From the NCBI GenBank assembly GCA_002720095.2, contig PBGP02000006.1, forward strand, positions 1 through 64,000: 64,000 bases of DNA. The letters are read 5' to 3'. Made by a program: the position numbers and the translations under genes. The stretch is from Methanobacteriota archaeon (lineage in GTDB: Archaea; Thermoplasmatota; Poseidoniia; Poseidoniales; Poseidoniaceae). Shown piece after piece: positions 1-64,000 of this stretch (position 1 is its first letter; the number at the start of each line of letters is the position of its first letter). Below the pieces are notes generated by a model. That model was not told where the DNA came from. It worked only from the letters and a program-made list of their open reading frames with translations, and made no database searches.

Positions 1-218
<218 letters not shown>

Positions 219-227
219 AAGAAAACG

Positions 228-271
228 GAGGGCAAGGGGTTTTCGGACTCCTTGCCTTCCAACCACTTTTT
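228..271. terminator. Hairpin plus T-run after 16S rRNA
   Basis: A stem of ten pairs (228-237 with 250-259, one G-U pair) encloses a 12-base loop, and a run of five T follows at 267-271. It lies 9 bases after the 16S end and just beyond the stop codon of the convergent NAD kinase gene. It could terminate the rRNA transcript or be part of 3' processing of pre-16S. The stem is seen directly; the role is inferred. Confidence 0.6.
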
Positions 272-1142
272 ATTCTATCAATTCTTTTAATTTAGAAACC
301 ATCGAATTTCTAAATGTTATGAGATTTAATTTGGGAGCATCTAGGTTTACTTTGATACTAGCACCTCTAATGAATTGAATTTCATTCCATCCATCAGGAA
401 CCACATAGCCCCGATGCATATTGCTGGTAATGGTTGTTTCTTCGCTAGTCCAATCTAGATAAGCAGTAGGATTTTCAGCTCTAATGTCCCTGTTTAGATC
501 ACGAGCCACAACTAAGTATTTTTTGTTTATTTCTTTAATGTCAAATATCATTCCCTCAATATCACAAATATGTCTGAACCATGCGCCTTGACCGAAAAAA
601 GTTGAGAATAATAATCCCGAAGAGTGTTGTGTTGTATTCAATTCCCCTCTATTCATAATATATTTAGATGGCATATACTGCTGTGAGTTTGCAACGAGTA
701 AGTCGTTGAGAGCTGGATCGGATTTCAAGATATTCCCACTAGTTGTAGTTATTACTGCTTGTAATCTTGGCAAATGATTAGTAATACATTCATTATTGAT
801 AGCGTTTATGACATCCTCAGAAAATGTCGACATATCCGAATCCATGTAAAAACCCACACTACCAGTTGAATCGCTTTTTCTTGGATTTGAATTTACTCCC
901 ATGACAGGTGTGTCGTCTAATATATTATGTGATATTGAAGTTAATGTACCATCACCACCTAAAACTATAATCATTTTTTTATTTTGGAAATCATTTTTTT
1001 CAACTCTTTCTCTAGCTTTGTATTGTGATTTAATTCCAAGATTATCTTCTAAATCTTTTAGGCTCTCAATCATTTTTTTTAATGCTAAATCGTGAACCTC
1101 TTCAAAATTTTTCTTGTATACCACTAAAATATCATAAACCAT
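270..1142 (-). CDS. nadK: NAD kinase family protein
   Basis: The product would phosphorylate NAD to NADP in the cytoplasm. The diagnostic GGDGT nucleotide-binding motif is present at about residues 62-66, followed by a PVMGVNSNP segment that fits the family's G-N loop, and the C-terminal beta-rich half has the usual length (about 290 residues in total). I chose ATG at 1142 because a TATA-like TTATTTATA (complement of 1171-1179) sits about 30 bases upstream; an earlier in-frame ATG at 1166 lies too close to that box. The gene converges on the 16S rRNA. A more distant sphingosine/diacylglycerol kinase relative is possible but less likely. Confidence 0.8.
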   Translation of the reverse strand: MVYDILVVYKKNFEEVHDLALKKMIESLKDLEDNLGIKSQYKARERVEKNDFQNKKMIIVLGGDGTLTSISHNILDDTPVMGVNSNPRKSDSTGSVGFYMDSDMSTFSEDVINAINNECITNHLPRLQAVITTTSGNILKSDPALNDLLVANSQQYMPSKYIMNRGELNTTQHSSGLLFSTFFGQGAWFRHICDIEGMIFDIKEINKKYLVVARDLNRDIRAENPTAYLDWTSEETTITSNMHRGYVVPDGWNEIQFIRGASIKVNLDAPKLNLITFRNSMVSKLKELIE

Positions 1143-1181
1143 AACCTTCAAACTCCCCTGCAACATTAAGTATAAATAATA

Positions 1182-1562
1182 TCATAAATTTTTCTTCTTA
1201 AAATTTAGAGATGTTGAATTGATACAATATCTTAAACCTCTACTTCCCGGTCCATCATCAAAAACATGTCCTAGGTGTGATTTGCAATTATTACATTTTA
1301 CTTCAGTTCTTAACATGCCAAAACTCCTATCTTCATGTTCTTCTATGAGACTTGATGAAATAGGATTCGTAAAACTTGGCCATCCTGAACCAGAATCAAA
1401 TTTTGATGAAGATGAAAACAATTCTTGATCACAGCAAATGCAATGATATGTTCCAATTTCTTTGAGATTCCAATATTTATTTCTGAAAGCAGGTTCTGTG
1501 CCACATTGATAACAAATTCGCTTTTGTTCGGGAGTTAAATTCTTTAACCATTTTTCCTTCAT
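1182..1562 (-). CDS. msrB: Peptide-methionine (R)-S-oxide reductase
   Basis: MsrB reduces the R form of methionine sulfoxide in damaged proteins. The 126-residue protein has the two zinc CxxC pairs (Cys41/44 and Cys90/93), the SGSGWPSF block and the catalytic Cys113 in RYCINSTSL. It is the usual length for a single-domain MsrB. Its ATG overlaps the stop of the LysE-family gene (TAATG), and AGGTGAT lies three bases before the start, so the two are probably co-transcribed and coupled. Function is oxidative-stress repair, in line with an aerobic life. Confidence 0.95.
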   Translation of the reverse strand: MKEKWLKNLTPEQKRICYQCGTEPAFRNKYWNLKEIGTYHCICCDQELFSSSSKFDSGSGWPSFTNPISSSLIEEHEDRSFGMLRTEVKCNNCKSHLGHVFDDGPGSRGLRYCINSTSLNFKKKNL

Positions 1563-2206
1563 TAAATCACCTTTAAAATTTTCAAACTATCAATTACAAA
1601 TAAACAACTGAATGATAGTAATGCAACCCCGCTAAGTTGTAGTAAAATTTTGTAACCACTGGAATTTAAAAAATCTTTTGATTTTTCAACAAGAATTGCC
1701 ACACACATTTTCAGAAGAATAAATGCCGAAAAAAAAGCAAATACAAAAATAAATGGATAAGAAAAATCTATATTAAACGCATTAATTAAAAACGGAGCTC
1801 CAATTAACATCCAGTATAAGTACATGTTGGGGTTTGATAAATTTGTTATAATTCCATTCCTGAGAGAATTTGATTTAACAGTAGTATTTTCAAATTTTTT
1901 ATTGGACTTTTTGAAGCAATCTATACCTAACCATATCAAAATTATCGACCCTAAAAATCCAATTAATGCTTGAGCCAGTGTATTGAGGGTTAATATTTCA
2001 TATAATATTACGCTAAGCAGAATTACGGGCCCATCGGTAATTAATGGAACTAATGCTACCTTTAAACCAGCTTTCCAGTCGTGAATCATTGTTTCGGAGA
2101 TTACAACCGTCATCAATGGACCAGGTTTGATTCCTTCAATGAATCCTAATGTAATTGCAGCTAATAATAGAGCTGACGCACTTGTGACTTCCACATTTTT
2201 CTCCAA
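1562..2206 (-). CDS. LysE/RhtB-family amino-acid exporter
   Basis: A 214-residue membrane protein with about six hydrophobic segments. The N-terminal GFIEGIKPGPLMTVV segment matches the family's G-x-x-PGP signature in the first helix, and the Asp-Gly-Pro pair near residue 58 fits the conserved second block. Members export amino acids or related small molecules by proton exchange; substrate cannot be told. It is the first gene of a pair with msrB and divergent from the yjbQ gene. Confidence 0.85.
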   Translation of the reverse strand: MEKNVEVTSASALLLAAITLGFIEGIKPGPLMTVVISETMIHDWKAGLKVALVPLITDGPVILLSVILYEILTLNTLAQALIGFLGSIILIWLGIDCFKKSNKKFENTTVKSNSLRNGIITNLSNPNMYLYWMLIGAPFLINAFNIDFSYPFIFVFAFFSAFILLKMCVAILVEKSKDFLNSSGYKILLQLSGVALLSFSCLFVIDSLKILKVI

Positions 2207-2258
2207 ACTTAGTTCTCATTTGAACTCTGCGGTATTCTAAAAATATTCATCTCTTACC

Positions 2259-2729
2259 ATGCACATGCTGGTATCTGGAAATTACGGGACTTACACAGAA
2301 GAAATATGGATGAAAACAGAAAAAAGATATCAAATAATACCAATAACAAATAAAATACAAGAGATAATATCGCGCAGTAGAATTGTAGACGGACTTGTAT
2401 TAATTAACCCGATGCATATCACGGCTAGTATATTTGTTAACGACTTTGAATATGGTTTACATTCAGATATAATGGCAATTTTGAACAAATTAGCACCCTT
2501 TTTTGGACCTGATGGAGAAATGGGAACAGAATATTTACATCATAGAACAGGTGAAGACAACGGTGACGCACATTTGAAAAGACAGTTATTGGGACATCAA
2601 GTAAATATGCCAATTACTAATGGGGTGCTACAACTTGGTCCGTGGGAGCAAATACATTATGCAGAATTTGATGGTATGCGTAAAAAAAGGATATTGGTAA
2701 AAATTACTGGTATAATCGGAGATGAATAG
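2259..2729 (+). CDS. YjbQ/UPF0047 family protein
   Basis: The protein matches the YjbQ family, for which a low secondary thiamine-phosphate synthase activity has been reported and whose real role is unclear. Seen are the HITAS block, the acidic-rich [15 protein letters not shown] segment and the late [11 protein letters not shown] segment with the order and spacing of the family. Starts at 2259, 2265 and 2310 are possible; a TATA-like TTCTAAAAATATT at 2235-2247 would place transcription near 2265, and a start at 2310 would trim the family's first strand. The next gene overlaps or abuts its stop, so they form a pair. Confidence 0.85.
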
Positions 2730-2731
2730 TG

Positions 2732-3163
2732 ATGAGTGATGAATTAAGCCAACCTTCTAAAATTAATGGAATTTCCAAATCCTTGGGAATTGAAATGAAG
2801 AGCTTTGGAGATGGAGTTGCAGTTTTTGAAGTTACTGTAACAGAAAAACATTTGAACAAGGGCGGAGTTGCTTTTGGAGGTTTACATGCGTCATTATTAG
2901 ATTCTTCAATGGGAGCGGCATTGGTTTCAACACTCAAGGTCGATGAATGGTGTGCAACAGGAAATCTTACTATAAATTACTTAGAAGCCAGTTTTTTAGG
3001 AGATAATTTAATTTCCACTGGACGGATAGTAAGAAGAGGAAAAACATTAGCACATTTATTTGGAGAAATAATTGATGAGAATGGTAAAATTCATGCTAAT
3101 GCCACAGGGATTTGGAACATTTGGAGTTCTAAACCTCATAAATTTTCTAACAAAAATAAATAA
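2732..3163 (+). CDS. PaaI-like hotdog-fold thioesterase
   Basis: A 143-residue single hotdog domain. The motif HLNKGGVAFGGLHASLLD matches the PaaI/YdiI group, where the G-G-x-x-x-x-L-x-D segment carries the catalytic Asp. The likely role is hydrolysis of an acyl-CoA or aryl-CoA thioester; the substrate is not visible. An earlier GTG at 2729 shares bases with the stop of the yjbQ gene; ATG at 2732 is preferred. It is probably co-transcribed with the upstream gene. Confidence 0.85.
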   Translation: MSDELSQPSKINGISKSLGIEMKSFGDGVAVFEVTVTEKHLNKGGVAFGGLHASLLDSSMGAALVSTLKVDEWCATGNLTINYLEASFLGDNLISTGRIVRRGKTLAHLFGEIIDENGKIHANATGIWNIWSSKPHKFSNKNK

Positions 3164-3201
3164 TTCTCAAAAACAATGACTTCCTAGGTGCCCTGAAGCG
3201 A

Positions 3202-3540
3202 ATGTCTGGAAACGGTTCAATATTATGGTTAATGTTTAGTATTTTACAAGCTTTCTTAGCTTTTTCAGGTGTAATACCCTCTGAAATGGCAATATTACAA
3301 ACAGTATTAGGAGGTAACAGTCTAGCGTTCTTGGCTATTTATCTGTATTTCATGTTTAAGAATAAACCAAAAGGATTTTTAGATAGTAAATACGATAAAG
3401 ATGAACGATCAATTAGAGTAAAGGATGAGAACGGAGTAAATCAAGAGGTTGGGCAAAAACCTGAAGGATCGAGATGGGAAAAATGGGCTTCAATGCTTTG
3501 GTTTTTATCTTTAATCATCGGTTTCCAAACACTAATCTGA
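3202..3540 (+). CDS. Small membrane protein, unknown
   Basis: A 112-residue protein with hydrophobic segments at about residues 7-25, 36-51 and 95-112 and a charged lysine/aspartate-rich loop between the second and third. I do not recognise the family. It starts the run of membrane proteins leading to the flotillin gene. The third segment runs to the very C-terminus, so the protein ends in or at the membrane. Confidence 0.6.
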   Translation: MSGNGSILWLMFSILQAFLAFSGVIPSEMAILQTVLGGNSLAFLAIYLYFMFKNKPKGFLDSKYDKDERSIRVKDENGVNQEVGQKPEGSRWEKWASMLWFLSLIIGFQTLI

Positions 3541-3554
3541 TTCGAGATGATAGC

Positions 3555-3794
3555 TTGTCAAACAAGAACAAGATTGATGAAATTATCACTGATACATCTA
3601 AAGATAATTTGCTAGGAGGTTACTATGTATTTTACAGGAGATTATTTTTTATTTTCGCAATAGGAGGTATTTTCATGGTTTTACTATCTATTACTAACAG
3701 CTACGCTTTTTCATCAATTTTCACTGGTCTGAGTATTGGACCTCTCTTTTTACTCGAAGATAAATGGGTTAGATATAAGATTAAAAAAATTTAA
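3555..3794 (+). CDS. Small membrane protein, unknown
   Basis: A 79-residue protein with two hydrophobic segments (about residues 28-47 and 51-68) and a basic C-terminus. The open frame extends up to an ATG at 3474 inside the previous gene, but that start would overlap 67 bases in another frame. A TTG at 3555, 14 bases after the previous stop, gives a more natural protein. Not recognised; possibly a partner of the 3202-3540 product. Confidence 0.5.
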   Translation: MSNKNKIDEIITDTSKDNLLGGYYVFYRRLFFIFAIGGIFMVLLSITNSYAFSSIFTGLSIGPLFLLEDKWVRYKIKKI

Positions 3795-3850
3795 TGTTGA
3801 CTGTTAGAGAATGGTATTAAAGATATGACTTACTGGAGTGACTGATTGCA

Positions 3851-4453
3851 ATGGCAGGGATTCTAGAAATATTCGGACTCGGGGACTTAGTTGGTTTCGA
3901 TCTTGTGTTCGGAATTTCAGCATTGGTTGGTGGTTTGCTATTTCTTCTATGGTTTGTATTGATGATGGTAGGTGGAGCGGCAAGCGATATCTTTGATGGT
4001 TTATTTGATATCCAGATAGGAGATACAGACCTTTCATTCAAAGCATTAACATTTCAAGGTTTATCTGCATTTTTAATGATGTTTGGTTTAATTGGATTGA
4101 TGATATCAGAAATGGATGCACCGCAAGCTTTGTCTATTCTTGGAGGTTTAGGTGCTGGTGGTTTTTCAATGTGGATGGTCTCAAAATTATTTGATACTTT
4201 TAAGGAATTAGAACAAGAAAGTACAATGGAATTGGATAATGCCACTGGTGCTACAGGTACGGTTTACCTACGAATACCATCTTCTGGGGAAGGCCAGATT
4301 CAAATCACTTTTCAAGGGGCTATGAGAACAATGGATGCCATTTCTGCAGATGGTGTAGAAATTCCAACAGGTACTCTTATTCAAGTAGTCGATAATGTTG
4401 CAGATACACTAAGAGTAAGAGAATTTAAGAATACAGATTTAGATAAAAAATGA
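3851..4453 (+). CDS. NfeD/YuaF-like membrane protein
   Basis: A 200-residue protein with an N-terminal hydrophobic segment (about 20-42), two more (about 73-108), and a C-terminal soluble part of about 70 residues rich in beta strands (GATGTVYLRIPSSGEGQI and following), which fits the OB-fold of NfeD-type partners of flotillin. Its TGA overlaps the ATG of the flotillin gene (ATGATGA), and the pairing NfeD-flotillin is a known conserved arrangement. Role is inferred as membrane microdomain organisation. Confidence 0.75.
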   Translation: MAGILEIFGLGDLVGFDLVFGISALVGGLLFLLWFVLMMVGGAASDIFDGLFDIQIGDTDLSFKALTFQGLSAFLMMFGLIGLMISEMDAPQALSILGGLGAGGFSMWMVSKLFDTFKELEQESTMELDNATGATGTVYLRIPSSGEGQIQITFQGAMRTMDAISADGVEIPTGTLIQVVDNVADTLRVREFKNTDLDKK

Positions 4454-6009
4454 TGAAGTTTAAGATAATAGGTGGTTTAATGAAAAATATAGGAGAAATA
4501 AAGATTTTTAGAAGGTTATTGACTAATTTTAGCATGATAATGCTGACATTATCAATTTGGATTGTTAGCGTTTCGGCACAGGATGAAGGATCATCATCTA
4601 GTGCTGGTAATATCGCAGTTATTGCTATTTTTGCATTTATATTGATAATTGTAGCTATGGTGATATTTTTTGCGCAAAGATACCGAAGATGTCCTCCCGA
4701 TAAAGTGATTGTAATTTATGGGCGAAGTGGTGGTCAGTCTGCTGCAAAAACCGTTCATGGTGGTGGAATTTTAGTTTGGCCTTTGATTCAAGATTATGCT
4801 TATTTAGATTTAAAGCCTATGTCAATTCAAATTAATCTTACTAATGCACTTTCAAATCAAAACATCCGTGTGAATGTACCAAGTACTTTTACTGTGGGTA
4901 TAAGCGTAGAACCCAATTTAATGCAAAGAGCGGCTGAAAGATTATTAGGACTTAGTGCACCTCAAATTGAAGAATTAGCACAAGAGATTATCTTTGGTCA
5001 ACTCAGACTAACTATTGCAATGTTGACTATTGAAGAAATTAATCAAGACAGAGACAACTTCTTGGAACTTATCATGTCCAATGTTGGCAAAGAATTAAAC
5101 AAGGTAGGACTGTACTTGATAAACGTAAATATCACAGACATCACTGATGAATCAGAGTATATTGAATCTATTGGTAAAAAGGCAGCGGCAGAGGCAGTTA
5201 ACATCGCGAGAGTTGATGTTGCTAATGCTGAAAGAGACGGTTCTATTGGTGAGGCTCAGGCAAACAGGGAGAGAGAAATCGAAGTTGCGATAAATGCAGC
5301 AGAAGCCGAAAAAGGTAGGAAGAGTGCAGAAAGAGATCAGCGTGTTTTCGTAAAAGAACAAGAATCATTAGCAGTCGAAGGAGAGAACGTTTCTGCTGCA
5401 AGTATAGCTGAATTTAATGCAACCCTAGCTGAGAAGGAAGCTGAAGCAGAAAGAAGAGCTGAAATTGCTAGGCGTACCGCAGAAACAGAAATTCAAAAAG
5501 CTCAGTATGTACTAGAACAAGAACGTCTAAAAGCAGAAGAAATTGTGCGTGAAGAAATTGCAAAAACGCAGATTGAAATTGCTGCAGAAGCTGAAGCTGA
5601 AAGAGCGAGAAGAGTCGCAAAGGGTGAGGCTGATGCAATTCTATACAAATATGAAGCAGAAGCAAAAGGTGTGCAACAAGTCCTAGATGCTAAAGCAGAA
5701 GGTTATGGAAGATTAATTGAGAGCTCTGGGGGGGATGCTCGTGCAGCAGCTACTCTTTTGATGGTTGAAAAAATAGAGTCAATGGTGAGCGCGCAAGTAG
5801 AAGCAATCAGGAACTTGAAGATTGATAAAATTACAGTATGGGACGGTGGAAACGGTGGAGTAGGAGATGGTTCTTCTTCGACATCTAACTTTGTAAGTAG
5901 TTTAGTTAGAAGCTTACCACCAATACATGATGTTGCTAAAATGGCGGGTGTGGAACTTCCTCAATATTTAGGCAAGGTTTCAGGTGAGTCTGATATTGAT
6001 GTGGAATAA
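4450..6009 (+). CDS. Flotillin-like SPFH-domain protein
   Basis: 519 residues. After a short basic start come one hydrophobic segment (about 27-44), a second (about 55-75) and a CPPDKVIVIYGR segment that opens the SPFH domain (to about 260). The rest up to about 425 is a long Ala/Glu-rich coiled coil (many AEAE, EAEA repeats) and a short C-terminal tail, the architecture of flotillin/YuaG. The family assembles membrane scaffolds (lipid-raft-like domains). ATG at 4450 overlaps the upstream stop; 4453 is an equal alternative. Confidence 0.92.
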   Translation: MMKFKIIGGLMKNIGEIKIFRRLLTNFSMIMLTLSIWIVSVSAQDEGSSSSAGNIAVIAIFAFILIIVAMVIFFAQRYRRCPPDKVIVIYGRSGGQSAAKTVHGGGILVWPLIQDYAYLDLKPMSIQINLTNALSNQNIRVNVPSTFTVGISVEPNLMQRAAERLLGLSAPQIEELAQEIIFGQLRLTIAMLTIEEINQDRDNFLELIMSNVGKELNKVGLYLINVNITDITDESEYIESIGKKAAAEAVNIARVDVANAERDGSIGEAQANREREIEVAINAAEAEKGRKSAERDQRVFVKEQESLAVEGENVSAASIAEFNATLAEKEAEAERRAEIARRTAETEIQKAQYVLEQERLKAEEIVREEIAKTQIEIAAEAEAERARRVAKGEADAILYKYEAEAKGVQQVLDAKAEGYGRLIESSGGDARAAATLLMVEKIESMVSAQVEAIRNLKIDKITVWDGGNGGVGDGSSSTSNFVSSLVRSLPPIHDVAKMAGVELPQYLGKVSGESDIDVE

Positions 6010-6017
6010 TCTTAATT

Positions 6018-6482
6018 ATGAAAGATATGGGTTCTGTTAGTTCTATCAATATCTCCTCTGGAGGTGTACCTAAACTTCCTGTGAGTTCTGTCAAAGTTTC
6101 TCGTGAAGGATTGGAAGGTGACTCACAAAATTTTCATGGTCATGGAGGTTTAAAACGTGCAGTATCATTATATTCCTGCGAACTAATTGAAGGTTTAAAA
6201 AAAGAAGGTAATCCTATATTTCCTGGTTCAACTGGTGAGAACTTAACTTTAGAAGGAGTAAATTGGGACCTTTTTCAAAGTGGATTAAAATTATCCATAG
6301 GCTCTTCAATTTTAGAATTGACAATGCCTGCCGTACCTTGTAAAACAATTTCAGCATCATTTTCTAATGATTTTAATAGGATTTCTGAAAAAAAATTTCC
6401 TGGTTGGTCTAGGTGGTACGCTTCAGTTATTAAGGAAGGAACTATCCAAGCAGGTGATTTAGTTTATATTTTAGATGATTAG
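6018..6482 (+). CDS. MOSC-domain protein
   Basis: A 154-residue stand-alone MOSC domain (molybdenum cofactor sulfurase C-terminal). Visible are the GLEGDSQNFHGHGGLKRAV segment, the STGENLTLEGV segment and the late PCKTI with the conserved cysteine thought to carry the transferred sulfur. Members deliver sulfur to metal centres or detoxify N-hydroxylated compounds; the substrate here is unknown. It follows the flotillin gene by 8 bases and is likely in its transcript. Confidence 0.88.
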   Translation: MKDMGSVSSINISSGGVPKLPVSSVKVSREGLEGDSQNFHGHGGLKRAVSLYSCELIEGLKKEGNPIFPGSTGENLTLEGVNWDLFQSGLKLSIGSSILELTMPAVPCKTISASFSNDFNRISEKKFPGWSRWYASVIKEGTIQAGDLVYILDD

Positions 6483-6488
6483 GTTTTG

Positions 6489-6734
6489 ATGATGGCAATT
6501 CTCAATATCTGGTCAATTGGACATTTCTTACAATGGTTTGTGGTTGCAAGATATGTATTTAGAAATTGGTATTTATTTTTATTATTATCATTAGGCTGGG
6601 AGATCGTTGAATTATTTTTGCCTTATGAATTTGCTAAAGAAACATTTGAAAACAAAATCTCAGATATCCTAGTGAATTTTCTAGGGTACTTCTTAGGTAA
6701 TTATCTTTGGGAGATAAAGAATAAGAATTTTTAG
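6489..6734 (+). CDS. Small VanZ-like membrane protein
   Basis: 81 residues with hydrophobic segments at about 5-20, 27-45 and 58-75. The pattern [20 protein letters not shown] followed by a D-I-x-x-N-x-x-G-Y segment resembles the core of VanZ-like or DUF2585-type membrane proteins. Function unknown. It lies 6 bases after the MOSC gene and converges with nrdA, sharing a few bases with its end. Confidence 0.6.
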
Positions 6735-9124
6735 GAACCACATGATAAACAATCATCAGGATTATCTATACTGCAGGCAATTTGATCAATACTACTCACA
6801 TCTTCAGCTCTTTCCTTGAGCCCGTTTACTGTAATATCAGACATTTTGTCTTTTTCTAATGTAAATTGGATAGCATCCACTGCTGCTTTTGTTCTTAGAT
6901 AATACATGCCAGTCTTTAGACCTTTTTTCCAACCATAAAAGTGCATTGAAGAAACTTTTGCAGAATTGGCGTCAGTCATATGTATGTTTAAACTTTGACT
7001 CTGATCGATGAATGCTCCTCTATCTGCAGACATATCTATGATATGTTTCTGTTTAATTTCCCATGTGGTTCTATATAACATACGAATATCTTCTGGAATA
7101 ACATCAATATTTTGTATTGAACCTTTACCTTCTAATATTTTATCTTTTAATTCAAGAGACCATAAATTATTATCTATTAAGTCATTAACGAGATGTTTAT
7201 TTAATATAATAAATTCTCCTGAAAGAGTTCTTCTGGTATAAAGATTGGATGTAAATGCTTCAAAACATTCATTATTTCCTAATATCTGACTTGTAGAAGC
7301 TGTGGGCATAGGAGCTAATAGTAACGAATTTCTTATGCCTGATTTGATAATTTTAGATTTGAGAGAATCCCAGTTCCAATTTCCTGAATTTGGTGTAACT
7401 CCCCACATATCAAATTGTAATATCCCTTTACTTGCAGGTGAACCTTGGAAAGATTCATACGGTCCATCTCGTATAGACAAATCTGCAGAACATGAAAGTG
7501 CTGCGAAGTAGATAGTTTCAAAAATATCTTTATTTAGTTGTTTAGCTTCATCACTATCAAAATTAAACTTCAACATTGCAAATGTATCCGCTAAGCCTTG
7601 GACACCGATTCCAATAGGTCGATGTCTCATGTTTGAATTCCTTGCTTCTTCAACAGGGTAATAGTTTACATCGATAACTCTATTCAGATTGTATGCAACT
7701 CGATAAGAAACATCAAATAATTTTTGATGATCGAATCTATTATTTTTAATATCCACATATTTTGGTAGCGCAATACTAGCTAGATTACAAACAGCTACCT
7801 CATCAGGTGACGTATATTCCATTATTTCAGTACATAGATTAGAAGATTTAATTGTTCCAAGGTTTTTTTGATTTGATTTGATGTTAGCAGCATCTTTATA
7901 CAGCATGTAAGGTGTTCCAGTTTCGATTTGAGCAGAAACGATTGCTTCCCATAATTCTCTAGCTTTGATTGTCCTTCTTGCCATCCCCTCAGATTCATAC
8001 TTCAAGTATAATTTATTAAATTCCTCACCATATACATCGTGCAGTCCTGCACACTCATTAGGACAGAAAAGACTCCATTCTGAATCGGCTTGAACTCTTT
8101 CCATAAATAAGTCAGGTGTCCATAAAGCATAGAATAAATCTCTTGCACGTAGTTCTTCTTTGCCATGATTTTTCCTTAGATCTAACCATTCAAAAATATC
8201 TGGATGCCAAGGTTCTAGGTATATTGCGCAGGAGCCTTTTCTTTTCCCTCCTCCTTGATCGACATATCTTGCTGTTGCATTAAATACCTGTAACATAGGA
8301 ACTAATCCGTTACTTGTTCCATTTGTTCCCTTAATGTATGACCCTTTAGATCGGATTGGATGGACTGATAGTCCTATTCCACCCGCAGATTTAGAAATTT
8401 TTGCACATTGATGTAGAGTATTGTAAATTCCTTCCAATGAATCATCTTGCATTGTAAGTAAGAAGCAACTCGATAGCTGAGGTTTTGTTGTTCCAGCATT
8501 AAACAATGTTGGTGTGGCATGTGTAAACCATCCTTCACTCATTAGATCATATGTTTCCAATGCTCTTTCTACATCGTTAGAATGTATTCCAATAGCCACT
8601 CTCATTAACATGTGTTGAGGTCTTTCAGCAATCTCACCGTTTAGTTTTAATAAGTAAGATCGTGATAGTGTTTTGAATCCAAAATAGTCATAGTTGAAGT
8701 CTCTACTGTAGTCTATGTGTTCATTTAGAATATCTTTATTAATTCTAATAACCTCTAAAACCTCGTCTGAAATCAATGGTGCATGCTTTTTTGTTTCAGG
8801 ATCTATGTACGCATATAGATCTTCAATCAAATCGCTGAATGAATCTTTAGTTGACCTATGTAGGTTATCTACTGCAATTCTTGCGGCAAGTATGCTGTAG
8901 TCGGGGTGGTGACTTACTAAACTAGCACTTGTCTCTGCAGCTAACTCATCTAATTCTTTCGTTGTAACTCCGTCATATAATCCTTCAATTACCATTTTTG
9001 CGACTAATCCGGTGTCTACCCAATCTGTATCCAAACCTTCCGATAATTTTGCTAGTTTTTCTAGAATTGCATCGAATCTAACATCTACTCTTTCTCCAGA
9101 TCTATTAATTACTTGAAGCCCCAT
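6731..9124 (-). CDS. nrdA: Ribonucleoside-diphosphate reductase, class Ia large subunit
   Basis: The catalytic R1 subunit, 797 residues. An ATP-cone lies at about 1-90. Active-site residues are visible: Cys220 (QLSSCFLL), the N-L-C-T-E block with Cys431 and Glu433, and Cys446 in VAVCNLAS; the [11 protein letters not shown] segment is also typical. The C-terminus ends in CLSCGS, the swinging dithiol. The sequence is close to the eukaryotic-type class Ia enzyme. It requires the tyrosyl radical of the NrdB encoded 85 bases upstream and so oxygen. Same-strand order nrdB-nrdA suggests one transcript. Confidence 0.97.
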
Positions 9125-9209
9125 TTTCCTCTACCTCTGATATGCTTTATAGCGCAGTATCTGTTTGCGGACGCGGACGGTATTAGAACTATACGTAGGA
9201 AAGTCGTCA

Positions 9210-10256
9210 TCAGAAGTCTTCTTCCATTGAAAAACGAGTTTGGACGGAAGCAGCTGCTTCGCCAGAATTGAGAACACCACTTTTCTGATATTCACCGACT
9301 CTTTTCTCAAAGAAATTGGTTTTTCCTTGCATACTAATCATTTCCATCCACGGGAATGGGTTTGGTGTATTGTATAGTCTTGCGCAATTTAATGCTACAA
9401 GAAGTCTGTCTGCTACAAATTCAAGATATTGCGACATTAATTCAGCATTCATTCCAATTAAAGAAACTGGTAATGATTCGGTAATAAATTCCTTTTCAAT
9501 TGTTACTGCTTCAGCGATAATTCTAGTAATTCTGCTTTCAGATGTAGGTCTTTCCAGTAATCTATGCAATAGACATGCAAAGTCACAATGTAAACCTTCA
9601 TCACGGGAAATTAATTCATTTGAAAATGTCAGTCCAGGCATTAAACCTCTTTTCTTTAACCAGAAAATAGCGCAGAATGCACCAGAGAAAAATATTCCTT
9701 CAACCGCAGCAAAAGCAATCAATCTCTCTGGGAATGAGGCTCTTTTCCTATCAAGCCATCTTAAAGCCCAATCGGCTTTCTTCTTAACAGATGGGATTGT
9801 TTCAATCGCATTCAATAATTTATCTTTCTCTTTTTCATCTTTGATATAACTGTCAATTAATAAAGAATATGTTTCAGCATGGATATTTTCCATCATAATT
9901 TGAAAACCATAAAAACATCTAGCTTCTGCGTATTGGACTTCTGCTGCAAAGTTATAAATCAGATTTTCATTAACTATTCCATCACTTGCTGCGAAAAAGG
10001 CTAGAATGTGTTTGATGAAATGTCTTTCATTATCAGTCAAATTTTCCCAGTCTTTGCCATCTTCTCCTAAATCAATTTCTTCCGCTGTCCAAAAAGCGGC
10101 TTCATGCTGTTTGTAAAAACTCCAAATTTCTTCGTGTTCAATCGGGAATAATACAAATCTATTGGGATCATCTATTAACATTGGTTCTATGAACTCTCCT
10201 TCTAAGTTGAAATCTTCTTCTGCTGTACTCATAATATCACTCTCTTCACTGGCCAA
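9210..10256 (-). CDS. nrdB: Ribonucleoside-diphosphate reductase, class Ia small subunit
   Basis: The radical-carrying R2 subunit, 348 residues. Visible di-iron ligands include Asp62 (EEIDL), Glu123 and His126 in MENIHAETY, and the radical Tyr130 in the same block; [11 protein letters not shown] holds the late Glu/His ligands. The wording [10 protein letters not shown] and [20 protein letters not shown] is nearly that of animal R2. The extreme C-terminus ends in FSMEEDF, the tail that binds R1. An alternative start is the ATG at 10232. Confidence 0.97.
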
Positions 10257-10375
10257 GGATTGCTTGGAAACTGATGTGCGAACAAACTCGCTAATAACCT
10301 TGACTAATGTTTATTCAAAAAATGTGGTACTTATACAAAAATTCACACAACCAAATTTGAAAATAACATACTATT

Positions 10376-10392
10376 ATTTTTAATATAATATT
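10376..10392 (+). promoter_or_regulatory. TATA-type promoter for MDR oxidoreductase
   Basis: An AT-only block (TTTTTAATATAATATT) is centred about 24 bases before the ATG at 10409. This spacing would give a leaderless or nearly leaderless transcript, common in Thermoplasmata. It lies in the divergent 152-base gap with nrdB. Assignment rests on spacing and composition only. Confidence 0.5.
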
Positions 10393-10408
10393 AATTGTTA
10401 GATTGTAC

Positions 10409-11434
10409 ATGCGCACTATAATCATTGAAAAATACGGAAGTCCTGACGTATTGAAAATTGTAAATCAAAAAGATTTAGTTGCTGATGAAGGAGAGGTAAT
10501 AATTAGTGTTAATAAGGCAGGTGTAAACTTTGCAGATCTAATGATGAGATTGGGTATATACGGCAAACAGGCCCCAAAAACACCCTTTACGCCAGGTTAT
10601 GAAGTTTCAGGAATAATTAGTTCAATTGGTCCAGGTGTGCATAATTTCTCTGTGGGTCAAAGAGTTGTAGCTCTTACGGGTATTAATGGATATTCTGAGG
10701 AAGTAAAGGTTCCAGTTAATCAGGTTGTAGGAATTGGGAATGATGTTTCATTTGAAGCAGCAGCAGCAATGCCAGTTACTTATTTGACTGCATTCCACAT
10801 GTTAGTAGAATTAGGTAAAATAAGAGAGGGAGATACCGTTTTGATTCATCATGCAGCAGGTGGAGTAGGTACTGCTGCATTTCAAATAGCCAAAGCATAC
10901 AATGCTGGAATAATTTTTGGAGTTGCTTCGTCAACTAAAAAAGAATTCGTTGAAAAATTAGGCATGAGATTCATAGATAGAAATAGTGAGGATTTCGTAG
11001 AAGTAGTAAAGCGAGAAACTAACGGAGCAGGAGTTCATCATGTACTAGATCCGGTAGGTGGACAACACCTAAGAAAATCATTTAAGTCGTTAAGGTCAGG
11101 AGGTAAACTATATTCTTTTGGAGGTTCTTCATTTGTAAAAGGTCCTAAAATTTTCAAGCTGGCAGCATTATGGAGATTGATTAGATCTCCTAAATTCTCA
11201 CCATTAGAGATGATTGGGAAAAATAAAGCGATTTTTGGAGTTCATATGGGCACTATTAAAGATTTTGACTTAATGAGAAATGAAATTGAAATTATTGTAC
11301 AGATGTTAAATCAAAAAAAGATTGAACCGATAATCGATAAGATATTTAATTTTAAAGACGTTGCAGAAGCTCATCATTATATTCATGACAGAAAAAATAG
11401 AGGTAAGGTTCTATTAGATTTCACATCAGATTAA
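10409..11434 (+). CDS. MDR-family quinone/alcohol oxidoreductase (zinc-free type)
   Basis: 341 residues of the medium-chain dehydrogenase superfamily. The N-terminal GroES-like domain has GVNFADLMMRLGIYG and PGYEVSGII, characteristic of the NADPH:quinone reductase/VAT1 branch; the catalytic-zinc cysteine of alcohol dehydrogenases is absent. The nucleotide-binding HHAAGGVGTAAFQIAK is a clear Rossmann turn. Substrate unknown. The in-frame TTG at 10403 is rejected in favour of ATG 10409 on promoter spacing. Confidence 0.88.
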   Translation: MRTIIIEKYGSPDVLKIVNQKDLVADEGEVIISVNKAGVNFADLMMRLGIYGKQAPKTPFTPGYEVSGIISSIGPGVHNFSVGQRVVALTGINGYSEEVKVPVNQVVGIGNDVSFEAAAAMPVTYLTAFHMLVELGKIREGDTVLIHHAAGGVGTAAFQIAKAYNAGIIFGVASSTKKEFVEKLGMRFIDRNSEDFVEVVKRETNGAGVHHVLDPVGGQHLRKSFKSLRSGGKLYSFGGSSFVKGPKIFKLAALWRLIRSPKFSPLEMIGKNKAIFGVHMGTIKDFDLMRNEIEIIVQMLNQKKIEPIIDKIFNFKDVAEAHHYIHDRKNRGKVLLDFTSD

Positions 11435-11841
11435 AGTTTTACTGGTCTTGTAGCACCGCACGCTTGACATTTTAGTAATGTAGTTCTGTCTTGTTTAATG
11501 AAATGAGTATCTGGAGCATTACACTGTGAGCATTTGATATATGCGTTCACATAATTAACAAATTTTTGTTTGATGTTTTTAGGAGGAATTCTACCTTTGA
11601 AGTGAACCCTTGGTCCATCAATTGCACCGCTTGTTCCTAATTCTTTTAACAGGAATTGAAAAACGTGAATTAAGTCTCTGTCCATGTGGGAAACTACATC
11701 TGCAAAGTTTCTGATAAATGTGTTAGATCCTTCGATCATAATGTCTGGAGTTGGTAGTGTCCATCGCTCTACGTTTGAAATTTTATCTGGTATTTTCTCT
11801 CTCGCTCTGTCTAATAATTCTTCATAATTGAAGTCGCTCAT
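11431..11841 (-). CDS. Translation initiation factor aIF2 beta subunit
   Basis: 136 residues, the usual length. The N-terminal helix, the core with FIRNFADV and RVHFKGRIPP, and the C-terminal C4 zinc ribbon (CSQC and CQAC) are all present. It forms part of the archaeal aIF2 heterotrimer that brings initiator tRNA to the ribosome. It overlaps the end of the MDR gene by 4 bases, convergently, and is divergent from the GfcR-like gene. A TATA-like CATTAATG (complement, about 11864-11871) lies about 27 bases before the ATG, so the message is probably leaderless. Confidence 0.95.
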   Translation of the reverse strand: MSDFNYEELLDRAREKIPDKISNVERWTLPTPDIMIEGSNTFIRNFADVVSHMDRDLIHVFQFLLKELGTSGAIDGPRVHFKGRIPPKNIKQKFVNYVNAYIKCSQCNAPDTHFIKQDRTTLLKCQACGATRPVKL

Positions 11842-11887
11842 TAGATACCCCAGTGAATGTGTGACATTAATGCTACTACTAATCGAC

Positions 11888-11900
11888 GTATTAATATCTA
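11888..11900 (+). promoter_or_regulatory. TATA-type promoter for GfcR-like gene
   Basis: ATTAATATC lies about 31 bases before the ATG at 11926 in the 84-base divergent gap with aIF2-beta. It is the only strongly AT-rich block at this distance. Spacing-based call. Confidence 0.4.
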
Positions 11901-11925
11901 AGGGGCTTAACCCGATTCTGATTGC

Positions 11926-12525
11926 ATGTCATTAAGTATCGATGAATTGAGAAATACAGTTACTAAATATAAACAGCAGGGTTTGTCAACTGAACAGATT
12001 GCAGATGAACTATCACTTTCACAAAGTACGATATTATGGTTATTAACAAGTTCATCTAATGAATCAGTTACTGATGATAGACCTGCAGATATTAGAATAG
12101 GTTGGAGAACAATCGGAGCTAGACCGACAAGAGTTGCTGCATTATCAGCAATTTTTGCTGACGTAGTTCTCGAAGAAATGGAATGGGATGTTGATTCTGT
12201 AGATACTATTGTTGGAATTAGTATCAATGGAATCTTATTTGCACACGAAATTGCTTCACAATTGAATTTAGATGTAGCAATTCATAGAGATAGCAAGGGG
12301 CCAGAAGGAGGGCATTTGTCTACAAAATACGGGCAGGTCGGCGGCAAGAGAGTTGTTGTTGTTGATGATGTATTATCAACTGGGGCAACAATCAAAAATA
12401 CAATATCAGTACTTAAAAAAATGGGGGCTGATGTGTTACTTGCATTAGTTTTGGTTAATAAGACACAACTTAATGAAATTGAAGGGGTGCCTCTAAGAGG
12501 TTTAATTAGAACTGTAACAGTGTAG
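11926..12525 (+). CDS. GfcR-like HTH-phosphoribosyltransferase regulator
   Basis: 199 residues: an N-terminal helix-turn-helix (about 5-40, with LSTEQIADELSLSQSTILWL) joined to a type I phosphoribosyltransferase domain with the PRPP loop VVVVDDVLSTGAT. This fusion is the architecture of archaeal PyrE-like regulators such as haloarchaeal GfcR, which sense a phosphorylated metabolite rather than make orotidylate. Enzyme activity cannot be excluded. It is followed directly by the LysRS gene (stop and next GTG adjacent), so the two share a transcript. Confidence 0.85.
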   Translation: MSLSIDELRNTVTKYKQQGLSTEQIADELSLSQSTILWLLTSSSNESVTDDRPADIRIGWRTIGARPTRVAALSAIFADVVLEEMEWDVDSVDTIVGISINGILFAHEIASQLNLDVAIHRDSKGPEGGHLSTKYGQVGGKRVVVVDDVLSTGATIKNTISVLKKMGADVLLALVLVNKTQLNEIEGVPLRGLIRTVTV

Positions 12526-14139
12526 GTGATTATTATTCATTGGGCTGATTCTATAGCACAAAAGCTCTCTTACAGGGGGAAAAAACACGTTATAGCTGCA
12601 GGTATAACCCCCAGTGGAGAATTCCATATAGGCCATCTTAGAGAGATTTTGACTGGAGAAATGATTCATAGGGCATGTTTGAAGTTAGGGCTTGATTCCG
12701 AATTTGTCTTTGTTGTGGATTCCGCTGACCCCTTAAGAAAAGTCTATTCTTTTTTAGATCCTGAATATGAAAAATATGTCGGACATCAGTTAGCTATGAT
12801 TCCAGCACCAGATAAGTATGGAAAGCCGGATTCAACCGCAGGTTCATATTCTGATTACTTCTTAAATCCTTTTTTAGAAGCATTAAAGAATATTGGTGTT
12901 AAGCCTAAGATTATCGATAATTATCAAAGTTATTCTGAAGGGAAATTTTCTGAAGCGTGTAAAATTGTTTGTGAACATGTCGAAGATATAAAAACTATTA
13001 TCGAAACTATTTCTGGAAGAGAACTATCTGCGGATTGGTTTCCATATAACCCCATAGATGAAAATGGTTGTATGGATGGATTAGTAGTAACCGGGTATAA
13101 TTGGCCATTTGTATATTGGAAAGATAGTATTGGTAACAGTGGAAAGAATAATCTAAAAAACGGTGAAGGAAAATTACCTTGGAGATTAGACTGGCCTGCA
13201 AAATGGAGTTGGATTGGGGTAACCTGTGAACCATTTGGAAAAGATCACGGAACTAGCGGGGGCTCTTATTCAACTGGAAGGAAATTTTCAGAAATGTTTG
13301 GTCATGAACCACCTTTCCCTTTAGCATACGAATGGATATCCATCAAGGGACAAGGTGCAATGTCAAGTTCTTCAGGGGTAACAATTGGTCCAATGGAAGT
13401 GCTAGAATTAGTACCCTCTGAGATATTGAGATATCTTGTTGCGCGTTCAAAACCTGCTAAACATATCGAATTTAACACGGGAGATATTCTTTTGAATTTA
13501 GCAGACGAATATGAACGAGTATGCGCTTCATTCTATGAAAAAAACCTGTTAGAATCAGAAGAAAATTTAACTAAAAGACAGAAAGTATTGAGACACGAAG
13601 CCATCGGTAGCGTAGAGTATTCACAAATAAATTTAGATTCAGAAATTGACCCATCGTACAAGGTTCCTTTCAGACACCTTTCAATGATTGCTCAAATCCG
13701 CTCTAATGATGAAGATGTCTTCTTTGCGCTTGAAAAATCAGGATATATTAAATCAGCTAAATCTCCAAGTAAAAAATTAATAGAAAAATTATCTAAAATT
13801 AGGTGTTGGATAAACTCTTCACATTTTCCAGAGAATCTTAAAATCCAAATTAATGAAAGAGTAGACAATAAAATCTTGGTAAATTTCAATTTTCCGATTA
13901 ATGAGTTCATACAAAACTTAGTTATAAAATTTAAAAATTTAGATACTTGGGAATCTGATTATATCGGTTCTTGTATCATTAATACTGCAAAAGAGATGGA
14001 TTTAAATGTCCCAGATGTGTTTAGGTTACTTTATTTAATAATTTTAGGAAAAGTTTCTGGACCAAAATTAGCGAGGTTATTACAAGAGTTGGATAAAGAT
14101 AAAATTTTAACACTTATTTTATCGGCGAAAAATAATTAA
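12526..14139 (+). CDS. lysK: Lysyl-tRNA synthetase, class I
   Basis: 537 residues. The class I HIGH motif is HIGHLREI near residue 35 and the KMSKS-equivalent is AMSSSSG near 285; HWADSIA opens the protein as in archaeal class I LysRS. The enzyme charges tRNA-Lys. Class I LysRS is characteristic of archaea and a few bacteria. The start is a GTG immediately after the stop of the upstream regulator. The C-terminal helical domain (about 330-537) is complete. Confidence 0.96.
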   Translation: MIIIHWADSIAQKLSYRGKKHVIAAGITPSGEFHIGHLREILTGEMIHRACLKLGLDSEFVFVVDSADPLRKVYSFLDPEYEKYVGHQLAMIPAPDKYGKPDSTAGSYSDYFLNPFLEALKNIGVKPKIIDNYQSYSEGKFSEACKIVCEHVEDIKTIIETISGRELSADWFPYNPIDENGCMDGLVVTGYNWPFVYWKDSIGNSGKNNLKNGEGKLPWRLDWPAKWSWIGVTCEPFGKDHGTSGGSYSTGRKFSEMFGHEPPFPLAYEWISIKGQGAMSSSSGVTIGPMEVLELVPSEILRYLVARSKPAKHIEFNTGDILLNLADEYERVCASFYEKNLLESEENLTKRQKVLRHEAIGSVEYSQINLDSEIDPSYKVPFRHLSMIAQIRSNDEDVFFALEKSGYIKSAKSPSKKLIEKLSKIRCWINSSHFPENLKIQINERVDNKILVNFNFPINEFIQNLVIKFKNLDTWESDYIGSCIINTAKEMDLNVPDVFRLLYLIILGKVSGPKLARLLQELDKDKILTLILSAKNN

Positions 14140-14205
14140 AACATTAAAAAACATGTTTTTTTATATTTTCGAACATTATACTTGAAGAACAATAACTAAT
14201 CTTGC

Positions 14206-15459
14206 GTGTCGATGGGCGGGGTGTATTGTCCTAAGTGTGAAGCCGACGTCGACGCCGTTGCTAAGTTTTGTTTGAGTTGTGGTCATAGTTTCTTGAATGG
14301 TGAAGGGCCTATTACTTCCACTGGCCATGATTTAAATGATCTTAAAGAAGCAATTAAATTAAGAGATGATATTTCGATGGCTGAGAAATTTAATTTAATG
14401 GCACAAATAGAAGATGGTGCAGATCCAATCAGGTTAGGGATTGCAGCTCCAGCAGAAGATGATGAATCTTACTCAGGTCTTCCATATCTAGAAAATAACG
14501 AAATCACAGAAGAAGATTCTTTGGAAGTCAATTTATTAAAATTCGGTGATAATGCTGTATCAAATTATGCTGTGAATACAATGGTCGGTTCTTCCGAGGC
14601 TTGGAATTTAGTTAAATCTGGAGAAATTAATTTTTCTGATAAGTTGTATCGAGAAGCGATGACTCTGGGTATTGATGCCTCGAAACATATTCATGATATT
14701 TCCACAGGAGAATATGAAGGTGTAGACGCAAATATAATTAAGGAAATTCCGGTATTGAAACCTCCAAAAAGATCTTTCTGTCCAAAATGTGGAACAGATA
14801 TTCATTCTTACACAATGATGCAGTGGAGAAAGTGGAGAGATGCATCATCCAGTGTTGTTGGAATTCAATTAGAAGCAGCTATGGAGACTTCAATTGTTAA
14901 AATCAGTGCATACCATATTAATGAAATGGCAGATTTGAAAATTGAAAACTCTAAACTAAAAGCTGAAATCAACGAATTAAAAGAAAAATTAGAAAAAACT
15001 GATAAAAAATCAATTGAAAATAAGTTACGTAAATCTTTAACAACTAAAATTAGGAAGGAACTATTAACTGAATTGAATCAAGAAAAAGACCTAATCGTGA
15101 AGAAAGAGGAGTCTGAGACCGTAGAGATGTTGTCATCTGAAACAGAAGAAATACAAAAATCAAAGCCAAAAACTAAAGCCAAGTCCCTATTTAAATCTAG
15201 AAATAAGAAAACATTTGAAGGTAAGGATTCAGATAAAGCTGAATGGTTTTTAAACGAAGCTCTAGATACTGTCTACGATCCACATGGTACTGGTAAAATG
15301 CTGAAAAGAAGAACCATCTTAGCTCGTTCTTCTAATGGAAATGTAAGGGTCGAAGATGTTATATTTTCATATGAAAAATCCGGTGAAAAAGGAATCTCTG
15401 ATTTAGCTTGGACTTCACCTACTACAAAATATATAATTGAAGCATATGATTCTTGTTAG
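14206..15459 (+). CDS. Double zinc-ribbon coiled-coil protein, unknown function
   Basis: 417 residues. A first zinc ribbon sits at about 8-28 (CPKC...CLSC) and a second begins at about residue 194 (CPKCG) without an obvious matching second pair close by. A Lys/Glu-rich coiled coil follows (about 245-310), then a basic linker and a conserved-looking C-terminal domain of about 90 residues (SDKAEWFLNEALDTVYDP onward). GTG 14206 or ATG 14212 may be the start. I do not recognise a family; a nucleic-acid or scaffolding role is possible only as a guess. Confidence 0.7.
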   Translation: MSMGGVYCPKCEADVDAVAKFCLSCGHSFLNGEGPITSTGHDLNDLKEAIKLRDDISMAEKFNLMAQIEDGADPIRLGIAAPAEDDESYSGLPYLENNEITEEDSLEVNLLKFGDNAVSNYAVNTMVGSSEAWNLVKSGEINFSDKLYREAMTLGIDASKHIHDISTGEYEGVDANIIKEIPVLKPPKRSFCPKCGTDIHSYTMMQWRKWRDASSSVVGIQLEAAMETSIVKISAYHINEMADLKIENSKLKAEINELKEKLEKTDKKSIENKLRKSLTTKIRKELLTELNQEKDLIVKKEESETVEMLSSETEEIQKSKPKTKAKSLFKSRNKKTFEGKDSDKAEWFLNEALDTVYDPHGTGKMLKRRTILARSSNGNVRVEDVIFSYEKSGEKGISDLAWTSPTTKYIIEAYDSC

Positions 15460-18400
15460 ACTTGTCCCAAATATTTTGAATTTCCTGGTGCAATTGATTT
15501 TGAATTCAATGTTGAATAATTAACCTGTAATTTTATCGGTGTTAAATTACCTTTTTTTGCCTCAGAGATTGCGGCTACCTCCATTCTAGCCCCAGAGATT
15601 GTAGTAACGAACGGAATGTTCATTTCTACAGCTAATCTTCTCATAATATTACCATCTCTAACAGCTCCTCCACTTATTGTAGGAACGTTAATAATAAATT
15701 GTATTTTTCCTTGATGCATTAAATCTAGAGCGTCAGGATGCCCAATATCATTTATCCTGTAGGCAGTGCTAACGTTAATCGAATTTTTTCTAATTATGTC
15801 TGAAGTTCCTGGTGTAGCGAATAATTGGAAACCCATATTCACCAGTTTCCTAGCAATTGGAATTAAATTTTGTTTATCTTCGTCCCTAACTGTCAGATAG
15901 GCACCACCAGAGGTGGCAACTGGAATCTCAGTCGCTAGTCTTGCTTTCAAATATGCTCTTTCTGGGCTAGTATCACTTCCCATTACTTCTCCAGTTGATT
16001 TCATTTCAGGACCAGGAGCTGGATCCAAACCTACCAGTTTGATAAACGGGAAAACGGGTGCTTTGACACAAACATGTCCTTTAGTAGGTTCAGGAATAAT
16101 TTGTTGAGACAATTTAACACCCAGAGTAGCTTTAGCAGAAATTTTTGCTAATGGAATACCCGTAGATTTAGCTACAAATGGAACAGTCCTACTTGATCTA
16201 GGATTAACTTCCAGTACGTAGACTTCTTTCTCTTGAATGGCAAATTGAATGTTATAGCAACCTATAATTTTTAAACCCGTGCCTATAATTTTAGTTTGCT
16301 TCTCCACAGTTTCTAAAACTTCTTTTGAAATGTTTTGGGTGGGTATGAAACAAGTTGAATCTCCCGAATGAATTCCAGCTTCTTCTAAATGCTCCATTAT
16401 AGCACCAACAAGAACTTCCTCTCCATCTGAAACAGCATCTACGTCTAATTCTATGGCATGAGACAAATATTGGTCGATTAATATTGGTTTTTCAGGGGTA
16501 ATATATGCTTCACTGAGATATGCATTGAGTTGTGTTTCATTTGTCAGTACTTCCATACCTCTCCCACCCAAAACATATGAAGGTCTGATCAAAACAGGGA
16601 ATCCAATTTCTCCTACAGCAATCCTTACTTCTTCAGATGTTTTTCCAGTTAATCCTCTAGGCATCTTCAAACCATTTTTTGAAGCAAACTTTTCGAATCT
16701 TTCTCTATCACTTGCTTCGTCTATAGAATTTATGCTAGTTCCCAGCAATTTTAAGTCTAAGCCTAATTTTCTGAGTAAATCCATTCTTTTTTCTAAAGGT
16801 AATGCTAGATTAATTGCTGTCTGACCTCCGAATTGTAGAAGTATTCCGTTTGCTCTCTCTCTCAATAATATTTCAATTACATATTCGATGCTCAATGGTT
16901 CGAAATAAAGTCTATTTGAGGTATCAAAATCAGTTGAAACAGTTTCAGGATTATTGTTGATAATTATTGCTTCGTCCCCGTGTTCTCTAATTGCTTTAAC
17001 TGCGTGTACACATCCGTAATCAAATTCAATTCCTTGCCCAATTCGAATTGGACCACTTCCAATTACGACTTGTCTTGCAGGAGCGTCGCTATTAAAATTA
17101 AGAGAGTCTAATCCATTGTATTCGTTCATCATGCCTTCTTCATATGTTGAATAATAGTATGGGGTCTTAGCAGCAAATTCAGCAGCGCATGAGTCTACCA
17201 TTCTGAATTTTGGATGAATACTCAGTTTGTGTCTTTGCTTCATCACAGCAATTTCATTTTGGTTTTCAGGTAATGATTTCCATCCATTGATTGGAAAATT
17301 TGCAAGACAATCTGCTATGTAAGCATCACTGAATCCATATTTTTTCCATTTTCTCAAATCCAAATCATTAATTTCATAGGGAGAATGTCCTGAGTTTACA
17401 ATTTCATTTTCTATACTGATAATTTCTTCAATTCTGTATAGAAACCATTTTGTTATACTAGTGTGTTCATGAATCTTATTGACATTCCATCCTCTTCTAA
17501 ATGCTTCCAAGATAGCTGAAAGTCTTCTGTCACTAGGAATTTCAAGCCAATTAACTAAAACTTCTTCACTTAGTTTTTCTTTAGCCCTCAAATTCATATC
17601 ATCTCCTTCTGATTCGTCTGCTCTAGTGAGTGGTCTTGGATGTGGGTTTCCAGTTTCGAGACTACCCCAAGCTTTCAAGAAAGCCTCTTGAAAACACCTT
17701 CCAATAGCCATTACTTCTCCGGTAGATTTCATCGAAGTGCCTAAATTTCTATTTGCTGTACGGAATTTATCGAACGGCCACCTCGGAATTTTTACTACAC
17801 AATAGTCTAAAGTCGGTTCAAATGCTGCGGTAGTTCCATGACCTGTAATTGGATTTGGCAATTCGTCAAGTGTGTAACCTATTGCAATCTTTGCTGCAAT
17901 TCGAGCTATAGGATATCCTGTAGCCTTACTTGCTAGTGCGGAAGATCGACTAACTCTTGGATTCACCTCGATTACTCTAATTTCCCCTGTTTTTTGATTA
18001 ACTGCGAATTGTACATTACAACCACCACAAATATTTAATTCTCTAATTAGTTTTAATGAGCAATCCCTCAAATATTGGTGGTCTTTATCCGATAGTGATT
18101 GAACTGGAGCAACAACAATGCTCTCTCCTGTATGCACCCCCATAGGGTCCAAATTTTCCATTGTGCAAACTATTATACAATTATCATTTGAGTCCCTCAC
18201 GACTTCATATTCATGTTCTTGCCAACCCAAGATTGATTCTTCAATCAAAACTTGATTTATTCTGCTATTTCTTATTCCTAATGATGAAACCTCAACAAGT
18301 TCACCAATGTTGTTTACAGTTCCACCCCCAAGGCCGCCAAGTGTAAATGCAGGCCTAACTAACAATGGCCAAGTATCAAGTTTTTCTGCAGCTCTCAGAA

Positions 18401-18863
18401 CTTCATCCATAGAGTTACATGCAATTGCTTTAGGAACTGGTAAATCTATAGATTCACATATGTCTTTGAATAATGCTCTGTCTTCTGCTTTTTCAATTGC
18501 ATCTAAATCCGAACCAATTAATTCAACATCAAATTTATCTAAAGTTCCGTCATTAGCCAATTCAGTAGCGATGTTTAATGCCGTTTGACCTCCCATACCT
18601 GCTAGTAAAGCGTCTGGTTTTTCAATCTCAATAATTTTTTTTACTACATCAGGTAATAATGGTTCTATGTAAACTATATCTGCCATTTCTGGATCATTTT
18701 GGATTGTTGCAGGATTTGAATTTACTAGTATCACTTCAAAACCGTCTTCTCGTAAGGCACGACAGGCCTGAGATCCGCTAAAATCAAACTCTGCAGCTTG
18801 ACCAATTCTGATCGGACCACTTCCGAGAAGCAATATTCTTTTGATATCATTTCTCCTAGGCAT
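15456..18863 (-). CDS. carB: Carbamoyl-phosphate synthase large subunit
   Basis: 1135 residues with the duplicated ATP-grasp halves. Both halves open with a GSGPIRIGQ motif (near residues 15 and 610), and the C-terminal MGS-like regulatory domain (LFATPGTSDIIRKN onward) is present. It makes carbamoyl phosphate from bicarbonate, ATP and ammonia delivered by CarA, feeding pyrimidine and arginine synthesis. The open frame extends 36 codons upstream to 18971 into carA, but MPRRNDIKRILLLG at 18863 matches the family start and overlaps the carA stop by 8 bases (ATGCCTAG). Its 3' end meets the convergent zinc-ribbon gene with a 4-base overlap. Confidence 0.97.
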   Translation of the reverse strand: MPRRNDIKRILLLGSGPIRIGQAAEFDFSGSQACRALREDGFEVILVNSNPATIQNDPEMADIVYIEPLLPDVVKKIIEIEKPDALLAGMGGQTALNIATELANDGTLDKFDVELIGSDLDAIEKAEDRALFKDICESIDLPVPKAIACNSMDEVLRAAEKLDTWPLLVRPAFTLGGLGGGTVNNIGELVEVSSLGIRNSRINQVLIEESILGWQEHEYEVVRDSNDNCIIVCTMENLDPMGVHTGESIVVAPVQSLSDKDHQYLRDCSLKLIRELNICGGCNVQFAVNQKTGEIRVIEVNPRVSRSSALASKATGYPIARIAAKIAIGYTLDELPNPITGHGTTAAFEPTLDYCVVKIPRWPFDKFRTANRNLGTSMKSTGEVMAIGRCFQEAFLKAWGSLETGNPHPRPLTRADESEGDDMNLRAKEKLSEEVLVNWLEIPSDRRLSAILEAFRRGWNVNKIHEHTSITKWFLYRIEEIISIENEIVNSGHSPYEINDLDLRKWKKYGFSDAYIADCLANFPINGWKSLPENQNEIAVMKQRHKLSIHPKFRMVDSCAAEFAAKTPYYYSTYEEGMMNEYNGLDSLNFNSDAPARQVVIGSGPIRIGQGIEFDYGCVHAVKAIREHGDEAIIINNNPETVSTDFDTSNRLYFEPLSIEYVIEILLRERANGILLQFGGQTAINLALPLEKRMDLLRKLGLDLKLLGTSINSIDEASDRERFEKFASKNGLKMPRGLTGKTSEEVRIAVGEIGFPVLIRPSYVLGGRGMEVLTNETQLNAYLSEAYITPEKPILIDQYLSHAIELDVDAVSDGEEVLVGAIMEHLEEAGIHSGDSTCFIPTQNISKEVLETVEKQTKIIGTGLKIIGCYNIQFAIQEKEVYVLEVNPRSSRTVPFVAKSTGIPLAKISAKATLGVKLSQQIIPEPTKGHVCVKAPVFPFIKLVGLDPAPGPEMKSTGEVMGSDTSPERAYLKARLATEIPVATSGGAYLTVRDEDKQNLIPIARKLVNMGFQLFATPGTSDIIRKNSINVSTAYRINDIGHPDALDLMHQGKIQFIINVPTISGGAVRDGNIMRRLAVEMNIPFVTTISGARMEVAAISEAKKGNLTPIKLQVNYSTLNSKSIAPGNSKYLGQV

Positions 18864-20169
18864 TATTACCACTCCTGACAATTTTTTCAAACTCATCAAA
18901 TAATTTGGAGGCATCATTGGGTCCGGGACAAGCTTCTGGATGATATTGAACACTGAAAGCTGGTTTGCCAATGACTTCTAATCCTTCAACAGTATTGTCG
19001 TTCGCATTAATATGAGAAACTCTTACTTGCGCATTAATCATATTTTTCTCTTTTCCGGAACTTATTCTAGATGGATGTTCGGCTAATTTTCCATTTATTG
19101 GATCTGCAACTGCAAACCCATGGTTTTGTGATGTTATACTTACTTTACGTGTCTTTAAATTAATCACTGGCTGATTAGCGCCTCTATGTCCATATAACAT
19201 CTTATATGTTTCAAGTCCAGCTGCAAGACCTAATAGTTGGTGTCCTAAACAGATTCCCATAGTTGGAATACCTGCTTTAATTCCTTTAGCTAGAGTTTCT
19301 TTAGCAGATTTTGCTTTTCCCACTTGGGCAGGGTCTCCTGGTCCATTGGAACAAAATAATGCTGAAACCTTCCAATACTTAATTAAATCCACAAATTTAA
19401 TGTCTGGAGGGCACCATAATACTTCAAATCTTTTAGATAATTCTCTAATTATGTTGTATTTTATTCCACAATCAATTACTGCAAGTCTTGCTAATTTCTC
19501 TCCTTTTTCATCAATTGCTCCTTCGTTAACTAAGATCTCCTTTTTTATGCAAACTGTATCAATTAAATCACTAATTGATGGATCTTTGGATTTATTAAGT
19601 ATTTCAATTAACTCCTTTTCTTTTTCAATTGGGCCAATTACGCACAACAAAGTGCCATATTCTCTTACTTTTTTTGTTATTGCCCTTGTATCAACCTTCT
19701 GTAGTCCAGGAATACCATGAACTCTTAAAAATTCATCAATATTTCCTATAGAATCTCGGTGATCTGGATGTATGATTGCTTCTCTGCAAATAACAGCTCT
19801 AGGCCAAATCTTGCTACTTTCAGAATTGGATTTATGAATTCCATAATTCCCAATTAAAGGGTAGGTAAAAGTTAGAACTTGTCCTGCAAAAGATGGATCA
19901 GTTAGACTTTCTTGATAACCAGTCATACCAGTAGTGAAAACTAATTCACCCTCAGCAGTTCCGACTGCACCAAATAATTCTCCTTCAAATCTACTACCGT
20001 CAGATAGGATTAAAACTCCTTTCCCACTAGCTTTAGGGGGTAATTCTGAGTTATTTATTTTCAATTCTAATAGTTTATCAGATGCATCTGCGAAATCGAT
20101 TGGATTACTCACACCCTTCTGTCCGAGTGCGGGAATAAATCCACCACCCCTCCTCTCAGATACCGACAT
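18856..20169 (-). CDS. carA: Carbamoyl-phosphate synthase small (glutaminase) subunit
   Basis: 437 residues. The C-terminal class I glutamine amidotransferase has the nucleophile Cys in GICLGHQLLGLA and the catalytic His-x-Glu in YHPEA; the N-terminal CPSase domain has FTTGMTGYQESLTDPSF. It supplies ammonia to CarB. The family domain begins near residue 48 (GVLILSDGSRFEGELFG), so there is an N-terminal extension of about 45 residues if the ATG at 20169 is used; no internal ATG fits better. Coupled to carB by an 8-base overlap. Confidence 0.96.
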   Translation of the reverse strand: MSVSERRGGGFIPALGQKGVSNPIDFADASDKLLELKINNSELPPKASGKGVLILSDGSRFEGELFGAVGTAEGELVFTTGMTGYQESLTDPSFAGQVLTFTYPLIGNYGIHKSNSESSKIWPRAVICREAIIHPDHRDSIGNIDEFLRVHGIPGLQKVDTRAITKKVREYGTLLCVIGPIEKEKELIEILNKSKDPSISDLIDTVCIKKEILVNEGAIDEKGEKLARLAVIDCGIKYNIIRELSKRFEVLWCPPDIKFVDLIKYWKVSALFCSNGPGDPAQVGKAKSAKETLAKGIKAGIPTMGICLGHQLLGLAAGLETYKMLYGHRGANQPVINLKTRKVSITSQNHGFAVADPINGKLAEHPSRISSGKEKNMINAQVRVSHINANDNTVEGLEVIGKPAFSVQYHPEACPGPNDASKLFDEFEKIVRSGNNA

Positions 20170-20228
20170 CAGTCAATGTCGTCGAATAGACTCAATAAGG
20201 ATTGAGGAAGAAATTCTAATTATAATTA

Positions 20229-20813
20229 CTATTCTTCTGCATTTTCGAACACATTACTCGAGAAGTCAATGACATTCTTAGTTTTTAAATCAGGGACAAT
20301 CTTTAATTTCGGATTTTTAAAATCTTGGTCTACAGAATTTCCATCTTGTAATCTATCTAATAAAAGTGCTAATGCTGCAACTTCACTATGTGGTTGGTTA
20401 CCCACAGATACATTATAATCTGCTATTCTATAGATTGTTGAGGGGACTTTTGCTCCACCCACAATAATTGCTAAAGGCCTATTTTTCGGGATTTTTTTGG
20501 ATATCTTCCGATGGTCTTCACCATACATTGTTAGATGAATCACTGTGCCCTTCTCACTACCTAATTCACCTGATTTAAATTTCTTAATCCATTTTATCGG
20601 TTCATCAATGTGGCTGGTTTGAAATTTACCTCCAAATGTTCTTGTTACTTGATTAATTGTTTCAAACATTTTATGATCTTTATCTCCCGAAACTAAAAAT
20701 TCGTCCGCACCTAAAGCTCTGGAAACTAGTCCTAAGTGCGTATTAATTCTAGGGTCTCTGCCGACTCGATATCCAATTCTCATTACTGTGATTGGGAAAG
20801 ATAATTCCGACAT
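20229..20813 (-). CDS. trm56: tRNA (cytidine(56)-2'-O)-methyltransferase
   Basis: 194 residues matching the archaea-specific SPOUT-class aTrm56 that methylates C56 in the T-loop. The opening MRIGYRVGRDPRINTHLGLV, the IHLTMYG segment and the knot region IIVGGAKVP...VGNQPHSEVAALA are diagnostic. Start ATG at 20813 overlaps the stop of the upstream membrane protein gene. Good marker of archaeal origin. Confidence 0.93.
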   Translation of the reverse strand: MSELSFPITVMRIGYRVGRDPRINTHLGLVSRALGADEFLVSGDKDHKMFETINQVTRTFGGKFQTSHIDEPIKWIKKFKSGELGSEKGTVIHLTMYGEDHRKISKKIPKNRPLAIIVGGAKVPSTIYRIADYNVSVGNQPHSEVAALALLLDRLQDGNSVDQDFKNPKLKIVPDLKTKNVIDFSSNVFENAEE

Positions 20814-21472
20814 TAAATCACGTCATGACTATGTTTAGTTTCTAAACCATCCTGATTTTCTATAGAATGAATATCGTCTTTAGAAATACTTGCTTCATGC
20901 ATCTCTAAAAATCTTTTTACCCATGAAAGTAAAAAAGCTTCCATCAGCATTTTTGATCCGATGTAGACACCAATTCCTATTATTGCCAACCTCAAGCACA
21001 ACCAAAGTACAGTTCCTATTTCTGCAGTAGTCTCATTGAATAAGTACATTCCCAGAGGCTCAATTATAAAATAAACAGAGATTAACAGTAAAAATCCTGC
21101 AATTGTTCCTGGACCAGGTCTTCCCAATTCTCTACTCATCATATTCAGAACAGAACCAACAAAAACTAAGAAAGGTAATCCAGCTGAAATCATTTCATAA
21201 TCAAGTTGAAGTATTAACTCAGGCTCATTAAAATTAGTTGATCCGAATTTAACGAATACTAACCACCAAAATAGTAAGAGTGAGCCAATTATAGTACCTG
21301 ACATAACTGCTCTTTTATGAATCATTTCATCGATAGTATGGCTGTCAGTGACGTCCATTCTTTCCAATATTGCATCTGCGAGTTGCCATGGATCAATACC
21401 CTTTTTTTCTGTAAAATCACTTTTTTCAGATATTAGTCCATCTACAGAATTCAGAGCCCTCTCTTCATCCAT
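20813..21472 (-). CDS. Four-helix membrane protein, unknown
   Basis: 219 residues: an acidic soluble N-terminus of about 55 residues, four hydrophobic segments (about 58-75, 93-110, 122-140, 152-178) and a charged soluble tail with a His-Ser-His end. I do not recognise a family. It shares a 1-base overlap with trm56 (TAATG) and is divergent from folP, so it is probably the first gene of a short operon with trm56. Confidence 0.65.
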   Translation of the reverse strand: MDEERALNSVDGLISEKSDFTEKKGIDPWQLADAILERMDVTDSHTIDEMIHKRAVMSGTIIGSLLLFWWLVFVKFGSTNFNEPELILQLDYEMISAGLPFLVFVGSVLNMMSRELGRPGPGTIAGFLLLISVYFIIEPLGMYLFNETTAEIGTVLWLCLRLAIIGIGVYIGSKMLMEAFLLSWVKRFLEMHEASISKDDIHSIENQDGLETKHSHDVI

Positions 21473-21526
21473 TATACCACGGTAGTTTTGCTAACTGATA
21501 AAGACTCGCAAGCCTAGGCCTACAAC

Positions 21527-22399
21527 ATGGCGAGTTCTAGACCTTCTGGAAACCACCGGCCCTCTATTGGTGAATTTGCTTCGCTAATAAGAAAAGATGA
21601 TGCATTTGGGCCTAAAATTATGGGTATTGTCAATGTTACTCCAGACTCATTTTATGCCAATTCTAGATCAGATTTTGATCAAGCTGTAAAGAAATCATTA
21701 GATATGTGGAATTTGGGTGCTGAATGGGTTGATGTTGGAGGAGAATCTACCAGGCCTGGTTCTGATGAGGTATCAATTGATGAAGAACTGAGCAGAGTAA
21801 TTCCTGTAATTAAAGAGTTAAAAAAAATTAGACCAGATGGTTTAATTTCTATAGACACAAAAAAGTTTGAGGTTGCAAAAAAAGCAATTGATGCTGGCGC
21901 AATGATGATTAATGATGTTTCGGGACTAAGAAATGATGAAATGTTTGAATTGGTTTTATCAGAAAAATTACCTGTATGTATCATGCACATGCAAAATATG
22001 CCTTCTGACATGCAAAATAAACCAAAGTATGATGATTGTTTAAGGGAAGTGAAAGAAATTTTAACTAATAAAGCAAATGAACTAATTAACAGAGGTTTTC
22101 CTGAAGAACTGATTATTTTAGATCCTGGCATTGGATTTGGAAAATTGAAAAAACACAATTTAGAACTATTAAGAGGTAATAAATTTCTTAGCTCTGGAAA
22201 ATTTAGTATTTTAAATGGAGTAAGTAGAAAATCCATAATAGGTGAACTAACTAAAAATAAGGATGCTAATCAGCGCTTAGCTGGTACATTAGCAGCTTCA
22301 GCTTATGGTCAAATGAACGAAGTTGATATTTTAAGAGTCCATGACGTAAAAGAACATGTAGATTTAAGGAATGTTTTATCAGCATTAATTAACAAATGA
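21527..22399 (+). CDS. folP: Dihydropteroate synthase
   Basis: 290 residues. The family signatures IMGIVNVTPDSF and GGESTRPGSDEV are near residues 31 and 75, and the pterin-site Asp, Asn and Arg blocks (SIDTKKFEV, INDVSGL, LDPGIGFGK) follow in order. It joins a pterin pyrophosphate to p-aminobenzoate or a related acceptor in folate or methanopterin-type coenzyme synthesis. The following TraB gene lies 10 bases on. Confidence 0.93.
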   Translation: MASSRPSGNHRPSIGEFASLIRKDDAFGPKIMGIVNVTPDSFYANSRSDFDQAVKKSLDMWNLGAEWVDVGGESTRPGSDEVSIDEELSRVIPVIKELKKIRPDGLISIDTKKFEVAKKAIDAGAMMINDVSGLRNDEMFELVLSEKLPVCIMHMQNMPSDMQNKPKYDDCLREVKEILTNKANELINRGFPEELIILDPGIGFGKLKKHNLELLRGNKFLSSGKFSILNGVSRKSIIGELTKNKDANQRLAGTLAASAYGQMNEVDILRVHDVKEHVDLRNVLSALINK

Positions 22400-22409
22400 T
22401 GGTGTAAAA

Positions 22410-23579
22410 ATGAGTGAAAATAATCTTGTAATTTCTATAGAAGATTCTATTAGGTTGGTGGGGACTGCGCATGTTAGTAAAGAATCAGTTGATTTAGTTA
22501 GAGAACAAATTGAGTCTTGGGATCCAGACTTTGTTGCAGTTGAATTATGTGAAAGTAGATATAATGCAATATTAGAAAATCGTCGTTTAGATAAGGAAAG
22601 TTTATTGAAGGTGATTAAAGAAGGTAAAGCACCCTTAGTTCTGACTCAGAGTCTCTTAGCTGCAGAGCAAAGAAGACTTGGACTTAGTGAAGACTTACAG
22701 CCAGGTGCAGAATTAATTGAAGCAGTTAATGTCGCTAAACAAAGTAACAAAAAAGTTATCCTAATTGACAGAGATATTCAAACAACTCTGAGAAGAGCAT
22801 GGAAGAGAATGAAATTAAGAGAAAAATTTGGATTATTATGGTCTCTAGTAGGTGAAAATGATTCTGATGAAGATGAATTCGATATCAATGAAATTTTGAG
22901 AAATAAAGATTTAATGACCTTAATGATGGATGAACTGAAACAGGTTGCTCCTGGGGCAGGGACTGTTTTAGTTGATGAACGTGATGAGTTTCTTGCACAT
23001 AAAATTTTACAATATAGTTCCGATGGTAAAATATTAGCGGTTATTGGAGCTGGGCATCTTGACGGAGTAACTAAACACTTACATAACTTAAATGAGCCAA
23101 ACTCATTAAAATTAGAACATCTTTCGGAATTACCCAAGAAAAAAATATATCAAAAAATTATTCCATGGGTAATTCCATTAGTTTTATTCGGATTTATCAT
23201 TAAATCAGGTTTGGAAAAGGATTTTAACGAATTAGCAGGGATATTAACTACTTGGGCAATTGCTAATTCCTTAAGTGCAGCAATAGCTGTAGTTTTAGCT
23301 CGAGGACACATACTTTCGGTAATTACTGCAGCAATTGCTTCTCCGATTACTTCCTTAAATCCGTTTTTAGCAGCGGGTTGGTTTGCAGGGTATGTTCAAT
23401 TAAAAGTCGATGAACCTACGACTGAAGATTTGACTAATTTTCTAAAACTTGAAGACTGGAAGTCTTATTGGACTAATCCTGCAGGAAAGGTATTGCTTGT
23501 TACTGCATTAGGGAATTTAGGTAGTATGTCTGGAGCTTGGATTGCAGCCTCAATCATAGGTATCTTCGGTGCGATTTAA
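22410..23579 (+). CDS. TraB/PrgY-family membrane protein
   Basis: 389 residues. The N-terminal domain has VGTAHVSKESV and FVAVELCESRY, the two conserved blocks of TraB/GumN-like proteins, with VIGAGHLDGV closing the domain at about 215. The C-terminal third has four hydrophobic segments. Members are suspected peptidases or peptide-binding regulators; bacterial TraB/PrgY lowers pheromone levels. GGTGTA lies three bases before the ATG, which supports expression from the folP message. Confidence 0.85.
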   Translation: MSENNLVISIEDSIRLVGTAHVSKESVDLVREQIESWDPDFVAVELCESRYNAILENRRLDKESLLKVIKEGKAPLVLTQSLLAAEQRRLGLSEDLQPGAELIEAVNVAKQSNKKVILIDRDIQTTLRRAWKRMKLREKFGLLWSLVGENDSDEDEFDINEILRNKDLMTLMMDELKQVAPGAGTVLVDERDEFLAHKILQYSSDGKILAVIGAGHLDGVTKHLHNLNEPNSLKLEHLSELPKKKIYQKIIPWVIPLVLFGFIIKSGLEKDFNELAGILTTWAIANSLSAAIAVVLARGHILSVITAAIASPITSLNPFLAAGWFAGYVQLKVDEPTTEDLTNFLKLEDWKSYWTNPAGKVLLVTALGNLGSMSGAWIAASIIGIFGAI

Positions 23580-23627
23580 ATTTTAAATTTTGCTTAAACT
23601 CATATGTTAGTCCTTATTCGGTGAAAC

Positions 23628-24863
23628 ATGGACGATGCAGATGTAGTAATTATTGGCGGTGCGAGAACACCTTTTTGTGAGTGGAGTGGAGGCAAACGTG
23701 GCGATGGTGGAATTGGAGGTAGGCTATCTACAATTTCGGCTGAAGAATTAGGTTCAATTGCAATCAAAGGTGCATTGGAAAAAACTAGAACTGATCCCAA
23801 ATCAATTGATCATGTAATCATGGGGCATGCACTTCAAACATCAGGACAAGCTATTTTTGGTGCCAGACATGCAGGATTGAATGCAGGAATTCCTCAAGAA
23901 GTTCCAATGCTAACGTTAAACAGACTTTGCGGTAGTGGTGCCCAATCTATCGTAACGGGTTCTCAACTAATAATGTTGGATGAAGCAGAAGTTGTAGTAG
24001 CTGGTGGAATGGAAAATTTGAGTCAGGCTCCTCATGTATTAAGAAATCAAAGAGATAAATACAAATTAGGGCGGCCTCCAAAATCTGGTACAGTAATTGA
24101 ACATGATATGGAAGATTACTTATTCACAAACCTTATTGATAGTACATGCAATTCATTCATGGCACAGACAAGCGACGAGTTGTGTAAAAGAGTCGGTGTT
24201 ACTCGTGAAGAAGCAGATATATTTGCAGCATTAAGTCATAAAAGGACCGAAGCAAGCGTTGACAGTGAATTATTTTCAAAAGAAATAGTTGCAGTAGAAA
24301 CTGAGAATGGAATTGTGGACTTCACTCATGAAGATCATTTTGTCAGAAATACAAGTCAAGACACATTATCAGAATTAAGAACACATTTTGGACCACAATC
24401 ATTGGTTACAGCTGGCAATGCATCTGGAGTTGTTGATGGAGCTGCAGCTATCATATTGAAATCTGGTAAAAGAGCTAAATTAGATGGAGATATACCTTTG
24501 GCAAGAATAGTTTCATGGGGAATTGTTGGATTAGAGCCTGCAATAATGGCTTATGGGCCTGTTCCGAGTAGTCTCAAGGCTTTAAAAAATGCAGACTTAA
24601 GAATTGAAGACATTGATAGATGGGAGATAAATGAAGCATTTTCAGGTCAGGCAGTTGCCTGTATCAAAGAACTTGGAATAGACATCGAGAAAGTAAATGT
24701 TAATGGGGGTGCTGTAGGACTTGGTCATCCATTAGCTGCGACTGGTACGAGATTAGTTCTAACTTTAGCTCACGAACTAAAAAGATGCAATGGTAGGTAT
24801 GGCGTAGCAACTGCATGTATTGGTGGAGGCCAAGGTATTGCAGTGATAATTGAAGCGATTTAG
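23628..24863 (+). CDS. Acetyl-CoA acetyltransferase (thiolase)
   Basis: 411 residues. The acyl-carrying Cys101 is in NRLCGSGAQS, the His block in GGAVGLGHPLAATG and the second Cys in ATACIGGGQG, so all thiolase active-site elements are present. It either cleaves 3-ketoacyl-CoA in beta-oxidation and isoleucine breakdown or condenses acetyl-CoA for the mevalonate route. No HMG-CoA synthase is adjacent, so the catabolic role is at least as likely. Its strand is shared with the next membrane protein and the pilin gene. Confidence 0.92.
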   Translation: MDDADVVIIGGARTPFCEWSGGKRGDGGIGGRLSTISAEELGSIAIKGALEKTRTDPKSIDHVIMGHALQTSGQAIFGARHAGLNAGIPQEVPMLTLNRLCGSGAQSIVTGSQLIMLDEAEVVVAGGMENLSQAPHVLRNQRDKYKLGRPPKSGTVIEHDMEDYLFTNLIDSTCNSFMAQTSDELCKRVGVTREEADIFAALSHKRTEASVDSELFSKEIVAVETENGIVDFTHEDHFVRNTSQDTLSELRTHFGPQSLVTAGNASGVVDGAAAIILKSGKRAKLDGDIPLARIVSWGIVGLEPAIMAYGPVPSSLKALKNADLRIEDIDRWEINEAFSGQAVACIKELGIDIEKVNVNGGAVGLGHPLAATGTRLVLTLAHELKRCNGRYGVATACIGGGQGIAVIIEAI

Positions 24864-24887
24864 TTTTAACTTAAGAAGTTGGTTTAA

Positions 24888-25580
24888 TTGAATAAAAAAC
24901 CTATTTTTCCATTAGTAATTCCAATTTGTGATATTAACGGTAAAATTTTAACACCTTACAAGTTGGTAAAGTCACGTTCATTTTGCTTTTTTTATTTATT
25001 GGTGGTTTGTCTGATTTGGCAATATCTAGGTTTCGGACATTGGGGGGGGAAAAGTTGTGTTACACTAATAGAACAATTGTCATGTACAAGTTCAATTTGG
25101 CCCAAAAAGCTAATTTCTGCTCCTCATGAATATTTATTATCATTCTTTACATCACCATTCTTCCATAACGATTTGCCTCATTTAAAATTAGTGTTGTTTG
25201 GATTTTTGATTTTTGGCCAGTCATTCGAGGCTAGGACTGATTTCAGATCAACAATCATTATTTTCTTTTCCTCAATTACATTAACTTGCATAGTCATGGG
25301 TTTATTCATGAATCTTGGTAATTTTATTTTCCCTAATTCAGAATTTTTCCTAGGTGCACTAAATAGAAGTTTCATGGGTGGTTCTGTAGGGATGTTTGGA
25401 TTACTTGGAGCTTTGTCAAATTTCTCTAGGTTTAAATTTTTAATTCCTTCCATAGTTATAATTTTTGAGATTTGGAATAGATTTGTTAATGGTATGAATC
25501 TTTATATTTCTGTAGGCCATCTTACAAGTTTTGTTTTTGGTTTCATAGTTTGGAATTATTTGTCCTCACAGCAAGATTAA
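24888..25580 (+). CDS. Rhomboid-like membrane protein
   Basis: 230 residues with about six hydrophobic segments. The membrane segment MGGSVGMFGLLGA carries a G-x-S block like the rhomboid serine motif (GxSG), although the residue after Ser is Val rather than Gly, and VGHLTSFVFGF holds a His at the place of the catalytic His. HNDLPHLKLVLFG resembles the early H-x-x-x-x-H motif. It may be an intramembrane serine protease or an inactive relative. It starts with TTG at 24888 and ends 25 bases before the ubiquitin-pilin gene. Confidence 0.65.
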   Translation: MNKKPIFPLVIPICDINGKILTPYKLVKSRSFCFFYLLVVCLIWQYLGFGHWGGKSCVTLIEQLSCTSSIWPKKLISAPHEYLLSFFTSPFFHNDLPHLKLVLFGFLIFGQSFEARTDFRSTIIIFFSSITLTCIVMGLFMNLGNFIFPNSEFFLGALNRSFMGGSVGMFGLLGALSNFSRFKFLIPSIVIIFEIWNRFVNGMNLYISVGHLTSFVFGFIVWNYLSSQQD

Positions 25581-25584
25581 CTAG

Positions 25585-27011
<1,427 letters not shown>

Positions 27012-28445
27012 TCATGAAATATGAATAGCATGTCCTAATGTAGACAAAACAGATTCATGAAACGATTCTGACATGGTTGGATGTGCATGGATTGTTCCAG
27101 CAATATCCTCCAGAAGAGCGCCCATTTCCAATGCTAACGAGAATTCACCAGAAAGTTCACTAATTGAACTTCCCACTGCTTGAATACCGATAATTTGATG
27201 ATTGTCTTCTCTGGCCAAAACTCTTACAAAACCACCCGACTTCTCAGCTTCCATGGTTAAAGCTCTTCCATTTGCAGCAAGCGGGAATTTACCAGTAAGT
27301 AGTTTAGTTTCCAGTTTTACACAATATTCTTTTGCTTCTTTGGGGGACATTCCCACGGAAACAATTTCTGGCTCTGTAAATACAATTGCTGGAACAGAAA
27401 CAGGATCATATTCTCGAATTCTTCCAGAAATAATTTCTGCTACCATTTCACCTTGATATGAAGCGACATGAGCCAGCATTTCTCCACTATCTGTGATATC
27501 TCCGATAGCCCAAACGTTTCTCATATTCGTTGAACATTTATTATCTACGATAACAAATCCCTGTTGATTTAGCTTTACTCCCATTTTTTCTATTCCAAAA
27601 TCGTTGGTACGTGGTTTTCTTCCTACTGTTATCAGTACTTTATCTGCTTCAATGGAGTTTAAATCACCTTTTGAATCAGTAAAACTAATTCTGACTCCAT
27701 CTTCAATATCTTCCACATTTTTTGCAAAAGAGTTTGTATTTACTTTAATTTTATTTTTCTTGAGATAAAGTTCCACAGGTCTCCGTAATTCTTTGTCAAA
27801 TACTGGAAGTATGCTATCAGTAGCTTCGATAATAGTCACTTTCGAACCCAGTAGTCTATATGCTACTCCTAACTCTAAACCGATATAACCACCTCCAACA
27901 ACTACAAGATGTTTGGGTAATGTATCCAAATTAAGGGCTTCTCTGCTAGAGATAACATTATGTCCAAAAGGCATGAATGGAAGTTCCACAGGAATGGAAC
28001 CATTTGCTAAAATCACATGCTCTGCTTCTATTCTTATTTCTTCGGTTGAGTTTTTAACAATACAAGTTTTCGCATCAATGAAGTTAGCCCACCCATTAAT
28101 CAGACTCACTTTTGCGGATTTTAGTAATCCCTCCACCCCCTTATTTAATTTTTCTACTATGTCTTCTTTCCAACTTATTAAATCGACTAAATTTAATTCC
28201 GCAGGTTTGGGTAATGAGATCCCCATGTGGCCACCTTTTTGATAATGTTTGGATAAAGAATGAAATTTATGTGCTGCATGAATAATTGCCTTTGAAGGAA
28301 TACAACCTCTGATAAGACAGGTTCCGCCAGCTTTTTCTCCTTCAACGATAATCGTATCCATGCCAAGTTGTCCAGAACGAATCGCAGCTACATAACCTCC
28401 AGGTCCTGCACCAATAACTAATACCTTACATCTCTTTACTTTCAT
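27012..28445 (-). CDS. lpd: Dihydrolipoyl dehydrogenase (E3)
   Basis: 477 residues. FAD-binding GAGPGGYVAAI at the N-terminus, the redox-active disulfide in GGTCLIRGCIPSKA, the NAD-binding VVGGGYIGLELG near 180 and the C-terminal HAHPTMSE with the catalytic His-Glu pair are all present. It re-oxidises the lipoyl arms of the E2 encoded just upstream. AGGTGGT stands three bases before the ATG at 28445. Confidence 0.96.
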   Translation of the reverse strand: MKVKRCKVLVIGAGPGGYVAAIRSGQLGMDTIIVEGEKAGGTCLIRGCIPSKAIIHAAHKFHSLSKHYQKGGHMGISLPKPAELNLVDLISWKEDIVEKLNKGVEGLLKSAKVSLINGWANFIDAKTCIVKNSTEEIRIEAEHVILANGSIPVELPFMPFGHNVISSREALNLDTLPKHLVVVGGGYIGLELGVAYRLLGSKVTIIEATDSILPVFDKELRRPVELYLKKNKIKVNTNSFAKNVEDIEDGVRISFTDSKGDLNSIEADKVLITVGRKPRTNDFGIEKMGVKLNQQGFVIVDNKCSTNMRNVWAIGDITDSGEMLAHVASYQGEMVAEIISGRIREYDPVSVPAIVFTEPEIVSVGMSPKEAKEYCVKLETKLLTGKFPLAANGRALTMEAEKSGGFVRVLAREDNHQIIGIQAVGSSISELSGEFSLALEMGALLEDIAGTIHAHPTMSESFHESVLSTLGHAIHIS

Positions 28446-28454
28446 CAAACCACC

Positions 28455-29690
28455 TTACATGAAAATTGTAGCTGGGTTCTCTAAAAATGATTTCAGAGTT
28501 TGTATCAACATTGCGCCATCCCATCCGTCAATAATCCTATGATCCCAACTAGAACTTAGTCTCATAATTTTTCTAATTTCTATCCTTCCGTTAATTACAA
28601 CAGGTGTATCTTTTGCATTGTGAACTCCGAGAATCCCAACTTCGGGGTGATTAATAATTGGTGTTGCTCCTAAACCTCCCATTTTACCTAGACTTGTAAT
28701 TGTGAATGTAGAGCCTTGTAAATCATTTACACTAGCTGTTCCATCTCTTGCAGCAGAAGAAACTCTAATCATTTCACTGGCAGATTGCCAAATATCTTGC
28801 GCTTCGACATTCTTTACAACAGGCACAAATAATCCTTTATCAGTTTGTGTCGCTATACCTAAATTAATAGCCTCGAATTGTAGAACTTTACCTTCTTCAT
28901 CTAGATAATGTGCATTGCAATTTGGGTGTTTCATAAGTGACCTTACTAATGCTTGCATGATGAATGGTAAGTATGTTAATTTAGGTTGAGTTTCGTCTCG
29001 GTTCTTGTTCAGGTATATCCTTAATTCATCTAGGTTGGTCACATCTACTTCTTCAAAATATGAAAAATGTGCAATTGTTGAATAAGATTTACTCATTTGT
29101 TCAGCAATCTTCCGTCTCAATCCAATTACAGGAATTTCCTTAATTCCATTAAGTGCTATCTTCTTGGGTCCTCCAGCTGTTACAGGAGCTCCAGCTTCCT
29201 TCCATGTTTCTAAATCATTGTGTGTTATTCTTCCACCAGGGCCGCTACCCTGTAATGAATTTAGGTCGATACCTTTTTCTCTGGCTTTTTTACGAACAGC
29301 AGGACTTGCCATTACTCTTTCACCAGTCTTTCTCAAATGGGTACTTGATTTTACCGAAACAGGTTTGTTTTCTTCTTTAGTTTCCTCGTTGATTATTTCT
29401 GTAATTTTGTCTTCAGTATCATCTTCAATATCTTCGTTCGAGGGAACACCTTCTACTTCAAAGATAATACAAACTTGCCCGACCTTTAACATTTCACCTG
29501 CTTTTCCTTGTATTGATTTAATCTCACCATCAGTTGGACTTGGAATAGTTACTGTTGCTTTATCTGTCATCACGTCCAGAATCGGATCATCTTCTTTTAC
29601 CACGTCCCCGACATTAACATGCCAAGATACTATTTCACCTTCTACTACACCTTCTCCTATGTCTGGCAATCTAAATTCAATTTCTCCCAT
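28455..29690 (-). CDS. bkdB: Dihydrolipoyl acyltransferase (E2) of branched-chain 2-oxoacid dehydrogenase
   Basis: 411 residues: one lipoyl domain (1-78, lipoyl Lys44 in DVMTDKATVTI), a linker, a peripheral-subunit-binding domain (about 128-165, ASPAVRKKAREKGIDL) and the acyltransferase core with SSWDHRIIDGWDGA near the C-terminus. It carries the acyl group from E1 to CoA. The GGAGGAAT Shine-Dalgarno lies ahead of the ATG. Context with a BCKDH-type E1 points to branched-chain substrates, though pyruvate cannot be fully excluded. Confidence 0.93.
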   Translation of the reverse strand: MGEIEFRLPDIGEGVVEGEIVSWHVNVGDVVKEDDPILDVMTDKATVTIPSPTDGEIKSIQGKAGEMLKVGQVCIIFEVEGVPSNEDIEDDTEDKITEIINEETKEENKPVSVKSSTHLRKTGERVMASPAVRKKAREKGIDLNSLQGSGPGGRITHNDLETWKEAGAPVTAGGPKKIALNGIKEIPVIGLRRKIAEQMSKSYSTIAHFSYFEEVDVTNLDELRIYLNKNRDETQPKLTYLPFIMQALVRSLMKHPNCNAHYLDEEGKVLQFEAINLGIATQTDKGLFVPVVKNVEAQDIWQSASEMIRVSSAARDGTASVNDLQGSTFTITSLGKMGGLGATPIINHPEVGILGVHNAKDTPVVINGRIEIRKIMRLSSSWDHRIIDGWDGAMLIQTLKSFLENPATIFM

Positions 29691-29693
29691 GTA

Positions 29694-30704
29694 TTATTCC
29701 TCCTTTGTTTTCTTTATTGCTGTTGCTATTCTGTTCGGACTCGGTAGATAATCCCACTCAGTTGAGTGTGGAAATGGAGTATCCCACCCTGCGACCCTGA
29801 TAATTGGGGATTCTAAAGAATAAAAGCATTTTTCTAATATTGTGGCGGATAATTCAGCGCCAAAACCACTTGTTTTTGGAGCTTCATGGACTATTACACA
29901 ACGTCCAGTTTTGTTAACTGACTTAATAATTGCATCTCTGTCAAATGGGATTAATGTTTGAAGGTCAATTAAATCACATGATATTCCTGATTTCTTTATT
30001 CCTTCTTCGGCAACGTGTACCATTGCTCCCCAAGCTATTACTGTACATTCATCTCCATGCTGCAAGATTTCAGCTTTACCTAAATCAATTTTGTAATAAT
30101 CCTCAGGAACTTCTGATTTGGGATGTCCTTTCCAGGTTGGTACATTGTGAGGATCTCCGTAAAATGGCCCTCTGTAACATCTCTTTGGTTCAAAGAAAAT
30201 TACTGGATCGTTAGATTCAACAGCAGCGGTAAGAAGACCTTTAGCATTATTCGGGTTAGAGCAATAAACTACTTGTAATCCTGGAGTATGCGTAAATTGA
30301 GCTTCAGGAGATTGAGAATGATGGTTTCCTCCTTTAATTCCCCCTCCTGCTGGCGTCCTGAATGTGATTGGTGTTGAGAATTCCCCACCACTTCTATACC
30401 TAATTTTCGCGATCTCATTTACGATTTGGTCGTAAGCGGGGAAAATATAATCTGCAAATTGAATTTCAACAACTGGTCTCAATCCATTAATACCCATTCC
30501 GAAAGCAGCTGCGGCAATTCCTCCCTCTGCCAAAGGTGAGTCAAATACTCTATGCGAGCCATATTTCTGCTGTAATTTGTCTGTTACTCTGAATACACCT
30601 CCAAAAAAACCAACGTCTTCTCCAAAAATTATCACACTATCGTCATTTTTTAATTGAATGTCCAAGGCAGAGTTCAAAGCTTGAATCATATTCATTTCAA
30701 CCAT
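29694..30704 (-). CDS. bkdA2: 2-oxoacid dehydrogenase E1 beta subunit (branched-chain type)
   Basis: 336 residues. FGEDVGFFGGVFRVTDKL opens the transketolase-like domain and FFEPKRCYRGPFYGDP resembles the branched-chain enzyme's beta subunit. It forms a heterotetramer with the alpha subunit encoded 4 bases upstream. AGTGAT lies three bases before the ATG. Confidence 0.93.
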   Translation of the reverse strand: MVEMNMIQALNSALDIQLKNDDSVIIFGEDVGFFGGVFRVTDKLQQKYGSHRVFDSPLAEGGIAAAAFGMGINGLRPVVEIQFADYIFPAYDQIVNEIAKIRYRSGGEFSTPITFRTPAGGGIKGGNHHSQSPEAQFTHTPGLQVVYCSNPNNAKGLLTAAVESNDPVIFFEPKRCYRGPFYGDPHNVPTWKGHPKSEVPEDYYKIDLGKAEILQHGDECTVIAWGAMVHVAEEGIKKSGISCDLIDLQTLIPFDRDAIIKSVNKTGRCVIVHEAPKTSGFGAELSATILEKCFYSLESPIIRVAGWDTPFPHSTEWDYLPSPNRIATAIKKTKEE

Positions 30705-30708
30705 ATTA

Positions 30709-31959
30709 TCACTTTCCTAATTCTTCCCTTTGTTCTTGGATATGCCAAGGTACTTCTTCGTATACATCGGTAAAGATTGTAGAAGCTGGAGGAAAAGGGC
30801 CGTTAGCTAAATCACCAAATTTAACGGCTTCTTTGTAAGCAGTCATTACTTCTGAATCAATTCTTTCTCTTAATTCTGTATCTCTTTTTTCGTCCCATTC
30901 TCCAATTTTTATTAGGTGCATTTTCAATCTTTCAACTGGATCTCCTCCTGGCCAAAATTCAGCTTCGTTTTCTGGCCTGTATCGAGAGGGATCATCGGAT
31001 GAACTGTGAGCACCAGCTCTGTACGTATATATCTCGATGTGACTTGGGCCTAATCCAGCTCTTGCCCTTTTTGCAGCCCATTTCGTAATCGAGTATAAAG
31101 CTAAAAAATCATTTCCGTCAACCCTAAAACTGGGAATATCATAAGACAAACCTCTAGATGCGAAATTAGTTCCACCAGTGGCTAAATTTTTATGTGTAGA
31201 AATAGCCCACTGATTATTCACAACATTTAGAATAATTGGGGGTTTAAATGTACTAGCAAAGTTCAGACCATAATGATAGTCCCCTTGTGCACTTGTTCCA
31301 TCTCCTAACCATGTGATTGTCACTTCATCTACACCTTTGTAAGCACTTGCCATGGCCACACCTACAGCCTGGCTAAATTGAGTCCCAACGGGGCTTGAAA
31401 TTGAAATAAAACGTCCTTCTTTGTAGGTGTAATGAACAGGCATTTGTCTTCCTTTAACATTATCTAGTTCATTTCCAATACAATGGCAAATCATTGAAAC
31501 CATATCTCTTCCTCTGACAAATTGGGCTCCAGGTTGTCGATATGAGGGAAAGATCCAATCTTGGTCTTCTAGAGCCATTGTCTGTGCAATTGCAATTGCT
31601 TCTTCACCTAAAGACCTCATGTAAAATGAAAGCTTTCCTGTTCTTTGCATCTTTATCATTCTGTCATCAAATATTCGTAGTCTCATCATGTATTCTAATC
31701 CTTTTTTAAGTTCTTCAGGACTCAAATTGGGATTCCATTCACCTTTTGCTTCGTGGTCATCATCAAGAACACGTATCAAACCGAAAGCATGATTTTCAGT
31801 ATCTTTTGTGGTACATTTTATTGGATCTAAGAATTTTAGATCATCTGGTTTTTCTTCCCATTTTGAGAATTTGGGCTTTTCCCCAGGTCTCGCAGGTGGA
31901 TTTCCAATTCTGAATGGCCCTTCTTCTCCATTAGTAATACCATCACCACCTACTGTCAT
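30709..31959 (-). CDS. bkdA1: 2-oxoacid dehydrogenase E1 alpha subunit (branched-chain type)
   Basis: 416 residues. The thiamine diphosphate motif GDGTSAQGDYHYGLNFA, the SYRQPGAQFVRG block and the phosphorylation-loop-like AHSSSDDPSRYR are the wording of branched-chain 2-oxoacid dehydrogenase rather than pyruvate dehydrogenase. It decarboxylates the 2-oxoacids from Val, Leu and Ile. The first 60 residues are a Pro/Lys-rich extension also seen in mitochondrial-like enzymes. Its ATG overlaps the lipA stop (ATGA). Confidence 0.93.
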   Translation of the reverse strand: MTVGGDGITNGEEGPFRIGNPPARPGEKPKFSKWEEKPDDLKFLDPIKCTTKDTENHAFGLIRVLDDDHEAKGEWNPNLSPEELKKGLEYMMRLRIFDDRMIKMQRTGKLSFYMRSLGEEAIAIAQTMALEDQDWIFPSYRQPGAQFVRGRDMVSMICHCIGNELDNVKGRQMPVHYTYKEGRFISISSPVGTQFSQAVGVAMASAYKGVDEVTITWLGDGTSAQGDYHYGLNFASTFKPPIILNVVNNQWAISTHKNLATGGTNFASRGLSYDIPSFRVDGNDFLALYSITKWAAKRARAGLGPSHIEIYTYRAGAHSSSDDPSRYRPENEAEFWPGGDPVERLKMHLIKIGEWDEKRDTELRERIDSEVMTAYKEAVKFGDLANGPFPPASTIFTDVYEEVPWHIQEQREELGK

Positions 31960-32993
31960 TGTTGAACCTCACATGCTCTAGAATTTAAGAGATTTTGTTC
32001 AGTTTTAATAGAACCTTTGACTCTAACGTATGCACCTGGTAAACTTTCATTATTGTATGGGTTTAAAGTTTTTCTTAACAGTAAACCTGCCTTGAATGAT
32101 GATCTTACGAATGGTCCGCATGCTACTCCTGAAAAACCTAAATTTATCGCTATTTCAGACCACTCATCGTATAAGTAGGGTTCAGGAAAACGATCCACTT
32201 TCAAATGTTTTTTGGAAGGTGCGAGATACTGCCCTATTGTGATTAAGTCTACATCAGCTTGACGAATCAATGACATTGCCTCTATTAGCTCATCATCTGT
32301 TTCACCAACTCCAACCATCAATGAGGTTTTGGTAATAATGTCAGGTCTGATTCTTTTTGCCTCTTTAAGAATAGACAATGATTGTTTAAAGGAGGCTCTT
32401 GGATCTCTCACTTTTTTATCCAATCTGGGCACGCACTCAACGTTGTGTGCAAATACCGAAAGAGGGCTTTCATTGAGTAAGTTTGCTAATGCATTCAAAT
32501 CACCAGCTAAATCAGAGCAAAGTAATTCTAATGTAAGATGGGGCTGTCTTTTATTGACCTCTTGAATACATTTTCTATAATGTTCTGCACCACTATCTTC
32601 TAGGTCATCTCGATTGACAACTGTAATTACAGCATGTTTCAGATTCATGGATTCAACTGCATCAGCGAGATGAATTGGTTCTGATTCATCTAAAGGGGGG
32701 GGTTTGCTGATAGTTCCTACAGCACAGAATTTGCATCCTCTTGTACATTCTTTTCCTGCAACCATAAATGTGGCATCTCCACTTGACCAACAATCATGTA
32801 TGTTGGGGCATCTTGCTTCTTCGCATACTGTGTTTAGTCTGTTATTTTTTACAGATGTTTTTGTTTCATTGAAAATTTTCTGTTGTTTTGCATTTGGAAG
32901 TTTGATATTAAACCATGTAGGTAAACGTTTTCTTTCATTTTTTTTAGGAATGTTGCCGCTGTCACTTAATACGGGTAGACGTATTTTGGTCAT
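31956..32993 (-). CDS. lipA: Lipoyl synthase
   Basis: 345 residues from ATG 32993 (GTG 33005 is possible). The two iron-sulfur cysteine sets of LipA are seen: CEEARCPNIHDC (auxiliary cluster) and the radical SAM CTRGCKFC. It inserts two sulfurs into octanoyl groups on lipoyl domains such as that of the E2 in the same operon. It is the first gene of lipA-bkdA1-bkdA2-bkdB-lpd-lipB; gaps are 10 bases or fewer and several are overlaps. Confidence 0.95.
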   Translation of the reverse strand: MTKIRLPVLSDSGNIPKKNERKRLPTWFNIKLPNAKQQKIFNETKTSVKNNRLNTVCEEARCPNIHDCWSSGDATFMVAGKECTRGCKFCAVGTISKPPPLDESEPIHLADAVESMNLKHAVITVVNRDDLEDSGAEHYRKCIQEVNKRQPHLTLELLCSDLAGDLNALANLLNESPLSVFAHNVECVPRLDKKVRDPRASFKQSLSILKEAKRIRPDIITKTSLMVGVGETDDELIEAMSLIRQADVDLITIGQYLAPSKKHLKVDRFPEPYLYDEWSEIAINLGFSGVACGPFVRSSFKAGLLLRKTLNPYNNESLPGAYVRVKGSIKTEQNLLNSRACEVQQ

Positions 32994-33065
32994 CCTAATC
33001 AACACACGCTAACTTTGGGATTTGAAAATAGTTTGTATGCTGAACTTTTATGATTATCTCCTTTT

Positions 33066-33076
33066 AATTTATATCA
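33066..33076 (+). promoter_or_regulatory. TATA-type promoter for SDR gene
   Basis: ATTTATATC is centred about 32 bases before the ATG at 33104 in the 110-base divergent gap between lipA and the SDR gene. Transcription would begin a few bases before the ATG. Confidence 0.45.
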
Positions 33077-33103
33077 TAGTAGTAGTTACAATTACTTAGT
33101 GAT

Positions 33104-33850
33104 ATGGCTATGCTAAGCAAAAAAAGAAAATTAGTATTGATCACAGGCTCTGCAAAAAGGCTAGGTGCTGAAATGGCCCTTTCATTTGCCAGGTTGGATT
33201 ATGATGTAATAATACATTTTAACAATTCTTTAGAAGAGGCTAAATCAGTAGTTAAAAAGATAGAAAATATGGGATGTAAAGCAATAATGATAAGGGCTAA
33301 CCTGAATGACGAATTGAAAAACTTTATCGAGACTGTAAAGAACTCCGAATTAATTAAAAACAGAGGTGGTCTTGATTTACTGATTAATTCTGCATCTAAA
33401 TACGAAAAGATGGATTTTGAGAATGTAACTGAAGAGCTATGGGACGAAATGCAAGGAATTAACACCAAAGCGCCCTTCTTCTTAACTCAGGGGTTAATTG
33501 ATGAAATTAGAAATGTAAATGGTTCCATAATTAATATGGTTGATACATCATACAATCGCCCTTGGAAATATTATACAAACTACTGTTCTAGTAAAGCCTC
33601 TCTGTATAATATGACTTTGAGCTTATCGCATGAATTAGCGCCTGAAATCAGAGTAAATGGTATAGCACCAGGTGCTATAATGTTCCCAGATTGGATTGAG
33701 GAGAAAGATAAACAAGAGATTTTGGATCAAATTCCTATGATCAGAGAAGGTACAGCAGAAGAAATTGCAGCAACAGCTGTATTCCTAGCAGAAGGGCCAG
33801 AATACATTACAGGACAAATTATTTCTGTAGACGGTGGATTAAATTTATGA
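33104..33850 (+). CDS. Short-chain dehydrogenase/reductase (pteridine-reductase-like)
   Basis: 248 residues. TGSAKRLGAEMALSF is the cofactor loop; its basic residues favour NADPH. NSASKYEK and the YCSSKA catalytic Tyr-x-x-x-Lys follow, and GQIISVDGGLNL ends the Rossmann fold. The TGSAKRLG wording resembles FolM/PTR1 pteridine reductases, which would fit with the folP in this window, but many SDRs look alike and the substrate is unproven. Confidence 0.85.
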   Translation: MAMLSKKRKLVLITGSAKRLGAEMALSFARLDYDVIIHFNNSLEEAKSVVKKIENMGCKAIMIRANLNDELKNFIETVKNSELIKNRGGLDLLINSASKYEKMDFENVTEELWDEMQGINTKAPFFLTQGLIDEIRNVNGSIINMVDTSYNRPWKYYTNYCSSKASLYNMTLSLSHELAPEIRVNGIAPGAIMFPDWIEEKDKQEILDQIPMIREGTAEEIAATAVFLAEGPEYITGQIISVDGGLNL

Positions 33851-33913
33851 TTTTCGGCTAAAAATTGAATTTTTGAAGTGCATAGTCATATATCTCCTAT
33901 ATGTCGGCTTTTC

Positions 33914-35092
33914 ATGGGATGGCTACAATCCACATCTATTGACCAAACAAAATCTTCAGATGACGGTTCTTTTTCGGTTAAATCTTGTATTTCAACTGAT
34001 ATGAATATGTTTGTCGATGATGATGGAATACATTTTCAACTTGGTATAGCAGAAAAGAGATATAAAAAAGAATCCATTAAAGCATTGAAAACAATTTGCA
34101 CCAACGATTCCTTACCCTCATTATGGAAGTTGCAGATGAAACTTGAAGATGAAAGCTGGGTTGATATTTTAGAAAGTTATGATGAAAATTCTCTGCTAAA
34201 TATGATGAATGGAATTGCGTCTAAATTGCTATTGCCTATGAAAGAACATACAGGGAGACTCGTTAGAAGAGATGAACATGGGATGGGTGTTGTTGAGCAA
34301 CTTGCCATTTTTCCTGACAGGTGGCCAAGACCTGAGAAATTACCATCAATTAGATTTGATTTTAGAAAAGAAGAAGATTCCGTTTATACTACTATACCTA
34401 CTCGTTCAACACAATCTGCGTTACTTTTCTTTTGGATTTCTGTATTATTCTCTGTAGGATTAGGCTTGTCAATGTTTTATCTACGTTCTATAGGAGATAG
34501 GGATTATAACCAATTGATATGGGTATTTATCTTTCCATCTCTAACATTGTTGTATTGGTTGTTCTTCAACTCAAATACGGGTCAATTAGAATCTAAACAT
34601 AGGTTGATTATTTCCGCTAAAAATATTTCATTGCAGCCTAAATTCTTAGGTATAATTCCTCTGAAGACAAGAATTTGGGAAATGGACGATTTTATTGATA
34701 TAGATTCTGACGAATCAGGCCGCTTAACACTTTTTATAGGTGAGAAAAGATATTCTATGAAAATGCACCGAAGAGAGGCTGAATGGTTTGTAGGAGAAGT
34801 AGCGACCCAAATGGAGCAGTTGATGGTCGATAAGATTAATTCTGCAAGGATGTCTATGAATTTAGAGCTCAAAGAAGCATTCAAGAAATTTGATAAGGAT
34901 GGTGATGGCAATTTGTCTCTTGAAGAATTAGAATCGGCAATTGACGATTTTGGAATTGGTCTTTCAAAATTACAGATGAAGGTGTTAATGAGAGACATTG
35001 ATACAGATTCAGACGGTAAAATCAATTACAGCGAATTTGTCGATAGATTTTCAACAATTAATGAGGTTCAGAGTAACTCGGAAGAGGAATAG
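33914..35092 (+). CDS. Two-helix membrane protein with C-terminal EF-hand pair
   Basis: 392 residues. A soluble N-terminal part of about 160 residues is followed by two hydrophobic segments (about 172-192 and 203-220), a PH-like or other beta-rich stretch (about 225-305) and a canonical EF-hand pair at the C-terminus: FDKDGDGNLSLEELE and DTDSDGKINYSEFV, each with the 12-residue loop ending in Glu. Two intact, helix-flanked EF-hands resemble eukaryotic calmodulin-type pairs. ATG 33914 is chosen over GTG 33878 because TCATATATC lies about 26 bases before it. Function unknown; calcium sensing at the membrane is inferred. Confidence 0.8.
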   Translation: MGWLQSTSIDQTKSSDDGSFSVKSCISTDMNMFVDDDGIHFQLGIAEKRYKKESIKALKTICTNDSLPSLWKLQMKLEDESWVDILESYDENSLLNMMNGIASKLLLPMKEHTGRLVRRDEHGMGVVEQLAIFPDRWPRPEKLPSIRFDFRKEEDSVYTTIPTRSTQSALLFFWISVLFSVGLGLSMFYLRSIGDRDYNQLIWVFIFPSLTLLYWLFFNSNTGQLESKHRLIISAKNISLQPKFLGIIPLKTRIWEMDDFIDIDSDESGRLTLFIGEKRYSMKMHRREAEWFVGEVATQMEQLMVDKINSARMSMNLELKEAFKKFDKDGDGNLSLEELESAIDDFGIGLSKLQMKVLMRDIDTDSDGKINYSEFVDRFSTINEVQSNSEEE

Positions 35093-35094
35093 GA

Positions 35095-35176
35095 TGCTGG
35101 GGGTGGGATTTGAACCCACGAAGGCTTCGCCACCGGATCTTAAGTCCGGCCCCTTTGACCACTCGGGTACCCCAGC
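35095..35176 (-). tRNA. tRNA-Leu (UAA anticodon)
   Basis: The complement folds with acceptor arms GCTGGGG and CCCCAGC, an anticodon stem CCGGA/TCCGG around the loop CTTAAGA (anticodon TAA), a long variable arm (TGGCGAAGCCTTCG region) and the T-arm with GGTTCAAATCC. The long variable arm and anticodon identify leucine. The discriminator is A; CCA is not encoded. No intron is visible. It converges on the EF-hand gene, with 2 bases between them. Confidence 0.96.
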
Positions 35177-35304
35177 GTGTAGCCTAAATGGAACTAGTTT
35201 TTCAACGGGTAGGATACTATTGGCAAATTTGCGTCATTATGAGCAATATACAGCAAACGGTTTAATGCTCTACTGCTACCGTAACTTGTTAACGGATGGT
35301 AAGT

Positions 35305-38268
35305 ATGTCGCGGAATTTTAAACATTCAAAAGTTTTGATACTTTGCTTAGTTCTATTTTGTTCAGTATTCTCATCAATTATAATTTCAGACTATGATAAA
35401 GATGAACTAGAAAAAGTGAACTTTTCTAATTTTTCACCTGCTTTCGATCAAGACTACAGATTCTACTTCGATTCAATGACTCAAGATGATGTTGATTCTA
35501 ATAATTATGAAAACGGAATTGACGGCAAAATTACAACAAAAGAACCTACAGGTGGAATGACTGAAAAAAGCATTACTGACGGCACAACAACTTTTTCAAC
35601 ACGTTATTTACTTTCGGATATTAATGTAACGGGATCCAATAATGAAATTCTTTTTAACTTATTTTACCAATTCGAAGGACCTGAAGGTGCTACAGCTACT
35701 ATAGAGGCAATCTTGATGAGCGGTGATTCAATAATTAAGACCGTTAGTGAAGACTTAGAAAATCCCTGTTCAGGTTTTGGTTTTGGGGGAGATTCTTGTG
35801 GAGATCCAGATGATGAAACTTTGATTTTTGAAAATGTCGGAACTACTTTAGTAAGTGCTGATAGTTATCTTAAAGTTGTATTACAGGTTGTTTCTACCAA
35901 TGGTTGCGATGCCCAGTTTTCATCTTGCGATATTAAAGTATATTATGGAAACATCGAAAATGATAATCAAGAAACTTATCTGAGTGTGAGGACAAATACC
36001 CTTGCAGGTAGTGAAATAAGAGTTCACGAGGTTGGAGCTGGGTGGAATGATGTTGAGAAAATTCAATGGTATCCTAATGATTCAGACGAGGATCGTCAAA
36101 TTCAGTTATCCGTAGACATTAGAAGTGCATTTGGAAGAAGTGATATTTCCGACGTAGAATTAGTTATCGATGACGTAGACGGAATTGAAAATGTAGAAAA
36201 GTTCTCATATGCCTTTTCTAACAGTGACTTAAAATTGGATAATGGTGGTTTAGTAGGAGATGTAATTTTCACCTACGGTAAAGGTGATTTAGAAGCTGGA
36301 AGTTATCCAATTGAATTAAGGGTTACTGACCTCCAACACAATCAGCCTGTAATATTTACTCATGAACCTATCATTTCAAATAAATATGGAATTGATTTTG
36401 AGCTAGGTGAGGGGCAATCAGAGAAACTCCTAGTGGCTCCAGGACAGACAAGTCGACTAGAGTTTGGTTTAACACATATCGGATATTTGGATAACTCAAT
36501 GTCAGTTGAATTATCTATCCAACCCCCTTTAACATCAGACTGGCAGGTGGAATTTGATCAGCCTGTAGGCGGTTATCAATTAGCTTATGGGGGAACATCA
36601 ATTAAACCCACTGTACTTATTAAAGCTCCAGATGATGACATGTCTACCACCCCAGAAAAACTCAACATTATTGCGGTACCCAAGGTAAATAATTCACAGG
36701 TTACCGATGTATCTCAGATTCTAATTGATGTAGAACAGATTGATGTTTATTCGGATCCAAGACTCTCACTTTACGAAGATAATGATTTTAAGATTCAAAT
36801 TGGTGATTCTGAAGATGAATCTGGAGATTTTGATACTGAAGCATCGAACTTTGTTTATTATGAAGGCTTCGGGGAGTTTTATCTTAACGTTTTAAACACA
36901 GGTTTTGATTCAGATACATTCAGAATGAAATTTACAGAGATACCTGATCAGTGGGATGCTGCTTTCGTAGATAACAGCTCTAAAGAAGCTATTATCAAAG
37001 AACAAGGAGCTTTCCCAACAGGTGAGATAAATTCGAGCCTATTCAAGACAATTTTAGTTGAAGTTTATCCTCCAATTGATAGGTCTTCTCCAGATATCGG
37101 AAAAATCTCAATAGAAGTTACAAGTTCAAATGATTTAAGTCTGCGAGCGACATTGTCTTTTACAGTACAAAGAACTTTTGGAGTTCATTCAACAGTAATC
37201 TACGATTGTGATGCGAGCCCTCTTGGTTTCGTTAATTCAGACATTTCTACCTGTGAAAACCCTCAATTTAATGACGAAACATTTAGACTAAAAATAACTA
37301 GTTCTGCTAAGGAATCGGACACTAAAATTTCAACATTTCAACTGAAAAACCCAGGACTTTTGGATAAAATGATTACAACTCCTGATGGTCAGTTGGTATC
37401 ACAAAAAGATTATTATGGTACTTGGGATTTCCAAATTTTTGATATTAACAGTTCATTAGCATCAAACGTAAAACTATCCTCGGGAGATTCTACGGAGATT
37501 AAACTATTAATCACCCCAAGTATGGGAATGCTTTCTGGAAATCATACGATTTACTTTAGAGTTATCGAAGAAGTAGATGTAGATTCTGGAAATTCCCCCA
37601 AATACTTCGATATGCCCTTAACTATCTTTGTAGGTGAAGATTTACCTCAAATCGAAATTACACAAACATCAGCTAATGAGTTAATTGGCGTAAATTCTTT
37701 TGAAGAAATCGAGATGAGAATCTATAACGTGGCTAATGTAGAAACTCTAGTGTTATTGAAATTGGAATCATCGATTGGAGATAACTGGAGAGTGACTTTG
37801 GAATCAGAGGATGGTGGAGAATTATTAACTGTTTCACCTTTCAGTGAGAAGAATTTCACCATCAGGGTTGAATCACCTTCTTGCATGAGGCATAATGAGA
37901 TTTATGACTTTGAGATTACTGCTAAACCCTTGGATATGAACGAGGCATTCGGAGAAGAATTTACAACAACAAAATCAGTAAGAATTCAAACTAATGTTGA
38001 AAGTATTCCTTGTAGAATTCAATCTGAACTGTTTAGTGAACCTGACCCTGTAACTCTTGGCGTTTTAGGTAGTATTATTCTTATGACTGTAGTATGGTTT
38101 TCTAGAAGAGGGGTTGTGAGTGAACCCAATTATTTTGATACCGATGAATTAGAAAATACAGAAGAGGAATCTATTGAAATTAATGATTTAGATGTTGAAG
38201 AATCAGAGATGGATGATCTACCAGAGCCAGTAGTATATGAAGAAGTAGAACTAGTCGATGAAGACTGA
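35305..38268 (+). CDS. Large surface protein with beta-sandwich repeats and C-terminal anchor
   Basis: 987 residues. A basic start and one hydrophobic segment (about 10-28) form a signal peptide. The body is Asp/Ser/Thr-rich with repeated beta-sandwich-like stretches, including FYLNVLNTGFDSDTF, which recalls NPCBM/NEW3-type modules. A hydrophobic segment near residue 915-930 (TLGVLGSIILMTVVWF) is followed by a very acidic cytoplasmic tail of about 55 residues. So it is a type I single-span surface protein. ATG 35296 is an alternative start. The next gene encodes another, much larger, surface protein. Confidence 0.75.
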   Translation: MSRNFKHSKVLILCLVLFCSVFSSIIISDYDKDELEKVNFSNFSPAFDQDYRFYFDSMTQDDVDSNNYENGIDGKITTKEPTGGMTEKSITDGTTTFSTRYLLSDINVTGSNNEILFNLFYQFEGPEGATATIEAILMSGDSIIKTVSEDLENPCSGFGFGGDSCGDPDDETLIFENVGTTLVSADSYLKVVLQVVSTNGCDAQFSSCDIKVYYGNIENDNQETYLSVRTNTLAGSEIRVHEVGAGWNDVEKIQWYPNDSDEDRQIQLSVDIRSAFGRSDISDVELVIDDVDGIENVEKFSYAFSNSDLKLDNGGLVGDVIFTYGKGDLEAGSYPIELRVTDLQHNQPVIFTHEPIISNKYGIDFELGEGQSEKLLVAPGQTSRLEFGLTHIGYLDNSMSVELSIQPPLTSDWQVEFDQPVGGYQLAYGGTSIKPTVLIKAPDDDMSTTPEKLNIIAVPKVNNSQVTDVSQILIDVEQIDVYSDPRLSLYEDNDFKIQIGDSEDESGDFDTEASNFVYYEGFGEFYLNVLNTGFDSDTFRMKFTEIPDQWDAAFVDNSSKEAIIKEQGAFPTGEINSSLFKTILVEVYPPIDRSSPDIGKISIEVTSSNDLSLRATLSFTVQRTFGVHSTVIYDCDASPLGFVNSDISTCENPQFNDETFRLKITSSAKESDTKISTFQLKNPGLLDKMITTPDGQLVSQKDYYGTWDFQIFDINSSLASNVKLSSGDSTEIKLLITPSMGMLSGNHTIYFRVIEEVDVDSGNSPKYFDMPLTIFVGEDLPQIEITQTSANELIGVNSFEEIEMRIYNVANVETLVLLKLESSIGDNWRVTLESEDGGELLTVSPFSEKNFTIRVESPSCMRHNEIYDFEITAKPLDMNEAFGEEFTTTKSVRIQTNVESIPCRIQSELFSEPDPVTLGVLGSIILMTVVWFSRRGVVSEPNYFDTDELENTEEESIEINDLDVEESEMDDLPEPVVYEEVELVDED

Positions 38269-38272
38269 TTTT

Positions 38273-38291
38273 CTCCCCCTTATAGGGGGAG
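38273..38291. terminator. Perfect short hairpin between the two surface-protein genes
   Basis: An 8-pair stem CTCCCCCT/AGGGGGAG with a 3-base loop starts 5 bases after the stop codon at 38268. No T-run follows on the plus strand. It may end or process the upstream message, or sit in the leader of the following gene. Confidence 0.4.
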
Positions 38292-38297
38292 TTGTGT

Positions 38298-41200
38298 ATG
38301 AACAACGTACCATTCCACTTAATACCTTCTTTGTACGGCTCATCATGGGGTGACATGATTCCACACACAGTTATGCAGTCTGGCCGGGATAGAGAAAATG
38401 GTATGAATTTGCTACTAGTAAAGCAAAAACGTTCTTTTTTTATGATTTTATTGCTTTTAGGGGTAACATTTACTACTATACAATTTGCATCATGGCAAGC
38501 AATGGCCTCAAGTGATCAAGATGGAGATGGATTGATAACCTCTATTGAATATCTGCTGAATACTCAGATTCAGAATTGGGATTCAGACGGAGATGATTTG
38601 CCTGATGGATGGGAATGGAAATATGGATTGAATCCTCTAAGCGCCTTAGTTGGTGATAATGGACAAACAGGAGATCCAGATAATGATCAATTAACAAACT
38701 TACAAGAATATTCTTATGGTATTCCAGCTAATTGGGATGACCCAAATACTCCAGATATACTTGATAACGGAGTTTGGTGGAATGGTACAGTTCCTGTAAA
38801 CAATTGGAATGAGGAAGGTGCACTTCAGTATAATCAACCGCAGTGTGGAGATGCTGGTTCAGACGGTAATGGGGCAGTGATTCTTTGCGATGAAGATCCT
38901 GTTGGAGATATCTGTTCAGATGGTTTTGATAATGATGGTGATGGTCAAATAGATTCACAAGACCCAGATAATGACGGTGATGCTGTTTGTGGAAGTGATG
39001 ATGATGATGGAGATGGATTAATCGATGAGGACCCCTATGGATGGGACACTGACGCTGATGGTTTGAACGATGGTTGGGAAGTCGCAAATGGATTAGACCC
39101 AACAGATCCTACAGGTTCAAATGGAGGACAAGGAGATCCAGATGGAGATGGAATGGTAAATTTATATGAATTTATTAATCCTAGTTGGGACACTCAATGT
39201 AATTCTGCAGATTGTTTTGTACCTGGGCCACCCCCTAATCAATTAACTGAAACAGAAAGCCCTTGCAATCCGGTAACGGGAGATGGCCCAAATGGATGTG
39301 CTAATTCAGTAGCAGAAGTTGATGGAAACACCCAGACCAATCCTAATAATCCTGACACTGACGGTGATGGAATTACCGACGGTGATGAAGTTAATATTTG
39401 GTTAACAGATCCTACTGAAGCTGACACCGATGGTGACGGTATCACTGATGGAACTGAAGTTAATAGTGGATACGGAAACCCATCTCTTTCTACAGACCCT
39501 CGCAACAATAATACAGATGGTGACGCATGGGATGATGGGGAAGAAGATACTAATTTTAACGGACAAATTGATGGTAATGAAAGTGACCCAACTCGCAGAG
39601 AAGATACTGGCGATTTTGATGAAGATGGTATTGAAAACTGGGAAGAGAATTTAACGTGTACTGAATGGAATAATGCCGATACTGATTATGGTGGGGTCTC
39701 AGACGGTGACGAATTAAACCCTCTGCATGGCACCGATCCTTGTGATTCTTTGATAGATGAAGAAACTTCGATAATCTCTTGGAGCTCTTCTGATTTTATT
39801 TTGACAATCTCTGACGCAACGGCATTTAATCCTAGTGGGGGTAGAGCGTGGTACCAAAGTACCAATGGTGACTTAACAGAGTTTTCATTCAGTTCTATAA
39901 GTGGAAATCAATTAATTGGTGTTGGACTTCCTCCCACTTCTGGAGATATTGTTGTTGCGAAAGATGGTTCTTGGTGTAGAATGGATGCTGAATCAGATGG
40001 TTCTATTTCCACTAGTCGCCAATATTGTGATGATGACTTCTTCGATACTGATGGCGATGGTTTGGCTGATTGGCAGGAAAGGACTGGATTTTTCGGATTC
40101 TTTTCAAATCATACAAACATCGATTCTGATGATGATGGACAAAATGACTTTGATGAGGTTTTTGGAGCTACTGATCCATTAATTCCTTGTGAAAATTCTT
40201 TAGATGATGACGGAGATGGAGTAAATAATTATTTTGAATCTACTACTGGATGCAATTTAGTTTACATAGGTGTTTTAAGCGGCGGAAATGATAATTATGT
40301 TACAGACCCCTTGATTTTTGACACAGATAACGGAGGAGTAGGTGATTTACAAGAGTATTTTGACGGTACGAATCCTGAGGATGTTCCCTCAGACGATATT
40401 AATCCTCAAGATACTGACGGTGACGGAATTCCAGACTCAATAGAAAATATTACTGGAACAGATTGGAGGAATCCAGATACAGATGGAGGTGGTTTATCAG
40501 ATTACATTGAATGCCCACCACAATTTTGGTCCACACTTTGTAATGGTTCAGGTTTTGATCCTTTTGACCCTACAGATGATGTTACAGACGAGGACGTAGT
40601 ATTTTGGGCAAACAGCTCTAGTGCTTTTTTAGATGTTAATTCCCCTTATTATTGGAGAGTAAATACTTATGATAATTACACTGGAGGAGGTTATGGTATT
40701 GATTCTATTTCAAGGTCGAAAGAAAGCATTTCTCCTAACTACCTTAACACAACATGGATTGCGGACACTTCTTACTCTAATGGAACAAATACTTGGATAT
40801 TGGAATTCAATTCTCCAATTTCTGGAGGACTTCCTGTACCCATGCCACATAACTGGGAGGCTTTGGAAGTTTGGTCTGATGCAACTGCAGACCTTTCCCG
40901 ATGGGATAGAGTTTCAACATTAACCGCAGATGGGGATCCTTTATTTGGATTGACAACTCAAGCAAAACAACTGTGGTATGATGATGTTGATTTTGCAGAC
41001 TCTGAACCAAATATTCCGAGTCCATTAGAATTAGAATTGCCTACTTATTTTTCAGATGTGAATTCCAAGGAATCAATTGTTAGCTCTATCACTCAGGAAG
41101 TAATATCAGAATCAGGAGAAACAAGCGGTTATGGAATTGCAAACGCTCTCTCTGAACATTTAAGACAAGGTAATGAATCATTATTCTATCAGATTAATTT

Positions 41201-44200
41201 TAATGGCTCGGGGGTAAATCAAAGCGATGATATTGTTTGGCATATCCTTAATAATTCTCGGGAAGGCACATGTTCTGATTTTGTTACAGTTTATGTGACA
41301 ATGGCCAGATTGGCAGGAATTCCTGCACGGAAAGTATCAGGATATCTAAATGGTGAACAAACATTAGATGGCTATGAGGTAACCAATCTTAATTCAGCAG
41401 TTTGGGCTGAAATACATCTCCGAAGTGTATCTACGGGACTAGACATGGGTTGGATACCCATTGATCCATGCCCACAGCCTCTTGATATCGAAATGGTAAA
41501 TATGACTTTTAGTCCATTTGAATGGGACCGCAATGGTACCACGAACATTGTGGTTGAAGGAGATTTAGTATATTCAGGTAATGGCACAGGAGTCAATGGA
41601 AATACAATTAGAGCATATTTGGCTGCATCTCCAGAAGAAGAGGGAGGAACAATTTCTACCGATTCGTCAATGTTAATTGGTCAACCTATTTTGACTAATT
41701 CTACAGGTCATTTCATTATTTCCGGTGTACCAAGTGAAGCAGTAATGCCCGGTTTCCAGAAAATTGTAGTTGTCAATTCTGCAGACGGATATATTCCTCC
41801 AAGAGTACATGAGTATCCTGGTCACATTAATGTGACCGATGACAGTATAATTGTCCATACATCATCAACTTCTATTGGACAAGGTGCAACCACTGATTTT
41901 AGTGGTACACTTTCATTGGAAAACTCTCCATTTATCGATATTTCAGAGCTTGCTGAGTTAACCGTTAATCTGGATTATGTTTCTCAAGTATCAGGAGCTG
42001 AGTCTTTATCTACTGGAGTTTCAAGAGATGGCACATGGTCTTTTTCATTAACTTTAGACCCATCTGAACCAATTGGCCCTATTCAATTCACTGTCTCATT
42101 CCTCGGTTGGGAAGATCCTGACGAATCTTATCCTGGTTCGCCATTACACTACCGAAATTCTTCAATTTTGGTTAACGCTACTGTCTCATTGGCACCAAAT
42201 CTGGAGGCGAGCGTGGAAGGTCATGAATTAGATAGTCTAAGGTTACTTGTTGGTAATTTTGTTTACGTAAATGGGTCTGCAAACAGTGCAGGTTCAAGTC
42301 CAACACCGATGGACGGATTATTAGAATTGGGAATTAGAGAAAACGGCTCAGGATTAGAGTATTTAGTTATCTTTAATAAATCTGTTAACGGTAGTTTTGC
42401 AATTTCCCATCTTTTAAATGCGTCTGATATTCTTATTCCTGCTGGTCAGATTGATGTCCGATTACGATTTTATCCTAATTCATTGGATACTACTGATGAT
42501 GCTGATTTGCCAACAGATTACCTTTTACGAAGTTACTTAACATTCGAGATATTTGGTGACCCTCAAAAAAGGGGCACGAATGCAAACGTAGTAATTACGG
42601 CTAGTGATCATAGAGGAATTACTACAGGTCTTAATTTAACTGGAGAGTTTCAACATTCATTCGACGGAGGTTTAGTTGAGACGTCTACGGATCCTGTAAA
42701 CCCAATTGCAGTAACTTGGCTTACTTCGGATACTTTAGTTCCTGGTGATTATATTTTTGAGACTTCATTTTTGGGATCAGAATTATTTGAAGCATCAGTT
42801 GGTCAGGAATCAATTAGGATACAAGGGGAAGCTGAATTAGATGCTTCTTTGGCCTCTAACTGGGTTCATATAGGTGAAGAAGGATATATAGTTGGTCAAT
42901 TAGTAGATTTGAAGAAGAATCCTCCCGGTCAGATTACTGGTAATTCTACTGAAATTATTATTGAAATGTTGACATTGAAAGGTCTTGAAGAATCTATTGT
43001 AGGTAACGGAACATTAGATGTCAACACCGGAGAATTCAATGTTTCCTTTACCTTTCCTTCTGGATTCGCTGCAGGAGTTTATGAATTTTCAATTACTGCA
43101 ATCGGATTAGTCGAACCTGCATATTATTTAATGCCAAACCCAGTAAATATTTCAATCGGGCTTGAATCAGAATTTAAACTAGAGGTTGTAGATTCTGAAG
43201 GTTCCTCACTATCTTCCAACAACATCCTCAATGCTCCATTGAGTGGTGAGTTGGAATTTGGAGTATTTGCGATTGACATTGGTAATAACACTAATGTTTC
43301 TGATAGAGTTATACATGCTATTTTTGATTGGAATGGTACACCTTTGAATTTACCAGATGAAATCACTGAAATGTGGACAATTACTGATGAGAGAGGAGGA
43401 ACTACCGAGATTCCAGGCTCAGCGAATTTTACGTGGTCCATTCCTGGGGGAACCGCTCCTGGAACTTATGTGATGAGAATCTATATTGATGATGATATAG
43501 ATGATTTAATTTCAGATGAAGGAGCTGTAAGATGGTTAGGAAATGAAACATTCGTAGACGTTACCATCCAAGTGCCATCTGCAGTAGTGATAGAATGGAT
43601 ACAACCAGAAGTCACAGCAGGAGCTTTCTTCACAGTTTCAGGGTATGTTGAAGATGGAGATGATAATTCACGGCCATTCAATGGTCCTATTTCTGTTAAG
43701 ATCTACTTTTCAAGTAATGAAGATGAGTTATTGATTGCAAGTTATACAACAAATTCTACGGGATGGTTTAATGTTTCATCTCCGACAGACTCAGCCTTAG
43801 ATGGCGTTGCGAGTGGTGATCGTACTGTTGTAGTGGAAGTGATAAATGGATCAAACATATACTATCTTCCAAGTTCAGTTAATACACTCACCCACATTAC
43901 TGGAGTGTCAGCATTTGTTGAATTGAATCATTCGGCACCAATCATTATCAATAGAGGAGAAACATTGGAGGTTTTCACAAAATTAGTGGAGACTACTGCA
44001 ACATGTTCCTCGTGTCCTTACGATACACCAGTAGATGTACGTTTGAAGAATGAACAAGTATCCTTCCTATTTGATGAAACATGGTTACCAGAGCAGTTAA
44101 CTAACTCTACGGGCGTGGTTGGATTTAATTACGAAATTCCTTACAATCAACCGTTAGGAACTGTAACTTTGACGCTATATTATAACGGTTCTAACGATTT

Positions 44201-47200
44201 ACATTCCATTACCAGAAACCTACCTTCAACAATTGTACGTTCCTTAACAGTGTTAGTTGTTGATCCAATATCAGAAAATCCCGTTGCTGGTAGTAGTTTT
44301 AATATTTCAGGGTCAATTGAATCCGATAATGGCACCTACCTGATGAATAGAAATGGTATACCGCTTATTGCACAAGTAAAGATTACTATGGGAGGTCTAA
44401 ATGTTCAGTACTTAGATGGTAAAATCAATTCAAACGGTACTTGGTTTGCAACAGTATTCGTTGAACCAACCGTAGCTGCTGGAACTTATGAGGTCATAGT
44501 ATCTTACAACCCTCAAGTTCCGTTCTACATCAATAGTTCAAATTTTAGTTCTGTGGATATCCAAGGATACGCAATAATTGATTTTATTGAACCAGGAAAT
44601 TTATTAAATTCAGACAGTAAAAACCGTGGAGATTCTATTGATGTTGTGGTGAGGGTATTAGACAACGCAGGTCAACCTGTACCTAACGCTTTCATAGATG
44701 TTTTTCTCCTAGATACGGCTGAATCTGCATCCACAATCACTAATTCGTCAGGTTTGGGTGAATTAACGATTGATATACCTGAAAACATAGATCCTGGAAT
44801 CTATATCCTGGAAGCATCATGGCTTGGAAACATTGCAGATTTAGGAAGTGTCGGAATTCTAGGAGGGAATGAAACAGTTAACTTTGTAGTATTAGCCTAC
44901 ACAGAGTTGAATCTAGATTCAGTTGAAGGAAGTAGAATTGTTGGAGAAGAAATTTGGATTAACGGAACTTTACTTGATGACGTAGGGAACCCACTTTTAA
45001 ATTCTGAAGGACTTCCTTCAGGAGGATTAGTTAGATTATATGTCGATGGTCTACCTGTTGCCACTGTTATCAGCGATAGTGAATCTGGGTTTTACTCAAT
45101 TGAATACGAATTACCAGAATGGATGATTGCAGGAACTCATGAAATGTTTGTCGAATTTAGTGGAGGGTTTATTTGGATAGAGCCTTATGCTAGTGGGGAT
45201 ATTGAAAATCCAGAGTTCTATTGGAATTCATCAAGTCCAACACCTCAATTAGAATTTGATGTTTATGTTCCAACGGATGTCGTAGTTCTTACGTCTCAAG
45301 GAAGTCAAGTTAATCGCGGTTCAGATTTGATCATAAACGGTACATTAGAGGATATTCAAAATAGAAAATTAGATAATCGAATTATTGAGATCTTTGTGGG
45401 TGGAGATGACGGATCTCCAGATTATTTTGTATCTACTGATGAAGATGGATTTTTCACTGTTTCCTTAAGAGTACCAGAAGATCAATTGTTAGGTGAATTA
45501 GAAATACTTTTGAAATACAATGGAGATGAATTTAATTTGTCATCTGAATCCATTTCAGAATGGTATGTCTACAGCACAACAACAGTTACAATTGATGAAT
45601 TATCTCCCCAGACTTTAGGAGATGAAATTAGAATTACAGGGACTATTTCAGATAATTTAGGCCAACCATTGGATGATCACCAATTAAGGATTTATTTCGA
45701 TGGAATCACAGAAATTGGGATTGTAAATAGCTCTGAAGATGGAAGTTGGTCTTTCAGCTGGGTCATAGTTGAAGGTACTTCATGGGGAGAGCATCAGATA
45801 AGTGTTATTTCCAAAGAACAGGCTTACTATCGTGAGAGTATTGCGGAGACATCTTTGTTTGTTGCTCACCGAAGTGCCATAGAATATAGCGTAGAACAAG
45901 ACTCAGTCATTAGGGGAGGAAGTTGGAATATCTCAGGAGTACTATTTGATGATGATGATTTGTCAAAAACAGGTCTCGGAAATGAAACATTACTCTTATA
46001 TCTCGATGGAGTTTTAGTACAGCCGCTAATAGTTACTGAATCAGATGGAACTTGGAATTATGAGTTACCTGTCGACATATCCCTAGATAGGGGAGAACAT
46101 GTAATTTTGATTGAATTCGAAGGTACAATAAATCATATTGGGAGCTCAGATGAACAGATAGTATTTACTTGGTCTGAAGTTGAAATGAAATTCTCTGAAT
46201 TGTCATCTGACTACAGTGTCCGTTCGTCAGAGGAATTCCCGATAGAAATTTATGGAGAGATTTCAGAAATTGGTGGTGATAATTACAAGTTTTCTAATTT
46301 ATCACTCTCACTTTTAACCGAAGAAGGGGTCTCAATTTCAAGTGAATTAAATTGGACAGTCATAGGAACTCAATTATTCTACATTAACGCTAAAGCACCA
46401 ATTACATTGAATCCTGGAAATGTAATATTGGTTGTTGATTTCCCTGGGTCTGATGATAATTATCTAATGCCATCATCAAAGAATATCACAATATTAATCA
46501 AAGTTGATGCTACATTCCAAACAACTATTCAACCAATTATTTTAGGAGATAATGAAGATATTTATGGTAATGTATCTGTAATAGCTGATGATAATGGAGA
46601 AGTTCTAGATGGAATTAGTGTTATTCTTACTCTCTCAAATGAATCAGGTGAATTAGTTACTAGAACTCTGATAACAAACGAGTTGGGCTTTGCTGAGATA
46701 ATTTTGGAAAATAAACCGTCTTATTCTGATACAACAACTTACGGAGCAGTAACCTTAAAAATCACGTCTGATGATTCAAGAATTTCTAACAAGTCTCTCG
46801 TGACTTTACAGTCTGAGATTTCAGAGTCTTTAGTTTACCAGTCAACAACTGTAGAAAGTAATTCTTCTGTTTATGTTGGTGGATCTTTGATTGGGTTTAT
46901 TTTACTTGGACTGGTTGGAGTTTTATGGTATCGCAGGAGAAAACAAGACGTTTTAGATGAAATTGCAAGCATATTTAGTTACACAGCAGAACTATTAGCA
47001 CACGGAGATGAGATTAGAGAATCAATTTTCCATTGTTATGAAGACTTATGTAAAGTTTTGACCAAACACGGCTATCTTAGAAGAGACTTTGAAACTGTTC
47101 GGGAATTTGAAATGGCTTTGAGAAGCGCTCTTCCAATTCGTGATAGCTTTTTAATTGAATTAGATAATGTTTTTGAAGAAGCTAGATATTCTAGACATGA

Positions 47201-47315
47201 GTTGAATTCACAAGATGCTTTAAGGGCTCAATCTGCATTAGAGGGCGTACAAAGTGAATTAAGTAGAATGAATGTTGGAAAAGGGAACAGAGAAGAAATG
47301 AAACCAGAAACTTAA
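38298..47315 (+). CDS. Giant surface protein: Ca-binding repeats, transglutaminase fold, Ig-like repeats, DUF4129-like tail
   Basis: About 3000 residues. A signal segment lies after an in-frame ATG at 38403 (NLLLVKQKRSFFMILLLLG), which may be the true start. 38517-40580 encodes many DxDGDG loops of thrombospondin-3/EF-type with stray cysteines. A transglutaminase-like domain follows, with Cys at 41271 (GTCSDFVTV), His at 41413 (WAEIHL) and Asp near 41463 (PIDPC), in the papain-like order. 41500-46840 codes for roughly fifteen Ig-like or CARDB-like beta repeats with many N-x-S/T sites. A single membrane helix (about 46870-46935, GGSLIGFILLGLVGVLWYRRR) leads to a cytoplasmic helical domain resembling DUF4129, a usual partner of transglutaminase domains in bacteria. 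Possible roles are protein cross-linking or cleavage at the cell surface; not shown. Confidence 0.85.
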   Translation: MNNVPFHLIPSLYGSSWGDMIPHTVMQSGRDRENGMNLLLVKQKRSFFMILLLLGVTFTTIQFASWQAMASSDQDGDGLITSIEYLLNTQIQNWDSDGDDLPDGWEWKYGLNPLSALVGDNGQTGDPDNDQLTNLQEYSYGIPANWDDPNTPDILDNGVWWNGTVPVNNWNEEGALQYNQPQCGDAGSDGNGAVILCDEDPVGDICSDGFDNDGDGQIDSQDPDNDGDAVCGSDDDDGDGLIDEDPYGWDTDADGLNDGWEVANGLDPTDPTGSNGGQGDPDGDGMVNLYEFINPSWDTQCNSADCFVPGPPPNQLTETESPCNPVTGDGPNGCANSVAEVDGNTQTNPNNPDTDGDGITDGDEVNIWLTDPTEADTDGDGITDGTEVNSGYGNPSLSTDPRNNNTDGDAWDDGEEDTNFNGQIDGNESDPTRREDTGDFDEDGIENWEENLTCTEWNNADTDYGGVSDGDELNPLHGTDPCDSLIDEETSIISWSSSDFILTISDATAFNPSGGRAWYQSTNGDLTEFSFSSISGNQLIGVGLPPTSGDIVVAKDGSWCRMDAESDGSISTSRQYCDDDFFDTDGDGLADWQERTGFFGFFSNHTNIDSDDDGQNDFDEVFGATDPLIPCENSLDDDGDGVNNYFESTTGCNLVYIGVLSGGNDNYVTDPLIFDTDNGGVGDLQEYFDGTNPEDVPSDDINPQDTDGDGIPDSIENITGTDWRNPDTDGGGLSDYIECPPQFWSTLCNGSGFDPFDPTDDVTDEDVVFWANSSSAFLDVNSPYYWRVNTYDNYTGGGYGIDSISRSKESISPNYLNTTWIADTSYSNGTNTWILEFNSPISGGLPVPMPHNWEALEVWSDATADLSRWDRVSTLTADGDPLFGLTTQAKQLWYDDVDFADSEPNIPSPLELELPTYFSDVNSKESIVSSITQEVISESGETSGYGIANALSEHLRQGNESLFYQINFNGSGVNQSDDIVWHILNNSREGTCSDFVTVYVTMARLAGIPARKVSGYLNGEQTLDGYEVTNLNSAVWAEIHLRSVSTGLDMGWIPIDPCPQPLDIEMVNMTFSPFEWDRNGTTNIVVEGDLVYSGNGTGVNGNTIRAYLAASPEEEGGTISTDSSMLIGQPILTNSTGHFIISGVPSEAVMPGFQKIVVVNSADGYIPPRVHEYPGHINVTDDSIIVHTSSTSIGQGATTDFSGTLSLENSPFIDISELAELTVNLDYVSQVSGAESLSTGVSRDGTWSFSLTLDPSEPIGPIQFTVSFLGWEDPDESYPGSPLHYRNSSILVNATVSLAPNLEASVEGHELDSLRLLVGNFVYVNGSANSAGSSPTPMDGLLELGIRENGSGLEYLVIFNKSVNGSFAISHLLNASDILIPAGQIDVRLRFYPNSLDTTDDADLPTDYLLRSYLTFEIFGDPQKRGTNANVVITASDHRGITTGLNLTGEFQHSFDGGLVETSTDPVNPIAVTWLTSDTLVPGDYIFETSFLGSELFEASVGQESIRIQGEAELDASLASNWVHIGEEGYIVGQLVDLKKNPPGQITGNSTEIIIEMLTLKGLEESIVGNGTLDVNTGEFNVSFTFPSGFAAGVYEFSITAIGLVEPAYYLMPNPVNISIGLESEFKLEVVDSEGSSLSSNNILNAPLSGELEFGVFAIDIGNNTNVSDRVIHAIFDWNGTPLNLPDEITEMWTITDERGGTTEIPGSANFTWSIPGGTAPGTYVMRIYIDDDIDDLISDEGAVRWLGNETFVDVTIQVPSAVVIEWIQPEVTAGAFFTVSGYVEDGDDNSRPFNGPISVKIYFSSNEDELLIASYTTNSTGWFNVSSPTDSALDGVASGDRTVVVEVINGSNIYYLPSSVNTLTHITGVSAFVELNHSAPIIINRGETLEVFTKLVETTATCSSCPYDTPVDVRLKNEQVSFLFDETWLPEQLTNSTGVVGFNYEIPYNQPLGTVTLTLYYNGSNDLHSITRNLPSTIVRSLTVLVVDPISENPVAGSSFNISGSIESDNGTYLMNRNGIPLIAQVKITMGGLNVQYLDGKINSNGTWFATVFVEPTVAAGTYEVIVSYNPQVPFYINSSNFSSVDIQGYAIIDFIEPGNLLNSDSKNRGDSIDVVVRVLDNAGQPVPNAFIDVFLLDTAESASTITNSSGLGELTIDIPENIDPGIYILEASWLGNIADLGSVGILGGNETVNFVVLAYTELNLDSVEGSRIVGEEIWINGTLLDDVGNPLLNSEGLPSGGLVRLYVDGLPVATVISDSESGFYSIEYELPEWMIAGTHEMFVEFSGGFIWIEPYASGDIENPEFYWNSSSPTPQLEFDVYVPTDVVVLTSQGSQVNRGSDLIINGTLEDIQNRKLDNRIIEIFVGGDDGSPDYFVSTDEDGFFTVSLRVPEDQLLGELEILLKYNGDEFNLSSESISEWYVYSTTTVTIDELSPQTLGDEIRITGTISDNLGQPLDDHQLRIYFDGITEIGIVNSSEDGSWSFSWVIVEGTSWGEHQISVISKEQAYYRESIAETSLFVAHRSAIEYSVEQDSVIRGGSWNISGVLFDDDDLSKTGLGNETLLLYLDGVLVQPLIVTESDGTWNYELPVDISLDRGEHVILIEFEGTINHIGSSDEQIVFTWSEVEMKFSELSSDYSVRSSEEFPIEIYGEISEIGGDNYKFSNLSLSLLTEEGVSISSELNWTVIGTQLFYINAKAPITLNPGNVILVVDFPGSDDNYLMPSSKNITILIKVDATFQTTIQPIILGDNEDIYGNVSVIADDNGEVLDGISVILTLSNESGELVTRTLITNELGFAEIILENKPSYSDTTTYGAVTLKITSDDSRISNKSLVTLQSEISESLVYQSTTVESNSSVYVGGSLIGFILLGLVGVLWYRRRKQDVLDEIASIFSYTAELLAHGDEIRESIFHCYEDLCKVLTKHGYLRRDFETVREFEMALRSALPIRDSFLIELDNVFEEARYSRHELNSQDALRAQSALEGVQSELSRMNVGKGNREEMKPET

Positions 47316-47316
47316 T

Positions 47317-47814
47317 TCAAAATGTAATAATCAAGTTGTTAGTTGACCAGTTTCCTTCTAGTTTATTGGTAGACTTGGGTAATAGAAACGTACGAATTAT
47401 TTGGTTTTGATCCAATTCAGGAGTATTGATTGAAAGTTTAATTGCCCAATTAGATTCAATTCGTGAGTACTCAATATTCACATTTTCTTTTGAAATACCT
47501 TTGAATGGTAATTGTAATCTTCTATCACTAATATTGCCATTGAATTCATTAGCAATCGATTCAATAGAAATTGCTTTAAGATTTTCATTATGTTTTTCAG
47601 GGTTCATTCCAGAGAATTCAATCAATAGGTTTTGATTATCTATTGTCTCTTGGAGATGTTGAGCTTGTTCAAAAAAAACTTTATGCAATTCTTCGGGAGA
47701 AACACCAAGAGTTTGAATATTCGGGATAAATGTATCTATTTTGTCATCATCTTTAGTATTCAATTCAAGTGGCTGCCATTCTATCCCCATACAATACCCT
47801 CTAGATGGTCTCAT
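47317..47814 (-). CDS. Unknown protein, possibly with Hsp20/CS-like C-terminal half
   Basis: 165 residues. The second half (RRLQLPFKGISKENVNIEYS and on, ending in a strand-rich stretch) has a beta-sandwich flavour reminiscent of small heat-shock or CS domains, but no firm motif is seen. The N-terminal half is mostly helical. It lies 1 base after the helicase stop region on the same strand, so the two probably share a transcript, and it converges with the giant protein gene. Confidence 0.6.
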   Translation of the reverse strand: MRPSRGYCMGIEWQPLELNTKDDDKIDTFIPNIQTLGVSPEELHKVFFEQAQHLQETIDNQNLLIEFSGMNPEKHNENLKAISIESIANEFNGNISDRRLQLPFKGISKENVNIEYSRIESNWAIKLSINTPELDQNQIIRTFLLPKSTNKLEGNWSTNNLIITF

Positions 47815-47815
47815 T

Positions 47816-49780
47816 TCAACTTCTCTGTTTTCTAGTGAAAAACCTTTCTATATATCTTCTGGTAGATTCACTATCGTTGCAAATTAATGGATTAAAATTC
47901 AGTGCATGGCATTTTCGGTAACTTAGATCTAAATGTCTACTATCCAGTAAAATGATAAATGCCCGATCCTTACTTGATCTGATAGGTCTTCCCATGGCTT
48001 GAATCACTGAATTTATTGCTGGTTGCGTAGAAGCATAAAGCCATCCTTTATTTTTCCCAAATTTATTATCTAAGAATCCCCTTAGTGCATCAGAGAAAAC
48101 GCTAGGCGGAGGTACGGGAATTCCAATACATACTACTGCATCGAGAATGTTATTTTGATAATCAATACCTTCAGAGAGTTTACCTCCGAAAACTCCAGCT
48201 AACAATATTTTTTGTTTGCTGTGCCTGTATTTTTCTAAGTCAGGAATAATTTGATCAATCTCTGACTTTTTCCAATCACTTTTTTCTTTAATTACCAATC
48301 TGTTCGGCCAACCTTCATTATCAACAAATTCGTCTAGGAGCTTGTAACTTGGGGCAAAAACAGCAATATGTCCGGGTGTTTCCTTGGCGACAGAGTAAAT
48401 ATGCTCACATATTTTCCGTGTATTTTCAGGTCCTCTCTGTCTATATTGTGTGGTTACATTTGTTGCTACTGAGATTGGTTTATTGTGGCTTTCAAAAGGA
48501 GATGTATACTCACTATGAGATACATTTTCCAATGTGTTTAGTCCTAATATATCAGAATACATTGTAGGTGGGTAGAGTGTCCCAGACATCAGAATTGAGC
48601 CTGCAGACTTTGAAAAAATAGGTTTTGAAATTATGCTTGGATCCAATAAGTGACAAGATATTTTCCCAGCTTTTTCATCATTATAGACAATGACTAACTC
48701 TTTTTTATCTTCAAAATCAATAAGGGTATCAATCAGCGCAGCAATTCTCCAGCAAGACAATTCTTTTCCGTCATTATCTACAACTACCTTATTCAACATT
48801 TTTGAAAAATGTAACAGTGCATCTTCATTAGAATTATATATCTCATTAGGTAACATACTATCTAAAAAGATTTTCATCAGTTCATTAGAATATATTCTTT
48901 TTTCTTTTGTGTTATTTCCAATATTATCTTTCCATTTAACAAAGTACTTTAGTAAATTTTTTTCTAGATTCTCAAGTGATTTAAAAATAAGTTCCCATAA
49001 CGCCTCTTCACTCTTAGATTGCAGATACCCCATATACTCCTCAACTTCATATTTGCAATGTGTTACAGTCTGTTTCGTGAGAGTTCTTTCTAGTCCCTTC
49101 CTAATTCGGTTAGGTAAATTATGCGCTTCATCAACTACAAGAATTATATCTTCTAAACTGACTCCTAACCCAGGAAGAGAACTTTCTCTTACGTTTTTAA
49201 TAAATAAATGATTATAATCACAAACTACTACATCTGCATCTTTTGCACAATTTCTGAGTGCTTTATAAGGACATAGTAGCTTACTTTGGGATTTAGTAAT
49301 CACCTCATTTACATGCAATGGTTTTTCAAGAATTTCTTCACAGAATATTTCATATTTTGTTTCTTTACCTTTCGAAATACCTCCCTCACAATTGCATTTA
49401 CCACTATAAGAATCTAATTCAATACACATTGATTGTCTCCCAATTAAATCAACACATTTTACATTTTTGAAATCTAAAGAAGCATTAATCTCTTTTATTG
49501 TTTCAATCACAATTCTATGTTGAGATTGTCTTCCAGTCAAGAAAAATATTTTTTTATTATCTGACAGTGATAAAATTTCAAGTGCTGCTGCTAATGAAGC
49601 AGCTGTTTTTCCTATCCCTGTTGGTGCAGCGGCAAGATGGTGACCGTTTTTTTCCAAAGCATTTATACAATCTTCAAGCATTTCATCCTGACCTTCACGA
49701 AGTTCATGGTGTGCAAAGAATTTACTTTGCTTTACTTTACTTTGTTCTGCCACATTATACTGTAAATGCCTACCGACCAA
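47816..49780 (-). CDS. XPD/DinG-like superfamily 2 DNA helicase with FeS cluster
   Basis: 654 residues. Walker A is APTGIGKTAAS near residue 53, and the DEAH box is VVDEAHNLP. Between them several cysteines (MCIEL, GKCNC, EIFC, LLCPYK, RNCAKD) fit the 4Fe-4S domain of XPD-type helicases, and AMGRPIRSSKDRAF is helicase motif VI. It would unwind DNA 5' to 3' in repair or transcription-linked processes. DinG and XPD cannot be told apart from sequence alone. Upstream is the GC-rich locus. Confidence 0.93.
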   Translation of the reverse strand: MVGRHLQYNVAEQSKVKQSKFFAHHELREGQDEMLEDCINALEKNGHHLAAAPTGIGKTAASLAAALEILSLSDNKKIFFLTGRQSQHRIVIETIKEINASLDFKNVKCVDLIGRQSMCIELDSYSGKCNCEGGISKGKETKYEIFCEEILEKPLHVNEVITKSQSKLLCPYKALRNCAKDADVVVCDYNHLFIKNVRESSLPGLGVSLEDIILVVDEAHNLPNRIRKGLERTLTKQTVTHCKYEVEEYMGYLQSKSEEALWELIFKSLENLEKNLLKYFVKWKDNIGNNTKEKRIYSNELMKIFLDSMLPNEIYNSNEDALLHFSKMLNKVVVDNDGKELSCWRIAALIDTLIDFEDKKELVIVYNDEKAGKISCHLLDPSIISKPIFSKSAGSILMSGTLYPPTMYSDILGLNTLENVSHSEYTSPFESHNKPISVATNVTTQYRQRGPENTRKICEHIYSVAKETPGHIAVFAPSYKLLDEFVDNEGWPNRLVIKEKSDWKKSEIDQIIPDLEKYRHSKQKILLAGVFGGKLSEGIDYQNNILDAVVCIGIPVPPPSVFSDALRGFLDNKFGKNKGWLYASTQPAINSVIQAMGRPIRSSKDRAFIILLDSRHLDLSYRKCHALNFNPLICNDSESTRRYIERFFTRKQRS

Positions 49781-49815
49781 AAGGTTTCTTGGTATATTTA
49801 GTTTATTTTTATCCT

Positions 49816-50007
49816 TTAACTAGCTGGTGGTGGCCCGCCCTTAGGTCCACCTCCGCTGGGGGAAGCGGAGGTGGTGGCCGGGGTTGAAAATGAATTTGTT
49901 GTCTTTCTTGAACGTTTGAGTAACCATGAGAAATTCATGCCGTTTGAATTGAGCGAAGGAGGGGCTGCAAGCCCCTCCGACCCTCTTTTGTGCATCCCAT
50001 CTCCCAT
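49816..50007 (-). other. GC-rich structured locus: candidate small RNA or 63-aa ORF
   Basis: This 190-base stretch is much richer in G and C than its surroundings and contains two strong hairpins: an 11-pair perfect stem CCACCTCCGCT/AGCGGAGGTGG (49847-49874 region) and an 8-pair stem GGAGGGGC/GCCCCTCC (about 49958-49978). GGCCACCACC occurs twice on the minus strand. A TATA box (complement of 50028-50037) lies 25 bases before position 50007. The minus strand is open for 63 codons from an ATG at 50007, with a Gly/Pro-rich end; a second frame is also open. Strong stems and no recognisable protein family favour a structured RNA. I do not match it to SRP, RNase P or other named RNA. Confidence 0.45.
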
Positions 50008-50022
50008 TTGGCTTCCTCCTAT

Positions 50023-50397
50023 TCACCTTTTATATGAACGGTGTTTACTGATGTCATCAACAGCACTTTGTGCTTTTTCTTCCAGTTTTGCCGTAAGATT
50101 ATCTAACTGTTCAACTGATTGTTTAAGATAATCGTTTAATGCAATCTTGATTATTGAATTTGGTTCGTTGCCTGTAATTTGGTATAGTAACTTTAACTGT
50201 TTTCTAATTTCAGCACCCAATACAATACTTACTCTTTCCTGTCCCGGTAACTCTGGAGAGTTCGTTAGAAAATATCCTAAAGCTTTTCTTAACAAATCAC
50301 TCCGATTTCTAATTCCTTCCAAGCCAATTCTTTGATCAATAGATGCTAGTTCATCATCTGATAATCTTAGGCTAACTAAGTTACTATTGCCGCTCAA
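50023..50397 (-). CDS. Tandem ribbon-helix-helix DNA-binding protein
   Basis: 124 residues with two RHH-like segments: NLVSLRLSDDELASIDQRI with the following RSDLLRKAL (about 6-45), and RVSIVLGAEIRKQL with NSIIKIALNDYL (about 54-95). RHH domains normally pair as dimers, so two in one chain would form the fold internally. The frame is open up to TTG 50430, but GAGGAG lies 6 bases before a TTG at 50397, which I take as the start. A TATA-like ATTATATATA (complement of about 50433-50442) precedes it. A likely transcription regulator with unknown targets. Confidence 0.75.
   Translation of the reverse strand: MSGNSNLVSLRLSDDELASIDQRIGLEGIRNRSDLLRKALGYFLTNSPELPGQERVSIVLGAEIRKQLKLLYQITGNEPNSIIKIALNDYLKQSVEQLDNLTAKLEEKAQSAVDDISKHRSYKR
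50028..50037 (-). promoter_or_regulatory. TATA-type promoter for the GC-rich locus
   Basis: CATATAAAAG on the minus strand is centred 25 bases upstream of position 50007. It lies around the last codons of the tandem RHH gene. The spacing fits a leaderless or RNA start at about 50006. Confidence 0.5.
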
Positions 50398-50430
50398 GCT
50401 ACTCTCCTCAAAACTCTGAGACTTAAACAA

Positions 50431-50630
50431 GTATATATAATTGTACTACAATATGTAATACTATTGAATTACAAATAATCTTTAAGTCTACAAATTAACT
50501 TTTTTTAAAGGTAAATTTCTTTTAAATCTCAAAAATGTAATACAAAAATTTGTTGTAAAAGTAACTAAAAAATGATGATGAGGATTTTTTACCTGTCGAA
50601 AAATGTATTAATATTGTATTATTTTTACGA
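50431..50630. other. AT-rich divergent promoter gap
   Basis: 200 bases without a gene between the RHH gene and the TerB-like gene. It is very AT-rich, with several TATA-like blocks, and the word TGTAATAC or close variants (GTAATAC, GTACTAC, TGTAATAC) recurs at about 50444-50462 and 50537-50544. These could be operator sites for the neighbouring RHH protein. No further gene is seen. Confidence 0.4.
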
Positions 50631-51104
50631 GTGAGTAATAAGCTAATGGGTTTACGGGTTGGCATGGTCTTAAATTTAGAACGTTCAAAATATCTGTATT
50701 ACATGACAGTAGAAAAAGCATTAGATGATAATATCATAACAGGAGATGAATCTAAAATTCTATCTATATTGGGGAAGTCATTATATCTTGAAGAGAATAT
50801 TCAACAAGAAATAATGAATTCTTTCAGAGAAGGCAACAATAGTTTTGATTTTGATTTAGATAAAGTGGAAGAACCAGGAATTGGAGAATTCACAGCATAT
50901 CAATCAGCCTTAATTGCAGCTTTGGACGATGAAATAATCACTGATGATGAGTGGGCATTATTAGACATTCTCAGAGAACTGATGGTTATCCAACCCAATC
51001 ATCATTCAATGATCGAACAGTCAATTCGTTCCAGAGCCAAAAATTTAGATGGTGAAGAAAAACTAGTGAATAAGTTAGATAGATTTTTATCTCGTGGATT
51101 GTAA
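50631..51104 (+). CDS. TerB-like helical-repeat protein
   Basis: 157 residues made of two similar helical units, each with the wording A-L-D-D-x-I-I-T-x-D-E followed by L-x-I-L (residues about 28-45 and 97-115). The acidic DExx pattern and length recall TerB-like (DUF533/tellurite-resistance B) metal-binding folds. GTG at 50631 or ATG at 50646 may be the start. Function unknown. Confidence 0.6.
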   Translation: MSNKLMGLRVGMVLNLERSKYLYYMTVEKALDDNIITGDESKILSILGKSLYLEENIQQEIMNSFREGNNSFDFDLDKVEEPGIGEFTAYQSALIAALDDEIITDDEWALLDILRELMVIQPNHHSMIEQSIRSRAKNLDGEEKLVNKLDRFLSRGL

Positions 51105-51151
51105 TTTATTGTGAAAAACATTACAAGCATATTTAATTTAGACAGTACTAA

Positions 51152-52516
<1,365 letters not shown>

Positions 52517-52520
52517 AAAT

Positions 52521-53057
52521 CTAAATTGACTCGGGTATCTCTAATATTCTTTTTGCACCCCAATGTTCGCGTAGAATCATCTTTTCTCTTATTCTAGTTA
52601 TTCCAATAAAGAGAAAAATTGTAACTAGTGAAGTTGAGATTAGTGAATAAATAACTCCAGGTTCTATTCCTACTTCTTTGAATAGAAAAGACATTTTTTC
52701 TGTAATAAATCCAATTATCCATCTACTGATTTCAACTATACTCGCAGCTGCTAATCCTTGTGAAAATACAAAAAACATCTTCTGATTAAGATTCTCAAAC
52801 CCTTTGCCAGATACAATTTCCTCACCAAGAATAAGCACAAATATATTCAGGTATCTGGTCAATAATTTTGGAAAAGCATACATTATTGAAACATACATAT
52901 GAATAACACAGGTCGAAAAAATTAGTGTTGAAGAATTACCTTGTCTGATATTAATGATTAAATTATACAGTATAAAACTTGGAATTAGAAGGGAAATAAA
53001 ACACAGTGCAGTTACTTTATTTCTAGTTGGGTAAAATTCATCTATGGGCCAGTTCAT
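52521..53057 (-). CDS. Membrane protein, unknown
   Basis: 178 residues with about four hydrophobic segments (15-35, 42-60, 88-112, 130-152) and a basic C-terminal tail. I do not recognise the family. It ends 4 bases from the convergent gdhA stop. Confidence 0.6.
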   Translation of the reverse strand: MNWPIDEFYPTRNKVTALCFISLLIPSFILYNLIINIRQGNSSTLIFSTCVIHMYVSIMYAFPKLLTRYLNIFVLILGEEIVSGKGFENLNQKMFFVFSQGLAAASIVEISRWIIGFITEKMSFLFKEVGIEPGVIYSLISTSLVTIFLFIGITRIREKMILREHWGAKRILEIPESI

Positions 53058-53144
53058 ATGCCGTCTAATAGTTTTAACATCAAAATATTAGCGGAGAATA
53101 AATTAATATTTTTTGTTTTTTAAGATTTTAATTTAATAATCAAA

Positions 53145-53432
53145 TCATATCGCAGTAGGAGCAACGTGATCCCCAGTTTTATCATCTGAAGAATTAACCC
53201 TATTCCATACCCTACTCATTAGATAGTCATGACATTTTTTACAATATCTAAATTGTCTGTAAGCTTCTCTGAATGAGTATGCTTTTTTTCCTGTTGCAAC
53301 TAAGTAACCTTCTGGAGATAATCTACTAACTATGAGTCCAGATTCGTCACATCCAATAACGTCGCAGCAAGGTTTACCAGACATGGTTCTAGGATTATGT
53401 GATAAGATAATAAACCTTGCATCATTATTCAT
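53145..53432 (-). CDS. Small cysteine-rich protein, unknown
   Basis: 95 residues. Cysteines occur as PCCDVIGCDE near residue 22 and YCKKCHDYL near 64; these could bind a metal ion. Its ATG overlaps the biotin carrier stop by 8 bases (ATGAATAA), the same arrangement as carA/carB, so it is probably translated from the carboxylase message. Family not recognised. Confidence 0.6.
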   Translation of the reverse strand: MNNDARFIILSHNPRTMSGKPCCDVIGCDESGLIVSRLSPEGYLVATGKKAYSFREAYRQFRYCKKCHDYLMSRVWNRVNSSDDKTGDHVAPTAI

Positions 53433-53817
53433 CGGGTTTAATAATGATTAGTGGGAGATTAGCTTCAATTGATGATCCTTCGATACAATTTATTTCAGTT
53501 ACAGTTCCCGAAATTGGTGCACTAATTTCATTTTGCATTTTCATGGCCTCAAGAATCATACATACATCTCCTTCATTGACTTTAGATCCTAATTCTACTT
53601 CAACAGTTACTACTTTTCCTGGGATGGATGAAGATATTATCCCACTCTTTTTTCCACTCTTGGAGCTCCTTTTTCTAGGTAAATTATTACTTTGCCCGTC
53701 TGGTAATTTAATGGAAAAAGTTTTTTCATTTACAGTGACAATATAATCTTCATTATCGGCATCAATTTTTACTCTGAATTTTTCTCCATCTACTTCAATA
53801 TTATATTCTTCAGACAG
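53425..53817 (-). CDS. accB: Biotin carboxyl carrier protein (CTG start)
   Basis: 130 residues. The C-terminal biotinyl domain has the canonical EAMKM with biotinyl-Lys93 (codon at 53539-53541), GSKVNEGDVCMILEAMK before it and the partner strand SAPISGTVTEI after it. The N-terminal about 55 residues are a beta-rich lead-in. The frame has no ATG, GTG or TTG upstream of the domain; a stop (TAA) lies directly before CTG at 53817, and a full GGAGGTGAT Shine-Dalgarno stands three bases before that CTG. It is the biotin-carrying part of the acyl-CoA carboxylase whose transferase is encoded upstream. Confidence 0.88.
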   Translation of the reverse strand: MSEEYNIEVDGEKFRVKIDADNEDYIVTVNEKTFSIKLPDGQSNNLPRKRSSKSGKKSGIISSSIPGKVVTVEVELGSKVNEGDVCMILEAMKMQNEISAPISGTVTEINCIEGSSIEANLPLIIIKPDE

Positions 53818-53821
53818 TTAA

Positions 53822-54004
53822 TCACCTCCAAGTCGTTCTAGATGTTTTAGTCTCTCTAATGCCTTTTAATCCCATTATTTTTCTTCTGTGTTCGTGTGAC
53901 CATGAATTTTTATTCATTCTTCCTTGATTAAATCTGTCATCTTCGCTATTAATATGTAATAATATTGCAGCAATTGCAGCAATTTTCTCTTTTTCAATTG
54001 ACAT
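53822..54004 (-). CDS. Small carboxylase-operon protein (60 aa)
   Basis: 60 residues: MSIEKEKIAAIAAILLHINS forms one Ala/Ile-rich helix and the rest is basic. It lies 9 bases after pccB and its last codons contain the Shine-Dalgarno of accB. Small proteins in this position accompany acyl-CoA carboxylases and sodium-pumping decarboxylases as accessory subunits. The role here is inferred from position. Confidence 0.65.
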   Translation of the reverse strand: MSIEKEKIAAIAAILLHINSEDDRFNQGRMNKNSWSHEHRRKIMGLKGIRETKTSRTTWR

Positions 54005-54013
54005 AATTTCAAC

Positions 54014-55576
54014 TCACAAAGGTATATTTCCATGTTTTCTATCTGGTCTTTTTTCTTGTTTATCAATCAACATATTTAATGCAAGACACAACTTCTTCCT
54101 AGTTTCATTGGGGTTAATTACATCATCGATATAACCTAATGCAGCAGCTCTATATGGATTAGCAAAAGTATCTCTGTATTCATCAACAAGTCTAGATCTT
54201 TCCTCTTCAGAATTTCTTGCCGATTTAATTCTTTTTTTGTGGATTATTTGTACAGCACCGTCAGCTCCCATTACTGCTAATTCTGCAGTTGGCCAAGCAA
54301 TATTATAATCACCTCTGATATGTTTAGAACACATTACATCATAAGCACCTCCATATGCTTTCCTCATTATTACTGTAAGTTTAGGTACTGTTGCCTCTGA
54401 AAAAGCGTATAATAATTTAGCACCATGCCTAATGATGCCTCCCCATTCTTGAGATGCACCTGGTAAAAACCCTGGTACATCTTCTAAAGTTAGTAAGGGG
54501 ATGTTAAAAGCATCACAGAATCTTACAAATCTTGCAGCCTTATTTGAAGCATCAATATCAAGGCAACCAGCTAAGTGCATTGGTTGATTGGCTACAATTC
54601 CAATTAAATTGCCGTTCAAGTGTGAATAACCGATTACAATATTTTGAGCCCATTCAGATTGGACTTCTAGAAATGCTCCATCATCAACAATAGAAGTAAT
54701 TACTTTTTTAACATCATATGGATGACTAGGATTTGATGGTACAATTTCATTTAAATTTTCACAGAGGCGATTTTGGTTGTCAACAGTTTTTTTATTCGGT
54801 GGCTTTTGAAGGTTGTTTGAAGGGAAAATAGAAATTAGTTGTCTGGCAATGTTAATTGCTTCTTCATCATTATCGGCGATAAAATGGGATACACCAGATT
54901 TACTATTATGTGTAGAGGCACCTCCTAAGTCTTCGAAACTTACAATTTCATTTGTTACGGTTTTAATTACTTCCGGGCCAGTAATGAACATGTGAGATGA
55001 TTTATCTACCATTATCACAAAATCAGTGATTGCTGGAGAATATACCGCGCCTCCAGCACAAGGACCTAAAATTAGACTAATTTGAGGAATAACTCCACTC
55101 GCTCTAACATTTCTAAAAAATATTTCTGCGTAACTACCAAGACTTGCAACACCTTCTTGTATTCTAGCTCCACCACTATCATTCAGTCCAATTACGGGTA
55201 CCCCCGTTTTCAATGCCATATCAAGTACTTTACATATTTTCAAACCATGCATTTCACCCAGTGAACCTCCATATACTGTAAAATCTTGTGCGAAGCAGTA
55301 GATTGGTGAACCATTTATCTTACCATGACCCGTAACTACTCCATCACCAGGAATAACATTTTTGTCCATTCCAAAATCTCTACATCTGTGTTCTACTAAT
55401 GAATCAATTTCATGAAATGTTCCATCATCCACTAATAATTCTAATCTTTCTCTAGCTGTTAATTTCCCTCTTTTATGCTGAGCCTCAATTCTCGCAGTAC
55501 CGCCTCCAGCTTCAGCTCTAGCTTTCCTAGAACGCAAATCTGACAACTTTTCTTCGTTAGGAGCCATTGCTTTCAT
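54014..55576 (-). CDS. pccB: Acyl-CoA carboxylase carboxyltransferase (propionyl-CoA type)
   Basis: 520 residues with the duplicated crotonase-like halves of the carboxyltransferase. [18 protein letters not shown] and [16 protein letters not shown] form the acyl-CoA site, and [17 protein letters not shown] with [10 protein letters not shown] form the second half. It transfers CO2 from biotin to acetyl- or propionyl-CoA. Adjacency to methylmalonyl-CoA mutase genes favours propionyl-CoA. A biotin carboxylase subunit is not in the window. ATG 55567 is an alternative start. Confidence 0.94.
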
Positions 55577-55687
55577 ACCACACAGATAACATAAGACTCA
55601 TATTGATTTGGTATGAATCTCTTAAAAATGGATTGTCAAGTCGATATTTAAAGAAACTATTTGAAACACCTCTTGTCATGGCATTAC

Positions 55688-56137
55688 ATGGATGAACGAC
55701 TTCGGATTGTAATTGCCAAGCCAGGGCTTGATGGACATGACAGAGGTGCTAAGTTCGTGGCACGGGCACTTAGAGACGCTGGGCATGAGGTAATTTATAC
55801 AGGATTGAGAAGAACCCCTGAAGAAATTGTTCGTACAGTTATTGATGAAGATGCAGATTTTTTAGGTCTTTCTTCTTTATCAGGAGCTCATAATTTCTTA
55901 ATTCCCAAAATTATTGATTTGTTAATATCTTCAGGCTGCGGAGATGTGATAGTTTTTGCAGGAGGAATTATCCCCGAGATAGATCGTCCTAGATTATTTT
56001 CAAAAGGTGTTCGAGCAATTTTCGGTCCAGGTACCTCTAGCACAAACATGAATGATTTTATCTTATTAACAGTTGAAAGAAGAGAATCTAATAGTCCAGT
56101 AGGTTGCGGAGAAGAAACAGATTGGCGTTGGAATTAG
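55688..56137 (+). CDS. mcmA2: Methylmalonyl-CoA mutase, B12-binding subunit
   Basis: 149 residues, a stand-alone cobalamin-binding domain with KPGLDGHDRGAKFVA (the D-x-H-x-x-G motif) and GGIIPEID, GPGTSS further on. It pairs with a large catalytic subunit not found in this window. The frame is open to TTG 55661, but ATG 55688 gives the conserved start, and a TATA-like GATATTTAAAG at about 55643-55653 precedes it. Confidence 0.93.
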   Translation: MDERLRIVIAKPGLDGHDRGAKFVARALRDAGHEVIYTGLRRTPEEIVRTVIDEDADFLGLSSLSGAHNFLIPKIIDLLISSGCGDVIVFAGGIIPEIDRPRLFSKGVRAIFGPGTSSTNMNDFILLTVERRESNSPVGCGEETDWRWN

Positions 56138-56139
56138 AG

Positions 56140-57030
56140 ATGTTTAAGATGGATATAATTAAACTGAAAAACGGGGACCGAAGGTCATTGTCAAAAACAT
56201 TGACAATGATTGAAAAAGGTGATTTAAAATCAGCGGATATCAAAGAGTTTTTCCCAGCTATTAATGAGGCTGAAGTTTGGGCTATCACAGGTTCCCCTGG
56301 AGTAGGAAAAAGTTGTATAAGTGAACATATTATTGACAATTGGCTACAAGAAAATAAAAAAATTGCTGTTTTAGCAGTTGATCCATCTTCACCATTGAGT
56401 GGGGGTGCACTTCTTGGAGATAGAATAAGGATAAGTAACTCTGACAATTCTGACAATCTATTTTACAGATCCTTAGCAACTAGAGGACAATCTGGCGCAA
56501 TTCCGAGTAATATATCAGATATGATTAAATTATTTTCGGCATTAGATTACGAAAAAATTTTAATCGAAACCGTTGGAGCAGGACAAGCTGAAGTTAGAGT
56601 CGCTTCTGTGTCAAAATTTATTATTTTAGTCGAAGCACCTGATTCAGGAGATATTTTACAAGCAGAGAAAGCTGGGTTAATGGAGCTAGCAGACATCATT
56701 GTCGTAAATAAATCAGATCTGGAACGGGCTAATGAAAAAGCAGAACAACTGAAACTTGCTCTACAATTATCTGAAAATGAATCTCCAAACGTTTTTCTAA
56801 TATCAGCTAAGGAAAAACTTGGATTTAAAGATTTATTCCTTGAAATGAAAGAATTGGAGAAAAATAAAAAGGAAAACAAATCAAAAAGTAAGATCTCGTT
56901 ATCCTTCGCTTGGGAATCTTTACTGTGGAATTATAAAGGTATAGATTTAATTCTTCAAAAATTGGAATCAGAGAAAATTACAATTAAAGAAGCAATTAAC
57001 GAGATAATGGAGGAATTTAAAATTGATTAA
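56140..57030 (+). CDS. meaB: MeaB/ArgK-type GTPase, mutase chaperone
   Basis: 296 residues. Walker A TGSPGVGKSCI lies near residue 48, AVDPSSPLSGGALLGDR near 76 and NKSDL near 190. The family protects and reloads methylmalonyl-CoA mutase with cobalamin. It starts 2 bases after the B12 subunit gene (an upstream TTG at 56104 would overlap it). Together they mark the methylmalonyl-CoA route. Confidence 0.94.
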   Translation: MFKMDIIKLKNGDRRSLSKTLTMIEKGDLKSADIKEFFPAINEAEVWAITGSPGVGKSCISEHIIDNWLQENKKIAVLAVDPSSPLSGGALLGDRIRISNSDNSDNLFYRSLATRGQSGAIPSNISDMIKLFSALDYEKILIETVGAGQAEVRVASVSKFIILVEAPDSGDILQAEKAGLMELADIIVVNKSDLERANEKAEQLKLALQLSENESPNVFLISAKEKLGFKDLFLEMKELEKNKKENKSKSKISLSFAWESLLWNYKGIDLILQKLESEKITIKEAINEIMEEFKID

Positions 57031-57658
57031 TTCATCCAAAAGGGCGTATTTAGAAAATACTCTTGGTGGGAAAAACGGTCATATCTTTAGAAGATTATTT
57101 CACATTTCTATGGTATTTATCCCGTTTTTATACTATTGGTACGGTAATATCATTGCTGAAAATTTTTCAAACTTATTTGGATTGGTTAATTCAAGAAATG
57201 ATTTAATCATATTTATTCTATTAATCATAATATTTCTAGAGTCTTTAAGATTAGCTTTTGGGATTGTAATTTTTGGCCAGAGAGAATATGAGAAAAAACA
57301 AATTTCTGCATTAGCTTGGGGAGGATTATCTCTGTGCATATGTTTATTATTTGCTCCTTTGGGAGGCTATAAGGATTCTTATATTGGAATGCCCATCATT
57401 CTCACGCTTTCTATTGTAGATCCCATATTAGGTGAAACCAGAAAGCACTTAACTTCAAATTCTTCAGTAATCTCTATTGCGTTAATTGTATCTGTGATAA
57501 TTTGGTTAAGTTGCTCTTTTATGTTGGGTACTCCTTATTATTTTTCTTTAATCATGCCACCTTTAAGTATAGCTGCAGAGTGGCCTTCCATGAAGTATGT
57601 TGATGATAATGCGACAATGATTCTTATTCCGTTAGTTTTCTCAATGTTACTAATTTAG
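57023..57658 (+). CDS. Dolichol-kinase/CTP-transferase-like membrane protein
   Basis: 211 residues with about six hydrophobic segments. RRLFHISMVFIPFLYY, SIVDPILGE and AEWPSMKYVDDNATM resemble the SEC59/DGK1/VTE5 group that uses CTP to phosphorylate polyprenols or lipids. A likely role is lipid or glycan-carrier metabolism. It starts at TTG 57023, overlapping the meaB stop, with GGAGG about 9 bases before it. Confidence 0.7.
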   Translation: MINSSKRAYLENTLGGKNGHIFRRLFHISMVFIPFLYYWYGNIIAENFSNLFGLVNSRNDLIIFILLIIIFLESLRLAFGIVIFGQREYEKKQISALAWGGLSLCICLLFAPLGGYKDSYIGMPIILTLSIVDPILGETRKHLTSNSSVISIALIVSVIIWLSCSFMLGTPYYFSLIMPPLSIAAEWPSMKYVDDNATMILIPLVFSMLLI

Positions 57659-57675
57659 TTTAAATTAATTTTTGT

Positions 57676-57690
57676 ATAGTTATATTTACA
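57676..57690 (+). promoter_or_regulatory. TATA-type promoter for the 42-aa gene and asnB
   Basis: AGTTATATTTAC is centred about 30 bases before the ATG at 57714 in the 55-base gap after the previous gene. Confidence 0.5.
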
Positions 57691-57713
57691 TAAAGTCATC
57701 TTTTGTTAAAGGT

Positions 57714-57842
57714 ATGTCCGACAACAGTTCTGACGAAAACCCAAACGAACCTACTCAAGGATTGTATTTATTCGCATTTCTTTTCGCTTTTTTAGCTATG
57801 TGTTTTATCATGCTTACCAAAGGAAGCTTCTTCTTAAACTGA
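57714..57842 (+). CDS. 42-residue single-span membrane peptide
   Basis: The peptide has a polar acidic start (MSDNSSDENPNEPTQG), one hydrophobic helix (about 17-34, rich in Phe, Leu and Ala) and a short basic end. A TATA box precedes it and it lies 15 bases before asnB, whose Shine-Dalgarno TAGGAGGTC follows its stop. The size, clean frame and context support a real gene. Function unknown; not matched to a known small subunit. Confidence 0.65.
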   Translation: MSDNSSDENPNEPTQGLYLFAFLFAFLAMCFIMLTKGSFFLN

Positions 57843-57857
57843 GTAGGAGGTCTTTTT

Positions 57858-59699
57858 GTGTGTAGTGTCGGAGTAATGTTTGGTTCTCCAGAAAAAAAAA
57901 TTTTGAGGGATATTAATCAAATACAATCCCATAGAGGACCAGATGGTTCAGAAATTTGGCTTGATGAAAATTGCGGTCTTGCGCATAATAGATTATCTAT
58001 TGTTGATTTACCTGGTTCTACTCAGCCGATAATCTCTGATAATGGTGCAGTTTTGATTCATAATGGAGAAATATATAATTTTAAAGAGATTAGAAATAAG
58101 TACAAACATTATAATTGGAAAACCAAAGGAGATAGTGAAACAATTTTAGCACTTTATCATAATTTTTGTAAAAATTTGGGTGTCATCACTCCGAAAGAGG
58201 TCATACATCATTCTGAAATATTGGTTTCTAAAGGTTTCAATAACGCAAATAATCGTGCTAAAATTCATGAAAAATGGGTTAAACAATTGGACGGTATCTG
58301 GGGTTTTGCTATATGGGATTCAAAGAGAAATGAGTTAATAATATCTAGAGACCCAATGGGTGTTAAACCATTGGTGAGAACATTTGTTGGTAATTCTTTA
58401 CTCGTGGCAAGTGAGTTAAAAGCATTTTCAGCACATCCAGAATATAAACCAAAATTTGACTTTAATGCATTAAATGTAAGACTTGCATATGAATACAATC
58501 TGGATAGAACTACAATTATTGAAGGTGTAAATCAGATTGGTGCTGGAGTAATTGAAACTTGGAGTTTAGATGATAATGGTATTCCAGTTTTAACTGGAAT
58601 CTGTAGGTATTCAATTTCAAAAAATATCCCTGTAAATAATTGGAATGAAGGTAAACGAACCAATCAAATTCTTGACAGTTTTAAATCAAGTTTAGTTGAT
58701 AGATTAATGTCTGATGTTCCAGTTGGTGTCGTGCTTTCTGGAGGTTTAGATTCGAGTCTAGTAGCTGCTTTATCCAGAGAAGCTGCAGAAGAAGCAAATA
58801 AACCAGTCCCAGAGTGTTGGACAGTAGCTGATTCTGAAGATAATCCCGATTGGGTTGCAGCAGAACTTGTCGCTAAAACATTTGATTTAAAACATCATCA
58901 ACATGTACTAGAAAATGACTCATTTGAAAAAAATCTTCCAAAATTAGTTTGGCATGGAGAAGATTTAGATGTTACAGTACTATTTTTCCAACCTCTTTTT
59001 GAAATGATGTCTAAAACTGTAAAAGTGGGTTTATGCGGTCAAGGAGCTGATGAATTACACGGGGGATATCCAAGGTATAGAAACCTCAAACAGCATATTG
59101 AATTAGTTTCAAATCGTTTAAATTCTGTGGAATATAAAATTAAAAAAAATAAGATTGGATTACATTCATCTTGGGATAATAGTGATATTGAACCGGCTAA
59201 GATATTTTCTAATTTACAATCTACATTAGATTTTGAAATGCAAAGAGGACAGCTGAGTAATTTCCAGTTAAGATTAGTTGATAGGCACTCAATGGCTAAT
59301 GGTATTGAAGTGAGAGTACCATTTTTGGGCAAATCGCATTGGAGTGAATCAAGTAAAATTCCATTTGATTGGAGAATACCTTCAAACCATAAAGATGGAG
59401 ATGAAAAATTAGCATTACGCAAGGCTGCTGAATTGACAGGATTACCCAAATCCATTATCAAAAGACCAAAACTACCTGCAGGTAAAGCAACTTCTCCTTC
59501 ATTGTATCATAACTTCCTCAACGACTATGATTCGTATCTAGAACCTTTGGAAAAAAGGTATTCTAATCAAAAATTTTTAAAAACAGATCAACCAGAGTTA
59601 CTATTCGGATTAGGTTTATTTGAAGCATTAATTATAGAGAAAGATAACTATAGAGAACATAATAAAAATATTGACCAGTTACTTAGTAAAATTTTATGA
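57858..59699 (+). CDS. asnB: Asparagine synthetase, glutamine-hydrolysing
   Basis: 613 residues. The N-terminal nucleophile Cys2 directly follows the GTG start (GTG TGT), which sets the start with certainty because the Cys must be exposed. GPDGSEIWL, RLSIVD and IHNGEIYN form the class II amidotransferase; SGGLDSSLVA near residue 296 is the ATP pyrophosphatase loop. It makes asparagine from aspartate. A TAGGAGGTC site lies before the GTG. Confidence 0.95.
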   Translation: MCSVGVMFGSPEKKILRDINQIQSHRGPDGSEIWLDENCGLAHNRLSIVDLPGSTQPIISDNGAVLIHNGEIYNFKEIRNKYKHYNWKTKGDSETILALYHNFCKNLGVITPKEVIHHSEILVSKGFNNANNRAKIHEKWVKQLDGIWGFAIWDSKRNELIISRDPMGVKPLVRTFVGNSLLVASELKAFSAHPEYKPKFDFNALNVRLAYEYNLDRTTIIEGVNQIGAGVIETWSLDDNGIPVLTGICRYSISKNIPVNNWNEGKRTNQILDSFKSSLVDRLMSDVPVGVVLSGGLDSSLVAALSREAAEEANKPVPECWTVADSEDNPDWVAAELVAKTFDLKHHQHVLENDSFEKNLPKLVWHGEDLDVTVLFFQPLFEMMSKTVKVGLCGQGADELHGGYPRYRNLKQHIELVSNRLNSVEYKIKKNKIGLHSSWDNSDIEPAKIFSNLQSTLDFEMQRGQLSNFQLRLVDRHSMANGIEVRVPFLGKSHWSESSKIPFDWRIPSNHKDGDEKLALRKAAELTGLPKSIIKRPKLPAGKATSPSLYHNFLNDYDSYLEPLEKRYSNQKFLKTDQPELLFGLGLFEALIIEKDNYREHNKNIDQLLSKIL

Positions 59700-59708
59700 A
59701 GTGGTATT

Positions 59709-60905
59709 ATGTTACACAAATTTCATCATAATCTTAAGTTACATAAAGAAGATCTCGATTTATGGTTTAAGGAGAAATATAAAATTTTCAAGTTACCGAT
59801 TTACGGAAGCGTAGATGTTAGATATTCTGGGTGGAAGGTATCCGTGGTAGATGCCAACTATTTCCCCGCAGGATTTAATAATTTATCCGAGGATCATGAT
59901 ATCGAATTATCTGAGAAATTTAAAAAATATATTTACACAAACCATGGTTTAAATATTAAAAATATTCATATTTATCCAGAAAATCATACCAGAAATCCAG
60001 GTTATGTAGAGAATATTGTTAGGTTGAAAAAAATTATCTCTAATGCTGATTTTATTGTTACTGTTGGATCACCCGAATTAAATAGATTTGAATTGTTAGA
60101 AGGGATATCTGAGGATCTAGTTCTAGATTCAGTCTCATTAGAAAATGATTTAATTCAAATTAATGGTCAATCACCAGATTTAATTTTATTAAACAATGAT
60201 CTCACTGGAGGACTTATTTCTGGGTTGAATGGCAGAGTAGAACCTAGTAAGGAGATGGGTTGGTACAAGAGGAAAAAATCAGATCATTATGAATGTTTAG
60301 AAAATTTAGTCAAAGAGGTTTCTGAAATATTAGATTTAGACCCATGGTTTTTGTTGCCAATGTGGTTTGTTAGTGAAGATAAATGCTTAGATTTAGAGGC
60401 TTGCAAAAAAAAGTTAGCAAGAGATATTGATTTGATGATTTCGAGGATAAAAGACAAATATAAAGAATATAATATTAAATCTGAACCCAAAATATTTGTA
60501 AAAAATAATAGTGGTACTTATGGTTTAGGAATTACTACTCTCTCATCTGGTGATGAAATTAATTCACTTTCCAATAGAATTGTTAAAAGATTAACCTATG
60601 GAAAAGGAGGTCATTCGTCACAGGACTTCTTAATTCAGGAAGGAATTCCAACATCTTTGATTCAAGGCGATTTAGTAATGGAACCTGTTGGATATACAAT
60701 TGCAGGAGAAAAATCTTTTTGGTTTTTTAGGACAAATCATAAGAAAAACAATTTAGAAAATTTAAATTCCCCCTCATCTAATTTTATGCAATTTGATCAG
60801 ATAAAGATGAATCTTAAAAAATCTGAACTACTTGATTGGTTTAATTTGGTATCGAAATTGTCTTATCTCGCAATGGGAATGGAATTACAAAGAAGGGACT
60901 ACTGA
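59709..60905 (+). CDS. gshA: Glutamate-cysteine ligase, Thiobacillus-type (GshA-like)
   Basis: 398 residues. GSVDVRYSGWKVSVVDANYF with FPAGFNNL, then VKNNSGTYGLGI and FLIQEGIPTS, match the family of glutamate-cysteine ligases named for Acidithiobacillus ferrooxidans. This family joins glutamate and cysteine to gamma-glutamylcysteine. No glutathione synthetase is next to it. It follows asnB by 9 bases, so nitrogen and thiol metabolism share a transcript. Identification rests on pattern recognition. Confidence 0.75.
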   Translation: MLHKFHHNLKLHKEDLDLWFKEKYKIFKLPIYGSVDVRYSGWKVSVVDANYFPAGFNNLSEDHDIELSEKFKKYIYTNHGLNIKNIHIYPENHTRNPGYVENIVRLKKIISNADFIVTVGSPELNRFELLEGISEDLVLDSVSLENDLIQINGQSPDLILLNNDLTGGLISGLNGRVEPSKEMGWYKRKKSDHYECLENLVKEVSEILDLDPWFLLPMWFVSEDKCLDLEACKKKLARDIDLMISRIKDKYKEYNIKSEPKIFVKNNSGTYGLGITTLSSGDEINSLSNRIVKRLTYGKGGHSSQDFLIQEGIPTSLIQGDLVMEPVGYTIAGEKSFWFFRTNHKKNNLENLNSPSSNFMQFDQIKMNLKKSELLDWFNLVSKLSYLAMGMELQRRDY

Positions 60906-61016
60906 ATTTGTAAAAATTCCATCCAATAGTTGCTAAATTTTTTCGAACATTAAACATTAAACTGCAGGGTACAGATTCGGCATATTAAAAATTTTCATGC
61001 TCAGATTAAGTAATTT

Positions 61017-61304
61017 TTAGTTACTATTTTTTTTCTTGTCACTCTTTAATTCGTGCTCTTCCATGCCAACAATTTCGTAATTGGAAGGGAACAGTGCAAT
61101 TATAATTCCTGCAATAAGGCATACTGTGGCCCATATCCAATTTGCTTTTGTGAACAATTCCAATGAAATTGCTACAAGAAGAAGTCCTCCGAGATTAGAT
61201 GTCCAAACTAGGCTCTTGAAGGTTGAAAGGCTAACACCTTTAGTTTCTCCACTTCTTACCGGTCCGAACTCTCCACCAAAGCGTTGTGCGTCAGTTTTTG
61301 CCAA
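61017..61304 (-). CDS. Small two-helix membrane protein
   Basis: 95 residues with two hydrophobic segments (about 33-49 and 54-73), a Gly-rich basic N-terminus and a charged Lys-rich tail. It starts with TTG at 61304, three bases after AGGTGAT; an earlier TTG at 61319 lies inside the ferredoxin gene. Probably co-transcribed with and working alongside the ferredoxin and the FeS oxidoreductase. Family not recognised. Confidence 0.65.
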   Translation of the reverse strand: MAKTDAQRFGGEFGPVRSGETKGVSLSTFKSLVWTSNLGGLLLVAISLELFTKANWIWATVCLIAGIIIALFPSNYEIVGMEEHELKSDKKKNSN

Positions 61305-61308
61305 TTTA

Positions 61309-61641
61309 TCACCTTTCAATCATCTTAATCGCATCTGTAGGGCAAGATAAGACACAAAGTCTACAACCAGTACAATCCTCTCTTAAAATCTTAGCTTTTC
61401 GATTAGAATGCACTTCAATTAAGGGACTCTTTATCGGTGAATAGAACATTTCAATAGCATTATCATCGCATACTGTGGGACATTGATCACATCCAATGCA
61501 AGCGTCGTCACTTACAAATGCGACCATTGTTTTTCCACCTTTGATGCTCTGTAATTTTTTTCCTTTTGCCTTAGACATTACCATTTCAATTCTAGCCCTC
61601 TCATTAATTAATCTCCTTTCTAATTCTAAACGAGAGGTCAT
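61309..61641 (-). CDS. Two [4Fe-4S] ferredoxin-type protein
   Basis: 110 residues. A charged helical N-terminus of about 35 residues precedes two cluster motifs, CIGCDQCPTVC and CTGCRLCVLSCP. Small ferredoxins of this kind feed electrons to the heterodisulfide-reductase-like oxidoreductase encoded just upstream. CGGTGAA lies three bases before ATG 61641; a GTG at 61650 is part of that site. Confidence 0.9.
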   Translation of the reverse strand: MTSRLELERRLINERARIEMVMSKAKGKKLQSIKGGKTMVAFVSDDACIGCDQCPTVCDDNAIEMFYSPIKSPLIEVHSNRKAKILREDCTGCRLCVLSCPTDAIKMIER

Positions 61642-61656
61642 TTTTTTCACCGATTA

Positions 61657-64000
61657 CTAAGCTTTTATTGATTCAAATGAATTAACTTTCACATTCATGA
61701 GTTCCTTATTTTTCTTTTCATTTATTTGATTAGCTAAGAAAGTTACCACATCAAGAATTTCAAAGTTATGTGTAGGGTCACCTTCAAATTTTAAGCATTC
61801 AAAATGACTTACACATTTCGGACATGAAGTTAACATCACATCTGCACCTGTTGCTTTGACTTCCTCGAATCTCTCTAATCTCAAACTTCTACTATTTTCA
61901 TTACAAGACATCATACTTGAAACTCCACAGCATAAACCATCTTCTCCATGATGTTCCATTTCAACAAGTTCAACACCCTCTACATCTTTAATCAAATTTC
62001 TTGGTTCTTCATAAAGTCCTACCTGTCTTCCGAGTCTGCAAGGATCATGGTAAGTTACGGTAGTTTCTTCATTAGTTTTTAGGTTCATGTCAAAGCCTTT
62101 TTCTATTAAAAATTCCGTGGTATGCATTACTTTAATATCTTCTAGTTCGTAATCTTTCACAAATGTTCTGAAACATTCAGCACAACTACTTACCAGCGTA
62201 TCAATACCACTCTCTTTCAATTTTTTCTCATTGTATGCTTTTAACTTTTCAAAAACTTCCGTCATACCTTGCCATTTTTGATCATGACCACAACATTTCA
62301 AGAAATCTCTACCTAAATAAGTGACATCTTCACCCATTTCTTCAAATAGGGTAAAAGCTGATGAAGTACTTGCACCTAAATTCATAGAACCTTCATTCAC
62401 ATGACTAAATACCATTTCTTGATCAATAAAATCAACGCAACCAGGGTAGTATCCTATGTTTGAATCGATAGGGTATTCATCTACTGAAATGAAGTTTTCA
62501 TCTGCACCATCTTCAATTTCAGCATTTAGTACTGCTCTGAGTATTGTATGAGGAATTTCGGCATCAGGCATTGTTCCAACGGTTAAGGAGCGTCTAATGT
62601 CTACATAAGAATCATAATCTACTAATTGTGGACAAACATTGGTACAAGCTGAGCAAGTTAAACATGTATACATGGGAACTCCATCATCTTCGTTATTCCA
62701 CGTGTTGTAAATAATATTCAGCTTATCTCCAGAATTGAACAATCTTACAGGACAAGCATCATCACAGAGATCACAGCCATAACATTTGTTCATTTCGTAT
62801 TCGTATCCTCTTGCCATGCCTCTTAGAACAACAAAAGTAAGCGCTCCAAAAGTTACAGATGGAATGAATAATGAATAAATTAATTTTGCATCTAGGCTCT
62901 TCGGGTTTTTCTTGAATGATGGATTAACCAATAAACCATAATCAGTATCTTCATTTTCTTCCGAAAGGTCTACTGATTGTCCTTGCATTTCATGTCCATC
63001 ATTGTAAACTAAAAGGGGTTGAAATACAGAGATAGTTGCAGTATAATTTGTATATATTCCAGACCCAGTTCCAATTCCTTCAGGATCGACACTTAATTCC
63101 CAAGTGTAATCTCCAGGAGAAACCGATTTAGAGATTTCAGTCGAGCAATCTGAAGATAATACTTCTACAGAATTTTTATATAAAACAAATGATGATGTGA
63201 CAGTTCCAACATTCCTGATGCTTGTTTTTGCGCTACAGCTCATCTTTAAAGGCACGCTTTCAAGCCCCATGTTTGTGATACTGAGGGAACCTGTTGTCTC
63301 ATTTTCTGAGTTACTAAAACTTTCTAAAATAGAACCTTGTGTATCTACTTTATTTATCCTTAGTTCAGAATTCTGATGTTGATTAGTATCTAGAAAATCA
63401 ATAATATATTCGTTTGTAGGTTGATATAAAGAATTTTTATATTGAGAGCTCGTTTTAGCTGAAATTATTTGACCTTCTAATGCCCATTCGGAATCATACT
63501 CTATTACATAATCAAGAGGTTGATCGTACATTTTTTCTAATGTCTCTATATCATCCATTGCTCCAAATCCTTTTACTTCCCAAAAACCTCTATCGTAATA
63601 GTCAAATGTAGCTACACTGAATATTAGGGCTATTACAAAACCACCTACAATTAAGTTTTTACCTATTTTTGGTGACGTTCTAGCACCAATACTCTTTACC
63701 AAGAACCCTCTTGCAACAAAATAAATTAAAATCCAAATTAGAATTCCGGTAAGAATCCAAGGAATGGCATTGAAAACATCTGCTAACCACGGTTCTCTAA
63801 CTCCACAAATTAATTCTCCATGATCCACATGGCAAGAGTCAGTTCTGTTTTTACCATAGAGGTCTAAGAATATGTTTATTGAAAATACACTGATAAACCA
63901 TACATGCGCAAGATAAATTATTCCAGCAGTTGCAAACCAAGGGTCTTCCACACCTCTTTTAGCAGTACCACCGATAATTGGAGGTAATACTAGAATTCCA
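61657..64000 (-). CDS. Membrane-anchored HdrD/GlpC-like FeS oxidoreductase (partial)
   Basis: At least 780 residues; the frame stays open through position 64000, so the 5' end is outside the window. Hydrophobic segments near the start (about 9-27, 63-85, 98-115 counted from GTG 63951) and one before the FeS part enclose an extracytoplasmic, beta-rich insert of about 250 residues. Then come two 4Fe-4S motifs (CYGCDLCDDACP, CLTCSACTNVCP) and two CCG domains (CCGHDQ, CAECF; CCGVSS, CPKC) as in HdrD and GlpC. It probably takes electrons from a soluble donor to the membrane quinone pool. Reaction unproven. Confidence 0.85.
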   Translation of the reverse strand, partial: GILVLPPIIGGTAKRGVEDPWFATAGIIYLAHVWFISVFSINIFLDLYGKNRTDSCHVDHGELICGVREPWLADVFNAIPWILTGILIWILIYFVARGFLVKSIGARTSPKIGKNLIVGGFVIALIFSVATFDYYDRGFWEVKGFGAMDDIETLEKMYDQPLDYVIEYDSEWALEGQIISAKTSSQYKNSLYQPTNEYIIDFLDTNQHQNSELRINKVDTQGSILESFSNSENETTGSLSITNMGLESVPLKMSCSAKTSIRNVGTVTSSFVLYKNSVEVLSSDCSTEISKSVSPGDYTWELSVDPEGIGTGSGIYTNYTATISVFQPLLVYNDGHEMQGQSVDLSEENEDTDYGLLVNPSFKKNPKSLDAKLIYSLFIPSVTFGALTFVVLRGMARGYEYEMNKCYGCDLCDDACPVRLFNSGDKLNIIYNTWNNEDDGVPMYTCLTCSACTNVCPQLVDYDSYVDIRRSLTVGTMPDAEIPHTILRAVLNAEIEDGADENFISVDEYPIDSNIGYYPGCVDFIDQEMVFSHVNEGSMNLGASTSSAFTLFEEMGEDVTYLGRDFLKCCGHDQKWQGMTEVFEKLKAYNEKKLKESGIDTLVSSCAECFRTFVKDYELEDIKVMHTTEFLIEKGFDMNLKTNEETTVTYHDPCRLGRQVGLYEEPRNLIKDVEGVELVEMEHHGEDGLCCGVSSMMSCNENSRSLRLERFEEVKATGADVMLTSCPKCVSHFECLKFEGDPTHNFEILDVVTFLANQINEKKNKELMNVKVNSFESIKA

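Follow-up and report, generated by a model that had tools for sequence, protein, structure and literature searches.

A biotin carrier protein gene of a Marine Group II archaeon almost certainly begins with CTG

The gene for the biotin carboxyl carrier protein of a marine archaeon almost certainly begins at a CTG codon. The window analyzed is the whole 64,000-nucleotide stretch of DNA, and its source is a Poseidoniales (Marine Group II) archaeon with a 1.8 Mb genome and ~35% G+C in the part sampled. The carrier gene lies on the minus strand at 53425..53817, exactly where an earlier sequence-only reading had placed it. It is an open frame of 130 codons that starts with CTG at 53817-53815 and terminates with TAA at 53427-53425. 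CTG is a near-cognate start codon, one base away from ATG, and the predicted N-terminus is (M)SEEYNIEVDGEK. Around the start, the minus strand reads ...AGA ACG ACT TGG AGG TGA TTAA CTG TCT GAA GAA TAT AAT ATT GAA GTA.

The translated protein matches the Pfam family Biotin_lipoyl (PF00364) at residues 63-126 (E 3e-16, above the cut-off) and possesses the EAMKM lysine motif, which bears out the initial identification as a biotin carrier. The same reading had noted that no ATG, GTG, or TTG precedes the domain and that a stop codon directly precedes the CTG at 53817. Both points hold. The first such codon in the frame is the ATG at codon 87, within the biotinyl domain, and a TAA read from the sequence at 53820-53818 (minus strand) is in frame and immediately 5' of the CTG. 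Because of this TAA, an upstream in-frame start or a +1 frameshift fusion is excluded.

The frame appears to be coding from the CTG onward. The residues that follow the start are conserved within the genus as [ST][ED]EY.IEVDGE, and codons 2-85 are under purifying selection between congeners, with a dN/dS of about 0.08-0.25 where synonymous changes are unsaturated. In a codon-usage scan of ~361 complete genes (437 kb), the carrier gene comes top for coding signal preceding any ATG, GTG, or TTG. Other positions for the start were considered and rejected. An ATT at codon 7 would be ~22 nt away from the Shine-Dalgarno (SD) sequence, and the relatives start at codon 1. The window has no TTG codon downstream of the CTG, and congeners do not have such codons in common.

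The SD sequence GGAGGTGAT (53829-53821, minus strand) is located 3 nt before the CTG. It is a perfect 9-base complement of ATCACCTCC, the anti-SD at the 3' end of the archaeon's own 16S rRNA gene, which is found in the same window (1..219, plus strand) and was identified by eye from the sequence. The predicted duplex has an energy of ~ -18 kcal/mol, and the carrier CTG is thereby served by an extended SD-anti-SD pairing at a suitable spacing. The motif GGAGGTGA occurs 11 times on both strands of 437 kb of this genome, one of these being the 16S 3' end read as its complement, and its presence before the carrier CTG is more than chance. An SD match of at least 5 bases was found for 80/307 genes, compared with 19/307 in a control region. 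A perfect SD three bases before the CTG had been described earlier, and this is correct. The accompanying claim that other genes here use the same spacing applies to a strong-SD minority, several genes showing AGGTGAT, 3 nt, and then ATG; it does not apply to most genes, in which the SD is weak or lacking.

The SD of the carrier gene is composed of the last codons, TGG AGG TGA, of a small 60-aa gene (53822..54004, minus strand), a gene that is conserved in orthologous loci. The UGA stop of this gene precedes the carrier CTG by 4 nt, and the same stop-to-start distance occurs in 108/125 orthologous loci. The intergenic distance is very short and conserved, as in coupled gene pairs, and the location of the stop inside the SD points to translational coupling. 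Pfam and NCBIfam searches with the 60-aa protein gave no match. Its W....HRR motif is conserved, and its C-terminus, where the coding sequence doubles as SD, is mostly W-R or W-K.

Alignment of the start regions of orthologues had been suggested as a check on the CTG. In 125 distinct Poseidoniales orthologues, the CTG aligns with start codons that are ATG in 97, TTG in 13, GTG in 10, ATT in 3, and ATC in 1, the window having the only CTG. These 125 regions come from the loci that were fetched, picked partly by similarity and genus, and are not a random sample; across the order, carrier matches were found in 313/319 genomes, with hits to a second, more distant carrier protein counted in. The CTG thus occupies the position of the orthologous start codon, and no usable ATG, GTG, or TTG lies downstream of it, which upholds the proposal that it is the start. 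The window genus is represented by five genomes, one of which is broken at the carrier locus. All four readable genomes are without ATG, GTG, or TTG at the start, with CTG once and ATT three times. The three ATT contexts are GGAGGTGAATTT ATT TCA, GGAGGTGATACA ATT ACT, and GGAGGTGATTTC ATT AGC. The ATC loci L184/L008 and L050 belong to another lineage, with L184 in another family, and the ATC there has a separate origin. L050, a locus with ambiguous bases that was read by eye, is outside the tabulated 125.

The carrier start codon has changed repeatedly across Poseidoniales. On a tree of the carrier protein, the three ATT genomes group together with support 91/84 and are the sister group of the window, so in the shortest history within the genus ATG would have become CTG in one lineage and, separately, ATT in the other. 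The ATG label requires 16 changes on this tree, which is built from few columns and has many unresolved forks. Across the same 60 loci, 3 pccB genes and 12 carrier genes start with a codon other than ATG (Fisher p = 0.025, uncorrected for relatedness).

Weaker start codons are accompanied by stronger SD sequences. A perfect GGAGGTGA stands ahead of 36/97 ATG starts, 17/23 GTG or TTG starts, and 5/5 CTG, ATT, or ATC starts among the orthologues (ATG versus other starts, Fisher 1.8e-4, uncorrected for relatedness). The median predicted pairing with the 16S tail is -11.3 kcal/mol for ATG and about -15 for GTG and TTG, and the values for CTG, ATT, and ATC range from -15 to -18.5. Predicted pairing is stronger at non-ATG starts, with p about 3e-6 when uncorrected for relatedness.

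It is very likely that the carrier is translated from the CTG by SD-anchored, coupled initiation, with the constraint on AUG relaxed; here we infer the insertion of methionine, the coupling, and relaxed constraint as the cause. A ribosome finishing the 60-aa gene would stop at the UGA that lies within the perfect 9-base SD. The SD would then hold the small subunit, so that the P site contains the codon 4 nt past the UGA stop. Initiator Met-tRNA would start at the CTG despite the first-position mismatch. Strong SD pairing and termination-reinitiation together may relax the need for AUG and make the exact start codon less important, and in the most economical reading the start codon would therefore drift: to CTG here, to ATT in three sister species, to ATC in a genus belonging to a different family, and to GTG or TTG many times. 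The presence of aIF1 counts against this mechanism, since aIF1 acts against non-AUG starts. Its role in start fidelity is documented in Pyrococcus (PMC6237735), and the window genome and three congeners all have it, so loss of aIF1 was rejected as the cause of the CTG start.

Two alternatives would remove the CTG start altogether. The true codon could be ATG and the CTG a one-base artefact of sequencing or assembly, as might be suspected from the ATG in most orthologues outside the genus and from a species that is represented by one genome only. The sequence-only reading had itself named ATG orthologues together with an error here as its refuting case. The codon is ATT, not ATG, independently in three congeners, with SD and frame intact, so that the whole genus departs from ATG; the remainder of the carrier frame is intact as well. 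With 4/4 readable genus genomes lacking the usual start codons, a lone sequencing error is very unlikely. It is also very unlikely that translation starts elsewhere, through frameshifting from the small gene or at an internal codon. The upstream gene does end within 4 nt, and an in-frame TTG is found at codon 13 in L124 and at codon 33 in L126. These internal TTGs are unshared among congeners, however, and the in-frame TAA stands in the way of a +1 fusion to the small gene. Moreover, the window and L125 have no ATG, GTG, or TTG before codon 87, and a start there would delete half of the biotinyl domain.

A third alternative accepts the CTG and holds that the weak codon is kept by selection to lower or regulate carrier-protein output. 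None of the 4 readable genus members has ATG despite large synonymous divergence, and in S. aureus grown in poor medium such codons left output at roughly 10% of the AUG level (PMC13009471). The weak starts of E. coli infC and pcnB and of S. aureus ccpN and cvfC1 are parallels. On the other hand, the codon itself is not conserved (CTG versus ATT), demand for the carrier should be similar to that for its partner subunits, and the strong SD has the look of compensation, not of repression. We regard such down-tuning as possible, if unlikely. From sequence alone, it and relaxed constraint appear inseparable. The more specific proposal that selection holds the carrier start of the genus off AUG, as a translational control of carboxylase output that depends on the SD built into the last codons of the small gene, is doubtful.

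Near-cognate starts with an extended SD are already known. In Staphylococcus aureus and Bacillus subtilis, cvfC1, ccpN, and infC have AUU or AUA starts with an extended SD, and output was roughly 10% of that from AUG in most tests (PMC13009471). The carrier gene shares with these a near-cognate start conserved across species and an extended SD alongside it. Those cases are bacterial and mostly regulators, whereas this one is an archaeal enzyme subunit with CTG, ATT, or ATC and an SD lying within the last codons of the gene upstream. Start-codon switches across prokaryotes are compensated by a stronger SD (Belinky et al. 2017, PMC5622118), the same association of weaker start codon and stronger SD that is found here. 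That work covered AUG, GUG, and UUG only, and omitted CUG and AUU as too few. Gene pairs translated by termination-reinitiation have been described in Haloferax volcanii and E. coli (PMC6728339, PMC10666635), and these are likewise adjacent, co-directed genes with almost no spacing that are likely to encode subunits of one complex. They mostly have 1- or 4-nt overlaps and the usual starts, whereas in the pair described here the genes are separated by 4 nt, the stop falls within the SD, and the start is non-standard. Coupling in Haloferax is most efficient when genes overlap and falls with distance, and a 4-nt gap is outside its test set (PMC10666635). CTG is also used in another archaeon, Methanosarcina mazei, where Ribo-seq found it as the start of 5% of unannotated small ORFs (PMC11456600); those ORFs are short and unannotated, in contrast to the conserved enzyme subunit here. 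A literature search on start codons in Marine Group II found nothing relevant. The combination of a weak start and an extended SD is known; the carrier gene adds an archaeal case, notable for a start codon that changes recurrently at one orthologous position.

Across orthologues, a single start position carries ATG, GTG, TTG, ATT, ATC, or CTG, with an SD strength that varies and a gene arrangement that is almost constant, and this clean natural series suits testing the tolerance of archaeal ribosomes for near-cognate starts. If gene callers accept ATG, GTG, and TTG only, annotation can lose or shorten a core metabolic subunit throughout a genus.

The genome was surveyed in stretches that total 437 kb, about 24% of it, with ~361 complete genes. 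Two of these genes, the carrier and a cupin gene, have non-standard starts, which makes such starts rare in the window genome and no general habit. The cupin gene (L227, G000:C15:50424-50792, minus strand) has ATC where nearly all orthologues, three in the genus among them, have ATG, and its first usual start is a TTG at codon 35, inside the domain. This ATC may reflect an error in sequencing, or it may be another non-standard start like that of the carrier. Among 251 genes of congener G003, the carrier gene is the only convincing non-standard start, and 295 genes of G034 gave no convincing case. Other scan hits were judged by eye to be antisense or shadow ORFs. Widespread use of CTG or ATT starts was not seen in the scanned parts of these three genomes.

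The carrier is the biotin subunit of an acyl-CoA carboxylase, probably propionyl-CoA carboxylase. The first gene of the cluster (54014..55576, minus strand, ATG start) encodes a PccB/MmdA-like carboxyltransferase subunit (PF01039, E 4e-199) that also matches mmdA TIGR01117, below the model cut-off. Inspected by eye, the ORFs divergent from it look like methylmalonyl-CoA mutase B12-binding and MeaB genes, and the reading as propionyl-CoA carboxylase is based on these neighbors. On contig 15, genes for a biotin carboxylase, a further carboxyltransferase, and a second carrier protein lie near one another. In the window, the carrier gene is followed directly by a gene for a 95-aa protein with CC and CxxC cysteines (53145-53432, minus strand), the ATG of which overlaps the carrier gene end; it is also present in L003 and has no family match.

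Some further observations were made in the loci compared. The pccB gene of L051 has CTG where its relatives L027 and L013 have GTG and ATG, and a GTG in frame three codons upstream could serve instead. The records of L051 and L064 are titled Rhodobiaceae and Acidimicrobiaceae; their carrier loci are Marine Group II-like, L051 groups inside Poseidoniales on the carrier tree, and the records are probably misassigned bins. Two nearly identical 737-codon ORFs lie near the starts of contigs 3 and 5 of the window genome (L217 1181-3394 and L219 4945-7158) and are either a duplicated gene or an assembly overlap.
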